From contig NZ_QGMP01000002.1 in the NCBI RefSeq assembly GCF_003259185.1, positions 62,001 to 126,000 of the forward strand: a stretch of DNA of 64,000 nucleotides, in the 5' to 3' direction. A model generated the notes under the pieces. That model was not told where the DNA came from, made no database searches, and worked only from the letters and a program-made list of their open reading frames with translations. The DNA comes from Isoalcanivorax indicus (GTDB lineage: Bacteria; Pseudomonadota; Gammaproteobacteria; Pseudomonadales; Alcanivoracaceae). Made by a program: the position numbers and the translations under genes. Each line of letters opens with the position of its first letter. The stretch's first letter is position 1. Of this stretch, positions 1-64,000 are shown in pieces.

Positions 1-1144
1 CGTTCACCTCTTCGACAAGCGACCAACTGGTGCCTTCTACCCTGACAAGATCGAAAGTCTCATTGAAGAGCAGAAACTCCCCCAGCTTGAAGAACAAGAC
101 ACCATCGTGCGTGGCGATATGCTCGGCTGGCGGCAAGGCCGCACTGCCGCGAACCGGATCGATCTGGCCGAACACCGCCACCGGAAAACCATACGGCTCA
201 CCGCTCGCGCTGAGCACCGGCTCCACGGTGCCCGCCCCCGCGCCGCCGGGCTGGTAGCGCCACAAGGTGGCCTGTTCCTCATCGATGCCGATGACCAGAT
301 ACTGGCTGCCGTCTGCCAGGGGCGACCCCAGCGGCTGGACACTGGTTACCTCTTCCAACACCGCACCGCCAGCGTTGACGGCCCCGACCACATCCAGCGC
401 CACATCAAGGCGCAGCAGCCTGTTGTTGTTGCCGGTATCGACCACCAGATAGCCGCCTCCGGCCGCAGCGCCGGCGTCCAGCACCGTGGCAACCGGCTCG
501 TGGTCAGCATCCATTTCCAGGGGCGCCACCTGGCCACCATCGCCCACCGAGATCTGCAACCAGTCATCCAGCCGGCGATAAAGAATCAGGGTGCCGAGGG
601 CATCATTCAGGTCGAACTGGAAAAAGGCGCCCTGCTGGAACGGAATCCCCCCCGGTGCAGACGAGACGCTGACCGGCGAGGGCATGGGTACGCCGGTATC
701 GGTGCTCACACGCTGGTAGCCGAGACTTTCCGACAACGGCGGAAAATGATTCATGCCATCCCCGTAAAAGACTTGCACAACGCGGAAATCAGCAATGCCA
801 CCATCGACGGTGATCGTGGCCTCATGAATCGGGAAAACAAGTCGCTCGTAATCGAAGTTCGGACCTGTCAGGCCCTCCGCCAGGCCAGCGTCAACCAGCA
901 GGGGCGATGCCGGATTCTGCGGATCCACGGCATACAACCCTTCACTGCCTTCAATGGCGACGGTGTAGTACAGGTAATCCTGGTTGTCTGCGTCCCCGGC
1001 CAGACCACTGAGCACCGGCAGGGTATCGCCCCCCTGGCCACCTCCACCGCTCGGCCCGCCGCTCCCGTCGCCCGAACCACCACCGCCGCAAGCCACCAGC
1101 GCGCCCGCCGCAGCCATGATGCTCAGAAAAGCTATCCGTTTCAT
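1..1144 (-). CDS. Putative secreted lipoprotein, 3' end outside window
   Basis: The gene begins at an ATG at 1144 and runs off the left edge, so 381 codons are visible without a stop. AGGAG lies 8 bases upstream of the start. The N-terminus is a lipoprotein signal peptide with lipobox LVAC (Cys19), followed by a Gly/Ser-rich linker. The rest is an acidic, low-lysine extracytoplasmic protein with short repeating strand-like segments of the kind seen in beta-propeller or NHL-like proteins; that fold is only a guess. I do not recognise the family. It is probably anchored to the outer membrane by its lipid. The upstream gap (1145-1249) holds two CCCC-N4-GGG(G) palindromes that may be regulatory. 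Confidence 0.8.
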   Translation of the reverse strand, partial: MKRIAFLSIMAAAGALVACGGGGSGDGSGGPSGGGGQGGDTLPVLSGLAGDADNQDYLYYTVAIEGSEGLYAVDPQNPASPLLVDAGLAEGLTGPNFDYERLVFPIHEATITVDGGIADFRVVQVFYGDGMNHFPPLSESLGYQRVSTDTGVPMPSPVSVSSAPGGIPFQQGAFFQFDLNDALGTLILYRRLDDWLQISVGDGGQVAPLEMDADHEPVATVLDAGAAAGGGYLVVDTGNNNRLLRLDVALDVVGAVNAGGAVLEEVTSVQPLGSPLADGSQYLVIGIDEEQATLWRYQPGGAGAGTVEPVLSASGEPYGFPVAVFGQIDPVRGSAALPPAEHIATHDGVLFFKLGEFLLFNETFDLVRVEGTSWSLVEEVN

Positions 1145-1202
1145 TATCCTGACTCCTGATTGGAAAGCTCCAATCTACGGAGATCAGGGGTTAAACACCT
1201 AT

Positions 1203-1229
1203 CCCCCTACTGGGCTACCCCGACAGGGG
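1203..1229. promoter_or_regulatory. Two adjacent CCCC-N4-GGG(G) inverted repeats
   Basis: CCCC-TACT-GGG (1204-1214) and CCCC-GACA-GGGG (1218-1229) lie about 60-85 bases upstream of the lipoprotein start. The second repeat, with its flank CTACCCC, resembles a palindrome at 6905-6919 next to the LuxR-type regulator gene. This looks like an operator. Which protein binds it is not shown by the sequence. Confidence 0.3.
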
Positions 1230-1249
1230 AGACGGATTCACCCGCCGCG

Positions 1250-1717
1250 TCACTGCTCATCCACGAGTAACGACACGCCGTAGGCACAGGGTGCAATATC
1301 GCAACTGGCCATTCTCACCACCACGGTCACCTGCATGTCCCTGACCGGTGTGTATTCCACAATCGGCACATCGTCGGGCAACAGGTCACTGGTGAGTGTG
1401 CTGCCATCGTGGTCAAGCAGCAGCAGGTCCAGATCGTCACAATCCATGTCACAGACGGCATAGAAAACATGGTTGACCCCTGCCCGAATCCGGAACGGAA
1501 TCCGGTCTTCTCCGCCGTGACCCAGGGCGCCGTAGCGAGGCGCGCCCAGCATCACATAGCCTTCATCCGCGAAGAACCGCGCGCCTTCTTCCAGCTGCAA
1601 CTGGACAATGCGATCAATACGGTCGGACGCAGATACCGCGCCAGTCCCCGCTATGGCGATGACCGCCATCATGCCCAGGCCGGTCTTCATCATGGCTGCT
1701 TTCATCACTGCTCTCAT
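1250..1717 (-). CDS. Small secreted protein of unknown function
   Basis: About 155 residues from the ATG at 1717, which is preceded by AGAGG; ATGs at 1765 and 1705 are possible alternatives. A signal peptide (hydrophobic stretch GMMAVIAIAGTGAVSA) ends near Ala-Ser-Ala. The mature part is acidic and has two Cys pairs, CDMDC and CDIAPC, which suggests disulfide bonds in the periplasm or outside the cell. A run of Asp/Leu residues sits mid-protein. It resembles the small pre-peptidase-type beta domains of secreted proteins, but I cannot assign a family. It is a single gene between the lipoprotein and the nuclease/PDZ gene on the same strand. Confidence 0.7.
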   Translation of the reverse strand: MRAVMKAAMMKTGLGMMAVIAIAGTGAVSASDRIDRIVQLQLEEGARFFADEGYVMLGAPRYGALGHGGEDRIPFRIRAGVNHVFYAVCDMDCDDLDLLLLDHDGSTLTSDLLPDDVPIVEYTPVRDMQVTVVVRMASCDIAPCAYGVSLLVDEQ

Positions 1718-1815
1718 CGCTCGAGGCCTCTGGTTGTCTGTCGTGTCTTGTTTTGCCGCGCCCACCGAACCCGCCCGGTCATGCCTGAGGGGGACACGGT
1801 GAATCAGATAAACAT

Positions 1816-2694
1816 CTATGAAGACTGGAGGCCTTCCCGGGGCGGCGGCACACGGCGACGTGGCGCCTGATCCGTTGCCAGCTCGATGTCGTGTTCCTCG
1901 CCATCCTGCCAGACACGCAGCCGGGCCTTTTTACCGGCTTCCGTTGCACTGACCAGTTCCAGATAGTGCATCGGTGACGACGGCGTTTCGCCATTCACCG
2001 ACAACAGCAAGGCGGCCGCCGCCAGACCCTGCTCTGCCGCCGCCCCGGTCACATCCGTCACCAGCAGCCCCTCTTTGTCAGGCAGAGACAGGGCGGCGCG
2101 CAGCTCATCCGTCACGGCACTGACGGTTACCCCCAGGGCCGTCACGAGTTCATCGTCCAGGCCGCGGTAATCAATCTCGGCCGCCGCATCCAGTACCTTC
2201 GGGGCAACATGAATACTGGCACCGGCACGCACCGCCAGGGCCAGCGCGTCACTGGGACGGCTGTCGATACGTACCGGCGCCTCACGCCCGGCCACGTCCA
2301 GCTCCAGCATGCCGAGAAAGGCCCCGCCCACCAGATCATCCACGAACACACGTCGCAGCGTCGCATCGAGCGCGCCGAACACATTGCCGAACAGGTCGTG
2401 GGTCATGGGTCGGGGAAATCGCTGCCCGCGCAGGCCGAGGGCGATGGCCTGCGCTTCGGCATGGCCGATGAAGATGGGAATAACGCGGTTGGCCCCGGGT
2501 TCGCGCAGCAGGACGACCGGCGAACCATCAAACGCCATGCCCAACGTGGCGATCTCGACTTCCACCAGTGCGTCCGGATTGATGTCGCGGGGTGCGGCCT
2601 GCAGCGAACAGGCCATCAGCAGCACGAGCAGGCCCAGCAGGGCGGGGACGACTCCAGCCTGGCGCGACGCGGGCGCCTCCGCTATCCGTTCCAT
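1816..2694 (-). CDS. Exported bifunctional nuclease (BFN/DUF151) domain protein with C-terminal PDZ domain
   Basis: 292 residues from the ATG at 2694, chosen because GGGAG precedes it; an in-frame start at 2766 has no such site. Residues about 10-34 form a signal peptide ending LLMACSLQA, which could be a lipobox (LMAC) or a standard cleavage site. Residues about 43-175 match the BFN/DUF151 family: VEIATLGM, the VIPIFIGHAEAQAIA stretch, and the RPSDALALAVRAGA motif. A PDZ-like domain follows (LLVTDVTGAAAEQGL, then LLSVNGE), about residues 205-275. BFN proteins are usually short and cytosolic, so an exported version carrying PDZ is unusual. The activity, if retained, would be periplasmic; that is inference. 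Confidence 0.8.
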   Translation of the reverse strand: MERIAEAPASRQAGVVPALLGLLVLLMACSLQAAPRDINPDALVEVEIATLGMAFDGSPVVLLREPGANRVIPIFIGHAEAQAIALGLRGQRFPRPMTHDLFGNVFGALDATLRRVFVDDLVGGAFLGMLELDVAGREAPVRIDSRPSDALALAVRAGASIHVAPKVLDAAAEIDYRGLDDELVTALGVTVSAVTDELRAALSLPDKEGLLVTDVTGAAAEQGLAAAALLLSVNGETPSSPMHYLELVSATEAGKKARLRVWQDGEEHDIELATDQAPRRRVPPPREGLQSS

Positions 2695-2784
2695 CACGGC
2701 ACTCCCAAGGGTCAGCGTTACACAGGATACTGAGCCCCCATGGTCCCCCCGGTGCCGGGGAATCACAAGTACCGCCCGGGCGTC

Positions 2785-3129
2785 TCAGATATCCAGTTCA
2801 CGCACCGGACGCACTTCAATGCTGCCGACGCGCGCTGGCGGGATGCCTTCGGCAATGCGCAGGGCGGCCTCCAGGCTGTCGGCCTCCACCAGATAAAACC
2901 CGGTAAGCTGCTCCTTGGTTTCAGCGAAGGGGCCATCGGTCACGGTGGACTTGCCCTGACGCACACGCACCGTCACCGCTGTGCTGACCGGCGCCAGCGC
3001 TTCGGCCGCCACCATCGCCCCACTGCCCGCGATCGCTTCTGCGTAGGCGTGGCACTCAGCATCTTCCGGGCTGTCCGGCTGGCTGTGCAGTTGTGTTTCG
3101 TCGGCGTACACCAGGCACAGGTATTTCAT
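2785..3129 (-). CDS. DGPF/YCII-related domain protein of the ECF42 operon
   Basis: 114 residues of the YciI-related (PF03795) family. The N-terminus MKYLCLVYADE and the signature TDGPFAETKEQLTGFYLVE are both intact. The family adopts a small ferredoxin-like fold. Members of this type are coded next to ECF42 sigma factors, where their biochemical role is unsettled. It is the last gene of a three-gene operon, 12 bases after the sigma gene stop. No anti-sigma factor or membrane protein is present, which fits ECF42, where control is thought to act through the sigma factor's own C-terminal extension. Confidence 0.93.
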   Translation of the reverse strand: MKYLCLVYADETQLHSQPDSPEDAECHAYAEAIAGSGAMVAAEALAPVSTAVTVRVRQGKSTVTDGPFAETKEQLTGFYLVEADSLEAALRIAEGIPPARVGSIEVRPVRELDI

Positions 3130-3141
3130 CTCGTCCCCTCA

Positions 3142-4392
3142 TCAACCCGTTTCAGACGCAAGCGCCTCCAGTCGGCGCCTCAGGAATGCCCGTTCGACCT
3201 CCTGGCGCGACAACGAGAGCGCTTGCTTGTAGGCGGCACGCGCCTCGTCATCGCAGCCCTGACGGCGCCACAGATCGGCCCGGGCCGCATGCATCAGACT
3301 GTAATCCGTCAGCTGCCCGGCAGCCAGTATCTCATCCATCAGCGCCAGCCCGGCGGCGGGGCCATCGCGCATGGCCACCGCCACGGCGCGGTTCAGTGCC
3401 ACCACCGGCGACGGCGCCACCCGCATCAGCACATCATAGAGACCGACGATCTGCGGCCAGTCCGTGTCGGCCGCCGAGGGCGCCTCACCATGTACCGCGG
3501 CAATCGCCGCCTGCAGGGTATAGGGGCCAAACCGTCGCGAGCGCAGCGCCTCTTCAGTCAGGCGTCCACCCTCGGCAATCAGCGCAGCATCCCAGCGGCG
3601 ACGATCCTGATCTTCCAGCAAGACCGGCATCCCGTCGCCGTCCATGCGTGCCTCGCGGCGTGCCTCGTTGATCAGCATCAGCCCGAGCAGCCCCGACACT
3701 TCAGGCTCAGGCAGCAGTTCATGCAGCAGGCGTCCCAGACGAATCGCTTCCGTGGACAGATCCGTGCGCAGCAGGGCGTCGCCACTACTGGCGTAATAGC
3801 CTTCGTTGAACACCAGATAGATAACCCGCAATACCGCATCCAGCCGCTCGGCCAGTTCGCCGCGCTCGGGGACGGCATAGGGGATGTCGGCATCCCGGAT
3901 ACGTTGCTTGGCGCGCACAATGCGCTGCGCCAGCGTCGGCGTGCCCACCAGAAAGGCCCGGGCGATGTCCTCGGTGGTCAGGTCACAGACTTCCCGCAAC
4001 GTCAGCGCCACCTGCGCATCTTCCGGCAGCGCCGGGTGGCAGCAGGTAAAGATCAGGCGCAGGCGGTCATCCTGCACCGGATCATCCAGATCCAGCTCGT
4101 TGTCCTCGCCCTCAAGGCGAATCGCCAGCTCACGCAGCGACGCGTCGAAGCGGACCCGGCGGCGCAGGCGGTCGATGGCCTTGAAACGCCCTGCGGAGAC
4201 CAGCCAGGCGCGCGGCTTGTCCGGCACACCGTCACGCGGCCACTGCTCCACCGCCGCGATAAAGGCGTCCTGCAGGGCCTCCTCGGCCAAGTCAAAATCA
4301 CCCAGCAAACGAATCAGGGTCGCCAGCACACGACGCGACTCGTCGCGGTAGACGCGGCTGATAATCGCTGAGCAGTCACTCCTGTCAGTCAA
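3142..4392 (-). CDS. ECF42-type RNA polymerase sigma factor with C-terminal helical extension
   Basis: 416 residues. The start is TTG at 4392, preceded by GAGAGG; no better ATG/GTG lies before the conserved sigma-2 region, and the start overlaps the end of the upstream gene by 8 bases. Sigma region 2 (LLGDFDLAEEALQDAFIAA, then KPRAWLVSAGRFKAIDRLRRR) spans about residues 20-75. Region 4 (LTLREVCDLTTEDIARAFLV, then LAQRIVRAKQRI) spans about 130-170. The remaining ~245 residues are helical, with TPR-like spacing (RADLWRRQGCDDEARAAYKQAL), as expected for ECF42. A typical ECF factor is about 180-200 residues. The partner proteins are the flanking DGPF proteins. Confidence 0.93.
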   Translation of the reverse strand: MTDRSDCSAIISRVYRDESRRVLATLIRLLGDFDLAEEALQDAFIAAVEQWPRDGVPDKPRAWLVSAGRFKAIDRLRRRVRFDASLRELAIRLEGEDNELDLDDPVQDDRLRLIFTCCHPALPEDAQVALTLREVCDLTTEDIARAFLVGTPTLAQRIVRAKQRIRDADIPYAVPERGELAERLDAVLRVIYLVFNEGYYASSGDALLRTDLSTEAIRLGRLLHELLPEPEVSGLLGLMLINEARREARMDGDGMPVLLEDQDRRRWDAALIAEGGRLTEEALRSRRFGPYTLQAAIAAVHGEAPSAADTDWPQIVGLYDVLMRVAPSPVVALNRAVAVAMRDGPAAGLALMDEILAAGQLTDYSLMHAARADLWRRQGCDDEARAAYKQALSLSRQEVERAFLRRRLEALASETG

Positions 4393-4759
4393 GGTATTCC
4401 CTCTCGCTGCGCGGCACCGGGCGCACCGGACGCACCTCTACCGTGCCCCCTTCGGCAAAGGGTACCCGGCTTGCCACGCGAATGGCGTCGTTCAGATCAC
4501 GCGCCTCGATCAGCAGAAAGCCGGACAGTATCGCGCCACCGGACAGCAGCGGGCCCGGTATGACGTGGTAGCGGCCTTGCTGCACCCGCACCGATGCGGT
4601 CGAAGCGGCGTCATCCAGTGCTTCTGCCGCCAGATAATGCCGTGAAGCCCGCACCACGTCATCACAGACGAGATGCGCCACTGCGACGGCCTCCGCGCCG
4701 CACGCGGGCAGCACACAGGGCTGGCGCAACGCGCCGTATATCAGACACAGATACTGCAT
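4385..4759 (-). CDS. Degenerate DGPF/YCII-like protein upstream of ECF42 sigma gene
   Basis: 124 residues from the ATG at 4759 (GGGAG 6 bases upstream). The N-terminus MQYLCLIYG and the C-terminal block GFLLIEARDLNDAIRVASR match the DGPF protein at 2785-3129, as does the VEVRPVRP ending. The signature DGPFAETKE has become PGPLLSGGA, so the defining Asp and the downstream polar residues are gone. The segment after the N-terminus is also shorter and Ala/Cys-rich. It overlaps the sigma gene start by 8 bases, implying translational coupling. It is either a diverged non-catalytic partner or a decaying paralogue; the intact frame and ribosome site favour a working gene. Confidence 0.8.
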   Translation of the reverse strand: MQYLCLIYGALRQPCVLPACGAEAVAVAHLVCDDVVRASRHYLAAEALDDAASTASVRVQQGRYHVIPGPLLSGGAILSGFLLIEARDLNDAIRVASRVPFAEGGTVEVRPVRPVPRSEREYLD

Positions 4760-4881
4760 GATCGCTCCCGAACACCTGAACCTGACTTCTGGTCGCGCGA
4801 CCACCCGGTGCTATCGACATATTCCGGCGTACATTTTCTGCACAAACGCCTACAGGCCCGGGTTTGTCGACGCCACGGGCA

Positions 4882-4897
4882 TGTGATAGAAGTCACA
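4882..4897. promoter_or_regulatory. Perfect Crp/Vfr-type binding palindrome
   Basis: TGTGATAGAAGTCACA matches the consensus TGTGA-N6-TCACA at all ten defined bases, and the flanks (A before, T after) extend the symmetry. It lies 38 bases before the hydrolase start at 4935 and about 125 bases before the divergent ECF42 operon start at 4759, so it could serve either. I see no strong -35/-10 pair beside it. Confidence 0.7.
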
Positions 4898-4934
4898 TTA
4901 ATAAATAAAGCAATGACTCTCCGGGGAAGACACC

Positions 4935-5723
4935 ATGACGACAGCTGCCCAGACGGCCCGTGACGCCGCGACGCTGGTGGTCGATCGCATTGACGGCCCG
5001 CAGCCGCAGGCAACGCTTGTGCTGGTTCACGGCTGGTGCTGCCGACGGCACTACTGGCAGGCGCAGGTGGAGGCCCTGCGCGGCGACTACCCGATGTGGG
5101 TGGTGGACCTGCCCGGCCATGGCGACAGCCCGGCCAGCGCCGCGCACGGGATCGATACCCTCGCCGCCACGCTGGTGGAGGCCTTGCAGCGCGACCTCAA
5201 CGGGCCGCTGGTCCTGGTTGGCCACTCCATGGGCGGCGCCGTGGCCCTGGAAGCCGCCGCCCGCCTTGGCGATCAGGCCCGCGGGGTGATCCTGATCGAC
5301 ACCTTTGTGATCGATTATGGCGGCCTGGATGCCGCCACGCAGGAAAGCATCCATGCGCCGTTTCGTGCCGATTTCGCGGCCGCCATGGCTGATCTGATCG
5401 ACAATACCAGCACGGCCCTCACCCCGGCAGCGCTGAAAACGCGCCTGAAGACAGAGATGGCCAGCGCAGACCCGGCACTGGCCCTGCCCCTGTGGGCCTC
5501 GCTACTGGCCTGGCAACCGGACACTCTGGCGACGCTGCATTGCCCGGTCCATGCCATCAACGGCAGCCTGATTCCGGACAGCGCCAGGGCGCGCTGTGCC
5601 CCCCACCTCCACGAGGTCGTGGTGCCGGACACCGGGCATTTTTTGCAGATGGAGGTGCCCGATCGCGTCACGGCCCTGCTGCGTGCGGCGCTGGCCCGGA
5701 TCGCTCCGGGAGACGCCGCATGA
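4935..5723 (+). CDS. Alpha/beta hydrolase
   Basis: 262 residues of the alpha/beta-hydrolase fold without a signal peptide. The oxyanion region is LVLVHGWCCRRHYW (about 28-41), the nucleophile elbow is GHSMGG, and the catalytic His lies in PDTGHFLQ near the C-terminus. The acid residue is probably in the AINGSLIPDSA segment. GGGGAAG precedes the ATG. The stop overlaps the LuxR-type regulator start (ATGA), so the two form an operon, and a Crp/Vfr-like site lies upstream. The substrate cannot be read from the sequence; a cytosolic esterase or a C-C hydrolase are both possible. Confidence 0.88.
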   Translation: MTTAAQTARDAATLVVDRIDGPQPQATLVLVHGWCCRRHYWQAQVEALRGDYPMWVVDLPGHGDSPASAAHGIDTLAATLVEALQRDLNGPLVLVGHSMGGAVALEAAARLGDQARGVILIDTFVIDYGGLDAATQESIHAPFRADFAAAMADLIDNTSTALTPAALKTRLKTEMASADPALALPLWASLLAWQPDTLATLHCPVHAINGSLIPDSARARCAPHLHEVVVPDTGHFLQMEVPDRVTALLRAALARIAPGDAA

Positions 5724-6889
5724 ACAGGCTGCACGGCAGGCCCGCACAGCGGCTGTCGACCGGTCAGCCGCAACTGCTGGACAGCCTGTACCGAACCGCT
5801 GCCGAGCCGGAGCACTGGGAGCAGGTGCTGCATGGACTGGTCGACGCTCTGGACGCGCGCTCCGCACGCCTGCTGGTGATGGATCGCAGGGCCGCCTCGG
5901 TGCAGACCGGCGTGGTCATCAACCACTGCGCGCAGTACTACCAGCAGTATGTCGATCATTTCGTCAATCTGTGCCCATGGCGCCCCGAACTGGCGCAGAA
6001 ACCCCCCGGGCAGCTTTACAGCACCTATCTGGATTTTTCCTGCCGCCAGCCGGATTTTCTCAAGTCTCGCTTCTTCAACGAATGGGCCCGCCCCCAGGGC
6101 ATTCATCACGGCATGCTGGGCACCGTTTACCAGGATGCCGACTGCACGGTGCAGCTGTTGATTCAGCGCAGCGACGGCCCGGGTCATTTTACCCGGGAAG
6201 AAACCCGGGCCATGAACACCCTGGTACCCCATCTGCAGCATGTCTGCGCCCTGCGACGCCTGTATGAAAACAACCAGTTGCGCTCCGGCGCCATCGTCCG
6301 CTCCGCCGAAGACCTGGCCAGCCCGTTCCTGCTGCTGGATGCCGCGCAAAAAGTGGTTTACGCCAGCCCCCGCGCCGAGGCCCTGATTCGCGCCAGCAGC
6401 GTGATGCACCTGCAGCAGGATCGCCTGCGCCTGTGCACCTCCGCCAGCCAGCAGCATTTCCAGGCCGCCTGTGCCGAGGCCGCCAAGGTGCCGGAGGGTC
6501 CAGCCGACACGTCACCGCCGCTGCGCCTCCATTGCCCGGAACAGGGCGATATCTGGCTGCGCGTCATGCCGGTACAGGGCGACGACACACCACTGCTGTT
6601 CACCCCGCGCCGCGCCTTTGTGGCCGTTCAGCTGCAACAGGCGGACCAGCGCCCCCGCATCGCAGCAGCGTCGCTGCAACACCTGTTCGATCTGACACCC
6701 ACCGAAGCGGACATCGCCGTCAGGCTCGCCAACGGCGACACCGTGCAGCGCATCGCCGAGGCCACCCGGACCCGGGACAGCACGGTGCGCACGCACCTCA
6801 AGCACCTGTTTCTGAAAACCGGCACGCACAGCCAGGCTGACCTGGTGCGCTGCGTCCTCACCAGCCCGGCCTGCCGCCGGTCACTCTGA
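5720..6889 (+). CDS. LuxR-family transcriptional regulator
   Basis: 389 residues. The start at 5720 overlaps the hydrolase stop as ATGA; an upstream in-frame start at 5492 would run through the hydrolase and is rejected. The first ~200 residues form a GAF/PAS-like sensory region (YQQYVDHFVNLCPWRPEL, then FTREETRAMNTLVPHLQHV). A second PAS-like segment follows (PFLLLDAAQKVVYASPRAE). The C-terminal LuxR helix-turn-helix is clear: FDLTPTEADIAVRLANG, then RDSTVRTHLKHLFLKTGTHSQADLVR. There is no receiver domain with a phosphorylatable Asp and no obvious autoinducer pocket. It probably controls its own operon or nearby genes in response to a metabolite; that is inference. Confidence 0.9.
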   Translation: MNRLHGRPAQRLSTGQPQLLDSLYRTAAEPEHWEQVLHGLVDALDARSARLLVMDRRAASVQTGVVINHCAQYYQQYVDHFVNLCPWRPELAQKPPGQLYSTYLDFSCRQPDFLKSRFFNEWARPQGIHHGMLGTVYQDADCTVQLLIQRSDGPGHFTREETRAMNTLVPHLQHVCALRRLYENNQLRSGAIVRSAEDLASPFLLLDAAQKVVYASPRAEALIRASSVMHLQQDRLRLCTSASQQHFQAACAEAAKVPEGPADTSPPLRLHCPEQGDIWLRVMPVQGDDTPLLFTPRRAFVAVQLQQADQRPRIAAASLQHLFDLTPTEADIAVRLANGDTVQRIAEATRTRDSTVRTHLKHLFLKTGTHSQADLVRCVLTSPACRRSL

Positions 6890-6904
6890 CCCCCATCAAC
6901 ATGT

Positions 6905-6922
6905 CTACCCCATTTGGGGGAC
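6905..6922. promoter_or_regulatory. CCCC-ATTT-GGGG palindrome between the LuxR gene and the sigma-2-like gene
   Basis: CTACCCCATTTGGGGGAC lies 16 bases after the LuxR gene stop and about 50 bases before the next gene. It has the same arrangement as CTACCCC-GACA-GGGG at 1216-1229. A zinc-finger-free dimeric helix-turn-helix protein such as the neighbouring LuxR regulator would be a reasonable binder, but this is not demonstrated. Confidence 0.35.
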
Positions 6923-6969
6923 GACACGCCGCGCACCATCGGCGAGGCTCCATGCAGAGGGCATGACGC

Positions 6970-7272
6970 ATGAGCCGTATGGGGTCACACATCAACTGGG
7001 CATCGCTGGTTTTCGGGTCGGCGCACAAGTCCCGTGTGCGCGCACTGTGCCGTCGCATGCTGGGCAACGATCCGTTACGGGTCGAGGATGCCACCGATTT
7101 CGTGCTGCGCGAGCTGGCCCGCGACAACTGGATCCGCTGTCGCGACTTCCAGGGCAAGGCCAAGCCCGATACCTGGCTGTATCTGCTGGCGGTACAACTG
7201 GTTCGGGAATACGCGCAAACCCTGCACCACCCCCCGGGCATGACCACAGCGCATGGCCCCCGCCCCGGATAA
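6970..7272 (+). CDS. Small sigma-70 region 2-like protein
   Basis: 100 residues; AGAGG precedes the ATG by about 9 bases. Residues about 22-85 follow the pattern of sigma region 2 of ECF factors: RALCRRMLGNDPL, an acidic VEDATDFVL helix, then RDFQGKAKPDTWLYLLAVQL, which mirrors the usual RF-G-----TWLY-IA-N motif. There is no region 4 and no DNA-binding helix-turn-helix. The protein ends naturally after HHPPGM and a short tail. It may be a free-standing core-RNA-polymerase-binding module, or the remnant of a sigma factor. It shares the strand with the LuxR gene but has its own ribosome site. Confidence 0.6.
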   Translation: MSRMGSHINWASLVFGSAHKSRVRALCRRMLGNDPLRVEDATDFVLRELARDNWIRCRDFQGKAKPDTWLYLLAVQLVREYAQTLHHPPGMTTAHGPRPG

Positions 7273-7303
7273 CCCGGTATCGACAGCCTGTCACGGTGTC
7301 AGA

Positions 7304-8467
7304 TCAAGATTGTTGCAGGGAATCGGTGAGCGCCCGCATGAAGGCCATGCAGGCATCAAGCTGGGCGAGGGTGATGAATTCATCGGGCTGATGCGCCTGA
7401 CGGATACTGCCGGGGCCGCATATGACGGTAGGCAGACCCGCCTGCTGGAATTGCCCGGCCTCGGTGGCATAAGCCACCTGTTCAGTCGGCACATCGCCCA
7501 GCAGACGGTGGCAAAGCGCCAGGGCGGCCCCGTTATCGCGATTGGCCAGCGGCGGCACCGTGGCCGTCAGTCGCTCGGTGCGCACCGTCACCTCCGCCAG
7601 CCCTTTGCCGTACTCCGCCACCAGCGCCTCGGCCCGCGCGTCGACCCGGGCCAGCAAGGCCTCGAACTGATCCGTGGGCAGATGCCGGATTTCCCAGTCG
7701 AAGTGGCATTCCGGCGCCATCACGTTGATGGCAATGCCCCCCTGAATGCGCCCCACATGCAATGTCGAGTGGGCAATATTGAAGGCCTCATCAACACGGC
7801 CCTCCGCCCGCAGGTCTGCCATCACCGCTTCAATGGCAGTGACCAGGTGCGCGGCCAGATGAATCGCCGAGACCCCCTGGTCGATCTGGCTGGAGTGCGC
7901 CGCCTTGCCGGTCACTGTGGTGCGCAGATTGGTGCTGCCCTTGTGGGCCACCACCGGCTGCATCAAGGTCGGCTCGCCCACAATCACCGCCGACGGGCGC
8001 GGATGCGCAGCCAGCAGGCGCTCGATCATGCGTGGCGCTCCCAGACAACCCACTTCCTCATCGTAGGACAGCGCCAGCCAGAGGGGTCGCTGCAATGCCG
8101 CCTGCGACCATACCGGCAGCATGGCCAGCGCACAGGCGATAAAGCCTTTCATGTCGCAAGTGCCGCGCCCATGCAAGCGATCACCCTCACCGGGTGTGAG
8201 TACAAACGGATCGCTGTGCCAGTCCTGGCCCGCCACGGGCACCACATCGGTATGGCCGGAAAGCACCACGCCCCCGGCTACTGCCGGACCCATGCGTGCC
8301 AGCAGATTGGCCTTGCGGCCGTCATCGCTGGCAATGCGTTCACATACCGCCCCATGCTGGACCAGCAGCGCCTCGACATGATCGATCAGCGCCAGATTGG
8401 AATCCCGCGACACGGTGGGGAAGCCCACCAGTGTCGCCAGCTGGTCCTGCGCGGCGGCGGCATTCAT
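7304..8467 (-). CDS. argE: Acetylornithine deacetylase
   Basis: 387 residues from the ATG at 8467, one base after the thiG stop, so translation is probably coupled. It is an M20-family metallohydrolase. It has VVLSGHTDVVPV (metal His and catalytic Asp), GRGTCDMKG (bridging Asp), SYDEEVGC (catalytic and metal Glu) and a C-terminal His in IRQAHQPDEF. These match ArgE, which removes acetate from N-acetylornithine in arginine synthesis; succinyl-diaminopimelate desuccinylase is the nearest alternative. argB of the same pathway lies at 50.8 kb. Sitting directly behind thiG is an unusual operon arrangement. Confidence 0.9.
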   Translation of the reverse strand: MNAAAAQDQLATLVGFPTVSRDSNLALIDHVEALLVQHGAVCERIASDDGRKANLLARMGPAVAGGVVLSGHTDVVPVAGQDWHSDPFVLTPGEGDRLHGRGTCDMKGFIACALAMLPVWSQAALQRPLWLALSYDEEVGCLGAPRMIERLLAAHPRPSAVIVGEPTLMQPVVAHKGSTNLRTTVTGKAAHSSQIDQGVSAIHLAAHLVTAIEAVMADLRAEGRVDEAFNIAHSTLHVGRIQGGIAINVMAPECHFDWEIRHLPTDQFEALLARVDARAEALVAEYGKGLAEVTVRTERLTATVPPLANRDNGAALALCHRLLGDVPTEQVAYATEAGQFQQAGLPTVICGPGSIRQAHQPDEFITLAQLDACMAFMRALTDSLQQS

Positions 8468-8468
8468 C

Positions 8469-9251
8469 TCAGCGCACCAGCCCGTCGAGCGGCGATGAGG
8501 CGCTGGCATAGGCCTTGCGCGGCATGCGCCCGGCCAGAAACGCCTCGCGCCCCGCCTCGATGGCTTTCTTCATGGCACTGGCCATCAGCACCGGGTGCCG
8601 TGCATGGGCCACCGCCGAATTCATCAGTACGCCCTCACAGCCCAGCTCCATGGCCAACGCGGCATCACTGGCTGTGCCAACACCCGCATCCACAATGATC
8701 GGCACCTTCGCCTCTTCCAGAATGATGCGGATATTGTGCGGATTGAGAATGCCCAGCCCGGAGCCGATCAGCGAGCCCAGCGGCATCACCGCCACGCACC
8801 CCATCTCCTCGAAGCGTTTTGCCGCAATCGGATCATCATTGGTATAGACCATGACCTTGAAACCATCGGCCACCAGTTTCTCGGCCGCTTCCAGTGTGGC
8901 CGGCATGTCCGGGTACAGCGTCTTCTGATCGCCCAGCACTTCCAGTTTCACCAGATCGTGACCATCCAGCAGCTCGCGTGCCAGCTTGCAGGTGCGCACG
9001 GCGTCGTCTGCGGTGTAACACCCGGCCGTGTTCGGCAGGATTGTGTATTGCTCGGGCGACACAAAATCCAGCAAGTTCGGTTCGTTCGCGTCCTGGCCGA
9101 TATTCGTGCGGCGAATCGCCACCGTCACGATCTGCGCGCCACTCATTTCGATGGCGGCACGGGTTTCCTCGAAATCCTTGTACTTGCCGGTCCCGATCAG
9201 CAATCGTGACTGATAGGCCTTGCCAGCGATTTCGAAGGTATCTGCGGTCAT
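8469..9251 (-). CDS. thiG: Thiazole synthase
   Basis: 260 residues from the ATG at 9251 (GGAG upstream); the longer in-frame start at 9314 overlaps thiS and is unlikely. It is a TIM-barrel enzyme that forms the thiazole phosphate of thiamine from deoxyxylulose phosphate, dehydroglycine and ThiS thiocarboxylate. Recognisable blocks are [44 protein letters not shown] with the Schiff-base Lys, [10 protein letters not shown] and [12 protein letters not shown]. It follows thiS with a 31-base gap, making the expected thiSG pair. trmB, which often follows thiG in Pseudomonas, is replaced here by argE. Confidence 0.97.
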
Positions 9252-9282
9252 GGTGTCTCCTGCGCCTGATGTCATCGATGAT

Positions 9283-9480
9283 TCATCCACCACCAATGGC
9301 ATGAACAATTTCAATCACGTCGCCGTCCTGCAAGGCATGGTCGGCGTGCTCACTTTTCGGAATGATGTCGCGGTTCACTTCCACCGCCAGCCGACGCCCG
9401 TGAATCTCCAGTTGCACCAGCAGGTCACTGATGGTGCGCCCATGAAAATCCAGCGCGTCGCCGTTAACCTGAATCTGCAT
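9283..9480 (-). CDS. thiS: Sulfur carrier protein ThiS
   Basis: 65 residues with the ubiquitin-like ThiS fold. It ends in Gly-Gly-Gly (HAIGGG), where the terminal Gly-Gly is adenylated and converted to the thiocarboxylate that feeds sulfur to ThiG. The segment [13 protein letters not shown] is typical. It is the first gene of the thiS-thiG-argE unit and lies 22 bases after the DUF423 gene, so it may be co-transcribed with it. No THI-box riboswitch is visible in this short gap. Confidence 0.95.
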
Positions 9481-9502
9481 GGCTTACCTCACTCCGCCCG
9501 GC

Positions 9503-9871
9503 TCATACTGCTTTATACAGGGCCCAGGCCAGCCACACCCAGCCCATGATCAGCGCGGTGCCGCCCAGCGGTGTAATGGCGCCGAGCCAGCGCTGGCCTG
9601 ACAACACCAGCAGATAAAGACTGCCGCTGAACACGAGCATGCCGGCAAGCAGTATCCAGCCTGCCGTGACAATGCCCGCCGCCCCGAACTGCTTCGCCAG
9701 CACGCCCACCAGCAGCAAGGCCAGGGCATGAAAGAAATGGTATTCGCTGGCCGTCGCCCAGGTCTCCAGCAACGAGGCCTCGACCCGTGCTTTCAGCCCG
9801 TGCGCGCCAAAGGCACCGCACACCACCGCCAACGCGGCGTTAAGGGCACCCAGTATCAACAAAGCTTTCAT
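9503..9871 (-). CDS. DUF423 family inner-membrane protein
   Basis: 122 residues from the ATG at 9871. It has four predicted membrane helices and the family pattern: GALNAALAVVCGAFGAHGL at the N-terminus, WATASEYHFFHALALLLVG in the middle, and ITPLGGTALIMGWVWLAW at the C-terminus. These match the DUF423 (YgdD-like) family, whose function is not established. It lies between the rpoH terminator and thiS. The Gly/His pairs in the helices are typical of the family and suggest a packed small membrane bundle. Confidence 0.92.
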   Translation of the reverse strand: MKALLILGALNAALAVVCGAFGAHGLKARVEASLLETWATASEYHFFHALALLLVGVLAKQFGAAGIVTAGWILLAGMLVFSGSLYLLVLSGQRWLGAITPLGGTALIMGWVWLAWALYKAV

Positions 9872-9902
9872 GGATGTGTTCCGACAGGTCTGTGCAGAAA
9901 TG

Positions 9903-9928
9903 AAAAAGGCCGCTACAAGAACGGCCTT
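9903..9928 (-). terminator. Intrinsic terminator, minus strand
   Basis: Read on the minus strand, AAGGCCG and CGGCCTT form a 7-bp stem with a 9-base loop, followed by TTTTT. It lies about 200 bases after the rpoH stop and 32 bases before the DUF423 start. It should end the rpoH transcript, or act as an attenuator before DUF423. Confidence 0.75.
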
Positions 9929-9986
9929 CAGTCTAACGCATTTACCCAACCCCTTCAGGGCAAAGATGCGCAGACGCTACTGCTGA

Positions 9987-10107
9987 GCATCGCCCCCGGG
10001 GCGGGCAGACCCTCCCGGGACTGTGTGAGGCAGGATGCCGAACGCAAGCCCCCAGGGATGGGTTCACGGCGGGTCCCGGAAGGGTCTGCCCGCCCCGGGG
10101 GCGATGC
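9987..10107. repeat. Long inverted repeat, 35-base arms, conserved-core family copy 1
   Basis: Arms at 9987-10021 and 10073-10107 are complementary at 34 of 35 positions, and the single difference is a G/T pair. The 51-base spacer contains, on the minus strand, a core beginning CGCCGTGAACCC and ending CGTTCGGCATCC. The same core, with about five differences over 39 bases, forms the spacer of the repeat at 11163-11281, although the arms of the two copies differ. It sits just after the rpoH stop at 10133. Confidence 0.85.
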
Positions 10108-10132
10108 GGACTGTCCAGGCACTGCCGCGCTA

Positions 10133-11008
10133 TCAGACCGCCATCGCGTTACGCAGTTTGCCGATGGCGGCGTTTTCCAGTTGGCGGATGCGCTCGGCGG
10201 ACACGCCGTACTCGTTGGCCAGGTCCTGGAGCGTGGTCTTGTCGTCGGTGAGCCAGCGCCGTTCGAGGATATCGCGGCTGCGGTCATCCAGGCTCTGCAG
10301 GGCGGAGCCGAGGCGGCGGCTGCTTTGCTGCTGCCAATCTTCGTCGGCCAGAATGTCCGCCGGGTCGCCGCCCTCGGCTTGCAGGTACTGCGCTGGCGAG
10401 ACCATGGCGCTGTCTTCGTCGTCGTCCATAGGGCCATCGAAAGAGGCGTCGTAGGCCGCCAGACGGCCTTCCATTTCCTGCACGTCGCGCACCGAGACGC
10501 CCAGATCTTCGGCGACCCGCTGGGTCTCTTCCGGAGTCAGGCGTGCCAGGCGCTTCTTGGCGCCGCGCAGGTTGAAGAACAGTTTGCGCTGGGCCTTGGT
10601 GGTGGCCACTTTGACGATGCGCCAGTTCTTCAGTACGAATTCGTGAATTTCAGCCTTGATCCAGTGTACGGCAAAGCTGACGAGGCGCACGCCGACGGTG
10701 GGGTCGAAGCGTCGCACAGCTTTCATCAGGCCGACGTTGCCTTCCTGGATCAGGTCGCCCAGGGGCAGGCCGTAGCCGGTGTAGCTGCGGGCGATATGCA
10801 CCACGAAACGCAAGTGCGACAGCACCAGGCTGCGTGCGGCGTCGATGTCATTGTCGTAGAACAGCCGTTCGGCCAGGGCGCGTTCGTCTTCGGCGCTCAG
10901 TACCGGCACGGTGTTGACGGCCTGGGTGTAGCTTTCCAGGCTGGCGCCCGGCACATTCAGTCGCAGGGCGATGTCTCCCGATTCGAATTTCTGCAGTTGC
11001 ATGGTCAT
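10133..11008 (-). CDS. rpoH: RNA polymerase sigma-32 (heat-shock) factor
   Basis: 291 residues starting MTMQLQ at 11008; a second ATG at 11002 is also possible, and GGGGA precedes both. Region 2 is intact ([55 protein letters not shown]). The RpoH box QRKLFFNLR is present, and region 4 ends with [23 protein letters not shown]. It directs RNA polymerase to chaperone and protease genes. A CIRCE element overlaps its putative promoter, and long hairpin repeats lie on both sides of the gene. It is separated from ftsX by 361 bases, so it probably has its own transcription unit. Confidence 0.97.
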
Positions 11009-11054
11009 CTTTCCCCATCTCCTGTCTGGAGTCTCTCCCATCGGAGCGACACCG

Positions 11055-11084
11055 ATATTAGCACTCGCTGCCTTGGAGTGCTAA
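11055..11084 (-). promoter_or_regulatory. CIRCE element (HrcA operator) overlapping the rpoH promoter
   Basis: TTAGCACTC (11058-11066), nine bases, then GAGTGCTAA (11076-11084) is a perfect match to the CIRCE inverted repeat bound by HrcA. On the minus strand a possible -35 TTAGCA and -10 TAATAT (18-base spacing) lie inside or against it, so a bound repressor would block transcription. The element ends 50 bases before the rpoH start. The promoter boxes are my inference; the inverted repeat is seen directly. Confidence 0.85.
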
Positions 11085-11162
11085 GAGGGGATTTTGGTTC
11101 CCCTTCATAGCCAGTGGCTATCGGGGGTTCAGGGCTTTCCATTCTTTTTGGTTCGGAGGGCT

Positions 11163-11281
11163 GGCCCTCGGGGGACGGGTAAGGGTATTCAGGACACGCC
11201 GTAAACCCGTCCGTGGGGGCTCTCGTTCGGCATCCATGCCTCTCGAAGGTCCTGAATACCCTTACCCGTCCCCCGAGGGCC
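11163..11281. repeat. Long inverted repeat, 33-base perfect arms, conserved-core family copy 2
   Basis: Arms at 11163-11195 and 11249-11281 are complementary at 33 of 33 positions. The 53-base spacer holds, on the plus strand, a core beginning CGCCGTAAACCC and ending CGTTCGGCATCC, shared with the repeat at 9987-10107. The arm sequences of the two repeats are different except for a few bases next to the core. It lies in the ftsX-rpoH gap (11009-11369), whose only other recognisable content is the rpoH promoter and CIRCE region and the small palindrome TAGCCAGTGGCTA near 11108-11120. Confidence 0.88.
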
Positions 11282-11369
11282 GTCACGCGCAGCCTGATCG
11301 GAAACCAACAGCCAACGGGCGGTTCTGTTCCTGCTGCGGTAGTGCGCAGGCTGGGTCGAGCACAGGGAG

Positions 11370-12383
11370 TCAGAGCAGTTGGGGGTCGACGTCGTTGAGG
11401 TGTCGGGAGACGGCCAGCCAGGCGCCCATCAGGCCGAGAAGGCCCGCGAAGAGTGGCAGGATAAGCGCGTTGGAGAAGCCGATGCCGATTAGCGAGTATT
11501 CACTTTCATAGAGGGAAGTGAGTTCGTCCATGGGCGAGCCGACCCAGAGCAGGGCGATCTGGACCAGCAGGACGGCCACGAGGCCGCCGGCCAGGCCGTA
11601 CCAGAAGCCGGTGTAGAGGAAGGGGCGGCGGACAAAGCCGTCGGTGCCGCCCACCAGCTTGATGACGACGATCTCGTCGCGGCGGCTTTCGATGGCCAGG
11701 CGGATGGTGTTGACCACCACCAGGACGACGGCCAGAGCCAGGGCCAGGGTGAGGGCGCCGACAATACGCCCGGCCAGTTCGATCATGGCGTGCAGGCGCT
11801 GCACCCAGAGCACATCCAGCTGGGCAATATCCACTTCCGGCAGGGCCGAGAGGGTGGATTGCAGGGCCGCCAGGGCGTCGGGGCGGGTGTCGCTGGGGTA
11901 AACCATGATGAGGGCGGGCAGGGGGTTGTCGGGCAGGGCGTCCAACACTTCGCCGAATCCGGACAGTTCGCGGAACTCCGCCAGGGCGTCGTCGCGGGTC
12001 ACCAGGCGGGCGCGTTCCACGTCGTCGCGTCCCTGCCAGCGCTGGGCCAGGGCGCGTTGATCGGCGTCGCTGACGTCGGCCTTCAGGAAGACTGACAGGT
12101 GGGCATTGCCGTCCCAGTCGCGGGTCGCCGCCTGGGCGTTTTCCAGCAGCACCGTGATGCCGGCGGGCAGCGCCAGGGCGATGGCAATCACCAGCACGGT
12201 CATGGCGGTGGCGGCCGGGGTATTGCGCATGCGTTGCAGGGCGTCACGGGCGGAGTCGCGGTGGTGCAGGCGCCAGGCGGTCAGGCGATCACGCCAGACG
12301 CTGCGGCTGATGCGGGCGCCGGGGCGCTTCGGCGTCACCGGGGCGGGCTTGCGCGGTTTTATGGGGGTGGCGTTACGCGCCAT
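11370..12383 (-). CDS. ftsX: Cell division protein FtsX
   Basis: 337 residues from the ATG at 12383, which has a perfect AGGAGG and overlaps the end of ftsE by 11 bases. A basic cytoplasmic N-terminus precedes TM1 (MTVLVIAIALALPAGITVLL). A periplasmic domain follows (DALAEFRELSGFGEVLDALPDNPLP), then three more membrane helices in the FtsX/MacB-type permease region (RDEIVVIKLVGGTDGFVRRPFLYTG). With FtsE it forms the ABC-type complex that activates peptidoglycan hydrolases at the septum through periplasmic activators. It is the last gene of ftsYEX. Confidence 0.96.
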   Translation of the reverse strand: MARNATPIKPRKPAPVTPKRPGARISRSVWRDRLTAWRLHHRDSARDALQRMRNTPAATAMTVLVIAIALALPAGITVLLENAQAATRDWDGNAHLSVFLKADVSDADQRALAQRWQGRDDVERARLVTRDDALAEFRELSGFGEVLDALPDNPLPALIMVYPSDTRPDALAALQSTLSALPEVDIAQLDVLWVQRLHAMIELAGRIVGALTLALALAVVLVVVNTIRLAIESRRDEIVVIKLVGGTDGFVRRPFLYTGFWYGLAGGLVAVLLVQIALLWVGSPMDELTSLYESEYSLIGIGFSNALILPLFAGLLGLMGAWLAVSRHLNDVDPQLL

Positions 12384-13065
12384 GACCCACCTCCTCACGA
12401 TCGGCCACCAGCGTGCCTTCGCGCAGGGTCAGCAGGCGGTGCGGATAGCGGGCGATCAGGGACAGGTCGTGGGTGGCGATCATCACGGCCACGCCGACGC
12501 GGGCGAAATCGCGGAACAGGTCCATGATCTCGGCCGACAGTTCGGGATCCAGGTTACCGGTGGGTTCGTCGGCCAGCAGGAGCGGTGGCTTGTTGACCAC
12601 GGCACGGGCGATGCCGATACGTTGCTGCTCACCGCCGGACAGCATCATCGGGTTGAGCTTTTCCTTGCTCAGCAGGCCGACCTTGTCCAGCGCGGCGCGC
12701 ACGCGCTTGCCGATGTCGGCGCGGGGGAAGCCCGCGATGATCAGCGGCAGGGCGACGTTGTCGTAGACGCTGCGGTCGAACAGCAGCTGGTGATTCTGGT
12801 GCACCATGCCGATGCGCCGCCGCACCAGGGGAATGCCGCTGCGGCCGACCCGGTTCAGGGGGATGCCGTCCACCACGATCTCGCCGGCGCTGGGCCGTTC
12901 GATCATCATGATCAGCTTCAGCAGGGTGCTCTTGCCTGCGCCGGAATGCCCGGTGAGGAACGTCAGCTCGCCGGCGGGCAGGCGCAGCGATACCTGGCGC
13001 AGGGCATCCTTGCTGCCCATGCCCGGGCTGGTGTAGCGCTTGCTGACACGATCGAGCTGGATCAT
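12373..13065 (-). CDS. ftsE: Cell division ATP-binding protein FtsE
   Basis: 230 residues, ABC ATPase. Walker A is GHSGAGKST, the signature is [14 protein letters not shown], Walker B is [12 protein letters not shown], and the switch His is in IATHDLSL. The start overlaps the ftsY stop by four bases (ATGA). It works with FtsX at the divisome to control septal peptidoglycan hydrolysis. The gene has the standard length for the family. Confidence 0.97.
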
Positions 13066-14168
13066 CCCCCGGTGACATCCTCGAACAGGGCCTGGACAAA
13101 TTCCTCGGCATCGAACGGCCGCAGGTCTTCAAGTTTTTCGCCCACGCCGATAAAGCGAATCGGCAGGCCGGTACGTTGTGCCAGGGCAAACAGGATGCCG
13201 CCCTTGGCGGTGCCGTCCAGCTTGGTCAGGGCCAGGCCGGTCACGCCCACCGCCTGGCGGAATTCCAGCGCCTGGTTGATGGCATTCTGGCCGGTGCCGG
13301 CATCCAGTACCAGCAGCACCTCATGGGGGGCGTCCGGCATCTGCTTTTTCATCACCCGCACGACCTTGGTCAGTTCGTCCATCAGGTTGCTGCGGGTATG
13401 CAGGCGCCCGGCGGTATCGGCGATCAGCACGTCCACGCCGCGCGCCTTGGCAGCCTGCAAGCCATCGAAAATCACCGAGGCGGAATCGGCGCCGGTATGC
13501 TGGGCAATCACCGGGATGTCGTTGCGCTCGCCCCACACCTGAAGCTGTTCCACGGCGGCGGCACGGAAGGTGTCGCCCGCCGCCAGCATCACGGATTTAC
13601 CTTCATTGCGCAGGCGCTTGGCCAGCTTGCCGATGGTGGTGGTCTTGCCGACACCGTTCACGCCCACCATCAGGATGACGTAGGGTTTGTCATCGGCGCG
13701 CACGTCCAGCGGCTGGTTCACCGGCACCAGCAGTTTGCGCAACTCGTCCTGCAGGGCGTCGTAAAGCGCGTCTGCATCAACCAGTTCCTTGCGGCCCACG
13801 CGCTCGGTCAGCGCCGCCACGATGGTGTCGGTGGCTTCAACGCCGACATCGGCCACCAGCAATTGCGTTTCGATCTCTTCGAAAATCTCGTCATCAATTT
13901 CCTTGGCGCCGACCAGCAGATCTGCCAGCCCTTTGCCGAAACTCTGCCGGGTCTTGCCCAGGCCCAGTTTCATGCGCGTCCACAGGCTTTCACCCGCCGC
14001 CGCATCATCGTCCTTCACGGGTTCCACATCGGCAGGCGTCAATGCTGGCGTCTCATCAGCGCCGCTGTCGCCCTCCGGACGCCGCCGGAACATCCGCGAG
14101 AAGAAACCGCCTTCATCGCGCTGCTCGTCGTCGTCCTGATCGGGTTTCCGGGAAACTTCATCGCTCAT
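13062..14168 (-). CDS. ftsY: Signal recognition particle receptor FtsY
   Basis: 368 residues. An acidic, disordered N-terminal A-region (about 1-60, rich in Asp/Glu) precedes the helical N domain and the SRP GTPase G domain. GTPase motifs are GVNGVGKTTTIGKLA, DTFRAAAVEQL, DTAGRLHTRSNL and TKLDGTAKGG. It docks ribosome-SRP complexes at the inner membrane for co-translational insertion. It heads the ftsYEX operon and is divergent from the M16 peptidase gene, with a 133-base gap that should hold both promoters. Confidence 0.97.
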   Translation of the reverse strand: MSDEVSRKPDQDDDEQRDEGGFFSRMFRRRPEGDSGADETPALTPADVEPVKDDDAAAGESLWTRMKLGLGKTRQSFGKGLADLLVGAKEIDDEIFEEIETQLLVADVGVEATDTIVAALTERVGRKELVDADALYDALQDELRKLLVPVNQPLDVRADDKPYVILMVGVNGVGKTTTIGKLAKRLRNEGKSVMLAAGDTFRAAAVEQLQVWGERNDIPVIAQHTGADSASVIFDGLQAAKARGVDVLIADTAGRLHTRSNLMDELTKVVRVMKKQMPDAPHEVLLVLDAGTGQNAINQALEFRQAVGVTGLALTKLDGTAKGGILFALAQRTGLPIRFIGVGEKLEDLRPFDAEEFVQALFEDVTGG

Positions 14169-14301
14169 GCTGGGTCATTCCGAGAGATCATGATGGCAAG
14201 GGATCGGCGGCCATGCGCGACACAGCGCAGGACACCAGGGGCCGGGCTATCCTATCATCCCGCCACACCCATAGAAACGCAGAGAGACGCGCAGCCCGCT
14301 T

Positions 14302-15669
14302 ATGAGACGACTTCCAGCGACACCTCTGATCCGGGTCATGATGGCCCTGCTCGCCTTGGGCGGCCTGATCGCCAGCGCCCGGGGCGAAGTCCCGCCGACC
14401 CATGAATTCACCCTGGGCAACGGCCTGAATGTGATGGTGCGCGAGGATCACCGCGCGCCCGTGGCCGTGGTCATGCTCTGGTATCGAGTGGGCAGCATCG
14501 ATGAGCCGCCGGGCATGACCGGCATCAGCCACATGCTGGAACACATGCTGTTCAAGGACACGAAGCACCTCACCCCCGGCGACTATTCTGCTCTGGTGGC
14601 CCGTTTTGGTGGCCAGAGCAATGCCTTTACCGCGTACGAGTACACCGGCTATTACCAGCAGTATGAGGCGTCACGCCTGCCGCTGGCGCTGGAACTGGAA
14701 GCCGAGCGCATGACCAACCTGCGCATCGACCCGGAGGAATTCCAGCGCGAGATCCAGGTGGTGCTGGAAGAGCGGCGCCAGCGCACCGATGACAACCCCA
14801 ACGCGCTGGCCTGGGAAAAATTCACCGGCATCCTGCGCCCGGGGACCGGCTATGCCCACCCGATCATTGGCTGGCGCCGGGAGATCGAGCAGTATCAGCC
14901 GGACATGGCCCAGCACTGGTACGAGCGCTGGTACATGCCCGGGAACGCCACCCTGGTGATCGTCGGTGATGTCACCCTGGATCAGGTCAAACCCCAGGTC
15001 GAACGCTTCTTCGGCAGGATTCCCGCCCGCCCGGTGCCTTCGCGGCCAGAACCCCGGCAGGCTGACATCGCGGGCGAGCGGCGCCTGAACCTGGTGCTGC
15101 CGGTGCAGGTGCCGACGCTGTACATGGGCTGGAACCTGCCGTCGCTGCGCACGGCTGAAGATCCCCACGAGTTTTACGTGCTGAGCATGCTCAGCGGCGT
15201 GCTCGACGGCGGCAGCAGTGCGCGCATCGAGCGCAACCTCGTGCGCGGTCAGCGCCTGGCCGCAGGCGCGGGCGCCAGCTATCAGGGCCTGGCACGGGGC
15301 GATGGGGTATTTGTGGTCAGCGCCACCCCCAATCCGGGTGTCATGCTGGACGATCTGGAGGCCGCCATCGAGGCCGAAATCCGCGCCATCGCCGAGACAC
15401 CGCCAGCGCAGTCCGAACTCGATCGGGTCCGTGCCCAGGTCCTGGCCAGCCATGTCTTTGGCCAGGATTCGCTGTTCGGTCAGGCCATGGAGTTGGGCTA
15501 TCTGTCCATGCTCGGTGTGGACTGGCGCCTGCGCGCCAATATGGCTGAGGCGCTGGCCGCCGTGACGCCGGAAGAGGTGAGTGCGGCGGCCCGCCGTTAT
15601 CTCGTTGCCCAGCGCCGCGCTGTGGCCCATGTGCAACCCCAGGTCAGTGAGGCCACCCACGATGAGTGA
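14302..15669 (+). CDS. Periplasmic M16 zinc metallopeptidase, catalytic subunit
   Basis: 455 residues with a signal peptide ending near ASARG (about residue 28). The inverted zinc motif HxxEH is intact as SHMLEH (H77, E80, H81), and a downstream Glu is supplied by the VVLEERRQR helix. Two M16 half-domains follow. Proteins of this pair degrade peptides in the periplasm and work as a heterodimer with the next gene product. The coding ends overlap by 8 bases, which implies coupled translation. The gene lies divergent to ftsY, an arrangement common in Pseudomonas relatives. Confidence 0.93.
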   Translation: MRRLPATPLIRVMMALLALGGLIASARGEVPPTHEFTLGNGLNVMVREDHRAPVAVVMLWYRVGSIDEPPGMTGISHMLEHMLFKDTKHLTPGDYSALVARFGGQSNAFTAYEYTGYYQQYEASRLPLALELEAERMTNLRIDPEEFQREIQVVLEERRQRTDDNPNALAWEKFTGILRPGTGYAHPIIGWRREIEQYQPDMAQHWYERWYMPGNATLVIVGDVTLDQVKPQVERFFGRIPARPVPSRPEPRQADIAGERRLNLVLPVQVPTLYMGWNLPSLRTAEDPHEFYVLSMLSGVLDGGSSARIERNLVRGQRLAAGAGASYQGLARGDGVFVVSATPNPGVMLDDLEAAIEAEIRAIAETPPAQSELDRVRAQVLASHVFGQDSLFGQAMELGYLSMLGVDWRLRANMAEALAAVTPEEVSAAARRYLVAQRRAVAHVQPQVSEATHDE

Positions 15670-17107
15670 TTCCCGTTATGTAGCAGCGTTGATCGCCGTA
15701 CCGGTGCTGATCGTCCTGGTCATGGTGGTGGCCAGCCGTACTCATGATCGCGACACCTCAGCCGCCCCGGTCTCCTTCCCGGTATCGCTGGCCGAGGTGG
15801 AAGCGGCGCAGCCGGGCCGCCGGGAGCTGGCCATCCAGCACTGGCAGACCGACGCGGGCAGCCGGGTCCTGCATGTGCAGACCGACCAGCTGCCGATGGT
15901 GGATGTGCGACTGGTCTTCAATGCCGGCAGCGCCCGCGACGGCGATCTCGCCGGGCTCGCCTCCCTCACCAATGCCCTGCTGGATCAGGGCGCGGACGGC
16001 ATGGGCGTGGACGAGATCGCCAGCGGTTTCGAGGACCTCGGGGCTCGCTTCGGCAGCAGCAGCCACCGGGACATGGCCCTGGTAACCCTGACGTCGCTCA
16101 ACGACGCCGAATTTCTCGAACCGGCACTGGCGCTGACGGCGCGGATCCTGCGCGCGCCGGACTTCCCCGAGGATGCGCTGAACCGGGTGCGCACGCGCAT
16201 GCAGCAGGGTCTGCTGATGCAGCAACAGGTTCCCGGCCCGCAGGTCTCCCGGGCCTTCCAGGAGACCCTGTTTGGTGCCCATCCCTATGGCATTCCTTCG
16301 TCCGGCACGCTGGAAAGCCTGCCGCGTCTGCGCCGGGACGATCTGCAGCGCTTCTACCGGGACTTCTACACCGCCGGGAACGCCGTGATTGCCGTGGTCG
16401 GCGCGCTGAGCGAAGCGGAGGCACGCGCTCTGGCCAACCGCCTGAGCAGCGCCTTGCCCGAGGGCGGCCGCGCGCCCGCCCTGCCGCAGGCCGAACCGCC
16501 CGCCGAATCGACCCGCCGCCACATCACCTTCAATTCCTCGCAAACGCATATCCAGATCGGCACCCAGGTCATCAGCCGGGATCATGAGGACTATGTGCCG
16601 CTGTACGTGGGCAACCACGTCTTCGGCGGGGGCGGCTTCAGTGCTGTGCTGATGGACGAAGTGCGGCAGCGCCGTGGCCTGGTGTATGGCATTTCCTCGT
16701 CCATTACGCCGATGGCGGCCGCAGCGCCGTTCCAGATTGCCCTGCAGACCGGCAACGACAACGCCGACGAGGCGTTGGGCCTGACCCTGTCGCTGCTCGA
16801 GCAGTTTGTCGAGGAGGGCCCCACGGACGAACAGGTGCAGCGTGCCATTGATTACCTGACCGGCAGCTTTGCCATGAGCACAGCCTCGAACAGTGCCATC
16901 GTCGGCCAGCTGGGCTCCATCGGCTTCTACGACCTGCCGCTGGACTACATGGACCAGTTCCAGCGGGACATCGCCGCCGTGACAGCGGAACAGATCCGCA
17001 CGGCCCTGCGCCGTCATCTGGATCCGACCCGGCTGGCGATCGCCAGCATCGGACCGCGCGCTCCCGAGGCTCGGCTGCCCGATGACGATCCGGACGGCGC
17101 CGAATGA
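15662..17107 (+). CDS. M16-family non-catalytic partner subunit
   Basis: 481 residues from the ATG at 15662, inside the end of the previous gene; a longer frame from 15581 is rejected because it overlaps that gene's coding sequence. The N-terminus carries a membrane-spanning or signal segment (VAALIAVPVLIVLVMVVA). The position of HxxEH reads LTNALLDQ, so zinc binding is lost. The C-terminal R/Y motif (VRQRRGLVYGISS) that grips substrate is kept. This split of roles is typical of M16B heterodimers. It probably sits at the periplasmic face of the inner membrane or is released after cleavage. Confidence 0.92.
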   Translation: MSDSRYVAALIAVPVLIVLVMVVASRTHDRDTSAAPVSFPVSLAEVEAAQPGRRELAIQHWQTDAGSRVLHVQTDQLPMVDVRLVFNAGSARDGDLAGLASLTNALLDQGADGMGVDEIASGFEDLGARFGSSSHRDMALVTLTSLNDAEFLEPALALTARILRAPDFPEDALNRVRTRMQQGLLMQQQVPGPQVSRAFQETLFGAHPYGIPSSGTLESLPRLRRDDLQRFYRDFYTAGNAVIAVVGALSEAEARALANRLSSALPEGGRAPALPQAEPPAESTRRHITFNSSQTHIQIGTQVISRDHEDYVPLYVGNHVFGGGGFSAVLMDEVRQRRGLVYGISSSITPMAAAAPFQIALQTGNDNADEALGLTLSLLEQFVEEGPTDEQVQRAIDYLTGSFAMSTASNSAIVGQLGSIGFYDLPLDYMDQFQRDIAAVTAEQIRTALRRHLDPTRLAIASIGPRAPEARLPDDDPDGAE

Positions 17108-17117
17108 GGACCCTGCC

Positions 17118-17711
17118 ATGACCACCAGCAAGGGCAGCGTGCGCATCATCGGCGGCCAGCACCGGGGCCGCCGATTGCAGTTCACCGATCAGGGCGGCGA
17201 CTTGCGCCCCAGTGGGGACCGGCTACGCGAAACCCTGTTCAACTGGTTGCAGTTCGAAATACGCGGGCGCCGGGTACTGGATCTGTTTGCCGGGTCTGGC
17301 GTGCTCGGCGCCGAAGCGCTGTCCCGGGGCGCGGCATCAGCCGTGCTGGTGGAAAAGAAGCGCGAACGCGCCAGTGACCTGACGCGCCAGCTGCAACCGC
17401 TGTTCGGCGCCACCCTGCGGGTCGAATGCGCCGACGCCCTGACATGGCTCGCCCGCGGCGCGCCACCGGCGCCCTTTGACCTGGCGTTCATTGACCCGCC
17501 CTATGACCTGGGGCTGGTCCCGCCCGCCTGCGACGCTCTGGAGCGGGGCGGCTGGCTCAGCCGGGAGGCGCTCATCTATGTCGAAACACGGCGTCATGAT
17601 CCTGCCCCGGCGGTGCCGGTAAACTGGCATCTGGAAAAGGAGAAGCTCGGCGGCGACGTGCGCGCTTGCCTGTACCGTCGACAGCCGGATGCCCCGAACG
17701 CACCGTCCTGA
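17118..17711 (+). CDS. rsmD: 16S rRNA (guanine966-N2)-methyltransferase RsmD
   Basis: 197 residues from the ATG at 17118, with GAGGA upstream. The N-terminal RIIGGQHRGRRLQF and RPSGDRLRETLFNWL blocks are diagnostic for RsmD. The SAM-binding motif is VLDLFAGSGVLGAEALSRGA, and the catalytic motif is FIDPPYD in place of the more general NPPY. It modifies G966 of 16S rRNA in the 30S subunit. It is often followed by coaD; here coaD is about 8 kb downstream, with thiol and oxidation genes between. Confidence 0.96.
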   Translation: MTTSKGSVRIIGGQHRGRRLQFTDQGGDLRPSGDRLRETLFNWLQFEIRGRRVLDLFAGSGVLGAEALSRGAASAVLVEKKRERASDLTRQLQPLFGATLRVECADALTWLARGAPPAPFDLAFIDPPYDLGLVPPACDALERGGWLSREALIYVETRRHDPAPAVPVNWHLEKEKLGGDVRACLYRRQPDAPNAPS

Positions 17712-17728
17712 ACTGAAGGAGAACCGGC

Positions 17729-19789
17729 ATGGCCCGGACATCGCGACGCCTCACCCTGCTCCTGGGGCTCTGCGCCCTGGCCGCCCAGGCCGTCGGCGAC
17801 CCGGCCCGTTCAGGCGAGGTCGAGGCCCCGCACATCCGCGCCGAACTGTTCAGTGACGCCGACCGTGTCGCGCCGGGCGATACGCTGACCCTGGCGTTGC
17901 GTCTGCAGCCCGACGAGGGCTGGCACACTTACTGGATGAACCCGGGCGACTCCGGCCTGGAGACCCGTATCGACTGGACCTTGCCGGACGGCGCCGAGGC
18001 CGGGCCGATCCAGTGGCCGGTGCCGGACCGCTTGCCGGTGGAACATCTGGTCAATTACGGTTTCGAGGGCGAAACCCTCCTGCTCAGCGACATCACTCTG
18101 CCCCTGGAGATCGCGCAAGACGATAGCGTGACCCTGACCGCCCAGGCCCGCTGGCTGGTCTGCGAAGTGGAGTGCATTCCGGGCGACGCCGAGCTCAGCC
18201 TGACCCTGCCCGTGGGCGACATCACCGACCTGTCCGCGCACACGGCGTTGTTCCAGCGCGCCCGCGCGCGCCAGCCGCAGGCGGCAGACTGGCCCGCTGC
18301 CTTCAGCATCGAAGCGACCTGGCTTGAAGTCACCGTCGCCCCCGACCGCCCACTGACGCCGCCACTGCAATTCTTCCCCGGCACCACCGAGCTGGTGGAA
18401 CATGCCGAAAACCAGCAGTTTTCCACCGATGAACACGGCAACCTGATCATCCGCCAGCCGCTGAACGTCTACTTCCACACCACTCCGGCGCAGTTCCCGG
18501 CGGTACTGCGCGACGCCAATGGCGCCTGGTCGCTGACCGTGGGTGGCACTGAAGCGCCGCCCACCGGTGAGGACCGCGCAGACAGCGCCACCGACACGGT
18601 ACCCACGCGGCTGCTGGCCCTGCTGCTGGCCTTCGGCGGCGGCGTGTTGCTGAACCTGATGCCGTGCGTCTTCCCGGTGCTCTCTCTGAAAGCACTCGGC
18701 CTGGCCCGCCACGGCGGGCATCGTGGACATGCCCTGGCATACACCGCTGGCGTGCTCGCCTGCTTCCTTGTCATTGCCGCCTTGCTGCTGGCGCTGCGCG
18801 CCGGGGGCGCCGCCCTGGGCTGGGGCTTCCAGTTGCAAACCCCCATGGTGGTCGGCGGACTGGCCTACCTCATGTTCGCGCTGGGGCTGGCCCTCATGGG
18901 CGTGGTGCAGTTGGGTGCGGGCTGGATGGGCGCCGGCGAAACACTGACCCGCGACACCGGCCTGCGTGGCAGCTTCTTTACCGGCGTTCTGGCCGTGGTG
19001 GTCGCCAGCCCTTGCACCGCGCCCTTCATGGGCACCGCGCTCGGGTTCGCCGTCACCCAACCGGCGCCGGTCGCGCTGGGCATTTTCGCCGCGCTGGGCC
19101 TGGGCCTGGCCTTCCCGTTCCTGCTGATCGGGTTTGTCCCGGCACTCGCCCGGCGCTTGCCGAAACCCGGCCCGTGGATGGGCATCTTCCGGCAAGCCAT
19201 GGCTTTCCCGCTGTTTCTCACCGGCGTCTGGTTACTCTGGGTGCTGGGCCGCCAGGTGGGCATTGATGGGCTGACCTTCGCCCTGGCCGGTCTGGTGGTG
19301 CTGGCGCTGGGTCTGTGGCTGTGGGGGCTCGGCCAGCACGGCCGCCAACGCCTGCGGCTGGCCGCCGCCCTGGTGATGCTGGCGGCACTGTGGCCCCTGT
19401 GGCAGGCCAGCGGACAACAGGCCACCATCGCCGTGACCGCTGACGATGATCGCTGGACGCCGCAGCGTCTGGCAGCGCTGCGTGCCGCCGGGGAGCCGGT
19501 GCTGGTCAACATGACTGCTGACTGGTGCATCACCTGCCTGGCCAACGAGCGCGTGGCACTGGACACTGACATGGTTCGCGCCGCCTTGACGGACGGCGGC
19601 GTCTCTTATCTCAAGGGCGACTGGACCCGCCAGGACCCGGACATTACCGAGTACCTGGCCGGCTACGGACGCAACGGCGTGCCCTTGTATGTGCTGTATC
19701 CACGCGGCGGCGGCGCACCGCAGGTCCTGCCGCAGGTACTGACACCGACCCTGGTACGCGATGCGGTGAGCCGCGCCGCCAACCCCTGA
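17729..19789 (+). CDS. DsbD/ScsB-family thiol:disulfide reductase, membrane
   Basis: 686 residues, signal peptide about 1-23. The periplasmic N-terminal domain has a Cys pair in WLVCEVECIPG, as in ScsB-type proteins rather than classical DsbD. The central membrane domain has the paired reactive cysteines in LMPCVFPVLSLKALGL and VASPCTAPFMGTALGFA, with about eight helices. The C-terminal thioredoxin domain carries TADWCITC. It passes electrons from cytoplasmic thioredoxin to periplasmic thiol partners. The ribosome site is GAAGGAG. The following redoxin gene, 28 bases later, is a likely partner. Confidence 0.92.
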   Translation: MARTSRRLTLLLGLCALAAQAVGDPARSGEVEAPHIRAELFSDADRVAPGDTLTLALRLQPDEGWHTYWMNPGDSGLETRIDWTLPDGAEAGPIQWPVPDRLPVEHLVNYGFEGETLLLSDITLPLEIAQDDSVTLTAQARWLVCEVECIPGDAELSLTLPVGDITDLSAHTALFQRARARQPQAADWPAAFSIEATWLEVTVAPDRPLTPPLQFFPGTTELVEHAENQQFSTDEHGNLIIRQPLNVYFHTTPAQFPAVLRDANGAWSLTVGGTEAPPTGEDRADSATDTVPTRLLALLLAFGGGVLLNLMPCVFPVLSLKALGLARHGGHRGHALAYTAGVLACFLVIAALLLALRAGGAALGWGFQLQTPMVVGGLAYLMFALGLALMGVVQLGAGWMGAGETLTRDTGLRGSFFTGVLAVVVASPCTAPFMGTALGFAVTQPAPVALGIFAALGLGLAFPFLLIGFVPALARRLPKPGPWMGIFRQAMAFPLFLTGVWLLWVLGRQVGIDGLTFALAGLVVLALGLWLWGLGQHGRQRLRLAAALVMLAALWPLWQASGQQATIAVTADDDRWTPQRLAALRAAGEPVLVNMTADWCITCLANERVALDTDMVRAALTDGGVSYLKGDWTRQDPDITEYLAGYGRNGVPLYVLYPRGGGAPQVLPQVLTPTLVRDAVSRAANP

Positions 19790-19817
19790 CACGATCAACA
19801 GATATGGAGCGCTACCC

Positions 19818-20423
19818 ATGAAATCCCTGCACCTTGCCCTCACAGGCTGCCTGCTCGCACTGACCCTGGGCGCGGCCCATGCTGCACCCCGCGTGGGCCA
19901 GCCCGCCCCGGACTTCTCTGTCATCGATACCGCCGGACAGACCCACAGCCTGGCTGATTTTTCCGGACAGACCGTGATTCTGGAGTGGACCAACCACGAC
20001 TGCCCCTTCGTGAAGAAGCACTACGTCAGCGACAACATGCAGCAGTTGCAGCGCCGCTATACTGAAAACGGTGCCGTCTGGCTGACCGTCATTTCGTCGG
20101 CACCGGGCAAGCAGGGGCATGTGTCCCCCGATCAGGCCGACGCCCTCACACGTGACCGCCATGCTGCCCCCACCGCCGTGCTGCTGGATGAGAGCGGCGA
20201 CATGGGACGCGCCTACGACGCGCGGACCACCCCGCACATGTATGTGATCGACGCAGACGGGGTGCTGCGCTTCATGGGCGGTATCGACAGCAACCCCAGC
20301 GCCGATCCGGCAGATATCCCGGGCGCCACGCCCTATCTCGCGAACGCCGCCCGGGCAGTCCTCGATGGCCATACCCCGGACCCCGCCGTCACGCGCCCGT
20401 ACGGCTGCACCGTGAAGTATTGA
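19818..20423 (+). CDS. Periplasmic redoxin (AhpC/TSA-thioredoxin fold)
   Basis: 201 residues with a signal peptide ending AAHA (about residue 23). The fold is peroxiredoxin-like (VGQPAPDFSVIDTAGQTHSLADF). It has a single active-site Cys in TNHDCPFVKKHY and a second Cys near the C-terminus in RPYGCTVKY. The motif RTTPHMYVIDADGVLRFMGGID gives the cis-Pro loop. Proteins of this group are exported and may act as peroxidase or thiol exchange partners. Its place right after the DsbD/ScsB-like gene suggests that protein keeps it reduced. Confidence 0.85.
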   Translation: MKSLHLALTGCLLALTLGAAHAAPRVGQPAPDFSVIDTAGQTHSLADFSGQTVILEWTNHDCPFVKKHYVSDNMQQLQRRYTENGAVWLTVISSAPGKQGHVSPDQADALTRDRHAAPTAVLLDESGDMGRAYDARTTPHMYVIDADGVLRFMGGIDSNPSADPADIPGATPYLANAARAVLDGHTPDPAVTRPYGCTVKY

Positions 20424-20446
20424 TGATGTGAGGTGGACCCGTTTTG

Positions 20447-21478
20447 ATGAGCCCTTCAGCCACTGACCTTGCCGCACGCCTCCACGGCGCCACAACGGCG
20501 CCGTTCCATCCGCACCGGCTGCTGCGCTCGCGCCACCTGCAGACGATCTGGGGCCCTCTGTTCCGGCGGCCGCTGCCGTTGCTCCGCCGCGAGGAAAAAC
20601 TGGCGCTGCGTGATGGCGACCACCTGTGGCTGACCTGGGCCGGCCCGACGCTGGGCGCGGGCTCCCCCGTGGTACTGATCCTGCACGGCCTGTCCGGCTG
20701 CTATGACTCGCATTATGCCCGCGGCCTGCAGGCACGCCTCGCCGATCTTGGCGTGACCAGTGTGGTGATGAATGCCCGCGGCACAGCGCGCCGTCACAAC
20801 GACCGGGCCGACATCTACCATGCCGGGGAGACCCGGGATGTGGCCGATGTGATCTCGTCGCTGGCGGAGCGCAACGGCCATGGCCCGGTGCTGGCCGTCG
20901 GCTATTCCCTGGGCGGCAGCCGCCTGCTGAATTACCTCGCGGACAAGCCCGCACGCTGCGTCGCTGCCGCTGTGGCCGTGTCGGTCCCGTTGCAGTTGGC
21001 CCCCTGCTCCGCACAACTGGACCGGGGCTTCTCACGGGTCTACCGCAACCGGTTGCTCGGCGAGTTGCTGGAACAATTGCAGCAGAAGCACGAAAAACTG
21101 AAAGTCCTGGCCCCCCACGAAGCGCGCCGCCTTCAGCAGCTGGGACCGCTGGACGGTATTCGTACCTTTCGCGAATTCGATGACCGTATCGTGGCGCCCT
21201 TGCATGGCTTTCGCGACGCCGGCGATTATTACGCGCGTTGCAGCGCGGGGGAGAAGCTGGATCGCATCACCGTACCGACACTGATCCTGCATGCCGAGGA
21301 CGACCCGTTCATGGTCCCCGACGTGATTCCGCCTGCCTCCCGGGTAAGCAGCGCGGTCACGCTGGAAATCAGCCCCCACGGCGGGCATGTGGGTTTTGTG
21401 GGCGGCAGCCCGAGAAACCCGGAGTACTGGCTGGAGTCACGTATCCCGGCCTTCCTGCGCCCCTGGCTCAAGGTGTGA
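20447..21478 (+). CDS. YheT-family alpha/beta hydrolase
   Basis: 343 residues from the ATG at 20447, preceded by a TTG that is probably not used. Family signatures are FHPHRLLRSRHLQTIWG, the oxyanion segment LILHGLSGCYDSHYARG, the nucleophile elbow GYSLGGSRLLNYLA, and the C-terminal His in SPHGGHVGFVGG. This is the YheT/embryogenesis-associated EMB8 family, whose members act as short-chain carboxylesterases of unclear physiological substrate. Its last 11 bases overlap the convergent TetR gene. It may be co-transcribed with the redoxin gene 24 bases upstream. Confidence 0.93.
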   Translation: MSPSATDLAARLHGATTAPFHPHRLLRSRHLQTIWGPLFRRPLPLLRREEKLALRDGDHLWLTWAGPTLGAGSPVVLILHGLSGCYDSHYARGLQARLADLGVTSVVMNARGTARRHNDRADIYHAGETRDVADVISSLAERNGHGPVLAVGYSLGGSRLLNYLADKPARCVAAAVAVSVPLQLAPCSAQLDRGFSRVYRNRLLGELLEQLQQKHEKLKVLAPHEARRLQQLGPLDGIRTFREFDDRIVAPLHGFRDAGDYYARCSAGEKLDRITVPTLILHAEDDPFMVPDVIPPASRVSSAVTLEISPHGGHVGFVGGSPRNPEYWLESRIPAFLRPWLKV

Positions 21479-22145
21479 ACAGCAGATCCAGCGTATCGCC
21501 GCGGCCCATCCGGTAGCGCGCCTTCATGTCCTCAAGGTGGTCTGCGGCCTCGCCACGCAAGTAAGGCGCCTCCAGACAGATCACCTGATAGATGCCCTGA
21601 CTCAACAGTGTCCTGTCCAGCGCCTCGCTCTGCCGGTCCGGCGGCACCAGGCTGTGGACAAAGCTAGCCCAGGACGCGGTCAGCACCCAGGTATTGACCA
21701 GCAGGGCCCTGAGCGTTTCGTCACTGGCCTCCACCAGCCCCGCCGCACGCAGCCCTTCATAGACCCCCAGCCCGCGATCCATGCTCTGACGCACGAACTG
21801 GCCATAGCGCTCACGCAGGTGCGGATCCTGATTGAGCAGATGCCCCAGGTCCCGGTGGAAGAAGCGCGCCCCCCACATGCTCTGCAGGATGGCCTCGAAA
21901 TAGCCGATCTTGTCTTCCCAGGTCAGCGCTCGCCCTTCGGGTACGCTAAGAAAGCCGGTCACCAGCGCCTCATAGCGCTCGAACAGGCTGAACACGATCT
22001 GCGCCTTGTTGCGGAAGTGGTAGTACAGGTTGCCAGGGCTGATGCCCAGGGCCTCGGCGATATGGTTGGTGGTGACGTTGCGCTCACCCTGTTCGTTGAA
22101 CAGCGCCAGGCTGGTGTCCAGAATGCGTTCCCGTGTTCCGGTCAT
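21468..22145 (-). CDS. TetR-family transcriptional regulator
   Basis: 225 residues from the ATG at 22145. The N-terminal helix-turn-helix is TRERILDTSLALFNEQGERNVTTNHIAEALGISPGNLYYHFRNK. The ligand domain contains the TetR subfamily pattern of fatty-acid or hydrophobic ligand regulators (MWGARFFHRDLGHLLNQDPHLRERY). It is divergent from the aldehyde dehydrogenase operon, with an 18-bp perfect palindrome in between, so it very likely represses that operon and itself. The inducer is likely to be an aldehyde, alcohol or acyl compound handled by the operon; this is inference. Confidence 0.92.
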   Translation of the reverse strand: MTGTRERILDTSLALFNEQGERNVTTNHIAEALGISPGNLYYHFRNKAQIVFSLFERYEALVTGFLSVPEGRALTWEDKIGYFEAILQSMWGARFFHRDLGHLLNQDPHLRERYGQFVRQSMDRGLGVYEGLRAAGLVEASDETLRALLVNTWVLTASWASFVHSLVPPDRQSEALDRTLLSQGIYQVICLEAPYLRGEAADHLEDMKARYRMGRGDTLDLLFTP

Positions 22146-22190
22146 ATCAGGCCAATGTCTTTGCAATGTGGGTGGGTTACAGAGAGCAGA

Positions 22191-22218
22191 TTGACAGTTA
22201 GAGTAATTACTCTAAGAA
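22191..22218 (+). promoter_or_regulatory. Promoter and 18-bp palindromic operator of the oxidation operon
   Basis: TTAGAGTAATTACTCTAA (22198-22215) is a perfect palindrome. A consensus -35 TTGACA lies at 22191-22196, and a weak -10 TAAGAA at 22213-22218 gives a 16-base spacer, so the palindrome fills the space between the two boxes. This is a typical TetR operator layout, and the divergent TetR gene (22145) is the obvious repressor. The dehydrogenase start is 45 bases downstream. Confidence 0.75.
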
Positions 22219-22259
22219 TCGATAACAACTCATGATAACAAACCCAGGGAGGCGCAATC

Positions 22260-23702
22260 ATGGTCGCCGAAGTGAAATCGATCCACGCACCTGAAGCCGA
22301 GCTGGCCCGGCTCCGCACCTTGTTCGACACGCAACGCGCAGCATTCCGCCGTCACCCCTACCCGACTGCCGAAGAGCGCATCGAGCACCTCAAGCGCATC
22401 AAACCGATGCTGCTGGACAATATCGACGCGATTGTCGAGGCCCTGAACAAGGATTTCGGCGGCCGCTCCGAAGACGAAACCCGGATTGCCGAAATCCTGA
22501 CCAGCCTGGAAGGCATCAAGTACTACAGCAAGCGCGTGCGCAAGCTGATGAAGCCGCAAAAGCGCGCCTCCGGCAGCATGGGCTTCCCCGGTGCCTCCAG
22601 TGTGGTCTACCAGCCGCTCGGCGTGATCGGCGTGATCGTGCCCTGGAACTACCCGGTGTATCTCGCCGTCGGGCCGCTGCTGGCCGCGCTCGCTGCGGGC
22701 AACCGGGTGATGATCAAGATGAGTGAAGCCACCCCGCATATCGGCGAGCTGCTGCAGCAACTGATCGCGAAAACCTTCGGCGACGATCACGTGGTGGTGG
22801 TCAACGGGGACGTTGAGGTCGGCGTCGCGTTCTCGCGCCTGCCGTTCGACCACCTGCTGTTTACCGGCTCCACCTCGGTCGGCCGCCACATCATGCGCGC
22901 CGCCGCCGAGAACCTGACCCCGGTCACGCTGGAGCTGGGCGGCAAGAGCCCCACCATCATCGGCGAGGATTTCCCGATGAAGGATGCCGTGGAACGCATT
23001 GCCTTCGGCAAGTGCTTCAATGCCGGTCAGACCTGCGTGGCGCCGGATTACGTGATGTGCCCGCGCAACCGGGTTGACGAATTCATCGATGCGTTCCGCG
23101 CCCAGGTGGGCCAGATGTATCCGAGCATCGTCAACAACCCGGACGTCACCAGTGTCATCAACGATCGTCAGCACTCGCGGCTGAGCGGTTACATCGAGGA
23201 TGCCCGCGCCAAGGGGGCGCGAATCGTCGAGATCAACCCGGCCAACGAAGACTTCAGCAACACGCGCAAGATGCCGTTTACCCTGGTGCTGGATGTCACG
23301 GACGACATGAAGATCGCCCAGGACGAAATTTTCGGCCCGCTGATGATCGTGCAGCCCTACGACAACCTCGATCAGGCCATCGACTACATCAACGATCGCC
23401 CGCGCCCGCTGGCGCTGTATTACTTCGACTGGAACAGCGAACGCGCCCAGTATGTGCTCAACAACACCCATTCCGGCGGCGTTTGCCTGAACGACACCAT
23501 GAGCCACGTGGGCATTGATGATCTGCCCTTCGGCGGCGTCGGCGATTCCGGCATGGGGCATTATCACGGCCCGGAAGGTTTCTACACCTTCAGCAAGGCC
23601 AAAGGGGTGTTCCGCAAGGGCCGCATGAATGCCACACGCAATATCCTGCCGCCGTTCGGCCGTGGCATGCACCGCTTCATCTACAAGTACCTGATGAAGT
23701 GA
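22260..23702 (+). CDS. Aldehyde dehydrogenase, coniferyl-aldehyde dehydrogenase type
   Basis: 480 residues, class 3-like ALDH. The NAD(P) region is VIVPWNYPVYLAVGPLLAALAAGN and FTGSTSVGRHIM. The catalytic Glu is in TLELGGKSP, and the catalytic Cys is in FNAGQTCVAPDYV. The C-terminal LPFGGVGDSGMGHYHGPEGF is typical of CalB-type enzymes. A basic C-terminal tail ending in IYKYLMK could contact the membrane. It oxidises aldehydes to acids. It is first in an operon with a Tat-exported protein and a GMC oxidoreductase that would produce its substrate from alcohols. Confidence 0.92.
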   Translation: MVAEVKSIHAPEAELARLRTLFDTQRAAFRRHPYPTAEERIEHLKRIKPMLLDNIDAIVEALNKDFGGRSEDETRIAEILTSLEGIKYYSKRVRKLMKPQKRASGSMGFPGASSVVYQPLGVIGVIVPWNYPVYLAVGPLLAALAAGNRVMIKMSEATPHIGELLQQLIAKTFGDDHVVVVNGDVEVGVAFSRLPFDHLLFTGSTSVGRHIMRAAAENLTPVTLELGGKSPTIIGEDFPMKDAVERIAFGKCFNAGQTCVAPDYVMCPRNRVDEFIDAFRAQVGQMYPSIVNNPDVTSVINDRQHSRLSGYIEDARAKGARIVEINPANEDFSNTRKMPFTLVLDVTDDMKIAQDEIFGPLMIVQPYDNLDQAIDYINDRPRPLALYYFDWNSERAQYVLNNTHSGGVCLNDTMSHVGIDDLPFGGVGDSGMGHYHGPEGFYTFSKAKGVFRKGRMNATRNILPPFGRGMHRFIYKYLMK

Positions 23703-23709
23703 CCCGGTC

Positions 23710-24276
23710 ATGGATGCGCAGAACGCCGGTCAAGTGCCGGTACCCGGCGGTGTAAGCCGCCGGGACTTCATCCGCTTTTCCATGATGGGGTCGGCGGTGG
23801 TGGCCTCTGGCGCCACACTCGCCGGGGTCAGCGGTTGCAGCCGCACCAGTACGCCCGCCACCGGTTACCGACATTTGCGCGACAGCGATCTGACGCTGCT
23901 GCGCCCGCTGGTGCCTGTCTTGCTGGCTGGCGCCTTCGTCGCCACCGAGGAGCGGGTGGAACAGGCGCTGCAGCAGATGGACCTGCTGCTGGACAGTGCC
24001 GTCGCCGGCGCGCGTGCCGACCTGTTCCAGTTGCTGGATGCCCTGCGCATCGGCCCGGCGCGGTGGTTCTTTACAGGCACCTGGCGCGCCTTCCATCGCC
24101 AGGACCTCGACACCCTGACACAGACTGTTGCCCACTGGTCGCAACGCGATAACGGCCTGGCACGGCTCGCCTTGCGCGCCATTCACCAGCCACTCGCCTG
24201 GGCCTGGTACCTGACCGAGGAAGGTGCGCGCAGCACCGGCTACCCCGGTCCGCCGAAGAAGGTAGTCGCCGCATGA
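23710..24276 (+). CDS. Tat-signal protein, partner of GMC oxidoreductase
   Basis: 188 residues. The twin-arginine motif is SRRDFIRFSMMG, followed by a hydrophobic stretch and SGCS, a possible lipobox. The mature part is all-helical and short (DSDLTLLRPLVPVLLAGAF, then RWFFTGTWRAFHR). It resembles small accessory subunits coded next to GMC oxidoreductases, such as gluconate-2-dehydrogenase subunit 3. The stop overlaps the GMC gene start (ATGA). It likely carries the folded oxidoreductase across the inner membrane as a Tat hitchhiker pair; the GMC protein has no signal of its own. Confidence 0.85.
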   Translation: MDAQNAGQVPVPGGVSRRDFIRFSMMGSAVVASGATLAGVSGCSRTSTPATGYRHLRDSDLTLLRPLVPVLLAGAFVATEERVEQALQQMDLLLDSAVAGARADLFQLLDALRIGPARWFFTGTWRAFHRQDLDTLTQTVAHWSQRDNGLARLALRAIHQPLAWAWYLTEEGARSTGYPGPPKKVVAA

Positions 24277-25895
24277 CACAAAATCTTTCCTCGCTTGAAA
24301 TTCGCGGTATCCGCGACCCCTGGGTGGATGGCGTTGCCGACGGCTGGGATGTGATTGACGGTGCCGTGACCGATCGCGATCTGGCGCTTGAGGCCGACGT
24401 CGTCATCATCGGCACCGGCGCCGGCGGCGGGGTCAGTGCGGAAATCCTCAGCCAGGCGGGCCTCAAGGTCATCATGATCGAAGCCGCGCGGCTGAAAAGC
24501 TCCGATGCCTTCGACATGAAGGAGGCCGAGGCCTATCGAGACCTGTATCAGGAAGGCGCAACACGCACCACCAAGGATGCGGCCATTTCCATCCTGCAGG
24601 GTCGCGCCGTAGGCGGTACCACCGTGGTCAACTGGACCTCCAGCTTCCGCACTCCGGCGCAAACGCTGAATCACTGGCACGACGCTTTCGGCGTGCAGGG
24701 CCTGCGCCCTGAAGACATGGCGCCCTGGTTCGAGCGCATGGAGCAGCGCCTGAAAGTCAGCCGCTGGGTGATACCCCCGAACGCCAACAATGCCGTGATC
24801 CAGCGTGCCGCTGAAAAACTCGGCTGGCACTGGGATGTGATTCCCCGCAACGTGGATGGCTGCTGGAACCTGGGTTACTGCGGCACCGGCTGCCCGACCA
24901 ACGCCAAGATGTCGATGCTGGTGACCACCTTGCCCGAGGCCATGAAGGCGGGCGCCACCCTGGTGCACAGCGCCGAAGCCGCGCGGCTGCACCATGATGG
25001 CAAGCGCGTCACCGCCGTGGAATGCACGCTGCTCGGCGCAGACCGGCAGCCCAATGGCCATACCTGCACGGTGCGCGCGCGGGCCGTCATTGCCGCAGGT
25101 GGCGGCATCAATACGCCGGGCCTGCTGCTGCGCTCAGACCTGCCGGACCCCCATGGCCGTATCGGCCAGCGCACCACCCTGCATGTCACGACCTCGTCGT
25201 TCGGGGTTTATGACGAGGAAATCGCCGGCTATTACGGCGCGCCACAGTCGCTGTATTCCGATGAATTTACCTGGCGTGACGGCGTGACCGGCAAGGCGGG
25301 CTACAAGCTCGAGGTGATGCCCGTGCACCCCGGCATTACCTCGGTACTGCTGGATACCCACGGCCAGCGTATGCAGGAAGAGATGCGCGAGCTGCCCCAC
25401 TTGTCCGCCAGTATTGGCATGCTGCGCGACGGCTTCCACGACGATTGCCCTGGCGGGAACGTCGAGTTGCGCACGGACGGCACGCCCGTGGTGGACTACC
25501 CGATCAACGCCTACCTGATGGAGGGTGTGCGGCACAGCCTGCTTTCCCAGACAGAGATGCATTTTGCCGCCGGCGCCCGCAAGGTGCGGGCACGTCATTC
25601 CCAGGCGCAGTACCACGACAGCTGGGCCGAGGCGCGCGACGCCATACGCGACTACACCTATGAAGCGCACTTTGCCCTGATGGGCAGCGCCCACGTGATG
25701 GGCGGCTGCGCCATGGGCGAAGACGAGCGTCTGTGCGTGACGGACAGCACTGGCCGCTTCCGGCAGCTGGAGAACCTGTATGTGTTCGATGGCTCAGTGC
25801 TGCCGACCAGCCTGGGGGTCAATCCCCAGCTGACGATCTACAGCATCAGCGCGCGCAATGCCTCACGGCTGGCGGAGCAACTGACCACGGGGTGA
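24273..25895 (+). CDS. GMC-family FAD-dependent oxidoreductase
   Basis: 540 residues. The FAD-binding Rossmann motif is ADVVIIGTGAGGGVSAEILSQAG (about 40-62). The second GMC signature is RAVGGTTVVNWTSSFRTP. A Cys pair (GYCGTGCPTNAKMSM) matches the ferredoxin-like insert seen in GMC subunits that pass electrons to a membrane acceptor. The C-terminal region has the catalytic His in GSAHVMGGCAMG and Asn in SLGVNPQLTI. It likely oxidises an alcohol, with the product going to the aldehyde dehydrogenase upstream. The substrate range, perhaps long-chain alcohols in an oil-degrading host, is inference. Confidence 0.93.
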   Translation: MTQNLSSLEIRGIRDPWVDGVADGWDVIDGAVTDRDLALEADVVIIGTGAGGGVSAEILSQAGLKVIMIEAARLKSSDAFDMKEAEAYRDLYQEGATRTTKDAAISILQGRAVGGTTVVNWTSSFRTPAQTLNHWHDAFGVQGLRPEDMAPWFERMEQRLKVSRWVIPPNANNAVIQRAAEKLGWHWDVIPRNVDGCWNLGYCGTGCPTNAKMSMLVTTLPEAMKAGATLVHSAEAARLHHDGKRVTAVECTLLGADRQPNGHTCTVRARAVIAAGGGINTPGLLLRSDLPDPHGRIGQRTTLHVTTSSFGVYDEEIAGYYGAPQSLYSDEFTWRDGVTGKAGYKLEVMPVHPGITSVLLDTHGQRMQEEMRELPHLSASIGMLRDGFHDDCPGGNVELRTDGTPVVDYPINAYLMEGVRHSLLSQTEMHFAAGARKVRARHSQAQYHDSWAEARDAIRDYTYEAHFALMGSAHVMGGCAMGEDERLCVTDSTGRFRQLENLYVFDGSVLPTSLGVNPQLTIYSISARNASRLAEQLTTG

Positions 25896-25944
25896 GCCCC
25901 GTGGCCGATTCCTGTATGCTCGCCGCATTGTTGTTGTCTGCTGA

Positions 25945-26448
<504 letters not shown>

Positions 26449-26502
26449 CACGCCCTCCCCCGGGGTGCGCCCGGTCGGCCGCCCCGCAACCGGAGCCCGA
26501 TC

Positions 26503-28200
26503 ATGCGCTATCGCCTTGCTTCACTACTCCTAGCCCTGACGCTGCCGCTGCTGGCCTGGGCCGAGACCCTGCGCCCCTCCGCCGCAGCCATCGCCAGCGC
26601 GCACCCCGCCGCAACCCACGCTGGCCTTACCGTGCTGGAGGCCGGCGGTAACGCCTTCGACGCCGCCATCGCGGTCGCCGCCGCTCTGGCCGTGGTCGAG
26701 CCAGCGGGCTCCGGCATGGGCGGTGGCGGCTTCTGGCTGCTGCACCGCGACACCGATGGCCACCAGACCATGCTGGATGCGCGTGAAACCGCCCCCGGTC
26801 GGGCACGGCATGACATGTACCTGGATGCACAGGGCGAGGTGGTGCGCGACCGCGCCATCAATGGCCCGCTGGCCGCCGCCATTCCCGGCCAGGCCGCCGC
26901 CTTCGTGCACCTGGCGGACCACTATGGCGCCGTACCCTTGTCCGTATCACTGGCCCCCGCCATCACGCTGGCGGAAGAAGGCTTCCCGGTCAGCCCTCGC
27001 TACCGCATGCTCGCCGGTTTCCGGGAAAGTGCCCTGCAACGTTACCCGGAAAGCGCCCGGATTTTCCTGCACGACAGCACGATACCGCCAGAGGGTCATG
27101 TCATCCGCCAGCCTGAACTGGCCAAGGTGTTGCGCACCCTGGCCGACGAGGGGTTTGCCGGTTTCTACGAGGGAGATATCGCTCGGCTGATGGTCGAGGC
27201 CGTACAGCGTCACGGCGGCATCTGGTCGCTGGCAGACCTGCGCGATTACCGGGTCGTGGAGCGGGCGCCCATCGTGACGGAGTTTCGCGGGGCACGTATC
27301 ATCTCTGCCCCCCCGCCGTCCTCGGGCGGCGTAGTCCTCGCTCAGGTTTTCAACATGCTCGCCCGCTTCAACGAGGGCGACATCGACCCGGCACTGCTGC
27401 CTCACCTGAACGTGGAAGCCATGCGCCGCGCCTACCATGATCGCGCCGTGTACCTGGGCGACCCGGATCATATTGATATACCGCTTGAGACACTGCTCGA
27501 TCCGGCCTATGCCCGCAGCCGCGCCGCCAGCATCCGCCTGGATCGCGCCACGCCCAGCAGCGATCTGGGCACCCCCATGGCGCAGCCTGAAGGCACTCAC
27601 ACCACACACTTTTCGGTGCTGGATCAGGACGGCAATCGCGTGGCCGCTACCCTGAGCATCAACCTGCCCTTCGGCTCCGGCTTCACGGTGCCCGGCACCG
27701 GCATTCTGCTCAACAATGAAATGGACGATTTTTCCGCCAAGCCAGGAGAACCCAACGCCTACGGCCTGGTGGGCAGCGAAGCCAATGCCATTGCCCCGGG
27801 CAAGCGCCCGCTATCGTCGATGACGCCGACCTTCGTGGAGTGGGACGATCAAGTGGCGATCCTGGGCACCCCGGGCGGCAGCCGTATCATCACCATGGTG
27901 CTGCTGGGCATCCAGCAGGCACTGGCCGGTGAACCGGTAGACGCCTGGGTCAGCGCGCCGCGCTATCACCATCAGTATCTGCCGGATGTCGTGCAGGTGG
28001 AACCGGACGTGATGGGTACGCCATTGGCGAAAAAACTGGAAGTGCGCGGCCACACGCTGGAATCCGTGGGCCGCACTTATGGGGATATGCATGCCATTCA
28101 TTGGCAGCGCGGATCGGAAGGCGTTTCAGCCGCTTCCGATCCGCGCGGGGAAGGTCAGGCCAAGAGTGCGCCTCGCCCGGAAGCCGGGACTCGGTACTGA
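26503..28200 (+). CDS. ggt: Gamma-glutamyltransferase
   Basis: 565 residues with signal peptide about 1-20. The autoprocessing and catalytic Thr is T367 in GTHTTHFSVLD, so the precursor should split into a ~346-residue large and a 199-residue small subunit. The substrate-binding block PLSSMTPTF and the LGTPGGSRIITMV loop are intact, as is the N-terminal AGGNAFDAAIAVA segment. It cleaves glutathione and other gamma-glutamyl compounds in the periplasm. The gene ends directly against the convergent VWA-protein gene with no spacer, and its final 25 residues are Gly/Ala/Arg-rich beyond the usual end. Confidence 0.95.
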   Translation: MRYRLASLLLALTLPLLAWAETLRPSAAAIASAHPAATHAGLTVLEAGGNAFDAAIAVAAALAVVEPAGSGMGGGGFWLLHRDTDGHQTMLDARETAPGRARHDMYLDAQGEVVRDRAINGPLAAAIPGQAAAFVHLADHYGAVPLSVSLAPAITLAEEGFPVSPRYRMLAGFRESALQRYPESARIFLHDSTIPPEGHVIRQPELAKVLRTLADEGFAGFYEGDIARLMVEAVQRHGGIWSLADLRDYRVVERAPIVTEFRGARIISAPPPSSGGVVLAQVFNMLARFNEGDIDPALLPHLNVEAMRRAYHDRAVYLGDPDHIDIPLETLLDPAYARSRAASIRLDRATPSSDLGTPMAQPEGTHTTHFSVLDQDGNRVAATLSINLPFGSGFTVPGTGILLNNEMDDFSAKPGEPNAYGLVGSEANAIAPGKRPLSSMTPTFVEWDDQVAILGTPGGSRIITMVLLGIQQALAGEPVDAWVSAPRYHHQYLPDVVQVEPDVMGTPLAKKLEVRGHTLESVGRTYGDMHAIHWQRGSEGVSAASDPRGEGQAKSAPRPEAGTRY

Positions 28201-29901
28201 TCAGCCTTCGAACGGTGCCGCACGTTGCACGCTCAGAATAGCGCTGCTGCGGCAACCAGCATAACCGAAGAGCCCGTTTTCCGCAGCGTAAAGCTCTATG
28301 GTTGTGTCGGTGCCCGGGCTCACAAAAATATACTCGCTGGCATCGGTCAACATGATGAAGTGCGGATCGGTACCCCCCCCATCGTGGATGACCGCGCCGT
28401 TGGTGTCGAAAATGACAAACTCGGCGCGCTGGTTGATGGGGATGAATTCATGCTCACTCACCCGCACCGCCCACTCGTACTCACCTGTACCGGGGCAGTG
28501 ATGGCCGAGCCAGTTGTCCACCCAGCGGAGGGCCTTCATTTTTGTCGTTTCATGTATGAATGGCGCTGTATTACTGGCCAGTGCATAGGTACCGCGGTTA
28601 CTGCCCGTCGCACCCCCGATATTCCGGGACACAGTGCAATCTCCGGTGGTGCAAAGCCCACCGCCGAGCGTCAAGGTGTAGGTTTCGGGTACTTCCTGCT
28701 CTCTCGCATCTTCAGAAGCCAGATGATGCAGCAACCTGATGCCAGCTGAGCGGGCAGTTTGCTGGTCAGCCAGATCTGCAAGCAGGGCGCTCAGCGCTGC
28801 GGCAGATGTGACATGCGGTACATCGGGATCTACCAATCGCAGAGTCTCAACGTCGGCATCCGGACCATAAGCAATGATCGAGACCCGGCCACTGCGCATC
28901 GCGTTGCGAATGGCGTCCACCTGGAGGGCACTCAAAAGATGACGCCCATCGGTAATAACCACTGAATCAATAGTCTGGAAATGCGCAGCCGAAACAGAGT
29001 CCCCTGAGCTCGCCGCCGCATTGAACAGCGCGGTATTCAGGTTTGACCCAGGCTTGAAGGCCCCACCCGGCGGCAGCCAGTAGTCCAGCATGCCCGCAAA
29101 ACCGAACTCCGACCGATCACTGGCAGCCGGATAAATGTACCGCGTCTCGGGCCCCGCATCGAATACAGCGAGATACAGACGGTGGTCATAGTCCGGATTG
29201 GTGTGCGCGTACAGGTCCAGCAGGGCATCGGATATGCCTGGCAGGTGGTCCCTCATGCTCTCACTGGCGTCAACGTGAGCAATGATGACCCGCTGTCGTT
29301 CCGGATTGTTCTCGAGATGCAAATGCTGCTCTTCCGTGGTGGCAACATCGATCCCTTTGTGCAGTACGGCCAGATTGGAAAGCTGAAGCGGCCCGGTATA
29401 GACACCGCCCGGACGGACGATGCGCAGCGCCATGGTGACCAGCGAACCTTCCTGACCCGCAGCGGAAATTATCCGCAACTCTCCGGTGCCATCGTCCGGA
29501 TCAGAGGGTTGCCCCGGACCACCGGGATCACCCGGATCGCCAGGGTCTCCCGGGTCGGTCGCGTCGCCGCATATCACATGGTTATCGCGCGTAACGGAAT
29601 TCGACGTGGTTGTCTGTGATCCATTACTGAAGCGGCATTCAGCGCCGCCTGTCGTAGAGGTGATGCGCAGCGTATAACTGTCACCGTTTGCCAGGCGCTC
29701 AGCGAATGTCTGGCGCCCGTTGCTGGTGAAGGCCAGCACCTGGCCATTATTCAGGCTCACGCTGACGCCCTGCCCGGGTTCCAGCCCGGCAACCTGCACG
29801 GCAGGCCGCGCGAAGGTGATTCCGCCATCGCCGCCGGAAGAGCCGCCACAACCGGATACCAGCGCTGCCAGAACAACGCACAAGAAAAATGTCCTTTTCA
29901 C
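28201..29901 (-). CDS. VWA-like cell-surface lipoprotein
   Basis: 566 residues. The signal peptide has a lipobox (VSGC). A fibronectin-like or pilus-type N-terminal domain (about 30-115) has paired Cys. A short collagen-like GDP repeat (DPGDPGDPGDPGGPG) follows as a linker. From about residue 145 there is a von Willebrand A-like domain whose MIDAS motif is HVDASESM, with later VVITDGRHLLSALQ. The C-terminal ~150 residues form a beta-rich region with a Cys pair. The host-surface role is unknown. Base composition is lower in GC than its neighbours. It lies first from the right in a cluster with a beta-barrel protein, on the same strand. Confidence 0.8.
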   Translation of the reverse strand: MKRTFFLCVVLAALVSGCGGSSGGDGGITFARPAVQVAGLEPGQGVSVSLNNGQVLAFTSNGRQTFAERLANGDSYTLRITSTTGGAECRFSNGSQTTTSNSVTRDNHVICGDATDPGDPGDPGDPGGPGQPSDPDDGTGELRIISAAGQEGSLVTMALRIVRPGGVYTGPLQLSNLAVLHKGIDVATTEEQHLHLENNPERQRVIIAHVDASESMRDHLPGISDALLDLYAHTNPDYDHRLYLAVFDAGPETRYIYPAASDRSEFGFAGMLDYWLPPGGAFKPGSNLNTALFNAAASSGDSVSAAHFQTIDSVVITDGRHLLSALQVDAIRNAMRSGRVSIIAYGPDADVETLRLVDPDVPHVTSAAALSALLADLADQQTARSAGIRLLHHLASEDAREQEVPETYTLTLGGGLCTTGDCTVSRNIGGATGSNRGTYALASNTAPFIHETTKMKALRWVDNWLGHHCPGTGEYEWAVRVSEHEFIPINQRAEFVIFDTNGAVIHDGGGTDPHFIMLTDASEYIFVSPGTDTTIELYAAENGLFGYAGCRSSAILSVQRAAPFEG

Positions 29902-29957
29902 CGCATACCCCCGATAGGCTTTACGTTGTTATCCTCGCCCAACCCACTCCCGATGGA

Positions 29958-30503
29958 TCAGAAACGCCAGATAAGTCCCGCAGAGGGGCCCTTCAGGCGC
30001 AGGTTTTCCGTGTCATAATACTGCGTGAATTCCAGGTTCAGGCCAACGCGCTCGCCCAGATAGATATCCACACCACCCGCTACCGTGATGTCATCAAAGG
30101 AGCCGGTCACTTCATTGCCATTGACCAGCGTGACGCGCTCGCGCACATAGGAGTAGCCTGCGCCAACATAGGGCCGGAAGATGCCGATCTCATGACCTGC
30201 CTGCAACATCATGGTGATGATGTAATCGTGGCGATAGTCGCGAACGCCGACCGACGACGTGCCACTCTCGTCATTCAGCGTCGTACCGATGCGTAACTCG
30301 GAAGTGAATATCTCGTTGAGGTGGCCACCGATACGCGCAAACACTTCGCCCGTCTCGTAACGCCCCTGACCAAAGAACCGGTCATACTGTTCGAGTTCCG
30401 CGTAACTGATGCCCACATAACCTTGCATGCGTTGCTCGGCATGGGCGACAGCACCCCCTGCAAGCAACATTCCGGAGAGCAGCACAGCGCCTGCTTTTTT
30501 CAT
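29958..30503 (-). CDS. Outer-membrane beta-barrel protein
   Basis: 181 residues from the ATG at 30503; GGGAG lies 8 bases upstream. A signal peptide ends VAHAEQ. The mature sequence alternates hydrophobic and polar residues in strands such as GYVGISYAELEQYDRFFG, VGAGYSYVRERVTLV and LNLEFTQYYDTENLRLKG, and ends in WRF with the C-terminal Phe that the BAM machinery recognises. It is similar in size to OmpX/OmpW-type eight-stranded barrels. I cannot name a specific family. It lies 56 bases upstream of the VWA lipoprotein gene, probably in the same operon. Confidence 0.85.
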   Translation of the reverse strand: MKKAGAVLLSGMLLAGGAVAHAEQRMQGYVGISYAELEQYDRFFGQGRYETGEVFARIGGHLNEIFTSELRIGTTLNDESGTSSVGVRDYRHDYIITMMLQAGHEIGIFRPYVGAGYSYVRERVTLVNGNEVTGSFDDITVAGGVDIYLGERVGLNLEFTQYYDTENLRLKGPSAGLIWRF

Positions 30504-30531
30504 TATTGAGTCTCCCGACACGAACATCTGC

Positions 30532-30891
30532 TTATCTGTTGGCCCGTTCGGTGCGGCGTTCCGCACGGCGCTGTTCATGCTGGGCGGGTGTACAGCCCAG
30601 GCAACGCAAGAAGGTGGAACGCGCCGGTGCTTTCACCAGGCGCTCGCCCGCCTCATCCACGTTGCCGCCCAGGGCGCTGAAAGGCAGTGATGCCGTAAAC
30701 GCCACCAGCCCCAGACCGGTAACAACCAGCATGACAGGACGCACAAACACCGCATCACCGATGGTGGCCAGCTCACCGGGGCGTTCTTCGGCGTAGACGC
30801 TGTTCGCCTGCCCGGTTACCGGCATCAGACCCGCCATGATCAGGGAGGCGGCAAGGATACCGGACAGCACCGGGTGCTTGGCTCGCTGCAT
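30532..30891 (-). CDS. Small envelope protein of unknown function
   Basis: 119 residues from the ATG at 30891, with GAGGG 8 bases upstream; a TTG six bases earlier is ignored. A signal peptide or membrane segment (GILAASLIMAGLMPVTG) is followed by one membrane helix (VMLVVTGLGLVAFTASLPFSALGG) and the motif VKAPARSTFLRCLGC. Similar short proteins in Pseudomonas relatives are sometimes labelled multidrug transporters, but the size makes that label unlikely. The C-terminal tail is charged (HEQRRAERRTERANR). It precedes the barrel gene by 28 bases and could be part of the same operon. Confidence 0.8.
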   Translation of the reverse strand: MQRAKHPVLSGILAASLIMAGLMPVTGQANSVYAEERPGELATIGDAVFVRPVMLVVTGLGLVAFTASLPFSALGGNVDEAGERLVKAPARSTFLRCLGCTPAQHEQRRAERRTERANR

Positions 30892-30937
30892 GATCAATCC
30901 CTCTTTATGTACGCGAAACGCTTGTTATAGTTAAAGT

Positions 30938-30957
30938 GCTGCCATCAGTGTGGCAGC
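30938..30957. repeat. Perfect 7-bp-arm palindrome upstream of the small envelope gene
   Basis: GCTGCCA and TGGCAGC flank a six-base loop, with further imperfect symmetry outward to TTAA on both sides. It lies in the 160-base gap between the envelope gene start (30891) and the mutM stop (31052). There is no T-run after it, so it looks more like an operator or mRNA leader hairpin than a terminator. A possible -10 TATAAC for the envelope gene is adjacent. Confidence 0.4.
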
Positions 30958-31051
30958 TAAGTGGTTAATATACCGACAATTGGTTCACAATCTACACCTT
31001 TGGTGCTAGCGCGGCAACCAACCCCCGAAAAGTGCCTGACCCGAGGGCGTT

Positions 31052-31861
31052 TCAGGTCTGACATACGGCGCAATAGCTGGTGCTGCGCTGGCCATGGCGC
31101 GAGCCTTTCAGAGCGGCCCCGCAGCGAATACAGGGCGCCCCGGTTCGGCCATAGACCGCGAGCGACTGGGCGAAGTAACCGGGCTGACCGTCCGCGCGGG
31201 TGAAATCGCGCAAGGTGGTGCCACCCGCCTCGATGGCACGCCCCAGCACCTCGCGGATCGCCTCAGCCAGGCGCAGGTAGCGCGCGGCGCTGATGCGACC
31301 CGCCGGGCGCGACGGGTGTATACCGGCCATGAACAGGCTTTCCTGAGCGTAGATATTGCCCACGCCCACCACAGTGCGATTGTCCATGATGAAGGTCTTG
31401 ACGCTTTGCCGCCGCCCCCGCGAGCGATGGAAGAGCGCCTCACCGGTGAAGGCGTCACCGAGCGGTTCGGGCCCGAGGTGGTCAAGCAGGGCGTGCTGAC
31501 CCGGGGTGGCTGTCCAGAGCAGGGCGCCAAAACGCCTCGGGTCGGTAAAACGCAGCACTTTGCCGTCATCAAGCACGAAATCGGCATGATCGTGCTTGCC
31601 ATGGGGTGTTTCTGCCGGGATCACCCGCAGCGATCCGGACATCCCCAGGTGCATCAGCATCTGGCCGCCGGGAAGGTCTACCAGCAGGAACTTGGCGCGG
31701 CGCGCCACCCCCGAGACCGGGGCATGCTGCAAGCCCGCCACCTCGTCAGGCACCGGCCAGCGCAACTGGCGCTGCCGCAGCAGCACGCGCTGGATACGAC
31801 GACCCTCCAGATGCGGCGCAATTCCCCGGCGCGTGGTCTCGACTTCTGGCAATTCGGGCAT
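31052..31861 (-). CDS. mutM: Formamidopyrimidine-DNA glycosylase
   Basis: 269 residues. The mature N-terminus begins [12 protein letters not shown], giving catalytic Pro1 and Glu2. The helix-two-turn-helix segment is [21 protein letters not shown]. The C-terminal zinc finger is CIRCG-16 residues-CAVC. It removes 8-oxoguanine and related oxidised purines and cuts the abasic site. It is divergent from the HyuA-type gene across a 93-base gap that contains two direct repeats. Confidence 0.97.
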
Positions 31862-31896
31862 GGCAGGACCTTCACTCCTGTAGCGGGCATGGTAGG

Positions 31897-31927
31897 CTTG
31901 CGGCGCTTATAACAGCCTTGCGGCGCT
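31897..31927. repeat. Two 11-bp direct repeats with 20-bp period
   Basis: CTTGCGGCGCT occurs at 31897-31907 and again at 31917-31927, exactly 20 bases apart, in the divergent mutM/hyuA promoter region. Two helical turns between copies would place both on the same face of the DNA, as for cooperative activator sites. No binding protein is known from the sequence. Confidence 0.4.
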
Positions 31928-31954
31928 ACAGTGTACCCGAGAAGGACTCGATTC

Positions 31955-33928
31955 ATGACATCCTGGCTGGGCGTGGATACCGGCGGCACCTTTACCGATT
32001 TCGTGGCACTCAGCGAGGGTCGCCAGCGCATCCACAAGGTGCTGTCGACTCCTCATGCGCCCGAGGAAGCGATTTTTCGCGGCATCGAGGAGCTTGGCCT
32101 GACACCCGCCTTGCAGACGGGCGATCTGATGATCGTCCATGGCACCACGGTGGCCACCAACGCAGCCCTGGAAGGCAAGGGCGCGCGCACGCTGTTCATC
32201 ACCAACGCCGGGCTTGAGGACGTGCTGCGCATTGGTCGCCAGACCCGCCCTGCACTTTATGACCTGACACCGCCGACCCGGACATCCCCTCTGGACAACG
32301 CCCCGGTCCAGGGCGTGGCCGCCCGTCTGGAGGCGTCCGGCGCCGAGCTGACTCCTCTCGGCACCGACGATATCGCCGGGGTGATGGAGGCCGTCAGAAC
32401 ACTGAAACCGGAGGCGATCGCCATCAGCCTCCTGTTCAGCCATCTGAACGACGACCACGAGAAAGCCCTGCGCCATGCGCTGGCCGACCAGGAAGCCTTC
32501 GTTTGTCATTCCGCCGAGGTCCTGCCCATTGCCGGCGAATATGAGCGCGGTCTGGCCACCTGGCTGAACGCCTGGCTGGGCCCGAAGGTGGCGGATTACC
32601 TGCAACGTCTGGCCCACGGCGCCCGCCCCGGCCGCATCAGCCTGATGCAGTCCAGCGGCGGCACCCTGTCACTGGATGCCGCCGCCAGCCGCGCCGTGAA
32701 TCTGCTGTTGTCTGGTCCTGCCGGCGGCCTGAATGCCGCCCGGGCCATTGGCGAACAACTGGACATGCCGCGCCTGATGACTTTCGACATGGGCGGCACC
32801 TCCACCGATGTGGCCCTGCTGGACCACGGCTTCCGCCTGACGCTGGAAGGCCGGATCGGCCACTGGCCCGTGGCGGTGCCCATGGTCGACATGCACACCA
32901 TCGGCGCTGGCGGCGGCTCGCTGGCCCGCGTCGACGATGCCGGCATGTTGCACGTCGGCCCGGAATCCGCCGGCGCGGACCCGGGCCCGGCGTGCTACGG
33001 CCGTGGCGGCACCGAGGTCACCGTGACCGACGCCCATCTGGTGCTGGGCCACCTGCCCGCCAGCCAGAGCCTGGGCGGCTCCATGCGACTGGATCGGCCC
33101 GCCGCCCTGGCCGCCATGGATCGCCTCGCCCGCCGTCTGGGCACAGACCGCGAGGGCGCGGCACACGGCGTGCTCGCGCTGGCCAACGAGCACATGGCCC
33201 AGGCGCTGCGCGTCATTTCTGTTCAGAAAGGCTATGACCCGGCGGATTTTGCCTTGATGAGCTTCGGCGGCGCCGGCGGGCTGCATGTCTGCGCGCTGGC
33301 CGACATTCTCGGCAGCTCCCGGGCACTGGTGCCCCGCAACAGCGGCGTCCTGTCCGCCCAGGGGCTGGTGCATGCCCCACGCCAGCGCGAGCTGATCCGC
33401 GCCTTGCCCGCTGACGCCGACGCCGCGACCGTGTCCGCCCTGGCCGACACCCTGCTGGCCGAGGGCGACCAGGCCTTGCGGGACGAGGGAGCGGACTCGT
33501 CCGCGCTGACCCGGGCCGTGCAGGTGGATCTGTGCTACCAGGGGCAGTCCTTTCCCCTGAGCGTGCCCTGGCACGGCGATGCACAGGTTGCCGAGGCGGC
33601 CTTCCACTCCTTGCACGAAAGCCGTTACGGGCACCGCCTGAGCCTGCCCGTGGCATGGGTCAATGTGCGCGCCCGCGTCAGCGCACCCACCCGGCTGCCC
33701 GAGGCACCGCCGCCTTTGCAGGCCAACCCGGCGGCCCCCTCAGCCACCGAGGTCGCGGGTATGGGCCCCGTGCCCGTGCTGGCCAGGGACGCCTTGCCCG
33801 CCCGGGCGGCAGACGCGCCCCTGCCAGGCCCCCTGGTGATCACGGAACCTGTGGCCACCACCTGGGTCGCACCGGGATGGACCGTGCGCTGCCTGCCCTC
33901 TGGCGATCTGCTTCTGACCCGCGCCTAA
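31955..33928 (+). CDS. Hydantoinase/oxoprolinase HyuA-family ATP-dependent protein
   Basis: 657 residues from the ATG at 31955 (AAGGA upstream). The N-terminal actin-like phosphate loop is GVDTGGTFTDFV, the second is DMGGTSTDVAL, and GAGGGSLARVD completes the ATPase core. It matches the HyuA subunit of hydantoinase/5-oxoprolinase/acetone carboxylase proteins, which phosphorylate lactam or ketone substrates. HyuA normally pairs with HyuB, but the next gene is a desaturase and there is no HyuB in this window. It may act with a distant HyuB or have a different role. Confidence 0.9.
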   Translation: MTSWLGVDTGGTFTDFVALSEGRQRIHKVLSTPHAPEEAIFRGIEELGLTPALQTGDLMIVHGTTVATNAALEGKGARTLFITNAGLEDVLRIGRQTRPALYDLTPPTRTSPLDNAPVQGVAARLEASGAELTPLGTDDIAGVMEAVRTLKPEAIAISLLFSHLNDDHEKALRHALADQEAFVCHSAEVLPIAGEYERGLATWLNAWLGPKVADYLQRLAHGARPGRISLMQSSGGTLSLDAAASRAVNLLLSGPAGGLNAARAIGEQLDMPRLMTFDMGGTSTDVALLDHGFRLTLEGRIGHWPVAVPMVDMHTIGAGGGSLARVDDAGMLHVGPESAGADPGPACYGRGGTEVTVTDAHLVLGHLPASQSLGGSMRLDRPAALAAMDRLARRLGTDREGAAHGVLALANEHMAQALRVISVQKGYDPADFALMSFGGAGGLHVCALADILGSSRALVPRNSGVLSAQGLVHAPRQRELIRALPADADAATVSALADTLLAEGDQALRDEGADSSALTRAVQVDLCYQGQSFPLSVPWHGDAQVAEAAFHSLHESRYGHRLSLPVAWVNVRARVSAPTRLPEAPPPLQANPAAPSATEVAGMGPVPVLARDALPARAADAPLPGPLVITEPVATTWVAPGWTVRCLPSGDLLLTRA

Positions 33929-34032
33929 CCCGGGCGCCCGTCCTACTGGCCCCAGCGGCCCTGTGCCGGACAGGCCCCGACAAGGTAGACTGGTAGACCT
34001 GTTATTGCGATTGATGACCCGAGATACACATT

Positions 34033-35223
34033 ATGTGGACTGGCTTTTTTGCTCCCTCCGTCTGGCAGCTGGTGCTGATTACCCTGGCTCTGACCCATGT
34101 CACCATCGTCAGCGTGACCATCTACCTGCATCGGCACAGCGCCCACCGTGCGCTGGACCTGCATCCCGCCGTGGCGCATTTCTTCCGCTTCTGGCTGTGG
34201 CTGACCACCGCCACCGTGACCAAAGAGTGGACGGCCATCCATCGCAAACATCACGCCCGTTGCGAAACCCCGGAAGACCCGCACAGCCCGGTCTATCACG
34301 GCATCGGCAAGGTACTGCGCGAAGGCGCTGAACTGTACCGCGAGGAAGCAAGGAATCAGGAGACACTGGACCGCTACGGTGCCGGCACACCCGACGACTG
34401 GCTCGAGCGCAACGTCTATACCCGTCACACCTATATCGGCATCTATCTGATGCTGGCGATCAATATTGCCTGCTTCGGCGCCATCGGCATCACCGTCTGG
34501 GCGGTACAGATGATGTGGATTCCGGTCTTTGCCGCAGGTGTCATCAATGGCCTGGGCCATTACTGGGGCTACCGCAATTTCGAGAGCAAGGATGCGTCAC
34601 GCAATATTTCGCCCATTGGCATCCTGATCGGCGGCGAAGAGCTGCACAACAACCACCACACTTATCCGAACTCCGCCAAGCTGTCGGTGCGTCGCTTCGA
34701 GTTCGATGCCGGCTGGTTCTGGATTCGTGTGCTCGAAACCCTGCGCCTGGCCAAGGTCAACAAGGTACCGCCCCGTCCGGTCATTGCCGCCGACAAGACC
34801 GCGCTGGATCTGGACACACTGCGCGCCCTGATGGCCAATCGCTTTCAGGTCATGGCCCGCTACCGCAAGGAAGTGATAACACCGGTATTTCGTGATGAGA
34901 AGCAGCGCGCCTGCGACGCCACCCGCAATCTGTTCAGCCGCGCCCGAAAGCTGCTCTATCGTGATGACACACTGATCACTGAACGCCACCGCGCGCGCCT
35001 GGATCGACTGACCGCCGAGAATGAAACCCTCGCCACCATCTATCAGTATCGTCTGCGTCTGCAGGAAATCTGGTCACGCACCAGCCGAAATTCTGCCGAA
35101 ATGCTGGAAGCGCTGAAGCAGTGGTGCCAGGAAGCCGAGCAGAGTGGCATCAGAGCGCTGCAGGAATTTGCGGCCAAGCTGAAGGCCTACACGGTACCGA
35201 CCGATAATTCGGTGACCATCTGA
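34033..35223 (+). CDS. Membrane fatty-acid (acyl-CoA) desaturase
   Basis: 396 residues. The three histidine boxes of the diiron desaturases are present: HRHSAHR (33-39), HRKHH (70-74) and HNNHH in GGEELHNNHHTYP. Membrane helices lie around residues 8-30, 50-65 and 143-180. This fits the delta-9 acyl-CoA desaturase group, which makes unsaturated fatty acids aerobically in Pseudomonas. The last ~130 residues are a charged helical extension (RHRARLDRLTAENETLATIYQYRL) that looks like a coiled coil. It stands alone after the HyuA gene. Confidence 0.93.
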   Translation: MWTGFFAPSVWQLVLITLALTHVTIVSVTIYLHRHSAHRALDLHPAVAHFFRFWLWLTTATVTKEWTAIHRKHHARCETPEDPHSPVYHGIGKVLREGAELYREEARNQETLDRYGAGTPDDWLERNVYTRHTYIGIYLMLAINIACFGAIGITVWAVQMMWIPVFAAGVINGLGHYWGYRNFESKDASRNISPIGILIGGEELHNNHHTYPNSAKLSVRRFEFDAGWFWIRVLETLRLAKVNKVPPRPVIAADKTALDLDTLRALMANRFQVMARYRKEVITPVFRDEKQRACDATRNLFSRARKLLYRDDTLITERHRARLDRLTAENETLATIYQYRLRLQEIWSRTSRNSAEMLEALKQWCQEAEQSGIRALQEFAAKLKAYTVPTDNSVTI

Positions 35224-35227
35224 GGGG

Positions 35228-36919
35228 TCACTCTACCGTTCGCACAATAACGGGCTGAGCCTGCTGCAAATCTGACACCGTGATTGAAGCAGTGCCCAGC
35301 TCGAGTCCCAATGCCGTCAGCAGCGGCCCAACGACAACGTCAAGCAAGCCACCTACCACGGGCAGCAATGCATTGAAGAGCGTGACGTTCAGCAGCGCTA
35401 TTATCGGCGAGAGCAATGCGTTGAATGTCGAGCAAAGGAGCCCACAAGACGCGCTGGGGTTTGCACTGCCCTCAATCCGAACCGAGCCACTCCCCAAACC
35501 CGAAAGATTAAGTGGCTGGCCCGCCCTGATGGTTTCCTGCTGTTGAGAATGAAGATCCATCCACGGATAGGTCAGTTCTTCTTCCTGAGCGCCCACGGGC
35601 AAATCCACGACAAGCCGAAGGCCCGTAATAGTCACAGGAATACCAATCAGGCTGAGTTGCACCAATACATCTGCCGCCCCCTCTACATCAGCCACCGCCG
35701 TTCTGGCACCGACCCCCACCTGAACCAGATTGCTGAATCCGTCTGCGCATGCCGCCGAGACAAAATCACCTCTTGCAGAGCCTGTGCTTGTGGTGAGTGG
35801 CAACGATACCGTTGCTCTGACACCGGTTCCGAGGATAGTAAGATCCAGCTCTATCATCGCGAGGAGCTCGACATGAATATCTGCTCCACGAGCGCTGGTT
35901 ACCCAGCCACCATCCGCATCTTGCCTGGCCACACCTACTGCAACGACTGGAGCAGCGTCCGTCAGGATGTTCGCTGTAACACTGGCGACGCCAGGCAGGG
36001 AAACGTCAATTGGCAATTCAATCAATGCCCCCTCAGCGAGATTGAGTATCGTGCTGATCAGCAGGTCATAGACCGGCAAGCGAGATGACTCAGGCACACT
36101 CGCCGCATCAACAATCTCCAGCACATTGCTGATCGACACCAGGCCAAGCCCGCCCCCCGCCAACAGACCATCCAGAACCTGGCCCGCAGGCGTCAGTGCG
36201 CCAACAGCGCCTCGCAAAGCCAGAATAAGTACGTCCGCCGGAACATCGCTGCCGAGTAACGTTTCCAGGGTTGTGTCTCCAACCCCCAGTTGCGCCAACT
36301 CAACAAGAAGATCGCCCAAGCCAGCGGTTGCATCGCGCAGATCCTGATAGTCAACCAGCCCGAGTCCAACCGGCATGCCCAGGACTTCGGATAACAATCC
36401 ATTCAGGAGGCTCGCTTCCTCCAGCCCCAACGCGAGCGTGTCAGGAGAAGAAGAGAAGGTGCCCACCAACTGTCTTCGTGCCGTCGATTGCGCAGTAAGC
36501 GTGGTTTGACCCACGATGCGGCCGGGCAACAGCAGCGAGCGCGGAGCCGTTTCGTTCAGGACCACCCTGACGCTGTTACTCTGGAGAAAAGGCGCCGGAG
36601 AAAAGGTATAGAGATCACTCCCCGCGGTGCTCAACACTCCGGTTTGAACATTTTCACAATCAACAGAGACCGGAAACCCGGACTGCACTGCATGCTGCTG
36701 CGCCAACAGGCAAACCTGCCCTGAGGAAGCCGAATCACCGCCACAGGTCTGCACCCCTCGGGCGGCCGCCAACGCAATGGCATCCGCCTGCTGCTGCAGT
36801 ATTCGCTGCTGCGCATACAACCGCGCTCCGTCGGCGGCCAGGGCGAACACCAGCAGGCCGCCAGCGATCAGGACGACCAGGAAGAGAAAACTGTAGGCAC
36901 CGCGCTGACGGTTTCGCAT
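35228..36919 (-). CDS. tadG: TadG-like pilus-associated protein
   Basis: 563 residues. The N-terminal RNRQRGAYSFLFLVVLIAGGLLVFALAADGARLY is a TadG/TadE-type N-terminal segment, followed by the family's QQQADAIALAAARGVQ helix. The remainder is a long extracytoplasmic region of Gly/Leu/Val-rich repeats (VGGLLDVVVGPLLTALGLELG, LLAGGGLGLVSISNVLEIVDA) with four Cys. No MIDAS/VWA motif is visible, unlike many TadG proteins. Its GC content is lower than the rest of the operon, which suggests faster change of this surface-exposed part. It is the last gene of the Tad operon. Confidence 0.8.
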   Translation of the reverse strand: MRNRQRGAYSFLFLVVLIAGGLLVFALAADGARLYAQQRILQQQADAIALAAARGVQTCGGDSASSGQVCLLAQQHAVQSGFPVSVDCENVQTGVLSTAGSDLYTFSPAPFLQSNSVRVVLNETAPRSLLLPGRIVGQTTLTAQSTARRQLVGTFSSSPDTLALGLEEASLLNGLLSEVLGMPVGLGLVDYQDLRDATAGLGDLLVELAQLGVGDTTLETLLGSDVPADVLILALRGAVGALTPAGQVLDGLLAGGGLGLVSISNVLEIVDAASVPESSRLPVYDLLISTILNLAEGALIELPIDVSLPGVASVTANILTDAAPVVAVGVARQDADGGWVTSARGADIHVELLAMIELDLTILGTGVRATVSLPLTTSTGSARGDFVSAACADGFSNLVQVGVGARTAVADVEGAADVLVQLSLIGIPVTITGLRLVVDLPVGAQEEELTYPWMDLHSQQQETIRAGQPLNLSGLGSGSVRIEGSANPSASCGLLCSTFNALLSPIIALLNVTLFNALLPVVGGLLDVVVGPLLTALGLELGTASITVSDLQQAQPVIVRTVE

Positions 36920-36924
36920 GGCGT

Positions 36925-37203
36925 TTACCTGCGAGTGGTATCTTCGCGCATGGTTTCGGGAATCGGTCGGCGGAACGTGTCTGCCGAGCGACGCTGGGTG
37001 TCGACGTAGATGGAAGCGGGAATCTCGCTTTCTTCCGGCTCGCCGGATCGGCGTTGGGTTTCAAGCAGGCGCGACGTTTCTGTGCGTGGCGGCTTCTGGA
37101 TCACCTGATCAGAGAAACCCGACTGCGGCGGCGGTGTCTCCGCCACGGCGGCCAGCGGCAAGGTGAGCAGGGCGGCGATCAGAAGGGGTTTGATCTCAGA
37201 CAT
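36925..37203 (-). CDS. DUF3613-like small secreted protein of the Tad operon
   Basis: 92 residues with a signal peptide ending AAVAE. The mature part repeats the pattern TSRLLETQRRSG and YVDTQRRSADTF, the latter resembling DUF3613. DUF3613 proteins are coded in Tad pilus operons of pseudomonads; their function is unknown. It overlaps the tadD stop region by one base and precedes tadG by 6 bases. Tight packing argues for a role in pilus assembly or its regulation. Confidence 0.75.
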   Translation of the reverse strand: MSEIKPLLIAALLTLPLAAVAETPPPQSGFSDQVIQKPPRTETSRLLETQRRSGEPEESEIPASIYVDTQRRSADTFRRPIPETMREDTTRR

Positions 37204-37889
37204 CAGCGTGCCCTCCGTATGTCGGCGGCCAGTGCATGGGCATGTTCAACTTCTGCCTCGGGAATACGCTGGCTGCGAATAAAGGATTCCAGTCTGTCTC
37301 GCTGGCCCATCAGCAGGTAATTGGTCAGCAGATTCTGCCGGGCCGGGCCGGCGTTGTTGTCACTCAGTTCCAGAGCGGTCCACAGCTCCCGTTCCGCGGC
37401 CTGATAGTCCGCGTTGAGCATCAGGGCATAGCCCAGGTCGTTGCGAACACTGGCGGACGCTGGCAGCAGTTCGCGGGCGCGCTGGAGGTTCGCCAGCCCT
37501 TCACCACGGCGGTCAGCCTTGACCTGTACCAGACCCAGGCCGTGGTAGGTCTCGCCGGTACCACAGCGACGCACCAGCGTGCTGAAGACATGCTCCGCTT
37601 CATCCAGCTCGTTAACGCCGGCTTTCAGTTGCCCGTAACGCAACCAGTGCGGCAACGCCGCCAGCGGACGGCTTTCCAGCTGCGCCAGCGCGGCGTAACG
37701 GCGGCCCTCGGCGGCCTGGCTGTCGACCAGCTCAAGATGCACCCGATCACTGGGCTGCACCCGATCACTACAGGTGACCCGCCCGGGCAGGCCATCGTTT
37801 GATGAACTGACCAGATTGCCCATGCTGGCGCAGCCGCTGATCATCACCGCCAGTATCGGTATCCCTACGCGCTTCATCATCCGCCTCAT
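37203..37889 (-). CDS. tadD: TadD-like TPR lipoprotein
   Basis: 228 residues; ATGs at 37889, 37880 and 37877 are all possible starts. The signal peptide has a lipobox ISGC. Tetratricopeptide-like helices follow (ELDEAEHVFSTLVRRCGTGETYHGLGLVQV, RRGEGLANLQRARELLPASASVRNDLGYALML, DYQAAERELWTALELS). TadD is an outer-membrane-anchored pilotin-like protein that helps assemble the secretin. It follows tadC in the operon with a 15-base gap. Confidence 0.88.
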   Translation of the reverse strand: MRRMMKRVGIPILAVMISGCASMGNLVSSSNDGLPGRVTCSDRVQPSDRVHLELVDSQAAEGRRYAALAQLESRPLAALPHWLRYGQLKAGVNELDEAEHVFSTLVRRCGTGETYHGLGLVQVKADRRGEGLANLQRARELLPASASVRNDLGYALMLNADYQAAERELWTALELSDNNAGPARQNLLTNYLLMGQRDRLESFIRSQRIPEAEVEHAHALAADIRRAR

Positions 37890-37904
37890 CGCCTCTGTCC
37901 GCCT

Positions 37905-38783
37905 CTATCTGAGCAATTCGGAAAACGAAACCAGACCCGGCCCCGCAATCAGAATCATCAGTGCTGGCAACATGCACAGCACCATCACCGCCGACATCTT
38001 TGCACTGACCTTGCTCGCCGCTTCCTGCAAGCGTGCCCGTTCTATTTCGTTAGCGCGCTGGATCAACGCGTTGATCGCTTCCCCGGCGCCGGTACCCAGC
38101 ACCCCGGTCTGGCGCAGAATAATGGTCAGGTCGTACAGCACCGGTACGTTACGGTTGCGCCCCAGCTCGGCCAGCGCTCGACTGCGATCCATGCCGGCAT
38201 CGATACGCCGGTTGAAGGTGTCGATGTGACGAATCAGTACCGGCATCAGCGGGCCCGCCTGTTGCGCCAGAGTGCGAAAGGCACGCTCCAGCGTCATACC
38301 CGTTTCCAGAAACATTCTCATCAACTGGCACAGGGCCACCGCTTCGCGGTTCATCTGGGCTTCGGCCTGTTCACCACGCTTGCGAATAATGCGCCGCGCC
38401 AATACAAAGGTAAGCGCCAGGCCCGCCAGGCCACCCAGCGGCCCGTAGATCAGCAGGCCAGCCAGCCCCAGCGCCAGCGGTAGCACCCAGCAGGCGAGCG
38501 AGTAGGTCAGCACAATACGTTCGCGCGACAGGGCCGTGCGCGACAAGGCCTCGTCCACCTCCCTGAAATCACTGGCCAGCACGCCGGTGCCCAACGCTCG
38601 CTCGGCGAAGCGTAAAAGCCAGCCTTGCGGCTCATCCACCTCGCTGCCCGATACGCCATGGTAACGGTGCTCCATGCGTCGACTGATGCGGTCACGACGG
38701 GCCCAGGCCGGCGCCAGCCATACCGCTGCCCAGAAGGCACCGAGTGCAGACAGCACGGCGAGCCACAGCCAGACCTCAGACAC
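37905..38783 (-). CDS. tadC: TadC inner-membrane platform protein
   Basis: 292 residues of the T2SSF/GspF domain family with membrane helices at the N-terminus, around 95-130, and at the C-terminus (SAVMVLCMLPALMILIAGPGLVSF). The cytoplasmic core contains MFLETGMTLERAFRTLAQQAG and LGTGAGEAINALIQRANEIERARLQEAASK. TadB and TadC together form the platform that transmits TadA force to the pilus. The start overlaps the end of tadB by 8 bases. Confidence 0.94.
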   Translation of the reverse strand: MSEVWLWLAVLSALGAFWAAVWLAPAWARRDRISRRMEHRYHGVSGSEVDEPQGWLLRFAERALGTGVLASDFREVDEALSRTALSRERIVLTYSLACWVLPLALGLAGLLIYGPLGGLAGLALTFVLARRIIRKRGEQAEAQMNREAVALCQLMRMFLETGMTLERAFRTLAQQAGPLMPVLIRHIDTFNRRIDAGMDRSRALAELGRNRNVPVLYDLTIILRQTGVLGTGAGEAINALIQRANEIERARLQEAASKVSAKMSAVMVLCMLPALMILIAGPGLVSFSELLR

Positions 38784-39708
38784 GCCCCACCCCCTGCACC
38801 ATGCGGTAAAGCCAGAAGATGCCCACGGCTTCGAAGATCAGGGCGATGATCAGCATGCGGTTGCCCTGCGGGGTGTACAGCAACACCTGCAGATATTCTT
38901 CATTGGCCAGCATCAGATAAGCGGCAAGTGCGATGGGCACCACGGCGAACAGCACGGCGCTGACGCGTGTTTCGCCGGTCATGGCCATGAAATCGCGGCG
39001 CAGTTGCTGTTGCCCGCGCAGGCCTTCGGCCAACTGGGCCAGCACCGATTGCACCGAGGCACCGTGCCGCTGGCCGGTGCCGAGGCCTATGGCCATCTGC
39101 ACCATCGGCGGGATCTGATACAGGTCGGCAAAATCCTCGAACAGCGGCACGTAATCACGCCCGCCCTCCACAGCAGAGCGCACCCGGAACGCCAGCGGGG
39201 CATATATCTCCGGGGCCTCGTCCAGGGCTTTCATGACGGCCATATCGAGTGTACGCCCGGCGCTCAGCCCGCGGATAATGGCATCGGCGATGCCCGGCAG
39301 GGTTTCGTTGATCTCCAGACGTCGCGCGCTGAAGCGTCTGAACCAGTAAATCCACAAGCCCACCCCGACCGTCGCCAGGCACAGGACGGCGGCAATCATG
39401 CCCCAGACCAGCACCACCAGCACCAGCAATGCCAGCAACAGGAAAAGCAGCCCGCGGAAGGCCCCCTCGCTCAGGGCAATGTTGCCGCGCAACATGACAC
39501 GCTGCAGGCGCGTGTCGGTCACGACCAGCGGCTGAGGTGTCTCTTCGCCCGAGGAGACGCCATAGCCCGCCGCGCCCATGCGCCCGAGCATGCGCGTGCG
39601 GCGCGCATGGCTGTCTCGCCAGAGCACCCAGAGCACCTGTATCAGCGCCACCACCCCGGCCAGTACCGCCAGGGTGACTGCGGAATCAAGAAACCATTCG
39701 CGCGTCAT
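38776..39708 (-). CDS. tadB: TadB inner-membrane platform protein
   Basis: 310 residues, GspF-like, with membrane helices near 8-28, 85-120 and at the C-terminus. The core GTGQRHGASVQSVLAQLAEGLRGQQQLRRDFMAMTGETRVSAVLF is typical. Its start overlaps the tadA end by 23 bases, a strong sign of translational coupling. It pairs with TadC in the pilus platform. Confidence 0.94.
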   Translation of the reverse strand: MTREWFLDSAVTLAVLAGVVALIQVLWVLWRDSHARRTRMLGRMGAAGYGVSSGEETPQPLVVTDTRLQRVMLRGNIALSEGAFRGLLFLLLALLVLVVLVWGMIAAVLCLATVGVGLWIYWFRRFSARRLEINETLPGIADAIIRGLSAGRTLDMAVMKALDEAPEIYAPLAFRVRSAVEGGRDYVPLFEDFADLYQIPPMVQMAIGLGTGQRHGASVQSVLAQLAEGLRGQQQLRRDFMAMTGETRVSAVLFAVVPIALAAYLMLANEEYLQVLLYTPQGNRMLIIALIFEAVGIFWLYRMVQGVGRV

Positions 39709-40864
39709 CCTCGCTCCGATAAACAGGTCTCAGGGCACAGCGGTAATGCTCATCCTGCTCGACCGCCACCACTTCCTGCACCAGACGCCGACCGTCCGGC
39801 ATCCTCACCAGCTGCACGATGATGTCCACCGCAGACGCAATCAGCCGCGATACCGACTGCTCGCTGGCTTCATAACCACTGATGGCCAGCAAGGTTTCAA
39901 TACGCACGATCGCATCCCGGGAGCTGTTGGCATGCAGGGTGCTCATGGACCCATCGTGGCCGGTATTCATGGCTTGCAACAGCTCGATAATTTCACTGGA
40001 GCGCACTTCACCGACAATGATCCGGTCGGGGCGCATACGCAACGCGTTCACCACCAGATCCCGTGAACTGACACGCCCCCGCCCTTCCGTATTCGGCGGC
40101 CGGGTTTCCAGCCGCACCACATGCGGATGACGCAGGCTCAGTTCAGCCGAATCCTCGATGGTGATGATGCGTTCGTTGCGTGGGATATAGTTGCTGATCA
40201 GGTTCAGCATGGTGGTCTTGCCGGTGCCCGTACCGCCGCTGATGATGATATTGCGCCGATCCTCGACCGCACGCTTGAGCACGGTCAGGCATTCCTGGCT
40301 CATGGAACCGTTGGCCAGCAGCTGGTCTGCCGTCAGCATGTCCGCTGAAAACTTCCGGATCGACACCGAAGGCCCGTCCAGCGCCAACGGCGGGATGATC
40401 GCGTTGACCCGCGAGCCATCCGGCAACCGCGCGTCCACCATCGGGCTGGATTCATCCAGTCGACGGCCGAGCGGCGCCAGAATACGCCGGATGATTCGCA
40501 TCACATGCCCGTCATCCATGAAGCGTACGGGCGCCTTCTGCAAGACGCCCGCCACCTCGACATAAACCGACTCGGCACCGTTGACAAGAATGTCGTTGAT
40601 GCGTGGATCCTTCAGCAAGGGTTCCAGCGGGCCAAACCCGACCACCTCATCGATCAGGTCGCTGCTCAACTGCGCCAGATCGCGATTACTCAGGGGAATG
40701 CGGCTTTGCGCGATGAACTTGCTCACGGCCGCGCGCACAAAATCCACCAGACGTTCCTGTGACGCCTTGGCCACTTCAATGCCTTCCTCGTCCAGCCGCT
40801 CTACCACCACATGATGGACACGGGCCTTGAGCGCCTGGTACTCGTCATCAATGCGTCCGGCCAT
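39686..40864 (-). CDS. tadA: TadA/CpaF secretion ATPase
   Basis: 392 residues. Walker A is [12 protein letters not shown], the Asp box and Walker B region include [11 protein letters not shown] and [14 protein letters not shown], and the His box is [16 protein letters not shown]. The N-terminal helical domain ends [20 protein letters not shown], typical of CpaF/TadA. It powers Flp pilin assembly. It lies 29 bases after tadZ. Confidence 0.97.
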
Positions 40865-40893
40865 ACTTTACTCCTGCGGGCTGCCCATACGGC

Positions 40894-42105
40894 TCACCCG
40901 CCTGATGCGGCGGCCTGTCGCCGTGTCACCGAACCGCGAATGCGATCCAGCAGGCTGCCACTCAACCGGGTACCGGTGATGCGATCCACCAGCGCCTCGA
41001 GCTGTCGGCAGTAGCTGGAACGCGCAGACTGTTCGCACATTGGCAGCCCGAGATTCATGGCTTCCAGGCGGTGACGCCAGTCCATGGGCAGCTTGGCCGC
41101 AATGGTGACGCCGCACAGCTCGGTAATCTCATCATCGGTTGGCGTGATGCCGGCTTCATGGCCGTCCAGCACCAGGCTCATCTCGGCCGCCGCAGACAGA
41201 TGCGGCTTCCAGTCATTCGCCACCGCACGCAATCCCTGAATCTGATGCACTTCAGGCGTCGCCAGCAGAATCAGCTGGCGGGCATGAATTCCCAGGTGAT
41301 GAATCCAGCTGCACTGGCCCGGCCCGCCTGCGTTGATCACCACCACGTCGAATACATTCATCAGACGATTCAGGGCGATAAAAAGATCCGCTGCCCGATC
41401 ACCGGAAATGCGCGCCTTGTCGATCCCGCCATGCAGCAACCGCAGCCCGGGGCGAAACTCGTCCAGGGCGGTATCAATCAGTTTTTCATCCAGTGATTCG
41501 GGATTGGCGAGCAGGTTTTCCAGACCGAAGTCGGTGCGCGCATCCAGATAGAAAAGGCCATTGCCACGGGGCACCGCATCAATGGCCAGCGTGCGCTGGC
41601 CGCGCACCCGGGCCGCCATCGACACCGCGAGATTCTGGGCAAAGAAGCCGGTGTCCACCAGCGTATCGGCACCGGCAACAATAATCAGATTGCTGACACC
41701 GGCCTGAGCACTCAGCGCCGGTGGCCGCACCAGTTGATGGCGACGCAGGCGCTCACGCACCTCGGCCATATCCGTGCCGGCGCTCAGACAATCGCGCGCG
41801 CCTGCACGCATGCATTGCAACAGCATTTCCTGATGCGGCGAGCGGCATACCGCCACCACGGTCACCCAGGGGCGCGCCGTGCTGATGGCCATGATGATGG
41901 CCAAGGCCTGGTTCAGCCCCGCCTCGTCCACCTCGACCATGGCAATGTGCGCGTTGGTGGCTTCCAGCATGCGCAGGATGCGTGAAATATCCGAGCGCGA
42001 GACATCCTCAAGCCTCAGGGTTTCATCGAACACCCCTTTCAGCCAGCTGCGCAGCCCATCGTCATCCAGCACTCCGAGTACAACATCATGATCCCGCATG
42101 GCCAT
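40894..42105 (-). CDS. tadZ: TadZ/CpaE pilus localisation protein, degenerate Walker A
   Basis: 403 residues from the ATG at 42105, which overlaps the TAA of the secretin gene (TAATG). The N-terminal receiver-like domain (VVLGVLDDDGLRSWL, then RAGARDCLSAG) is followed by a MinD/ParA-like domain (FDVVVINAGGPGQCSWIHHLG). The Walker A position reads AGADTLVDTGFFAQNLA, with no conserved Gly-Lys, so ATP hydrolysis is doubtful. TadZ marks the cell pole for pilus assembly in the family, and atypical P-loops are known there. Confidence 0.9.
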   Translation of the reverse strand: MAMRDHDVVLGVLDDDGLRSWLKGVFDETLRLEDVSRSDISRILRMLEATNAHIAMVEVDEAGLNQALAIIMAISTARPWVTVVAVCRSPHQEMLLQCMRAGARDCLSAGTDMAEVRERLRRHQLVRPPALSAQAGVSNLIIVAGADTLVDTGFFAQNLAVSMAARVRGQRTLAIDAVPRGNGLFYLDARTDFGLENLLANPESLDEKLIDTALDEFRPGLRLLHGGIDKARISGDRAADLFIALNRLMNVFDVVVINAGGPGQCSWIHHLGIHARQLILLATPEVHQIQGLRAVANDWKPHLSAAAEMSLVLDGHEAGITPTDDEITELCGVTIAAKLPMDWRHRLEAMNLGLPMCEQSARSSYCRQLEALVDRITGTRLSGSLLDRIRGSVTRRQAAASGG

Positions 42106-43271
42106 TACCAACTCAGTCCATGGCGGACCGGCTTCGACCCGCGCTGTGTCTCCAGCATCATATCCAGCCAGCCCATGCTGCTGGCATCCTCTGCCGCGCC
42201 GGGCAATGCCGGGGGCGGCGCACCCACCTGCGCCGGCGATACCAGATGCGGCGTCACCAGCATGATGAGTTCCTTGTCTTCACGCTCGATACGGCTGGAA
42301 CGGAAAAAGGCGCCCAGGACCGGCAGATTGCCCAGGCCGGGCAGGCGGTCGCTGGCGTTGATGGTATTGCGGCTGACCAGCCCGCTGATGATGAAGGTTT
42401 CACCGGGCGCCAGAGATACCGTCGTCTCGGAGCGTCGCACGCGCAACGCGGGCACCTGTACCCCGCCACTGGCAATCCCGGCGCTGAAATCCAGCTCACT
42501 GACCTCCGGCGCCACCCGCAGAATGATCTGCTCACCGCTCACCACGGTGGGCGTCAACGACAGGCCGACGCCGAATTCCTTGTACTCGATCTGGGTGCCC
42601 GTGGTGTCCGCCCGGGTGGGTACGGGAAATTCACCGCCCGACAGGAAGGTCGCGTTCTGTCCGCTCAGGCTGGTCAGGCTCGGCTCCGCCAGCGTGTAGG
42701 CAAAGCCGCCCGCTTCCAGCGCCGAAATGGCGGTCAGGCTACTGCTGCCCACCCGAAAGATATTGAAGGTTTCCCCTGACAGGGGCGAGACGCTGCCCCC
42801 ATCCAGAAAACCACTGCCCGGCGGTGCAATCCCGAAGTTGCTGCCGCTTCGGGATTTGCTCCAGGCAATGCCTGCCGAGTTCAGCTGCGTGCGACTGACC
42901 TCAACGATACGAATGTCGGTCTGCACCTGGGTGCCGAAAGGCAGCCGCGCGCCGCTGGTCGGCGACACCACGACCGTGGTGCGCTCAGGTCGATCCGCGC
43001 CGCGCGGCCACACCGAAAGAATGGCAGCCCCTTCGGCCTTGCCAGTCAGCACCAGCTCGCGGCTCTGGCTGACCGTCAACGCCAGCACATCCGGTTCCGA
43101 GGTGGCCACCTTGGCAATGCCGTCCGGATAGAACAGGATCTGCTGCTCGCCGCTGGCCAGCCGCAGTATGTCCTGGTCGCGGGCTTGCGCAGCGCCGGTC
43201 ATGCACAAACACAGCAGGCCGAGCAGGGCGCGCTGCAACATCAGACGGGGGTGACGGTTACGGGCGTACAT
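42105..43271 (-). CDS. rcpA: CpaC/RcpA secretin
   Basis: 388 residues from the ATG at 43271, with AAGGAG upstream; a GTG six bases earlier is ignored. The signal peptide ends GAAQA. An N-terminal pilus/BON-like domain (VATSEPDVLALTVSQSRELVLTG) precedes the secretin core (VSLAPGETFIISGLVSRN, LPGLGNLPVLGAFFRS, DKELIMLVTPHLV). It forms the outer-membrane channel of the Flp pilus. The rcpC stop lies 14 bases inside this gene's start, so the pair is coupled. Confidence 0.94.
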   Translation of the reverse strand: MYARNRHPRLMLQRALLGLLCLCMTGAAQARDQDILRLASGEQQILFYPDGIAKVATSEPDVLALTVSQSRELVLTGKAEGAAILSVWPRGADRPERTTVVVSPTSGARLPFGTQVQTDIRIVEVSRTQLNSAGIAWSKSRSGSNFGIAPPGSGFLDGGSVSPLSGETFNIFRVGSSSLTAISALEAGGFAYTLAEPSLTSLSGQNATFLSGGEFPVPTRADTTGTQIEYKEFGVGLSLTPTVVSGEQIILRVAPEVSELDFSAGIASGGVQVPALRVRRSETTVSLAPGETFIISGLVSRNTINASDRLPGLGNLPVLGAFFRSSRIEREDKELIMLVTPHLVSPAQVGAPPPALPGAAEDASSMGWLDMMLETQRGSKPVRHGLSW

Positions 43272-44166
43272 TGACACTCCTTGTTTCCGAGCCCTCGATC
43301 ATTTCCACCTGCTGACCGCGCGGACGCGGGGCCGCCCGGGGCGGCGGCGGTGGTGCCGGGAACAGTTCACGATAGCGCACCAGCCCTTCACCGGGCTGCA
43401 CGGCAACACGCTTGATGCGTGCCTCGATGTCCTCGCTGCCTTCCGTGTCGGCCATATCGATGGCCGATACCGCACTGAGTCGAAGGGAGCCGTTGGCCGC
43501 CGCCAGCATCAGGCGCGGCACGGATTGCTCGGGCACCGCGAGCACCACCGTCGAAGTGCGTGCACGCCGGTCCCGGGCAGCGGGATCAGGCTCGGCGCCT
43601 TGCAGCAGCCCGCCCACCGCCAGCAGCTCGACGTTACGCATCAGCACCATGGCACTCGGCTCACCGCGCTGGTCTGCCGCATCACGGAAGGTCGCCAGCA
43701 CATCCACCATGTCACCCGGCTCAAGCAGGCCACCTACGCCACTCACCTCATCCACCGGCAACGCCATGGCGCGGAAACCCGGCAACAAGGCATTGGCCAG
43801 CGCACCGCCCGCCTCCAGATGAAAACCGGAAACCAGTTCGCCCGCGCGCACATTGCGGCGCACGGTTTGTCCCGCCAGCGGTGTGTCCGTACCGACCGCG
43901 CCCGGCACCGCCTGGCCGGCCGACACCTCGACCAGATCATCGTCAGTGAGCTCGGCGCCCGCCTCCACCGCACGCGCAAACGCCCAGTAGCGGTAACGCG
44001 CCCGGGCATCGTCAGTACGGGATTCTGTGACCACCAGCGGTTCACCCTCAGGCGGGACAGGGGCTGGTGCCGTCGGTTCGCGGCTCAGACCGATGATGGC
44101 AAGCACGATGGCCAGCACGCTCAGTACGAGCGCCGGCAACATGTAGATAGCCCTTGAAGAAGACAT
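43258..44166 (-). CDS. rcpC: CpaB/RcpC pilus assembly protein
   Basis: 302 residues starting at 44166, chosen over the ATG at 44169 because GAGGG is better spaced from it. An N-terminal membrane anchor (MLPALVLSVLAIVLAIIGL) precedes a SAF domain (ARYRYWAFARAVEAGAELTDDDLVEV, then FRAMALPVDEVSGVGGLLEPGDMVDVLATF). The C-terminus is rich in Pro (PAPPPPPRAAPRPRG). CpaB proteins help stabilise or assemble the secretin in the periplasm, possibly binding peptidoglycan through SAF. Confidence 0.92.
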   Translation of the reverse strand: MSSSRAIYMLPALVLSVLAIVLAIIGLSREPTAPAPVPPEGEPLVVTESRTDDARARYRYWAFARAVEAGAELTDDDLVEVSAGQAVPGAVGTDTPLAGQTVRRNVRAGELVSGFHLEAGGALANALLPGFRAMALPVDEVSGVGGLLEPGDMVDVLATFRDAADQRGEPSAMVLMRNVELLAVGGLLQGAEPDPAARDRRARTSTVVLAVPEQSVPRLMLAAANGSLRLSAVSAIDMADTEGSEDIEARIKRVAVQPGEGLVRYRELFPAPPPPPRAAPRPRGQQVEMIEGSETRSVNVRP

Positions 44167-44249
44167 CATTCCCTCGCTGGCGTTGGCTCATCCCTGTTTA
44201 TATCAGACCTGCCGACATCCACACTGGACAGGTACACCTTTTTTTTCTG

Positions 44250-44717
44250 CTAGAACGGTACAGAAGCTGACCCGGAGATGGTCGTGATAAACTGGCTGAC
44301 CAGCGGTGGCCGCCAGGCGGGCTCGACCTCTATGGCGATCAATATGACCGGAGCGCCGTCATCCGCTGGCTCAATGCTGATGCTGTTTACCCCTTCCGAA
44401 CCGGGGCAATCCATGCCTTCCAGAGAACCGACCACGGTGCGCGACTGACGCGCCAGCAATGGTCGCATGACATCGCAAGCCTCGTCCCGCATGCGGGTAA
44501 GATATGCGCTCCGACCTGCCTCACCGGACAAGTCAAACTGGCTGCGATCGACCCGGAGCGCCGCATCGGCGCCCGACTGGGCGACGAACACCAGCGACCG
44601 CTGCGTGTTGAAGGCGAATGCAAAATACAGCGCCCCCAACATGACCAGAATGAACACAGGAAAGAGCAGCACAAACTCAATGGCCACCGCCCCATCTTGC
44701 CGACTATGCCAAGACAT
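44250..44717 (-). CDS. tadE: TadE-like pseudopilin
   Basis: 155 residues from the ATG at 44717 (GGGAGG upstream). The N-terminal segment DGAVAIEFVLLFPVFILVMLGALYF is the TadE pseudopilin signature: the short basic leader, a Gly-Ala cleavage site region, Glu at position +5, and the hydrophobic helix. The C-terminal part has two Cys and a beta-rich domain. It is likely processed by the same prepilin peptidase as the Flp pilin. It lies 59 bases after flp. Confidence 0.9.
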   Translation of the reverse strand: MSWHSRQDGAVAIEFVLLFPVFILVMLGALYFAFAFNTQRSLVFVAQSGADAALRVDRSQFDLSGEAGRSAYLTRMRDEACDVMRPLLARQSRTVVGSLEGMDCPGSEGVNSISIEPADDGAPVILIAIEVEPAWRPPLVSQFITTISGSASVPF

Positions 44718-44776
44718 AGCCCACCTCCCTTTCCGGGGACACCAACCAGGTCGACAGACAGGACGCCCCAAGGGCG

Positions 44777-45007
44777 TCAACCGCCCCCGCCGCCTTCCAG
44801 TTCACCCGTAAGCTCCTGGAACGTCTCAGTTATCCACGGCCCGAGGTTTGTCGTGTTAAAAGCGATGACAACCGCCAGCACAATCACCGCGATAATCATT
44901 ACGTATTCGATGGCACTGGCACCGCGCTCCGATGCCTGCCTGATTCCAGTGCGCTCAGTCTTGTCACTACCGGCCATCCGCTGCCTGTTCATGCACTGCT
45001 TGATCAT
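44777..45007 (-). CDS. flp: Flp-type major pilin
   Basis: 76 residues from the ATG at 45007, with AAGGAG 8 bases upstream. The pilin signature is RGASAIEYVMIIAVIVLAVVIAF, with the G/A processing site, Glu at +5 and Tyr at +6 in the Flp motif. The C-terminus ends in GGGGG. Assembled by the Tad machinery, it builds thin adhesive pili. It is the first gene of the operon, with its own promoter upstream. The leader is unusually long (about 30 residues) and contains charged residues. Confidence 0.95.
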   Translation of the reverse strand: MIKQCMNRQRMAGSDKTERTGIRQASERGASAIEYVMIIAVIVLAVVIAFNTTNLGPWITETFQELTGELEGGGGG

Positions 45008-45043
45008 ATGCCTAACTCCTTTTACCTATGCACTGTTAAGCCA

Positions 45044-45072
45044 TTTGTACTACCAATCGGGATTAGTGTAAA
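45044..45072 (-). promoter_or_regulatory. Putative sigma-70 promoter of the Flp/Tad operon
   Basis: On the minus strand, TTTACA (45067-45072) and TACAAA (45044-45049) are separated by 17 bases, giving four of six matches at each box. It lies about 37 bases before the flp start. The remaining 45073-45260 of the gap shows no other motif. Confidence 0.45.
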
Positions 45073-45260
45073 GAAACGTGACGGGACTCACAGTATTGAT
45101 TGTGTGTCTACTTCGTCATGCTTTCTTGACGCCCTATGCCAATTCGGCAAACCAGCATTTCCTTCGTCTTCGACGTTACCGCCTTCCCCGATACTGTCAA
45201 CCGCATATTCGCAAGGGAGCACGAGCGTTCACTCAAAGGCCTGAGGCGCGCGACAGGCAC

Positions 45261-45288
45261 AAAAAAACCCGACCAAAGCCGGGTTTTC
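45261..45288 (-). terminator. Intrinsic terminator of rpmBG
   Basis: On the minus strand, AAACCCGG and CGGGTTT-type arms pair around a short loop and are followed by seven T residues. It lies 25 bases after the rpmG stop. Confidence 0.85.
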
Positions 45289-45312
45289 TGGAATGCCGGA
45301 GCAAGTAAGGTC

Positions 45313-45483
45313 TTACTTGATCTTGGCTTCCTTGTAGGCCACATGCTTGCGCACCACCGGATCGTACTTGCGGGTCTCGATTTTCTCGGGATGATTCCGC
45401 TTGTTCTTGGTGGTGGTATAGAAGTGCCCAGTGCCTGCACTGGATACCAGCTTGATCTTCTCGCGAACTGCTTTACCCGCCAT
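45313..45483 (-). CDS. rpmG: 50S ribosomal protein L33
   Basis: 56 residues, beginning [20 protein letters not shown] with the [19 protein letters not shown] core and the YKEAKIK end. This is the zinc-free form (no CxxC pairs). It follows rpmB by 14 bases, which is the conserved rpmB-rpmG order, and it ends at a clear terminator. Confidence 0.97.
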
Positions 45484-45497
45484 GACTCAGGGCCTCC

Positions 45498-45734
45498 TCA
45501 GACTTTCTGGCCGCTGGCGCGAACGTCCGCCAGAACCTTGTCGATACCGACTTTATCAATGATACGCATGCCCTTGGCTGACACGCGCAGACGTACGAAG
45601 CGGTTCTCACTGGCCACCCAGAAGCGGTGGTAGTGCAGATTCGGCTCGAAACGACGCTTCGTCTTGTTGTTGGCGTGCGATACGTTGTTACCCGTAACAG
45701 GACGCTTACCGGTAACCTGGCAAACCTTGGACAT
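45498..45734 (-). CDS. rpmB: 50S ribosomal protein L28
   Basis: 78 residues from the ATG at 45734. [33 protein letters not shown] is typical of proteobacterial L28. It carries a single Cys, so there are no zinc-binding pairs. The earlier in-frame start at 45842 is outside the family alignment. It heads the rpmBG unit. Confidence 0.97.
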
Positions 45735-45865
45735 GATCGTGCTCCAGAGAATCGTGTACGCGGAACGGCACTCGGACAGGCCCCGCTCCGGAATAAGGCG
45801 GCGATTTATACCAGAGCAGGGCCAGCGAAGCAAGGAAGACACTCGCCGGACCTCGAAAATCCCCC

Positions 45866-46552
45866 TCAGACCTGTCCACCCGGCCAGTCGTGCTCACGCA
45901 TCGACACCCAGCGGCCGTCACCAATCACCACATGATCCAGCACACGGATATCCACCAGCCCCAGCACCTCGATCAACTGGGCCGTGATGCGCCGGTCTGC
46001 CTCGCTGGGCGTGGGCTCGCCGGACGGGTGGTTGTGGGCAAAGACCACCGCCGCCGCATTGTGATGCATGGCCCGGCGCAACACCTCGCGGGGGTAGACC
46101 GCTGCCGCATTGATGGTGCCGTGAAACAACTCGTCGCAGGCGATGAGCCGGTTTTTCGTGTCCAGGAAGAGGCCGACGAAGACTTCATGCCGGTGATGCC
46201 GCATCTGCGCCATCAGATAGCGGGCCACCGCCCCCGGGCTCTGCATGGCGTCGGCGCGCTGCAGGGGCTCGCCCAGATAACGTCTGCCCAGCTCCAGCGC
46301 AGCCTGCAACGCGGCGCGCCGGGCCACCCCGAAGCCTGCCAGGCGCCCCAGCTCTCCGGGGGACAGCTCCAGCAGCGCGCGCAGGCCGCCACTGTCACGC
46401 AGGGCCGCGCGGGCCACCGCCACCGCACTGCGCCCCGGCAAGCCAGAGCCGAGAAAGATCGCCAGCAGCTCGGCATCGTCGAGACTGGCTGCGCCGCGGT
46501 GCAGCAGTTTTTCCCGTGGACGCTGGTCCACCGGCCATTCATTGATAGGCAT
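45866..46552 (-). CDS. radC: RadC family JAMM-domain protein
   Basis: 228 residues from MPINEWP at 46552, with GGAG upstream; a start at 46564 is possible. A helix-hairpin-helix-like N-terminal part precedes the JAMM metal motif ([16 protein letters not shown], with the Glu in [10 protein letters not shown]). RadC-family proteins were named for DNA repair, but that role in E. coli was later withdrawn, and the true function is open. It is divergent to coaBC. Confidence 0.95.
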
Positions 46553-46683
46553 GACACGCTCCATGTGTCCGGAATCAGGGATCAGGTCAGGAAAGCCGAC
46601 AGGGCAGGAGGGCCGTTACTCCATCGGCCATCAATGCTACGCTTGGCGCCTTCCGTGACACCGCTTCGGAGACAATAGGCACT

Positions 46684-47883
46684 ATGGAACGACTGGTCAA
46701 CAAACGCATCCTGCTGGGCGTCACCGGGGGTATTGCCGCCTACAAGAGCGCGGACCTGGTGCGTCGACTGCAGGATGCCGGCTCCGAAGTGCGCGTGGTC
46801 ATGACCGCCGGCGCCTGCGAGTTCATCACCCCGCTGACCATGCAGGCACTCTCTGGCCACCCGGTGCACACCGACCTGCTGGACCCCCGTGCCGAAGCCG
46901 CGATGGGCCACATTGAGCTGGCCCGCTGGGCCGATCTGGTGCTGATCGCCCCGGCCTCGGCCAACTTCATGGCCCGTATGGCCCACGGCCATGGCAACGA
47001 CCTGCTCACCACCCTGTGCCTGGCCACCGGGGCGCCCATCGCCCTGGCCCCGGCCATGAACCAGCAGATGTGGGCCGACACCGCCACCCAGAAGAACCTG
47101 CTGATCCTGCAGGAGAAGGGCGTGCGCGTGTTCGGTCCCGGCGCGGGCAGCCAGGCCTGCGGCGAAGTCGGCCCCGGGCGCATGCTCGAGCCGTCCGAGA
47201 TCGTGCAGATGGCCGCCGAGGTGTTCGACCACGACCTGCTCACCGGGCTGCATGTGGTCATCAATGCCGGGCCAACCCGCGAAGCCATCGACCCGGTGCG
47301 CTATATCACCAACCAGAGCAGCGGCAAGATGGGTTTCGCCATTGCCGAAGCCGCTGCCGAAGCGGGCGCCCGGGTTACGCTCATCAGCGGCCCGGTCAAC
47401 CTGCCGACCCCCACGCGGGTCAAGCGCATTGATGTGGTGCGCGCCCAGGACATGTATGACGCCTGCCTGAGTGCGGTGGACGGCGGCTGCGATATCTTCA
47501 TTGCCACGGCCGCTGTCGCCGATTACCGGCCGACCGTCACCGCCGATCACAAGATCAAGAAATCCACCGAAGAGATCCACCTGACCCTGGTGAAGAACCC
47601 GGATATCGTCGCGGCGGTGTCGGCCCATGAGCGGCGCCCGTTCACCGTCGGCTTCGCCGCCGAAACCCGCGATGTGGTGGCCTATGCCCGGGCCAAGCTG
47701 GATAACAAGAAGCTCGACATGATCGCCACCAACGACGTCTCCGGCGAAAACGTCGGCTTCAACAGCGATAACAACGCGCTCACCGTGATCTGGCCGGGCG
47801 GCCATAAAGTGCTGCCACTGGCGGCCAAACGGCAGATTGCCAAGCAACTGGTCGAGCTGGTCGCCATCCGTTACAAGCGTTAG
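46684..47883 (+). CDS. coaBC: Bifunctional phosphopantothenoylcysteine decarboxylase/synthetase
   Basis: 399 residues. The FMN-binding CoaC half has [19 protein letters not shown] and APAMNQQMW, and the catalytic His is in [10 protein letters not shown]. The CoaB half has [24 protein letters not shown] and [10 protein letters not shown]. It makes phosphopantetheine from phosphopantothenate and cysteine in two steps of CoA synthesis. It is followed by dut, the usual order. Confidence 0.97.
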
Positions 47884-47907
47884 ACGCCTCAGCACCGGGA
47901 CATCACC

Positions 47908-48357
47908 ATGAAATTGCAGTACAAGATCCTGAACCCGAAACTCGGCAACGACTTTCCGCTGCCTGCGTATGCCACCGATGGCTCCGCCGGACTCGACCTG
48001 CGCGCCATGCTCGACGCCCCGCAGGTGATCGAACCAGGCCAGACGGTGCTGATTCCCACCGGGTTGGCCATCCATATCGCCGACCCCGGCTATGCGGGCC
48101 TGATCCTGCCGCGCTCGGGGCTGGGTCACAAGCACGGCATCGTGCTGGGCAACCTGGTCGGGCTGATCGACTCCGATTACCAGGGGGAACTGATGGTCTC
48201 GTGCTGGAACCGCGGTCACGACACCTTCACGCTGGCACCCGGGGAACGCATGGCTCAATTGGTCATCGTGCCGGTCATGCAAGTGGCCCTGGAACAGGTG
48301 GAGGATTTCGATGCCAGCAAGCGTGGCAGCGGCGGCTTCGGGCACACGGGGCGCTGA
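47908..48357 (+). CDS. dut: dUTP diphosphatase
   Basis: 149 residues. Conserved motifs are [14 protein letters not shown] (1), [12 protein letters not shown] (2), [15 protein letters not shown] (3), [10 protein letters not shown] (4) and [10 protein letters not shown] (5), so all five are intact. It removes dUTP and yields dUMP for thymidylate. It follows coaBC by 24 bases. Confidence 0.97.
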
Positions 48358-48405
48358 CAACAGGGCCCGCTTCGTGGCGCAGGGTTTGGTACTGGGGGAA
48401 TGACC

Positions 48406-51742
<3,337 letters not shown>

Positions 51743-51757
51743 ATACGGGAAGGGGAT

Positions 51758-52351
51758 ATGAACGAACAGAAAGTGTCACGCAAGGAGCAGATCCTGCAAG
51801 CACTGGCACACATGCTGGAAGCCGAGCCGGGCGGGCGCATCACCACCGCCGGGCTGGCGCGGGAGGTGGGGGTCTCCGAAGCCGCGCTGTACCGGCATTT
51901 TCCCAGCAAGGCGAAGATGTTCGAGGGGCTGATCAATTTTGTCGAAGACGCCATCTTTACCAGCGTCAACCGGATTGTCAGCGATACGCCGGATGCCCTC
52001 GACCAGGTCAAGCGCATCATGGACCTGCTGCTGGGCTTTACCGAACGCAACCCCGGCATCACCCGGATGCTGACCGGCGACGCCCTGACCGGCGAGAACG
52101 AGCGCCTGCGCCAGCGTATCCAGCAGTTCTTCGAGCGGGTGGAAAGCCAGCTGCGGCAGCTGCTGCGTGACGCCGAGTTCAAACAGGGCCTGCGCACCGA
52201 AACCACGCCCACCGCCACCGCCAACCTGCTGCTGGCCGTGGCGGAAGGCCGTATTGCCCAGTTCGTGCGTTCCGGATTCCGGCAATTGCCGACGCAGGGA
52301 TGGGGTGAACAGTGGCCGCTGCTGGCTGCGGTGATCTTTCGCGAGGCCTGA
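51758..52351 (+). CDS. slmA: Nucleoid occlusion factor SlmA
   Basis: 197 residues of the TetR fold. The helix-turn-helix is RITTAGLAREVGVSEAALYRHFPSKAKMFEGLINFVE. The rest matches SlmA, which binds specific DNA sites on the chromosome and blocks FtsZ assembly over the nucleoid. It follows argB by 15 bases. Confidence 0.94.
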   Translation: MNEQKVSRKEQILQALAHMLEAEPGGRITTAGLAREVGVSEAALYRHFPSKAKMFEGLINFVEDAIFTSVNRIVSDTPDALDQVKRIMDLLLGFTERNPGITRMLTGDALTGENERLRQRIQQFFERVESQLRQLLRDAEFKQGLRTETTPTATANLLLAVAEGRIAQFVRSGFRQLPTQGWGEQWPLLAAVIFREA

Positions 52352-52361
52352 ACGACGGCCC

Positions 52362-53003
52362 TCAGCCGCCAGTAATCAGGCGCAGCCGCTCGATGATGGG
52401 AGCGAAATTCTCACGCACCTGCTCGATATCCGCTTCGTGCTGGGCAATTTCTGCTTCCAGGTCGTTGATCTGGCGGGTGTAGCGCTCGATCACCACGGCG
52501 GTGTTCTCCGGCACCTCGCGCCCGCTGCGCTCGATACGCGCCGCATTGCTGATTTCCTGATCCAGCCGGGAGCGCGTCTGGGTGATGTTGCCACGGGCAT
52601 AGTCGATATTCAGCTGCAGCGCCGCAATCTGCCGGTCGCGGGCGCGCTCGGCATCATCCGGTGCCGCATACATGCGCAGCAATTCCCGGTCGCGCTGGCT
52701 CTGGCGTTCGGCATCCAGTGCCTGCTCACGCTGCGCCCGCATCACCGCCTGCTGCTCTGGCGTCGGCGCGGGCTCCACCTTGCGGATCACCCGCCCCTGG
52801 GCATCGACAATCTCGTAACCGGCATACAGACCCTCTTCAGGGAGTGTATGGGTCATTACCATACTGCCCTGAGGGTTGGTGTAGCGATAGATGGCACCGG
52901 GGGGTAACGCCTCGGCCTCCGGCGCTTTCTGATTGCGCGCCAGCGATACCGGCGCGAGCACCAGCAACACAATTCCCAACCACACCCCGAAGGTCGTTTT
53001 CAT
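52362..53003 (-). CDS. DUF4124-type periplasmic coiled-coil protein
   Basis: 213 residues with a signal peptide (VWLGIVLLVLAPVSLARN). The segment AIYRYTNPQGSMVMTHTLPEEGLYAGYEIVDAQGRVIRKVEPAPTPEQ resembles DUF4124. The second half is a long coiled coil (ISNAARIERSGREVPENTAVVIERYTRQINDLEAEIAQHEADIEQVRENF). Function unknown. It lies 17 bases after pyrE on the same strand and convergent to slmA. Confidence 0.8.
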   Translation of the reverse strand: MKTTFGVWLGIVLLVLAPVSLARNQKAPEAEALPPGAIYRYTNPQGSMVMTHTLPEEGLYAGYEIVDAQGRVIRKVEPAPTPEQQAVMRAQREQALDAERQSQRDRELLRMYAAPDDAERARDRQIAALQLNIDYARGNITQTRSRLDQEISNAARIERSGREVPENTAVVIERYTRQINDLEAEIAQHEADIEQVRENFAPIIERLRLITGG

Positions 53004-53020
53004 AACATCATCATTCTGTA

Positions 53021-53659
53021 TCAGTTCACGCCATACTGCTGGCGGTAAGCCTGCATCGCTGCCAGCCGCGCATCGTCGCGCGCTGCCAGCCAGGCGATGA
53101 TATCGCCCATACTGACAATACTGTGGACCGGCACCCCGAGACGGTGTTCCACCTCCTGAATGGCGGACTTGTCCCCCTGGCCGCGTTCCTGACGATCCAG
53201 CGCCACCACCACCCCGGCCATGCGCGCCTCGGAACCCTCGAACAGGGCCGCCACTTCACGAATGGCCGTACCCGCCGTGATCACATCATCAATCACCAGC
53301 GCCCGCCCGGAAAGGGGGGCGCCGACAATCAGACCGCCTTCGCCATGATCCTTGGCTTCCTTGCGGTTGAAGGCCCAGGGCTTGTCGATGCCATGGTGCT
53401 CCGCCAGCGCCACGGCCACCGCCGCCACCAGGGGGATGCCCTTGTAGGCCGGGCCGAACAGCATGTCGTACTCGACCCCGGAGGCCACGATGGCGTCCGC
53501 ATAGAAACGCCCCAGCCGCGCCAGCGCCTCCCCCGTGTGAAAGGTTCCGGCATTGAAAAAGTAGGGGCTCACCCGGCCTGACTTGAGCGTGAACTCGCCG
53601 AATTTCAGCGCCCCGCGCGCCTGGGCAAATTCGATGAACTGCTGCTGATATGCCTGCAT
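53021..53659 (-). CDS. pyrE: Orotate phosphoribosyltransferase
   Basis: 212 residues. The PRPP-binding motif is [17 protein letters not shown], and the N-terminal orotate region is [19 protein letters not shown]. It makes orotidine monophosphate. It lies next to rph on the same strand, the common rph-pyrE order; the 13-base gap is shorter than in E. coli and shows no attenuator hairpin. Confidence 0.97.
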
Positions 53660-53672
53660 GCCGACTCCGCCC

Positions 53673-54389
53673 TTACCAGCCCAGCGCCGCCTGCTGGCGC
53701 TGCACGATATCGCGAATGCCCGCGTCCGCCAGCTTCAGCATGGATTGCTGCTCGTCGAAGGTGAAGGGTGCCGCTTCTGCCGTGCCCTGCACTTCGACAA
53801 AGCCACCATGCTGGGTCATGACCACGTTCATGTCCGTGTCAGCGGCAGAGTCCTCGATATAGTCCAGATCCAGCACCGGCTGGCCCTTGTACAGACCCAC
53901 CGACACCGACGCCACCAGGCACTCCAGCGGGTCCTCCTTCACACGCTTGTTGTTGAGCAGGAAGGTCAGCGCATCCACCAGCGCCACACAGGCCCCGGAG
54001 ATGGACGCCGTGCGCGTGCCGCCGTCGGCCTGCAGCACGTCGCAATCGATCAGGATGGTGTTCTCGCCCAGCTTTTTCATGTCCACGGCCGCACGCAACG
54101 ACCGACCGATCAACCGCTGGATTTCCAGCGTCCGTCCGCCTTGCTTGCCGCGCGCCGACTCGCGCTGGTTACGGGTGTGGGTCGAGCGCGGCAGCATGCC
54201 GTACTCGGCCGTGATCCAGCCCTGACCCTTGCCCTTGAGAAAACGCGGCACGCCGTCTTCCACCGACGCGGTGCACAGCACCCGGGTATCGCCGAACTCC
54301 ACCAGCACGCTGCCTTCAGCGTGGCGCGTGAATTCACGGGTAAAACGGATCTCGCGTAGCTGATCCGGGGCACGGCCAGAAGGGCGCAT
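53673..54389 (-). CDS. rph: Ribonuclease PH
   Basis: 238 residues from the ATG at 54389 (AAGGAG upstream). The family blocks are [52 protein letters not shown] and [22 protein letters not shown]. It is a phosphate-dependent exoribonuclease that trims tRNA 3' ends. Unlike the E. coli K-12 allele, the C-terminus is complete. It is divergent from yicC. Confidence 0.97.
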
Positions 54390-54558
54390 CATGACTCCTT
54401 GAAACCTTTCATAACGGTGGCCTGCGGGGTCCGCAAGCCGATGAGCCGCCGATTCTAGCACAGCCTCGGGTCAATCCCCGTGGCCGATGGCGGCCCCGCC
54501 CGCTAGACTGGCAGCCTGCCATCCACCCCGACCACCACAGAACAGGGAGCGTGACCCG

Positions 54559-55428
54559 ATGATCCAGAGCATGACCGCCTTTGCCCGTCTCGACCGGCAT
54601 ATCGACGCACAGCGCACCACGCTGGTCTGGGAACTCAAGTCGGTCAACCACCGTTACCTGGAGGTCACCCCGCGCCTGCCTGATGCCTTCCGCGAACTCG
54701 ACGGCCCGGTGCGCGAGCTGTGCCGCAAGCGGCTGAATCGCGGCAAGATCGAGGTGGGGCTGCGCTATCAGGCCGAAGCCGGCGAGGCGGCCATCAGCCT
54801 GGACGAAGCGCTGGTCACCCAACTGGGCGACGCCCTGCACCGGATCGGCGCCCTGATCAAGCATCCGGCCCCGGTCAGCCCCACCGAGGTCATCCGTATG
54901 CCCGGCGTCCTGCAGACCCGCGAGGCCGATTTCAGCACCTTGATACAACCCGCCCTGGCGATGCTGGATGAGGCCCTGACCAGCCTGGTGGAAACCCGCG
55001 CCCGGGAAGGTGCCGCCCTGGCAGACATGATTACCGAGCGCCTGGACGGCATCCTGGTGCAAGTGGCCCGCACCCGCGCCGCCCTGCCACGCATTCAGGA
55101 GGCCATGCGCCAGCGCCTGAAAAAGCGGGTCGAAGATGTGGTCGCCAGCCCTGATCCTGATCGGCTGGAACAGGAGCTGGTCCTGCTGGCGCAAAAAATG
55201 GATGTGGCCGAAGAACTCGACCGCCTTGAAGCTCACGTCACTGAAGTCCGCCGCGCGGTGGAGCAGGGCGGCCACGTCGGCCGTCGCCTGGACTTCCTGA
55301 TGCAGGAACTCAACCGCGAGGCCAACACCCTGGCCTCCAAGTCCATCGACACGGAAACCACCCAAGCGGCGGTGGAACTGAAGGTGCTGATTGAGCAGAT
55401 GCGTGAGCAGATCCAGAATATTGAATAA
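54559..55428 (+). CDS. yicC: YicC-family endoribonuclease
   Basis: 289 residues from the ATG at 54559 (GGGAG upstream). Family blocks are MIQSMTAFARL, LVWELKSVNHRYLEVTPRLP and the C-terminal GRRLDFLMQELNREANTLASKS. YicC-type proteins are endoribonucleases implicated in small-RNA turnover. In many genomes it is directly followed by gmk; here higBA and katG lie between, about 3.3 kb. Confidence 0.94.
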   Translation: MIQSMTAFARLDRHIDAQRTTLVWELKSVNHRYLEVTPRLPDAFRELDGPVRELCRKRLNRGKIEVGLRYQAEAGEAAISLDEALVTQLGDALHRIGALIKHPAPVSPTEVIRMPGVLQTREADFSTLIQPALAMLDEALTSLVETRAREGAALADMITERLDGILVQVARTRAALPRIQEAMRQRLKKRVEDVVASPDPDRLEQELVLLAQKMDVAEELDRLEAHVTEVRRAVEQGGHVGRRLDFLMQELNREANTLASKSIDTETTQAAVELKVLIEQMREQIQNIE

Positions 55429-55460
55429 AACGACTGGCAGGGAAGCCAGGGCACCACAAA

Positions 55461-55489
55461 GTTGACATTTTGGCAACTCCTGCTATCCT
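55461..55489 (+). promoter_or_regulatory. higBA promoter with overlapping palindrome
   Basis: A consensus -35 TTGACA (55462-55467) and an extended -10 TGCTATCCT with TATCCT at 55484-55489 are separated by 16 bases. An imperfect palindrome GTTGACA-TTT-TGGCAAC (55461-55477) covers the -35 box, a plausible binding site for the HigA antitoxin. The toxin start is at 55517. Confidence 0.55.
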
Positions 55490-55516
55490 CCTGATCATGC
55501 CGACAAGGATTGTTAT

Positions 55517-55828
55517 ATGCATGTCATATCCAGGAAGCCGTTCAATGATGCGGCACGACGACACCCCAATGATGCCGAGGCACTTCAGCGCCTGTACCGG
55601 GTGCTTCGGACCGGCGAGTTCGACACACCGGCAGCACTGAGGGCAGTGTTTCCATCACTGGACAACTTCCGGCACAAGGACAAGTGGTGGGTTATCGATA
55701 TCGGCGGCAACAATCTTCGCCTGATCGCCTTTATCGAATTCCGCGACAACCGGATGTACGTCAAACACATCGTGCCACATGGCGAATATGACGCACTGTG
55801 CAAGCGCTACGCGAAACAGGGTGACTGA
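55517..55828 (+). CDS. higB: HigB-type mRNA interferase toxin
   Basis: 103 residues of the RelE/HigB fold. The segments FRHKDKWWVIDIGGNNLRLIAFIEFRDNRMYVKHIVPHGEYD are typical of HigB. It precedes the antitoxin gene, the reversed order that marks higBA systems. One base separates the toxin stop from the antitoxin start. It should cleave translated mRNA when the antitoxin is lost. Confidence 0.92.
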   Translation: MHVISRKPFNDAARRHPNDAEALQRLYRVLRTGEFDTPAALRAVFPSLDNFRHKDKWWVIDIGGNNLRLIAFIEFRDNRMYVKHIVPHGEYDALCKRYAKQGD

Positions 55829-55829
55829 C

Positions 55830-56255
55830 ATGACTTCGCATGCAGCAATCAAGGAAATGGCGGCCGCGCTGTTCCGCGAGGCGCGCTACATCAGCCATAT
55901 CAGCAGCGACAGCGACTACGCCGCCGCGCTGGAACTGATGGACGAGCTGATTGAGGATTACGATGCCCAGAAGCCGCTGATAGAAGTGCTGGGGGCAGCC
56001 ATCGAGCGCTGGGAAAACAGCGCACCGGAATTCGAGCAGTTCAACACCGCAGTAGCTGGCCTTGACCCGGCCATCAGTACGCTGCGCCTGCTCATGGAGC
56101 AACATGGCCTGGGTGTCGCCGACCTGCCGGATATTGGCTCCAAATCACTGGTGTCCCGCATCTTGCGTGGCGAACGCAGCCTCACCCGCAACCACATTGA
56201 CGCGCTGTGCCAGCGCTTCGGCATCAGCCCGGCGCTGTTCTTCCGCAAAGTCTGA
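55830..56255 (+). CDS. higA: HigA-type antitoxin
   Basis: 141 residues from the ATG at 55830; a frame starting earlier at 55779 overlaps the toxin and is rejected. The C-terminal XRE-type helix-turn-helix is GVADLPDIGSKSLVSRILRGERSLTRNHIDALCQRFGISPALFF. The N-terminal helical half likely binds HigB. It probably represses the shared promoter. Confidence 0.92.
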   Translation: MTSHAAIKEMAAALFREARYISHISSDSDYAAALELMDELIEDYDAQKPLIEVLGAAIERWENSAPEFEQFNTAVAGLDPAISTLRLLMEQHGLGVADLPDIGSKSLVSRILRGERSLTRNHIDALCQRFGISPALFFRKV

Positions 56256-56321
56256 AGATCGAATAAGGATTTCGTATCTGATCCATAGGTAATAAAAATG
56301 CAACATTCCGCTATGGCGTGA

Positions 56322-58601
<2,280 letters not shown>

Positions 58602-58632
58602 TCGGCGCGAGCCCTGCCGCATGTACCCATGA

Positions 58633-58655
58633 ACGGCGCCCTCGGGCGCCGTTTT
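58633..58655 (+). terminator. Intrinsic terminator after katG
   Basis: ACGGCGCC and GGCGCCGT form an 8-bp GC-rich stem with a CTCG loop, followed by TTTT. It lies 31 bases after the katG stop. Confidence 0.88.
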
Positions 58656-58680
58656 CTGTTGGTGTGACGCCGCCGCGTGA

Positions 58681-59379
<699 letters not shown>

Positions 59380-59421
59380 AATGCCCGGCTCGCCGCCGAC
59401 CCATCATGAACGAGGTAAGAC

Positions 59422-59685
59422 ATGGCCCGCGTTACTGTAGAAGACTGCCTGGAAAAGCTCGACAACCGCTTTGAACTGGTCCTGGTGGCCAGCAAGCGCG
59501 CCCGCCAGCTGCAGACCGGCGGCAAAGAGCCCCGTGTCGCCTGGGAGAACGACAAGCCGTCCGTGGTGGCCCTGCGTGAGATCGCTGAAGGCTTTGTTAC
59601 CCGCGATTCGGTTGACAACGAAGTCGTGGACCGCAGCGGCGAGATCGACGAGCTGGCCCTGCTGACCAACTCGTTCGGCGAGTAA
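59422..59685 (+). CDS. rpoZ: RNA polymerase omega subunit
   Basis: 87 residues. [38 protein letters not shown] is the omega signature. Omega supports RNA polymerase assembly and is part of the ppGpp site 1. It is followed by a strong terminator, so spoT may not be mainly co-transcribed. Confidence 0.97.
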
Positions 59686-59692
59686 TCCTTCC

Positions 59693-59728
59693 GCGCCGGG
59701 CCACCCTCTGGCCCGGCGCAGCAGTTTT
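59693..59728 (+). terminator. Intrinsic terminator between rpoZ and spoT
   Basis: GCGCCGGGCCA and TGGCCCGGCGC form a perfect 11-bp stem with a five-base loop, followed by a short T-run. It starts 8 bases after the rpoZ stop. Confidence 0.85.
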
Positions 59729-59806
59729 CCCCGGTTTTTCAACCACTCACGGTGCTTTTGTAAGAAGCTGCCGTAGACAAAGCAGCGCCGCAGACTTAGG
59801 CTTGAA

Positions 59807-61981
59807 GTGTCACCGAGCGTAACATTCAGGCAACCAGCGGGCGCCCTATTGGCCACCATCAACACATTGGTAAAACGGCTCAAGAGCTATCTGGACGACG
59901 ACAAGATCGCCCAGGTCGTGCACGCCTACGAGTTTGCCGAACGCGCCCACGAAGGCCAGTACCGCCGTACCGGTGACCCCTACATTACCCACCCGCTGGC
60001 CGTCGCCAACATCCTCACCGACATGCACATGGACCATGAAAGCCTGATGGCCGCCATGCTGCATGATGTGATCGAAGACACCGGCGTGAGCAAGGAACAA
60101 CTGGCGGATCTGTTCAGCCCGGAAGTGGCCGAGCTGGTGGATGGCGTTTCGAAAATCGCCCAGATCAAGTTCGAATCGAAGGCCGAGCAGCAGGCCGAAA
60201 ACCTGCGCAAGATGATGCTGGCCATGACCCGCGATATCCGCGTGATTCTGGTCAAGCTGGCTGATCGGCTGCACAACATGCGCACCCTGCACTCCATGCC
60301 GTCAGAAAAGCGCAAACGCATCGCCACCGAAACCCTGGAAATTTATGCGCCCATTGCCAACCGGCTGGGCATGTACAACATCCGCGTCGAGTACGAGGAT
60401 CTGGGTTTCAATGCCATGTACCCGATGCGCGCCGACCTGATTGCCAAGGCCGTCAAGGCGGCCCGGGGGCACCGCAAGGAAATTCTCTCCACCCTCAAGT
60501 CCAGCATCGAACACTGCCTGGAAGAAGAGGGCATCCAGGCGCGCATTCTCGGCCGCGAAAAACACCTGTACAGCATCTACATGAAAATGAAAGAGCAGCA
60601 CAAGCCGCTCAACGAAATCATGGATGTGTACGGATTCCGCATCATTGTCGACAAGGTGGACACCTGCTACCGCGTACTGGGTGCCGTGCATAATTACTTC
60701 ACACCCATTCCCGGGCGTTTCAAGGATTACATCGCCATTCCCAAGGCGAACGGCTACCAGAGCCTGCACACCACGTTGAAAGCGCGCAGCGGCATTCCCC
60801 TGGAAATCCAGATTCGTACCGAAGAAATGGAAGCAATGGCCAACAACGGCATTGCCGCCCACTGGCTGTACAAGGCGGAAGACCCCACCGGCAGCACGCC
60901 CACGCACACCCGCGCCCAGGCCTGGATGGGCCGTTTGCTGGAAATGCAGCAAAAGGCGGGCAACTCGATGGAATTCATCGAGAACGTGAAAGTGGACCTG
61001 TTTCCCGACGAGGTCTATGTGTTCACACCCAAAGGCGAAATCAAGGAGTTGCCGGTGGGCGCCACGCCCGTGGATTTTGCCTACGCCGTGCACACCAAAG
61101 TCGGCAATACCTGCGTGGCCGCGCGCATCGACGGCAAGCTGGCGGCGCTGTCCACGCCGCTGGAATCGGGTCAGACCGTGCGCATCATTACCGCGCCCAA
61201 TGCCAGCCCCAATCCGGCCTGGCTGAATTTCGTCATCAGCGGCAAGGCGCGCTCCAATATTCGCCACTTCCTCAAGCACCAGCGCCGCGAGGATTCCGTG
61301 CACCTGGGCGAGCGCCTGCTGGAGAAATCCCTGGCTGGCTACGGCCTGACCATGAACCAGCTGCCCATTGAACGCGTCGTCTCAGAGCTGGCCAGCAACG
61401 GCTATGCCGCGCTGGATGATCTGCTCGAAGATATCGGCCTGGGCAATCGCCTGGCGCCACTGGTCGCGCGCAAACTCGCCGGAAGCCGTGATGATGGCGA
61501 AGAGCGCGAGAACGAACAGAACGACCAGGACCGCAAGCCGCTGGCGATTCGCGGCACCGAAGGCCTGCTGGTGAGTTACGCCAAATGTTGTCACCCGCTG
61601 CCCGGTGACGCCGTTATCGGCCACCTGAGTGCGGGCCGCGGCATTGTGGTTCACCGCGATACCTGCAAGAACATGCTCAATGAAATGCGCAGCAATCCGG
61701 AAAAGTGCATTGCACTCTACTGGGACAAGGAAGTGGCGCAGGACTTTACCGCGGGCCTGCGCGTCGAGCTGGTCAACAAGAAGGGCGTGCTGGCCACCCT
61801 GGCCACCACCTTCTCTGAGCTGGGCTCGAATATCGAAACCATTACCATGGCCGAGAAAGACGCCACCGTCACCGTAATCAATGCCAACATCACCGTGCAC
61901 GACCGGATTCATCTGGCACGACTGATCAAGCGCCTGCGAAAACTGGAAAACGTCATTCGCATCAGCCGCCTGACCGGCTGA
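59807..61981 (+). CDS. spoT: Bifunctional (p)ppGpp synthetase/hydrolase SpoT
   Basis: 724 residues from a GTG at 59807; a TTG at 59849 would match the usual SpoT N-terminus better, so the start is uncertain. Domains in order: HD hydrolase (YITHPLAVANILTDM, MLHDVIEDTG), synthetase (LNEIMDVYGFRIIVDKVDTCYRVLG, IQIRTEEMEAMANNGIAAHW), TGS (DEVYVFTPKGEIKELPVGATPVDFAYAVHTKVG) and ACT. It makes and removes the stringent-response alarmone. Confidence 0.96.
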   Translation: MSPSVTFRQPAGALLATINTLVKRLKSYLDDDKIAQVVHAYEFAERAHEGQYRRTGDPYITHPLAVANILTDMHMDHESLMAAMLHDVIEDTGVSKEQLADLFSPEVAELVDGVSKIAQIKFESKAEQQAENLRKMMLAMTRDIRVILVKLADRLHNMRTLHSMPSEKRKRIATETLEIYAPIANRLGMYNIRVEYEDLGFNAMYPMRADLIAKAVKAARGHRKEILSTLKSSIEHCLEEEGIQARILGREKHLYSIYMKMKEQHKPLNEIMDVYGFRIIVDKVDTCYRVLGAVHNYFTPIPGRFKDYIAIPKANGYQSLHTTLKARSGIPLEIQIRTEEMEAMANNGIAAHWLYKAEDPTGSTPTHTRAQAWMGRLLEMQQKAGNSMEFIENVKVDLFPDEVYVFTPKGEIKELPVGATPVDFAYAVHTKVGNTCVAARIDGKLAALSTPLESGQTVRIITAPNASPNPAWLNFVISGKARSNIRHFLKHQRREDSVHLGERLLEKSLAGYGLTMNQLPIERVVSELASNGYAALDDLLEDIGLGNRLAPLVARKLAGSRDDGEERENEQNDQDRKPLAIRGTEGLLVSYAKCCHPLPGDAVIGHLSAGRGIVVHRDTCKNMLNEMRSNPEKCIALYWDKEVAQDFTAGLRVELVNKKGVLATLATTFSELGSNIETITMAEKDATVTVINANITVHDRIHLARLIKRLRKLENVIRISRLTG

Positions 61982-62056
61982 CACGGCCCGTGACGGGCCG
62001 CCACCCAGGCAGTACCATCATCCCTTTGCAACCGCTATCACGCACCGAGACCCATC

Positions 62057-62443
62057 ATGCCCAACCGTTCCGTGATCAGTACCGACAAGGCGCCCGCCGC
62101 CATCGGCACCTATTCCCAGGCCATCAAGGTCGGCAGCACCGTCTACCTGAGCGGCCAGATTCCGCTGGACCCGGCCACCATGAACCTGGTGGAGGGTGAC
62201 ATGGCGAGCCAGATCCGGCGCGTGTTCGATAACCTCAGCGCCGTGTGCGACGCCGCCGGCGGCACCCTGCAGAATATCGTCAAACTGAATATCTTCCTCA
62301 CCGACCTGAGCCACTTCGCACTGGTTAACGAGATCATGGCGCAGTACTTCCACGAGCCTTACCCGGCCCGCGCCGCCATCGGCGTCGCCTCGCTGCCCAA
62401 AGGCGCCCAGGTGGAAATGGACGGCATTCTGATTCTCGAATAA
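62057..62443 (+). CDS. ridA: RidA family reactive enamine/imine deaminase
   Basis: 128 residues. [24 protein letters not shown] and [23 protein letters not shown], including the Arg that binds the substrate carboxylate, are diagnostic. It hydrolyses reactive enamines from PLP enzymes. It follows spoT by 75 bases, the usual order. Confidence 0.96.
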
Positions 62444-62452
62444 CCCACAACA

Positions 62453-62483
62453 CCGGCAGGCTGCGCTCAGCCCAGCCTGCCGG
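62453..62483. terminator. Bidirectional terminator-like hairpin
   Basis: CCGGCAGGCTG and CAGCCTGCCGG form a perfect 11-bp stem with a nine-base loop between convergent ridA and the epimerase gene. The last 17 bases overlap the 3' end of the epimerase gene. It lacks a long T-run on either strand, so termination is likely but not certain. Confidence 0.6.
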
Positions 62484-63291
62484 CGTAGCCCGCCTTGTAG
62501 TCGGGGTAGCGCAGCGGGTAGTGACCCGCGGCCAGGTACTGGCTGCGCACGCGGCGCCCCCCGGGGGCGGCATCCGTCGGCACCGGCAGCGACAGCCCCT
62601 GCTGCGCCGCCAGCCAGGCCAGCACCTCATGGTTGCTCACCGGCGCCTCGTCCGTGCCGATAACCACACCCGGCGGTGCATCGTTGGCCAGCCAGCGGCG
62701 CGCCAGATGCGCCAGCAATCCCGCACAGTCCGCACTGTGAATGCGGTTACCGTAACGCGCTTCCGGCAGTGCTTCCTCACCTTCGGCCACGCGCCGCGCC
62801 AGCGTCAGCAGGCGCGTCCGGCCCGGGCCATAGATCCCCGTGAAGCGCACGCTGGTGGCCAGGGTACGCACCGACAGCTCTTCTTCCGCCGCCAGCAGCA
62901 AGCGGCCATTGAAGCGGACAGGGCGGGGCGGCGTGTCCTCATCCACCCAACCCTGCTCCTCGCCATACACCGCCGTGCTGGAAACAAACAGCACCGGCGG
63001 CAACGGCTGCTGCACCGCCAGCGCATCAAGCAGACGCAGCGGGTTGGTGATGTAGGCCTGGCGGTAGCCCGCCTCGTCACGCCCGGCGGGCGTCATGATC
63101 ACACACAACAGATCCACCGGATCGGGCGGCAACATGACCGGGTCACGACTGAGATCCTGCGCGTACAGATCCACCCCGGACGGCGCCTCACTGCCCCGAC
63201 GAATACCGCTGATACGGTGCCCGTCGGTCTGCAACAATGCCGCCAGTTGCCGCCCCAGATCGCCCAGCCCGGCGATGAGAATATGTGCCAT
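62467..63291 (-). CDS. NAD-dependent epimerase/dehydratase-type (YeeZ-like) protein
   Basis: 274 residues. The Rossmann start is ILIAGLGDLGRQLAALL, and FVSSTAVYGEEQGWVDEDTPP gives the Ser-Thr-Tyr-like sugar-nucleotide epimerase motif. The catalytic YxxxK is not intact (TAVYGEE), as in YeeZ-type proteins, so the reaction is uncertain. It is convergent with ridA and divergent from oxyR across 79 bases. Confidence 0.85.
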   Translation of the reverse strand: MAHILIAGLGDLGRQLAALLQTDGHRISGIRRGSEAPSGVDLYAQDLSRDPVMLPPDPVDLLCVIMTPAGRDEAGYRQAYITNPLRLLDALAVQQPLPPVLFVSSTAVYGEEQGWVDEDTPPRPVRFNGRLLLAAEEELSVRTLATSVRFTGIYGPGRTRLLTLARRVAEGEEALPEARYGNRIHSADCAGLLAHLARRWLANDAPPGVVIGTDEAPVSNHEVLAWLAAQQGLSLPVPTDAAPGGRRVRSQYLAAGHYPLRYPDYKAGYAGRLG

Positions 63292-63370
63292 AACATTGCC
63301 CTGTTGCCGCTATTAAAGATACATTACCAATAGTCATTACCGATTATCAGCCACGGCAACGGAATCCGCC

Positions 63371-64000
63371 ATGACACTGACCGAACTTCGCTATCTGGTG
63401 GCCCTGGCCAGGGAAAAACACTTTGGCCGCGCCGCCGACGCCTGCCACGTCAGCCAGCCTACGCTGAGCGCCGCCATCCGCAAGCTGGAAGAGCATCTGG
63501 GCCTGAGCCTGTTCGAACGCCGCCCACGGGAAGTGCGCGTCACCCCCGACGCCGAGCCGATCATCGCCCAGGCCCAGCGGGTGCTGGAGCAAGTCGAGCT
63601 GCTGGAACAGATGGCCGATCACCAGCGCGACCAGTTGGGCGCGCCCCTGCGCGTTGGCGCTATCTTTACCGTCGCCCCCTACCTGTTCCCGGCGATGGTG
63701 CCCAAGGTGCGCAAGGCCGCGCCGGACATGCCGCTGTTCATCGAGGAAAACTACACCCACGTGCTGCGCGGCAAGCTGGAGCGCGGCGAGCTGGACGCCA
63801 TCATCGTGGCCCTGCCGTTCTCCGGCGGCGGCCTGGTGCGCGCCCACATGTATGAAGAGTCCTTCTCCGTGCTGCTGCCCGCTGGCCACCCCTGGGAAAA
63901 GCAGAAGGAAATCCGCCCCGAACAGATGCTGGAAGAAACCCTGCTGCTGCTCGGCGAAGGCCACTGCTTCCGCGACCAGGTACTGGAACTGTGCCCGGCC
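63371..64000 (+). CDS. oxyR: Hydrogen-peroxide sensor OxyR, 3' end outside window
   Basis: The first 210 codons are visible. The LysR helix-turn-helix is LRYLVALAREKHFGRAADACHVSQPTLSAAIRKLEEHLG. The redox cysteines are in GEGHCFRDQVLELCP, corresponding to Cys199 and Cys208 of E. coli OxyR, so it should form the peroxide-induced disulfide. It is a likely activator of katG 5 kb upstream. A direct repeat ATTACC occurs twice just before the gene and may be part of its own operator. Confidence 0.93.
   Translation, partial: MTLTELRYLVALAREKHFGRAADACHVSQPTLSAAIRKLEEHLGLSLFERRPREVRVTPDAEPIIAQAQRVLEQVELLEQMADHQRDQLGAPLRVGAIFTVAPYLFPAMVPKVRKAAPDMPLFIEENYTHVLRGKLERGELDAIIVALPFSGGGLVRAHMYEESFSVLLPAGHPWEKQKEIRPEQMLEETLLLLGEGHCFRDQVLELCPA

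Follow-up and report, generated by a model that had tools for sequence, protein, structure and literature searches.

Textbooks treat repression through HrcA/CIRCE and activation through sigma-32 as two heat-shock routes that run side by side, a picture drawn largely from Escherichia coli and Bacillus. To our knowledge, E. coli is without HrcA and Bacillus is without sigma-32. HrcA is a repressor that GroEL keeps active and that heat releases, and in systems of the Bacillus subtilis type its CIRCE operator lies at the groESL or dnaK operons. Sigma-32 in E. coli is controlled mainly through translation and stability.

One described precedent for a connection between the two routes comes from Geobacter sulfurreducens, whose RpoH was reportedly studied by Ueki and Lovley in 2007. 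A perfect CIRCE at position -51 of rpoH was predicted in that species in 2004 (Rodionov et al., PMC545781, Table 8), and thus the HrcA-rpoH link itself is not new. The species is one of the delta-proteobacteria of that paper; its hrcA-grpE-dnaK-dnaJ also carries CIRCE, and the portion of the paper drawn on here contains no promoter superposition and no sigma-E layer (PMC545781). A second relevant system is the P3 promoter of E. coli rpoH (GAACTT-N16-TCTGA, GAACTTGTGGATAAAATCACGGTCTGA), which is transcribed by RpoE (PMC8103513). The consensus for AlgU is GAACTT-N16/17-TCTNN (PMC7641640).

The locus described here lies in a stretch of 64,000 nucleotides from Isoalcanivorax indicus, of the oil-degrading family Alcanivoracaceae; this stretch is hereafter called the window. 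As in G. sulfurreducens, a perfect CIRCE resides approximately 50 bp before rpoH, HrcA control is predicted, and groESL falls within the regulon (PMC545781). The operator consensus and the repressor family are also those of the B. subtilis-type systems, but the target in the window is a sigma factor rather than a chaperone. The gene and its operator are as follows.

10133..11008, minus strand: rpoH, encoding sigma-32 (402 bits with TIGR02392, whose cut-off is 323)
11058..11084, minus strand: CIRCE, the predicted HrcA operator, a perfect match to the consensus (18/18) with no counterpart in shuffled sequence

The start of rpoH was taken as the ATG at 11006-11008 (MTMQLQKF...), which gives the best fit to relatives, with alignments beginning at this methionine; the stop lies at 10133. 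The nearest named relatives are Alcanivorax, with an RpoH identity of 89% to Alcanivorax sp. S71-1-4. Judged by their translations, the co-oriented genes upstream resemble ftsX, ftsE and ftsY. The ftsX-rpoH gene order is common to the window and E. coli, but the ftsX-rpoH intergenic region of E. coli K-12 is without CIRCE, and HrcA was undetected in the E. coli control genome.

The element TTAGCACTC-N9-GAGTGCTAA at 11058-11084 has 0 mismatches to the CIRCE consensus, and the match at all 18 defined positions that an earlier note on this DNA had claimed therefore stands. That note had begun the element at 11055; the three bases at 11055-11057 lie outside CIRCE and complete a -10 box. The distance from CIRCE to the rpoH ATG is 49 bp on the minus strand. 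This is the single CIRCE site in the window when up to three mismatches are allowed, and 100 dinucleotide shuffles of the window yielded no CIRCE at that same tolerance.

Across the whole 3.44-Mb genome, a search permitting up to three mismatches found two CIRCE sites, one at rpoH (0 mismatches) and one upstream of groES (1 mismatch). The repressor that the note's proposal presupposes is encoded in this genome: hrcA is full-length (350 residues) and scores 305 bits with TIGR00331, above the cut-off, and 9.6e-63 with PF01628. It is followed downstream by grpE and then dnaK. In contrast to the corresponding G. sulfurreducens genes, the hrcA and grpE upstream regions of this genome carry no CIRCE, and a good sigma-32 box (CTTGAAT-N14-CCCATAT) precedes grpE. 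Upstream of groESL there is a sigma-32 box (CTTGAAA-N14-CCCCA) as well as an ordinary sigma-70 promoter, TTGACT-N16-TATGAT, situated directly before the CIRCE. The groESL operator of this genome follows a separate promoter, whereas the rpoH operator coincides with predicted promoter boxes. The groESL upstream region also contains a second, degenerate CIRCE, CTAACACTG-N9-GAGTGCCAA (minus strand of L002, approximately 1501-1474), which overlaps the first and lies 23 bp on; overlapping pairs with the same 23-bp offset occur in the relatives G016 and G020.

The predicted housekeeping promoter of rpoH and the leader it would produce comprise the following features.

11055..11063, minus strand: extended -10 box TGC-TAATAT, of which the last three bases are outside CIRCE
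11079..11084, minus strand: -35-like TTAGCA, formed by the CIRCE left arm, matching TTGACA at 4/6 positions and separated by 18 bp from the -10 box
11009..11048, minus strand: predicted rpoH 5' leader of about 40 nt, deduced from the position of the -10 box

On the sense strand, the extended -10 TGCTAATAT consists of the CIRCE right arm plus three conserved bases. Its significance emerges from a comparison of 77 non-redundant rpoH sites with 37 groESL sites; because the strict groES pattern is constrained by its spacing limits and gave only 11/40 in the family, the groESL context was also drawn from the class sample. The third base after CIRCE (position 30) is T in 75 of the 77 rpoH sites versus 2 of the 37 groESL sites (P = 1.5e-24, a value that overstates independence because the compared sequences are related). 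This column carries 1.8 bits among the rpoH sites versus 0.1-0.2 bits in columns 31-40. The resulting rpoH hexamers are TAATAT (30), TAAAAT (21), TAAACT (9), TAGAAT (4) and others that are similar, whereas the hexamers usually found at the same place in groESL CIRCEs are TAACAA, TAATTC and TAACAG. Together with the TG of the right arm, the rpoH hexamer creates an extended -10 of the form TGCTAAnAT, which is TGn followed by TAnnnT. Conservation of a T outside the operator consensus is the strongest evidence in this analysis that operator and promoter are one stretch of DNA, and it fits the overlap with likely rpoH promoter boxes that the earlier note had suggested.

The -10 signature places the predicted start of rpoH transcription about 10 nt downstream of CIRCE. 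Since CIRCE fixes the bases of TTAGCA, its assignment as a -35 box reflects fit to the consensus, and that fit could be a side effect of the operator. The housekeeping promoter of this genus matches the consensus at 8/12 positions, and a generic promoter scan did not call it because TAATAT and TTAGCA each match at only 4/6.

A second promoter appears to reach into the same operator.

11095..11100, minus strand: sigma-E-type -35, GAACCA within GGGGAACCA, with GAAC conserved at rpoH loci
11073..11077, minus strand: sigma-E-type -10, TCCAA, which runs from the end of the CIRCE left arm into the spacer and is separated by 17 bp from the -35

Upstream of rpoH CIRCEs, a conserved GGGAAC keeps a constant distance (columns -16 to -11), and the spacers of these CIRCEs favour [T]AA, so that TCTAA or TCAAA results. 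The combination of GGGAAC, the left-arm end and the first, A-rich spacer bases creates a GAACTT-N16-TCTAA layout, which parallels the GAACTT-N16-TC..A arrangement of E. coli P3 in the same ftsX-rpoH intergenic region. GAAC at N15-17 spacing (-16..-14 of CIRCE) is found in 54/77 rpoH loci versus at most 2/37 groESL loci. Narrowing the spacing to N16/17 retains 47/77 rpoH loci among the relatives, and the full GAAC[CT]...TCT is present in 26/77. The boxes in the window, GAACCA-N17-TCCAA, are weak when compared with GAACTT-N16/17-TCTNN, and the match is weak in this genus as well. Given a sigma-E-type -35 at fixed spacing, an RpoE-type promoter like P3 probably also ends inside CIRCE, and this genome does encode rpoE (313 bits). 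Where rpoH lacks CIRCE, the AlgU consensus is present at 16/72 loci versus 2% in shuffles, a hint that the sigma-E promoter may have been the earlier of the two layers at rpoH. In the rpoH upstream region of Gilvimarinus (L038), a sequence that may be a decayed CIRCE (4 mismatches), TTGGCAGTC-N9-TAGTGCTAG, resides near the usual distance and is accompanied by an intact sigma-E layout, perhaps representing an intermediate in CIRCE loss.

These data could also be read to mean that HrcA binds but that the sigma-E promoter alone matters, with CIRCE tuning an rpoH promoter driven by RpoE and TGCTAAnAT unused as a sigma-70 -10. The sigma-E -35 at fixed spacing in 54 of 77 loci is compatible with this reading, as is the known action of sigma-E on rpoH P3 in E. 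coli (PMC8103513). However, it does not account for the almost invariant T at the third base past CIRCE, and whereas 23 of the 77 loci have no GAAC at the spacing in question, the T is retained in nearly all. We consider this alternative unlikely and favour a CIRCE that serves both promoters.

The distribution of the arrangement was assessed first among relatives. CIRCE is present ahead of rpoH in all same-genus relatives and in the other sampled family members whose loci were read, and it extends far beyond these close relatives. A set of 80 named rpoH loci yielded sites with 0-2 mismatches from Alcanivorax, from Ketobacter, from one Halieaceae MAG and from three more gammaproteobacterial genomes (L037, L052, L106); no such site was found in the Pseudomonas, Acinetobacter, Marinobacter and Halomonas/Vreelandella loci of this set. 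Larger samples were surveyed with a pattern in which the core of CIRCE had to occur at suitable distances from both a start-like codon and the conserved motif of RpoH, and the reversed pattern served as a control. Matches were obtained in 74/391 genomes of the order sample and in 108/369 genomes of the class sample, the latter representing 87/272 genera and more than a quarter of the sampled gammaproteobacterial species; these counts are lower bounds because core and spacing were fixed. All 13 matches in the phylum sample (13/13) fall in Gammaproteobacteria, and the approximately 210 genomes of other classes in that sample gave no CIRCE at rpoH. The reversed pattern produced 0 matches in the order, class and phylum samples.

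Several simple explanations can be set aside on these grounds. A chance palindrome is ruled out by the shuffles together with the empty reversed-pattern control, and conservation rules out an oddity of this window alone. At the other extreme, a feature of all Proteobacteria is unsupported given zero matches in the approximately 210 sampled genomes of other classes.

The occurrence of CIRCE at rpoH also tracks that of its repressor. In the class sample, hrcA was found in 268/369 genomes, including 98/108 genomes with CIRCE at rpoH versus 170/261 without (P = 1.7e-7). Eight of the ten exceptions that lack hrcA are genomes that are 62-86% complete. When genomes at least 90% complete are considered, hrcA is missing from at most 2 of the 88 that carry CIRCE at rpoH (Fisher P = 4e-11). 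Two nearly complete genomes, G501 and G720, have CIRCE at rpoH with hrcA undetected, which could reflect an assembly gap or another factor using the site. HrcA control over rpoH, as the earlier note had proposed, is thus well supported as a prediction, since CIRCE recurs at rpoH and does so nearly always with hrcA. We regard it as highly probable that this CIRCE is a genuine HrcA operator that would repress rpoH through promoter occlusion.

As an inverted repeat of 9+9 nucleotides, CIRCE could form a hairpin, and RNA thermometers operate in the rpoH mRNAs of other bacteria. The palindrome might accordingly be thought to act here mainly as an RNA or promoter feature, such as a leader stem-loop or RNA thermometer, and not as an HrcA operator. 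We view this as very improbable, because the arms are kept as sequence, with no compensating pairs and with the six operator bases beyond the 12 of the search-fixed core conserved at 91-100%, and because CIRCE follows hrcA in its occurrence. Moreover, the -10 signature places CIRCE upstream of the predicted start, so transcripts initiated at the main promoter would not include the element.

The 170 sampled genomes that carry hrcA without the strict rpoH arrangement indicate that the link is not obligatory. Absence of the arrangement from many hrcA-bearing relatives would also be expected of a relic, in which the operator is bound but carries little regulatory weight because translation and proteolysis determine sigma-32. 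A relic would decay, however, whereas operator, promoter fusion and hrcA persist jointly over 87 genera, and we judge this alternative to be improbable.

Retaining the interpretation of a functional operator, the sequence evidence and established HrcA biology can be combined into a regulatory scheme. At permissive temperature, HrcA activated by GroEL would cover both boxes and keep rpoH expression low, such that one HrcA dimer on CIRCE would block the housekeeping promoter and the RpoE-driven promoter alike. Upon heating, unfolded protein would fill GroEL and HrcA activity would be lost. This loss would directly derepress groESL and would permit transcription of rpoH from the housekeeping promoter, or from the sigma-E promoter with envelope stress. 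The resulting sigma-32 would then activate grpE-dnaK, which has a sigma-32 box and no CIRCE, as well as groESL, and fresh GroEL would re-arm HrcA to close the loop. Since the main controls on sigma-32 in E. coli act at the level of translation and stability, derepression of transcription may be less important than this scheme implies.

On balance, we lean modestly towards the view that rpoH in many Gammaproteobacteria carries a three-input switch within approximately 50 bp, in which CIRCE creates the housekeeping promoter, a sigma-E promoter ends inside it, and HrcA occludes both. The same view holds that HrcA control of rpoH is common and possibly ancestral in the class, and that E. coli, which lacks hrcA, is a derived exception. 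In the literature searched, we found no description of an rpoH CIRCE in Gammaproteobacteria or of its fusion with a promoter, although an earlier mention is possible (e.g. Permina and Gelfand 2003); the breadth within Gammaproteobacteria and the superposition of promoter on CIRCE therefore appear to be the new elements. With an HrcA site positioned exactly on the predicted rpoH promoter, two heat-shock systems that teaching usually keeps apart appear to be connected in series. Chaperonin load (via HrcA), envelope stress (via sigma-E) and sigma-32 output would all be joined in this series, which offers a concrete and easily tested prediction for culturable and harmless marine bacteria such as Alcanivorax.

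The surroundings of rpoH hold one further feature. The gene is flanked by a pair of long, oppositely oriented hairpin repeats, at 9987-10107 and 11163-11281, and each has near-perfect stems of approximately 33-36 nt around a common core, GGATGCCGAACGnnAGCCCCCAnGGAnGGGTTnACGGCG. This core is present in 36 copies in the genome. Among the copies that were read, the stem sequences vary but self-complementarity is kept, and a few stem types are represented.
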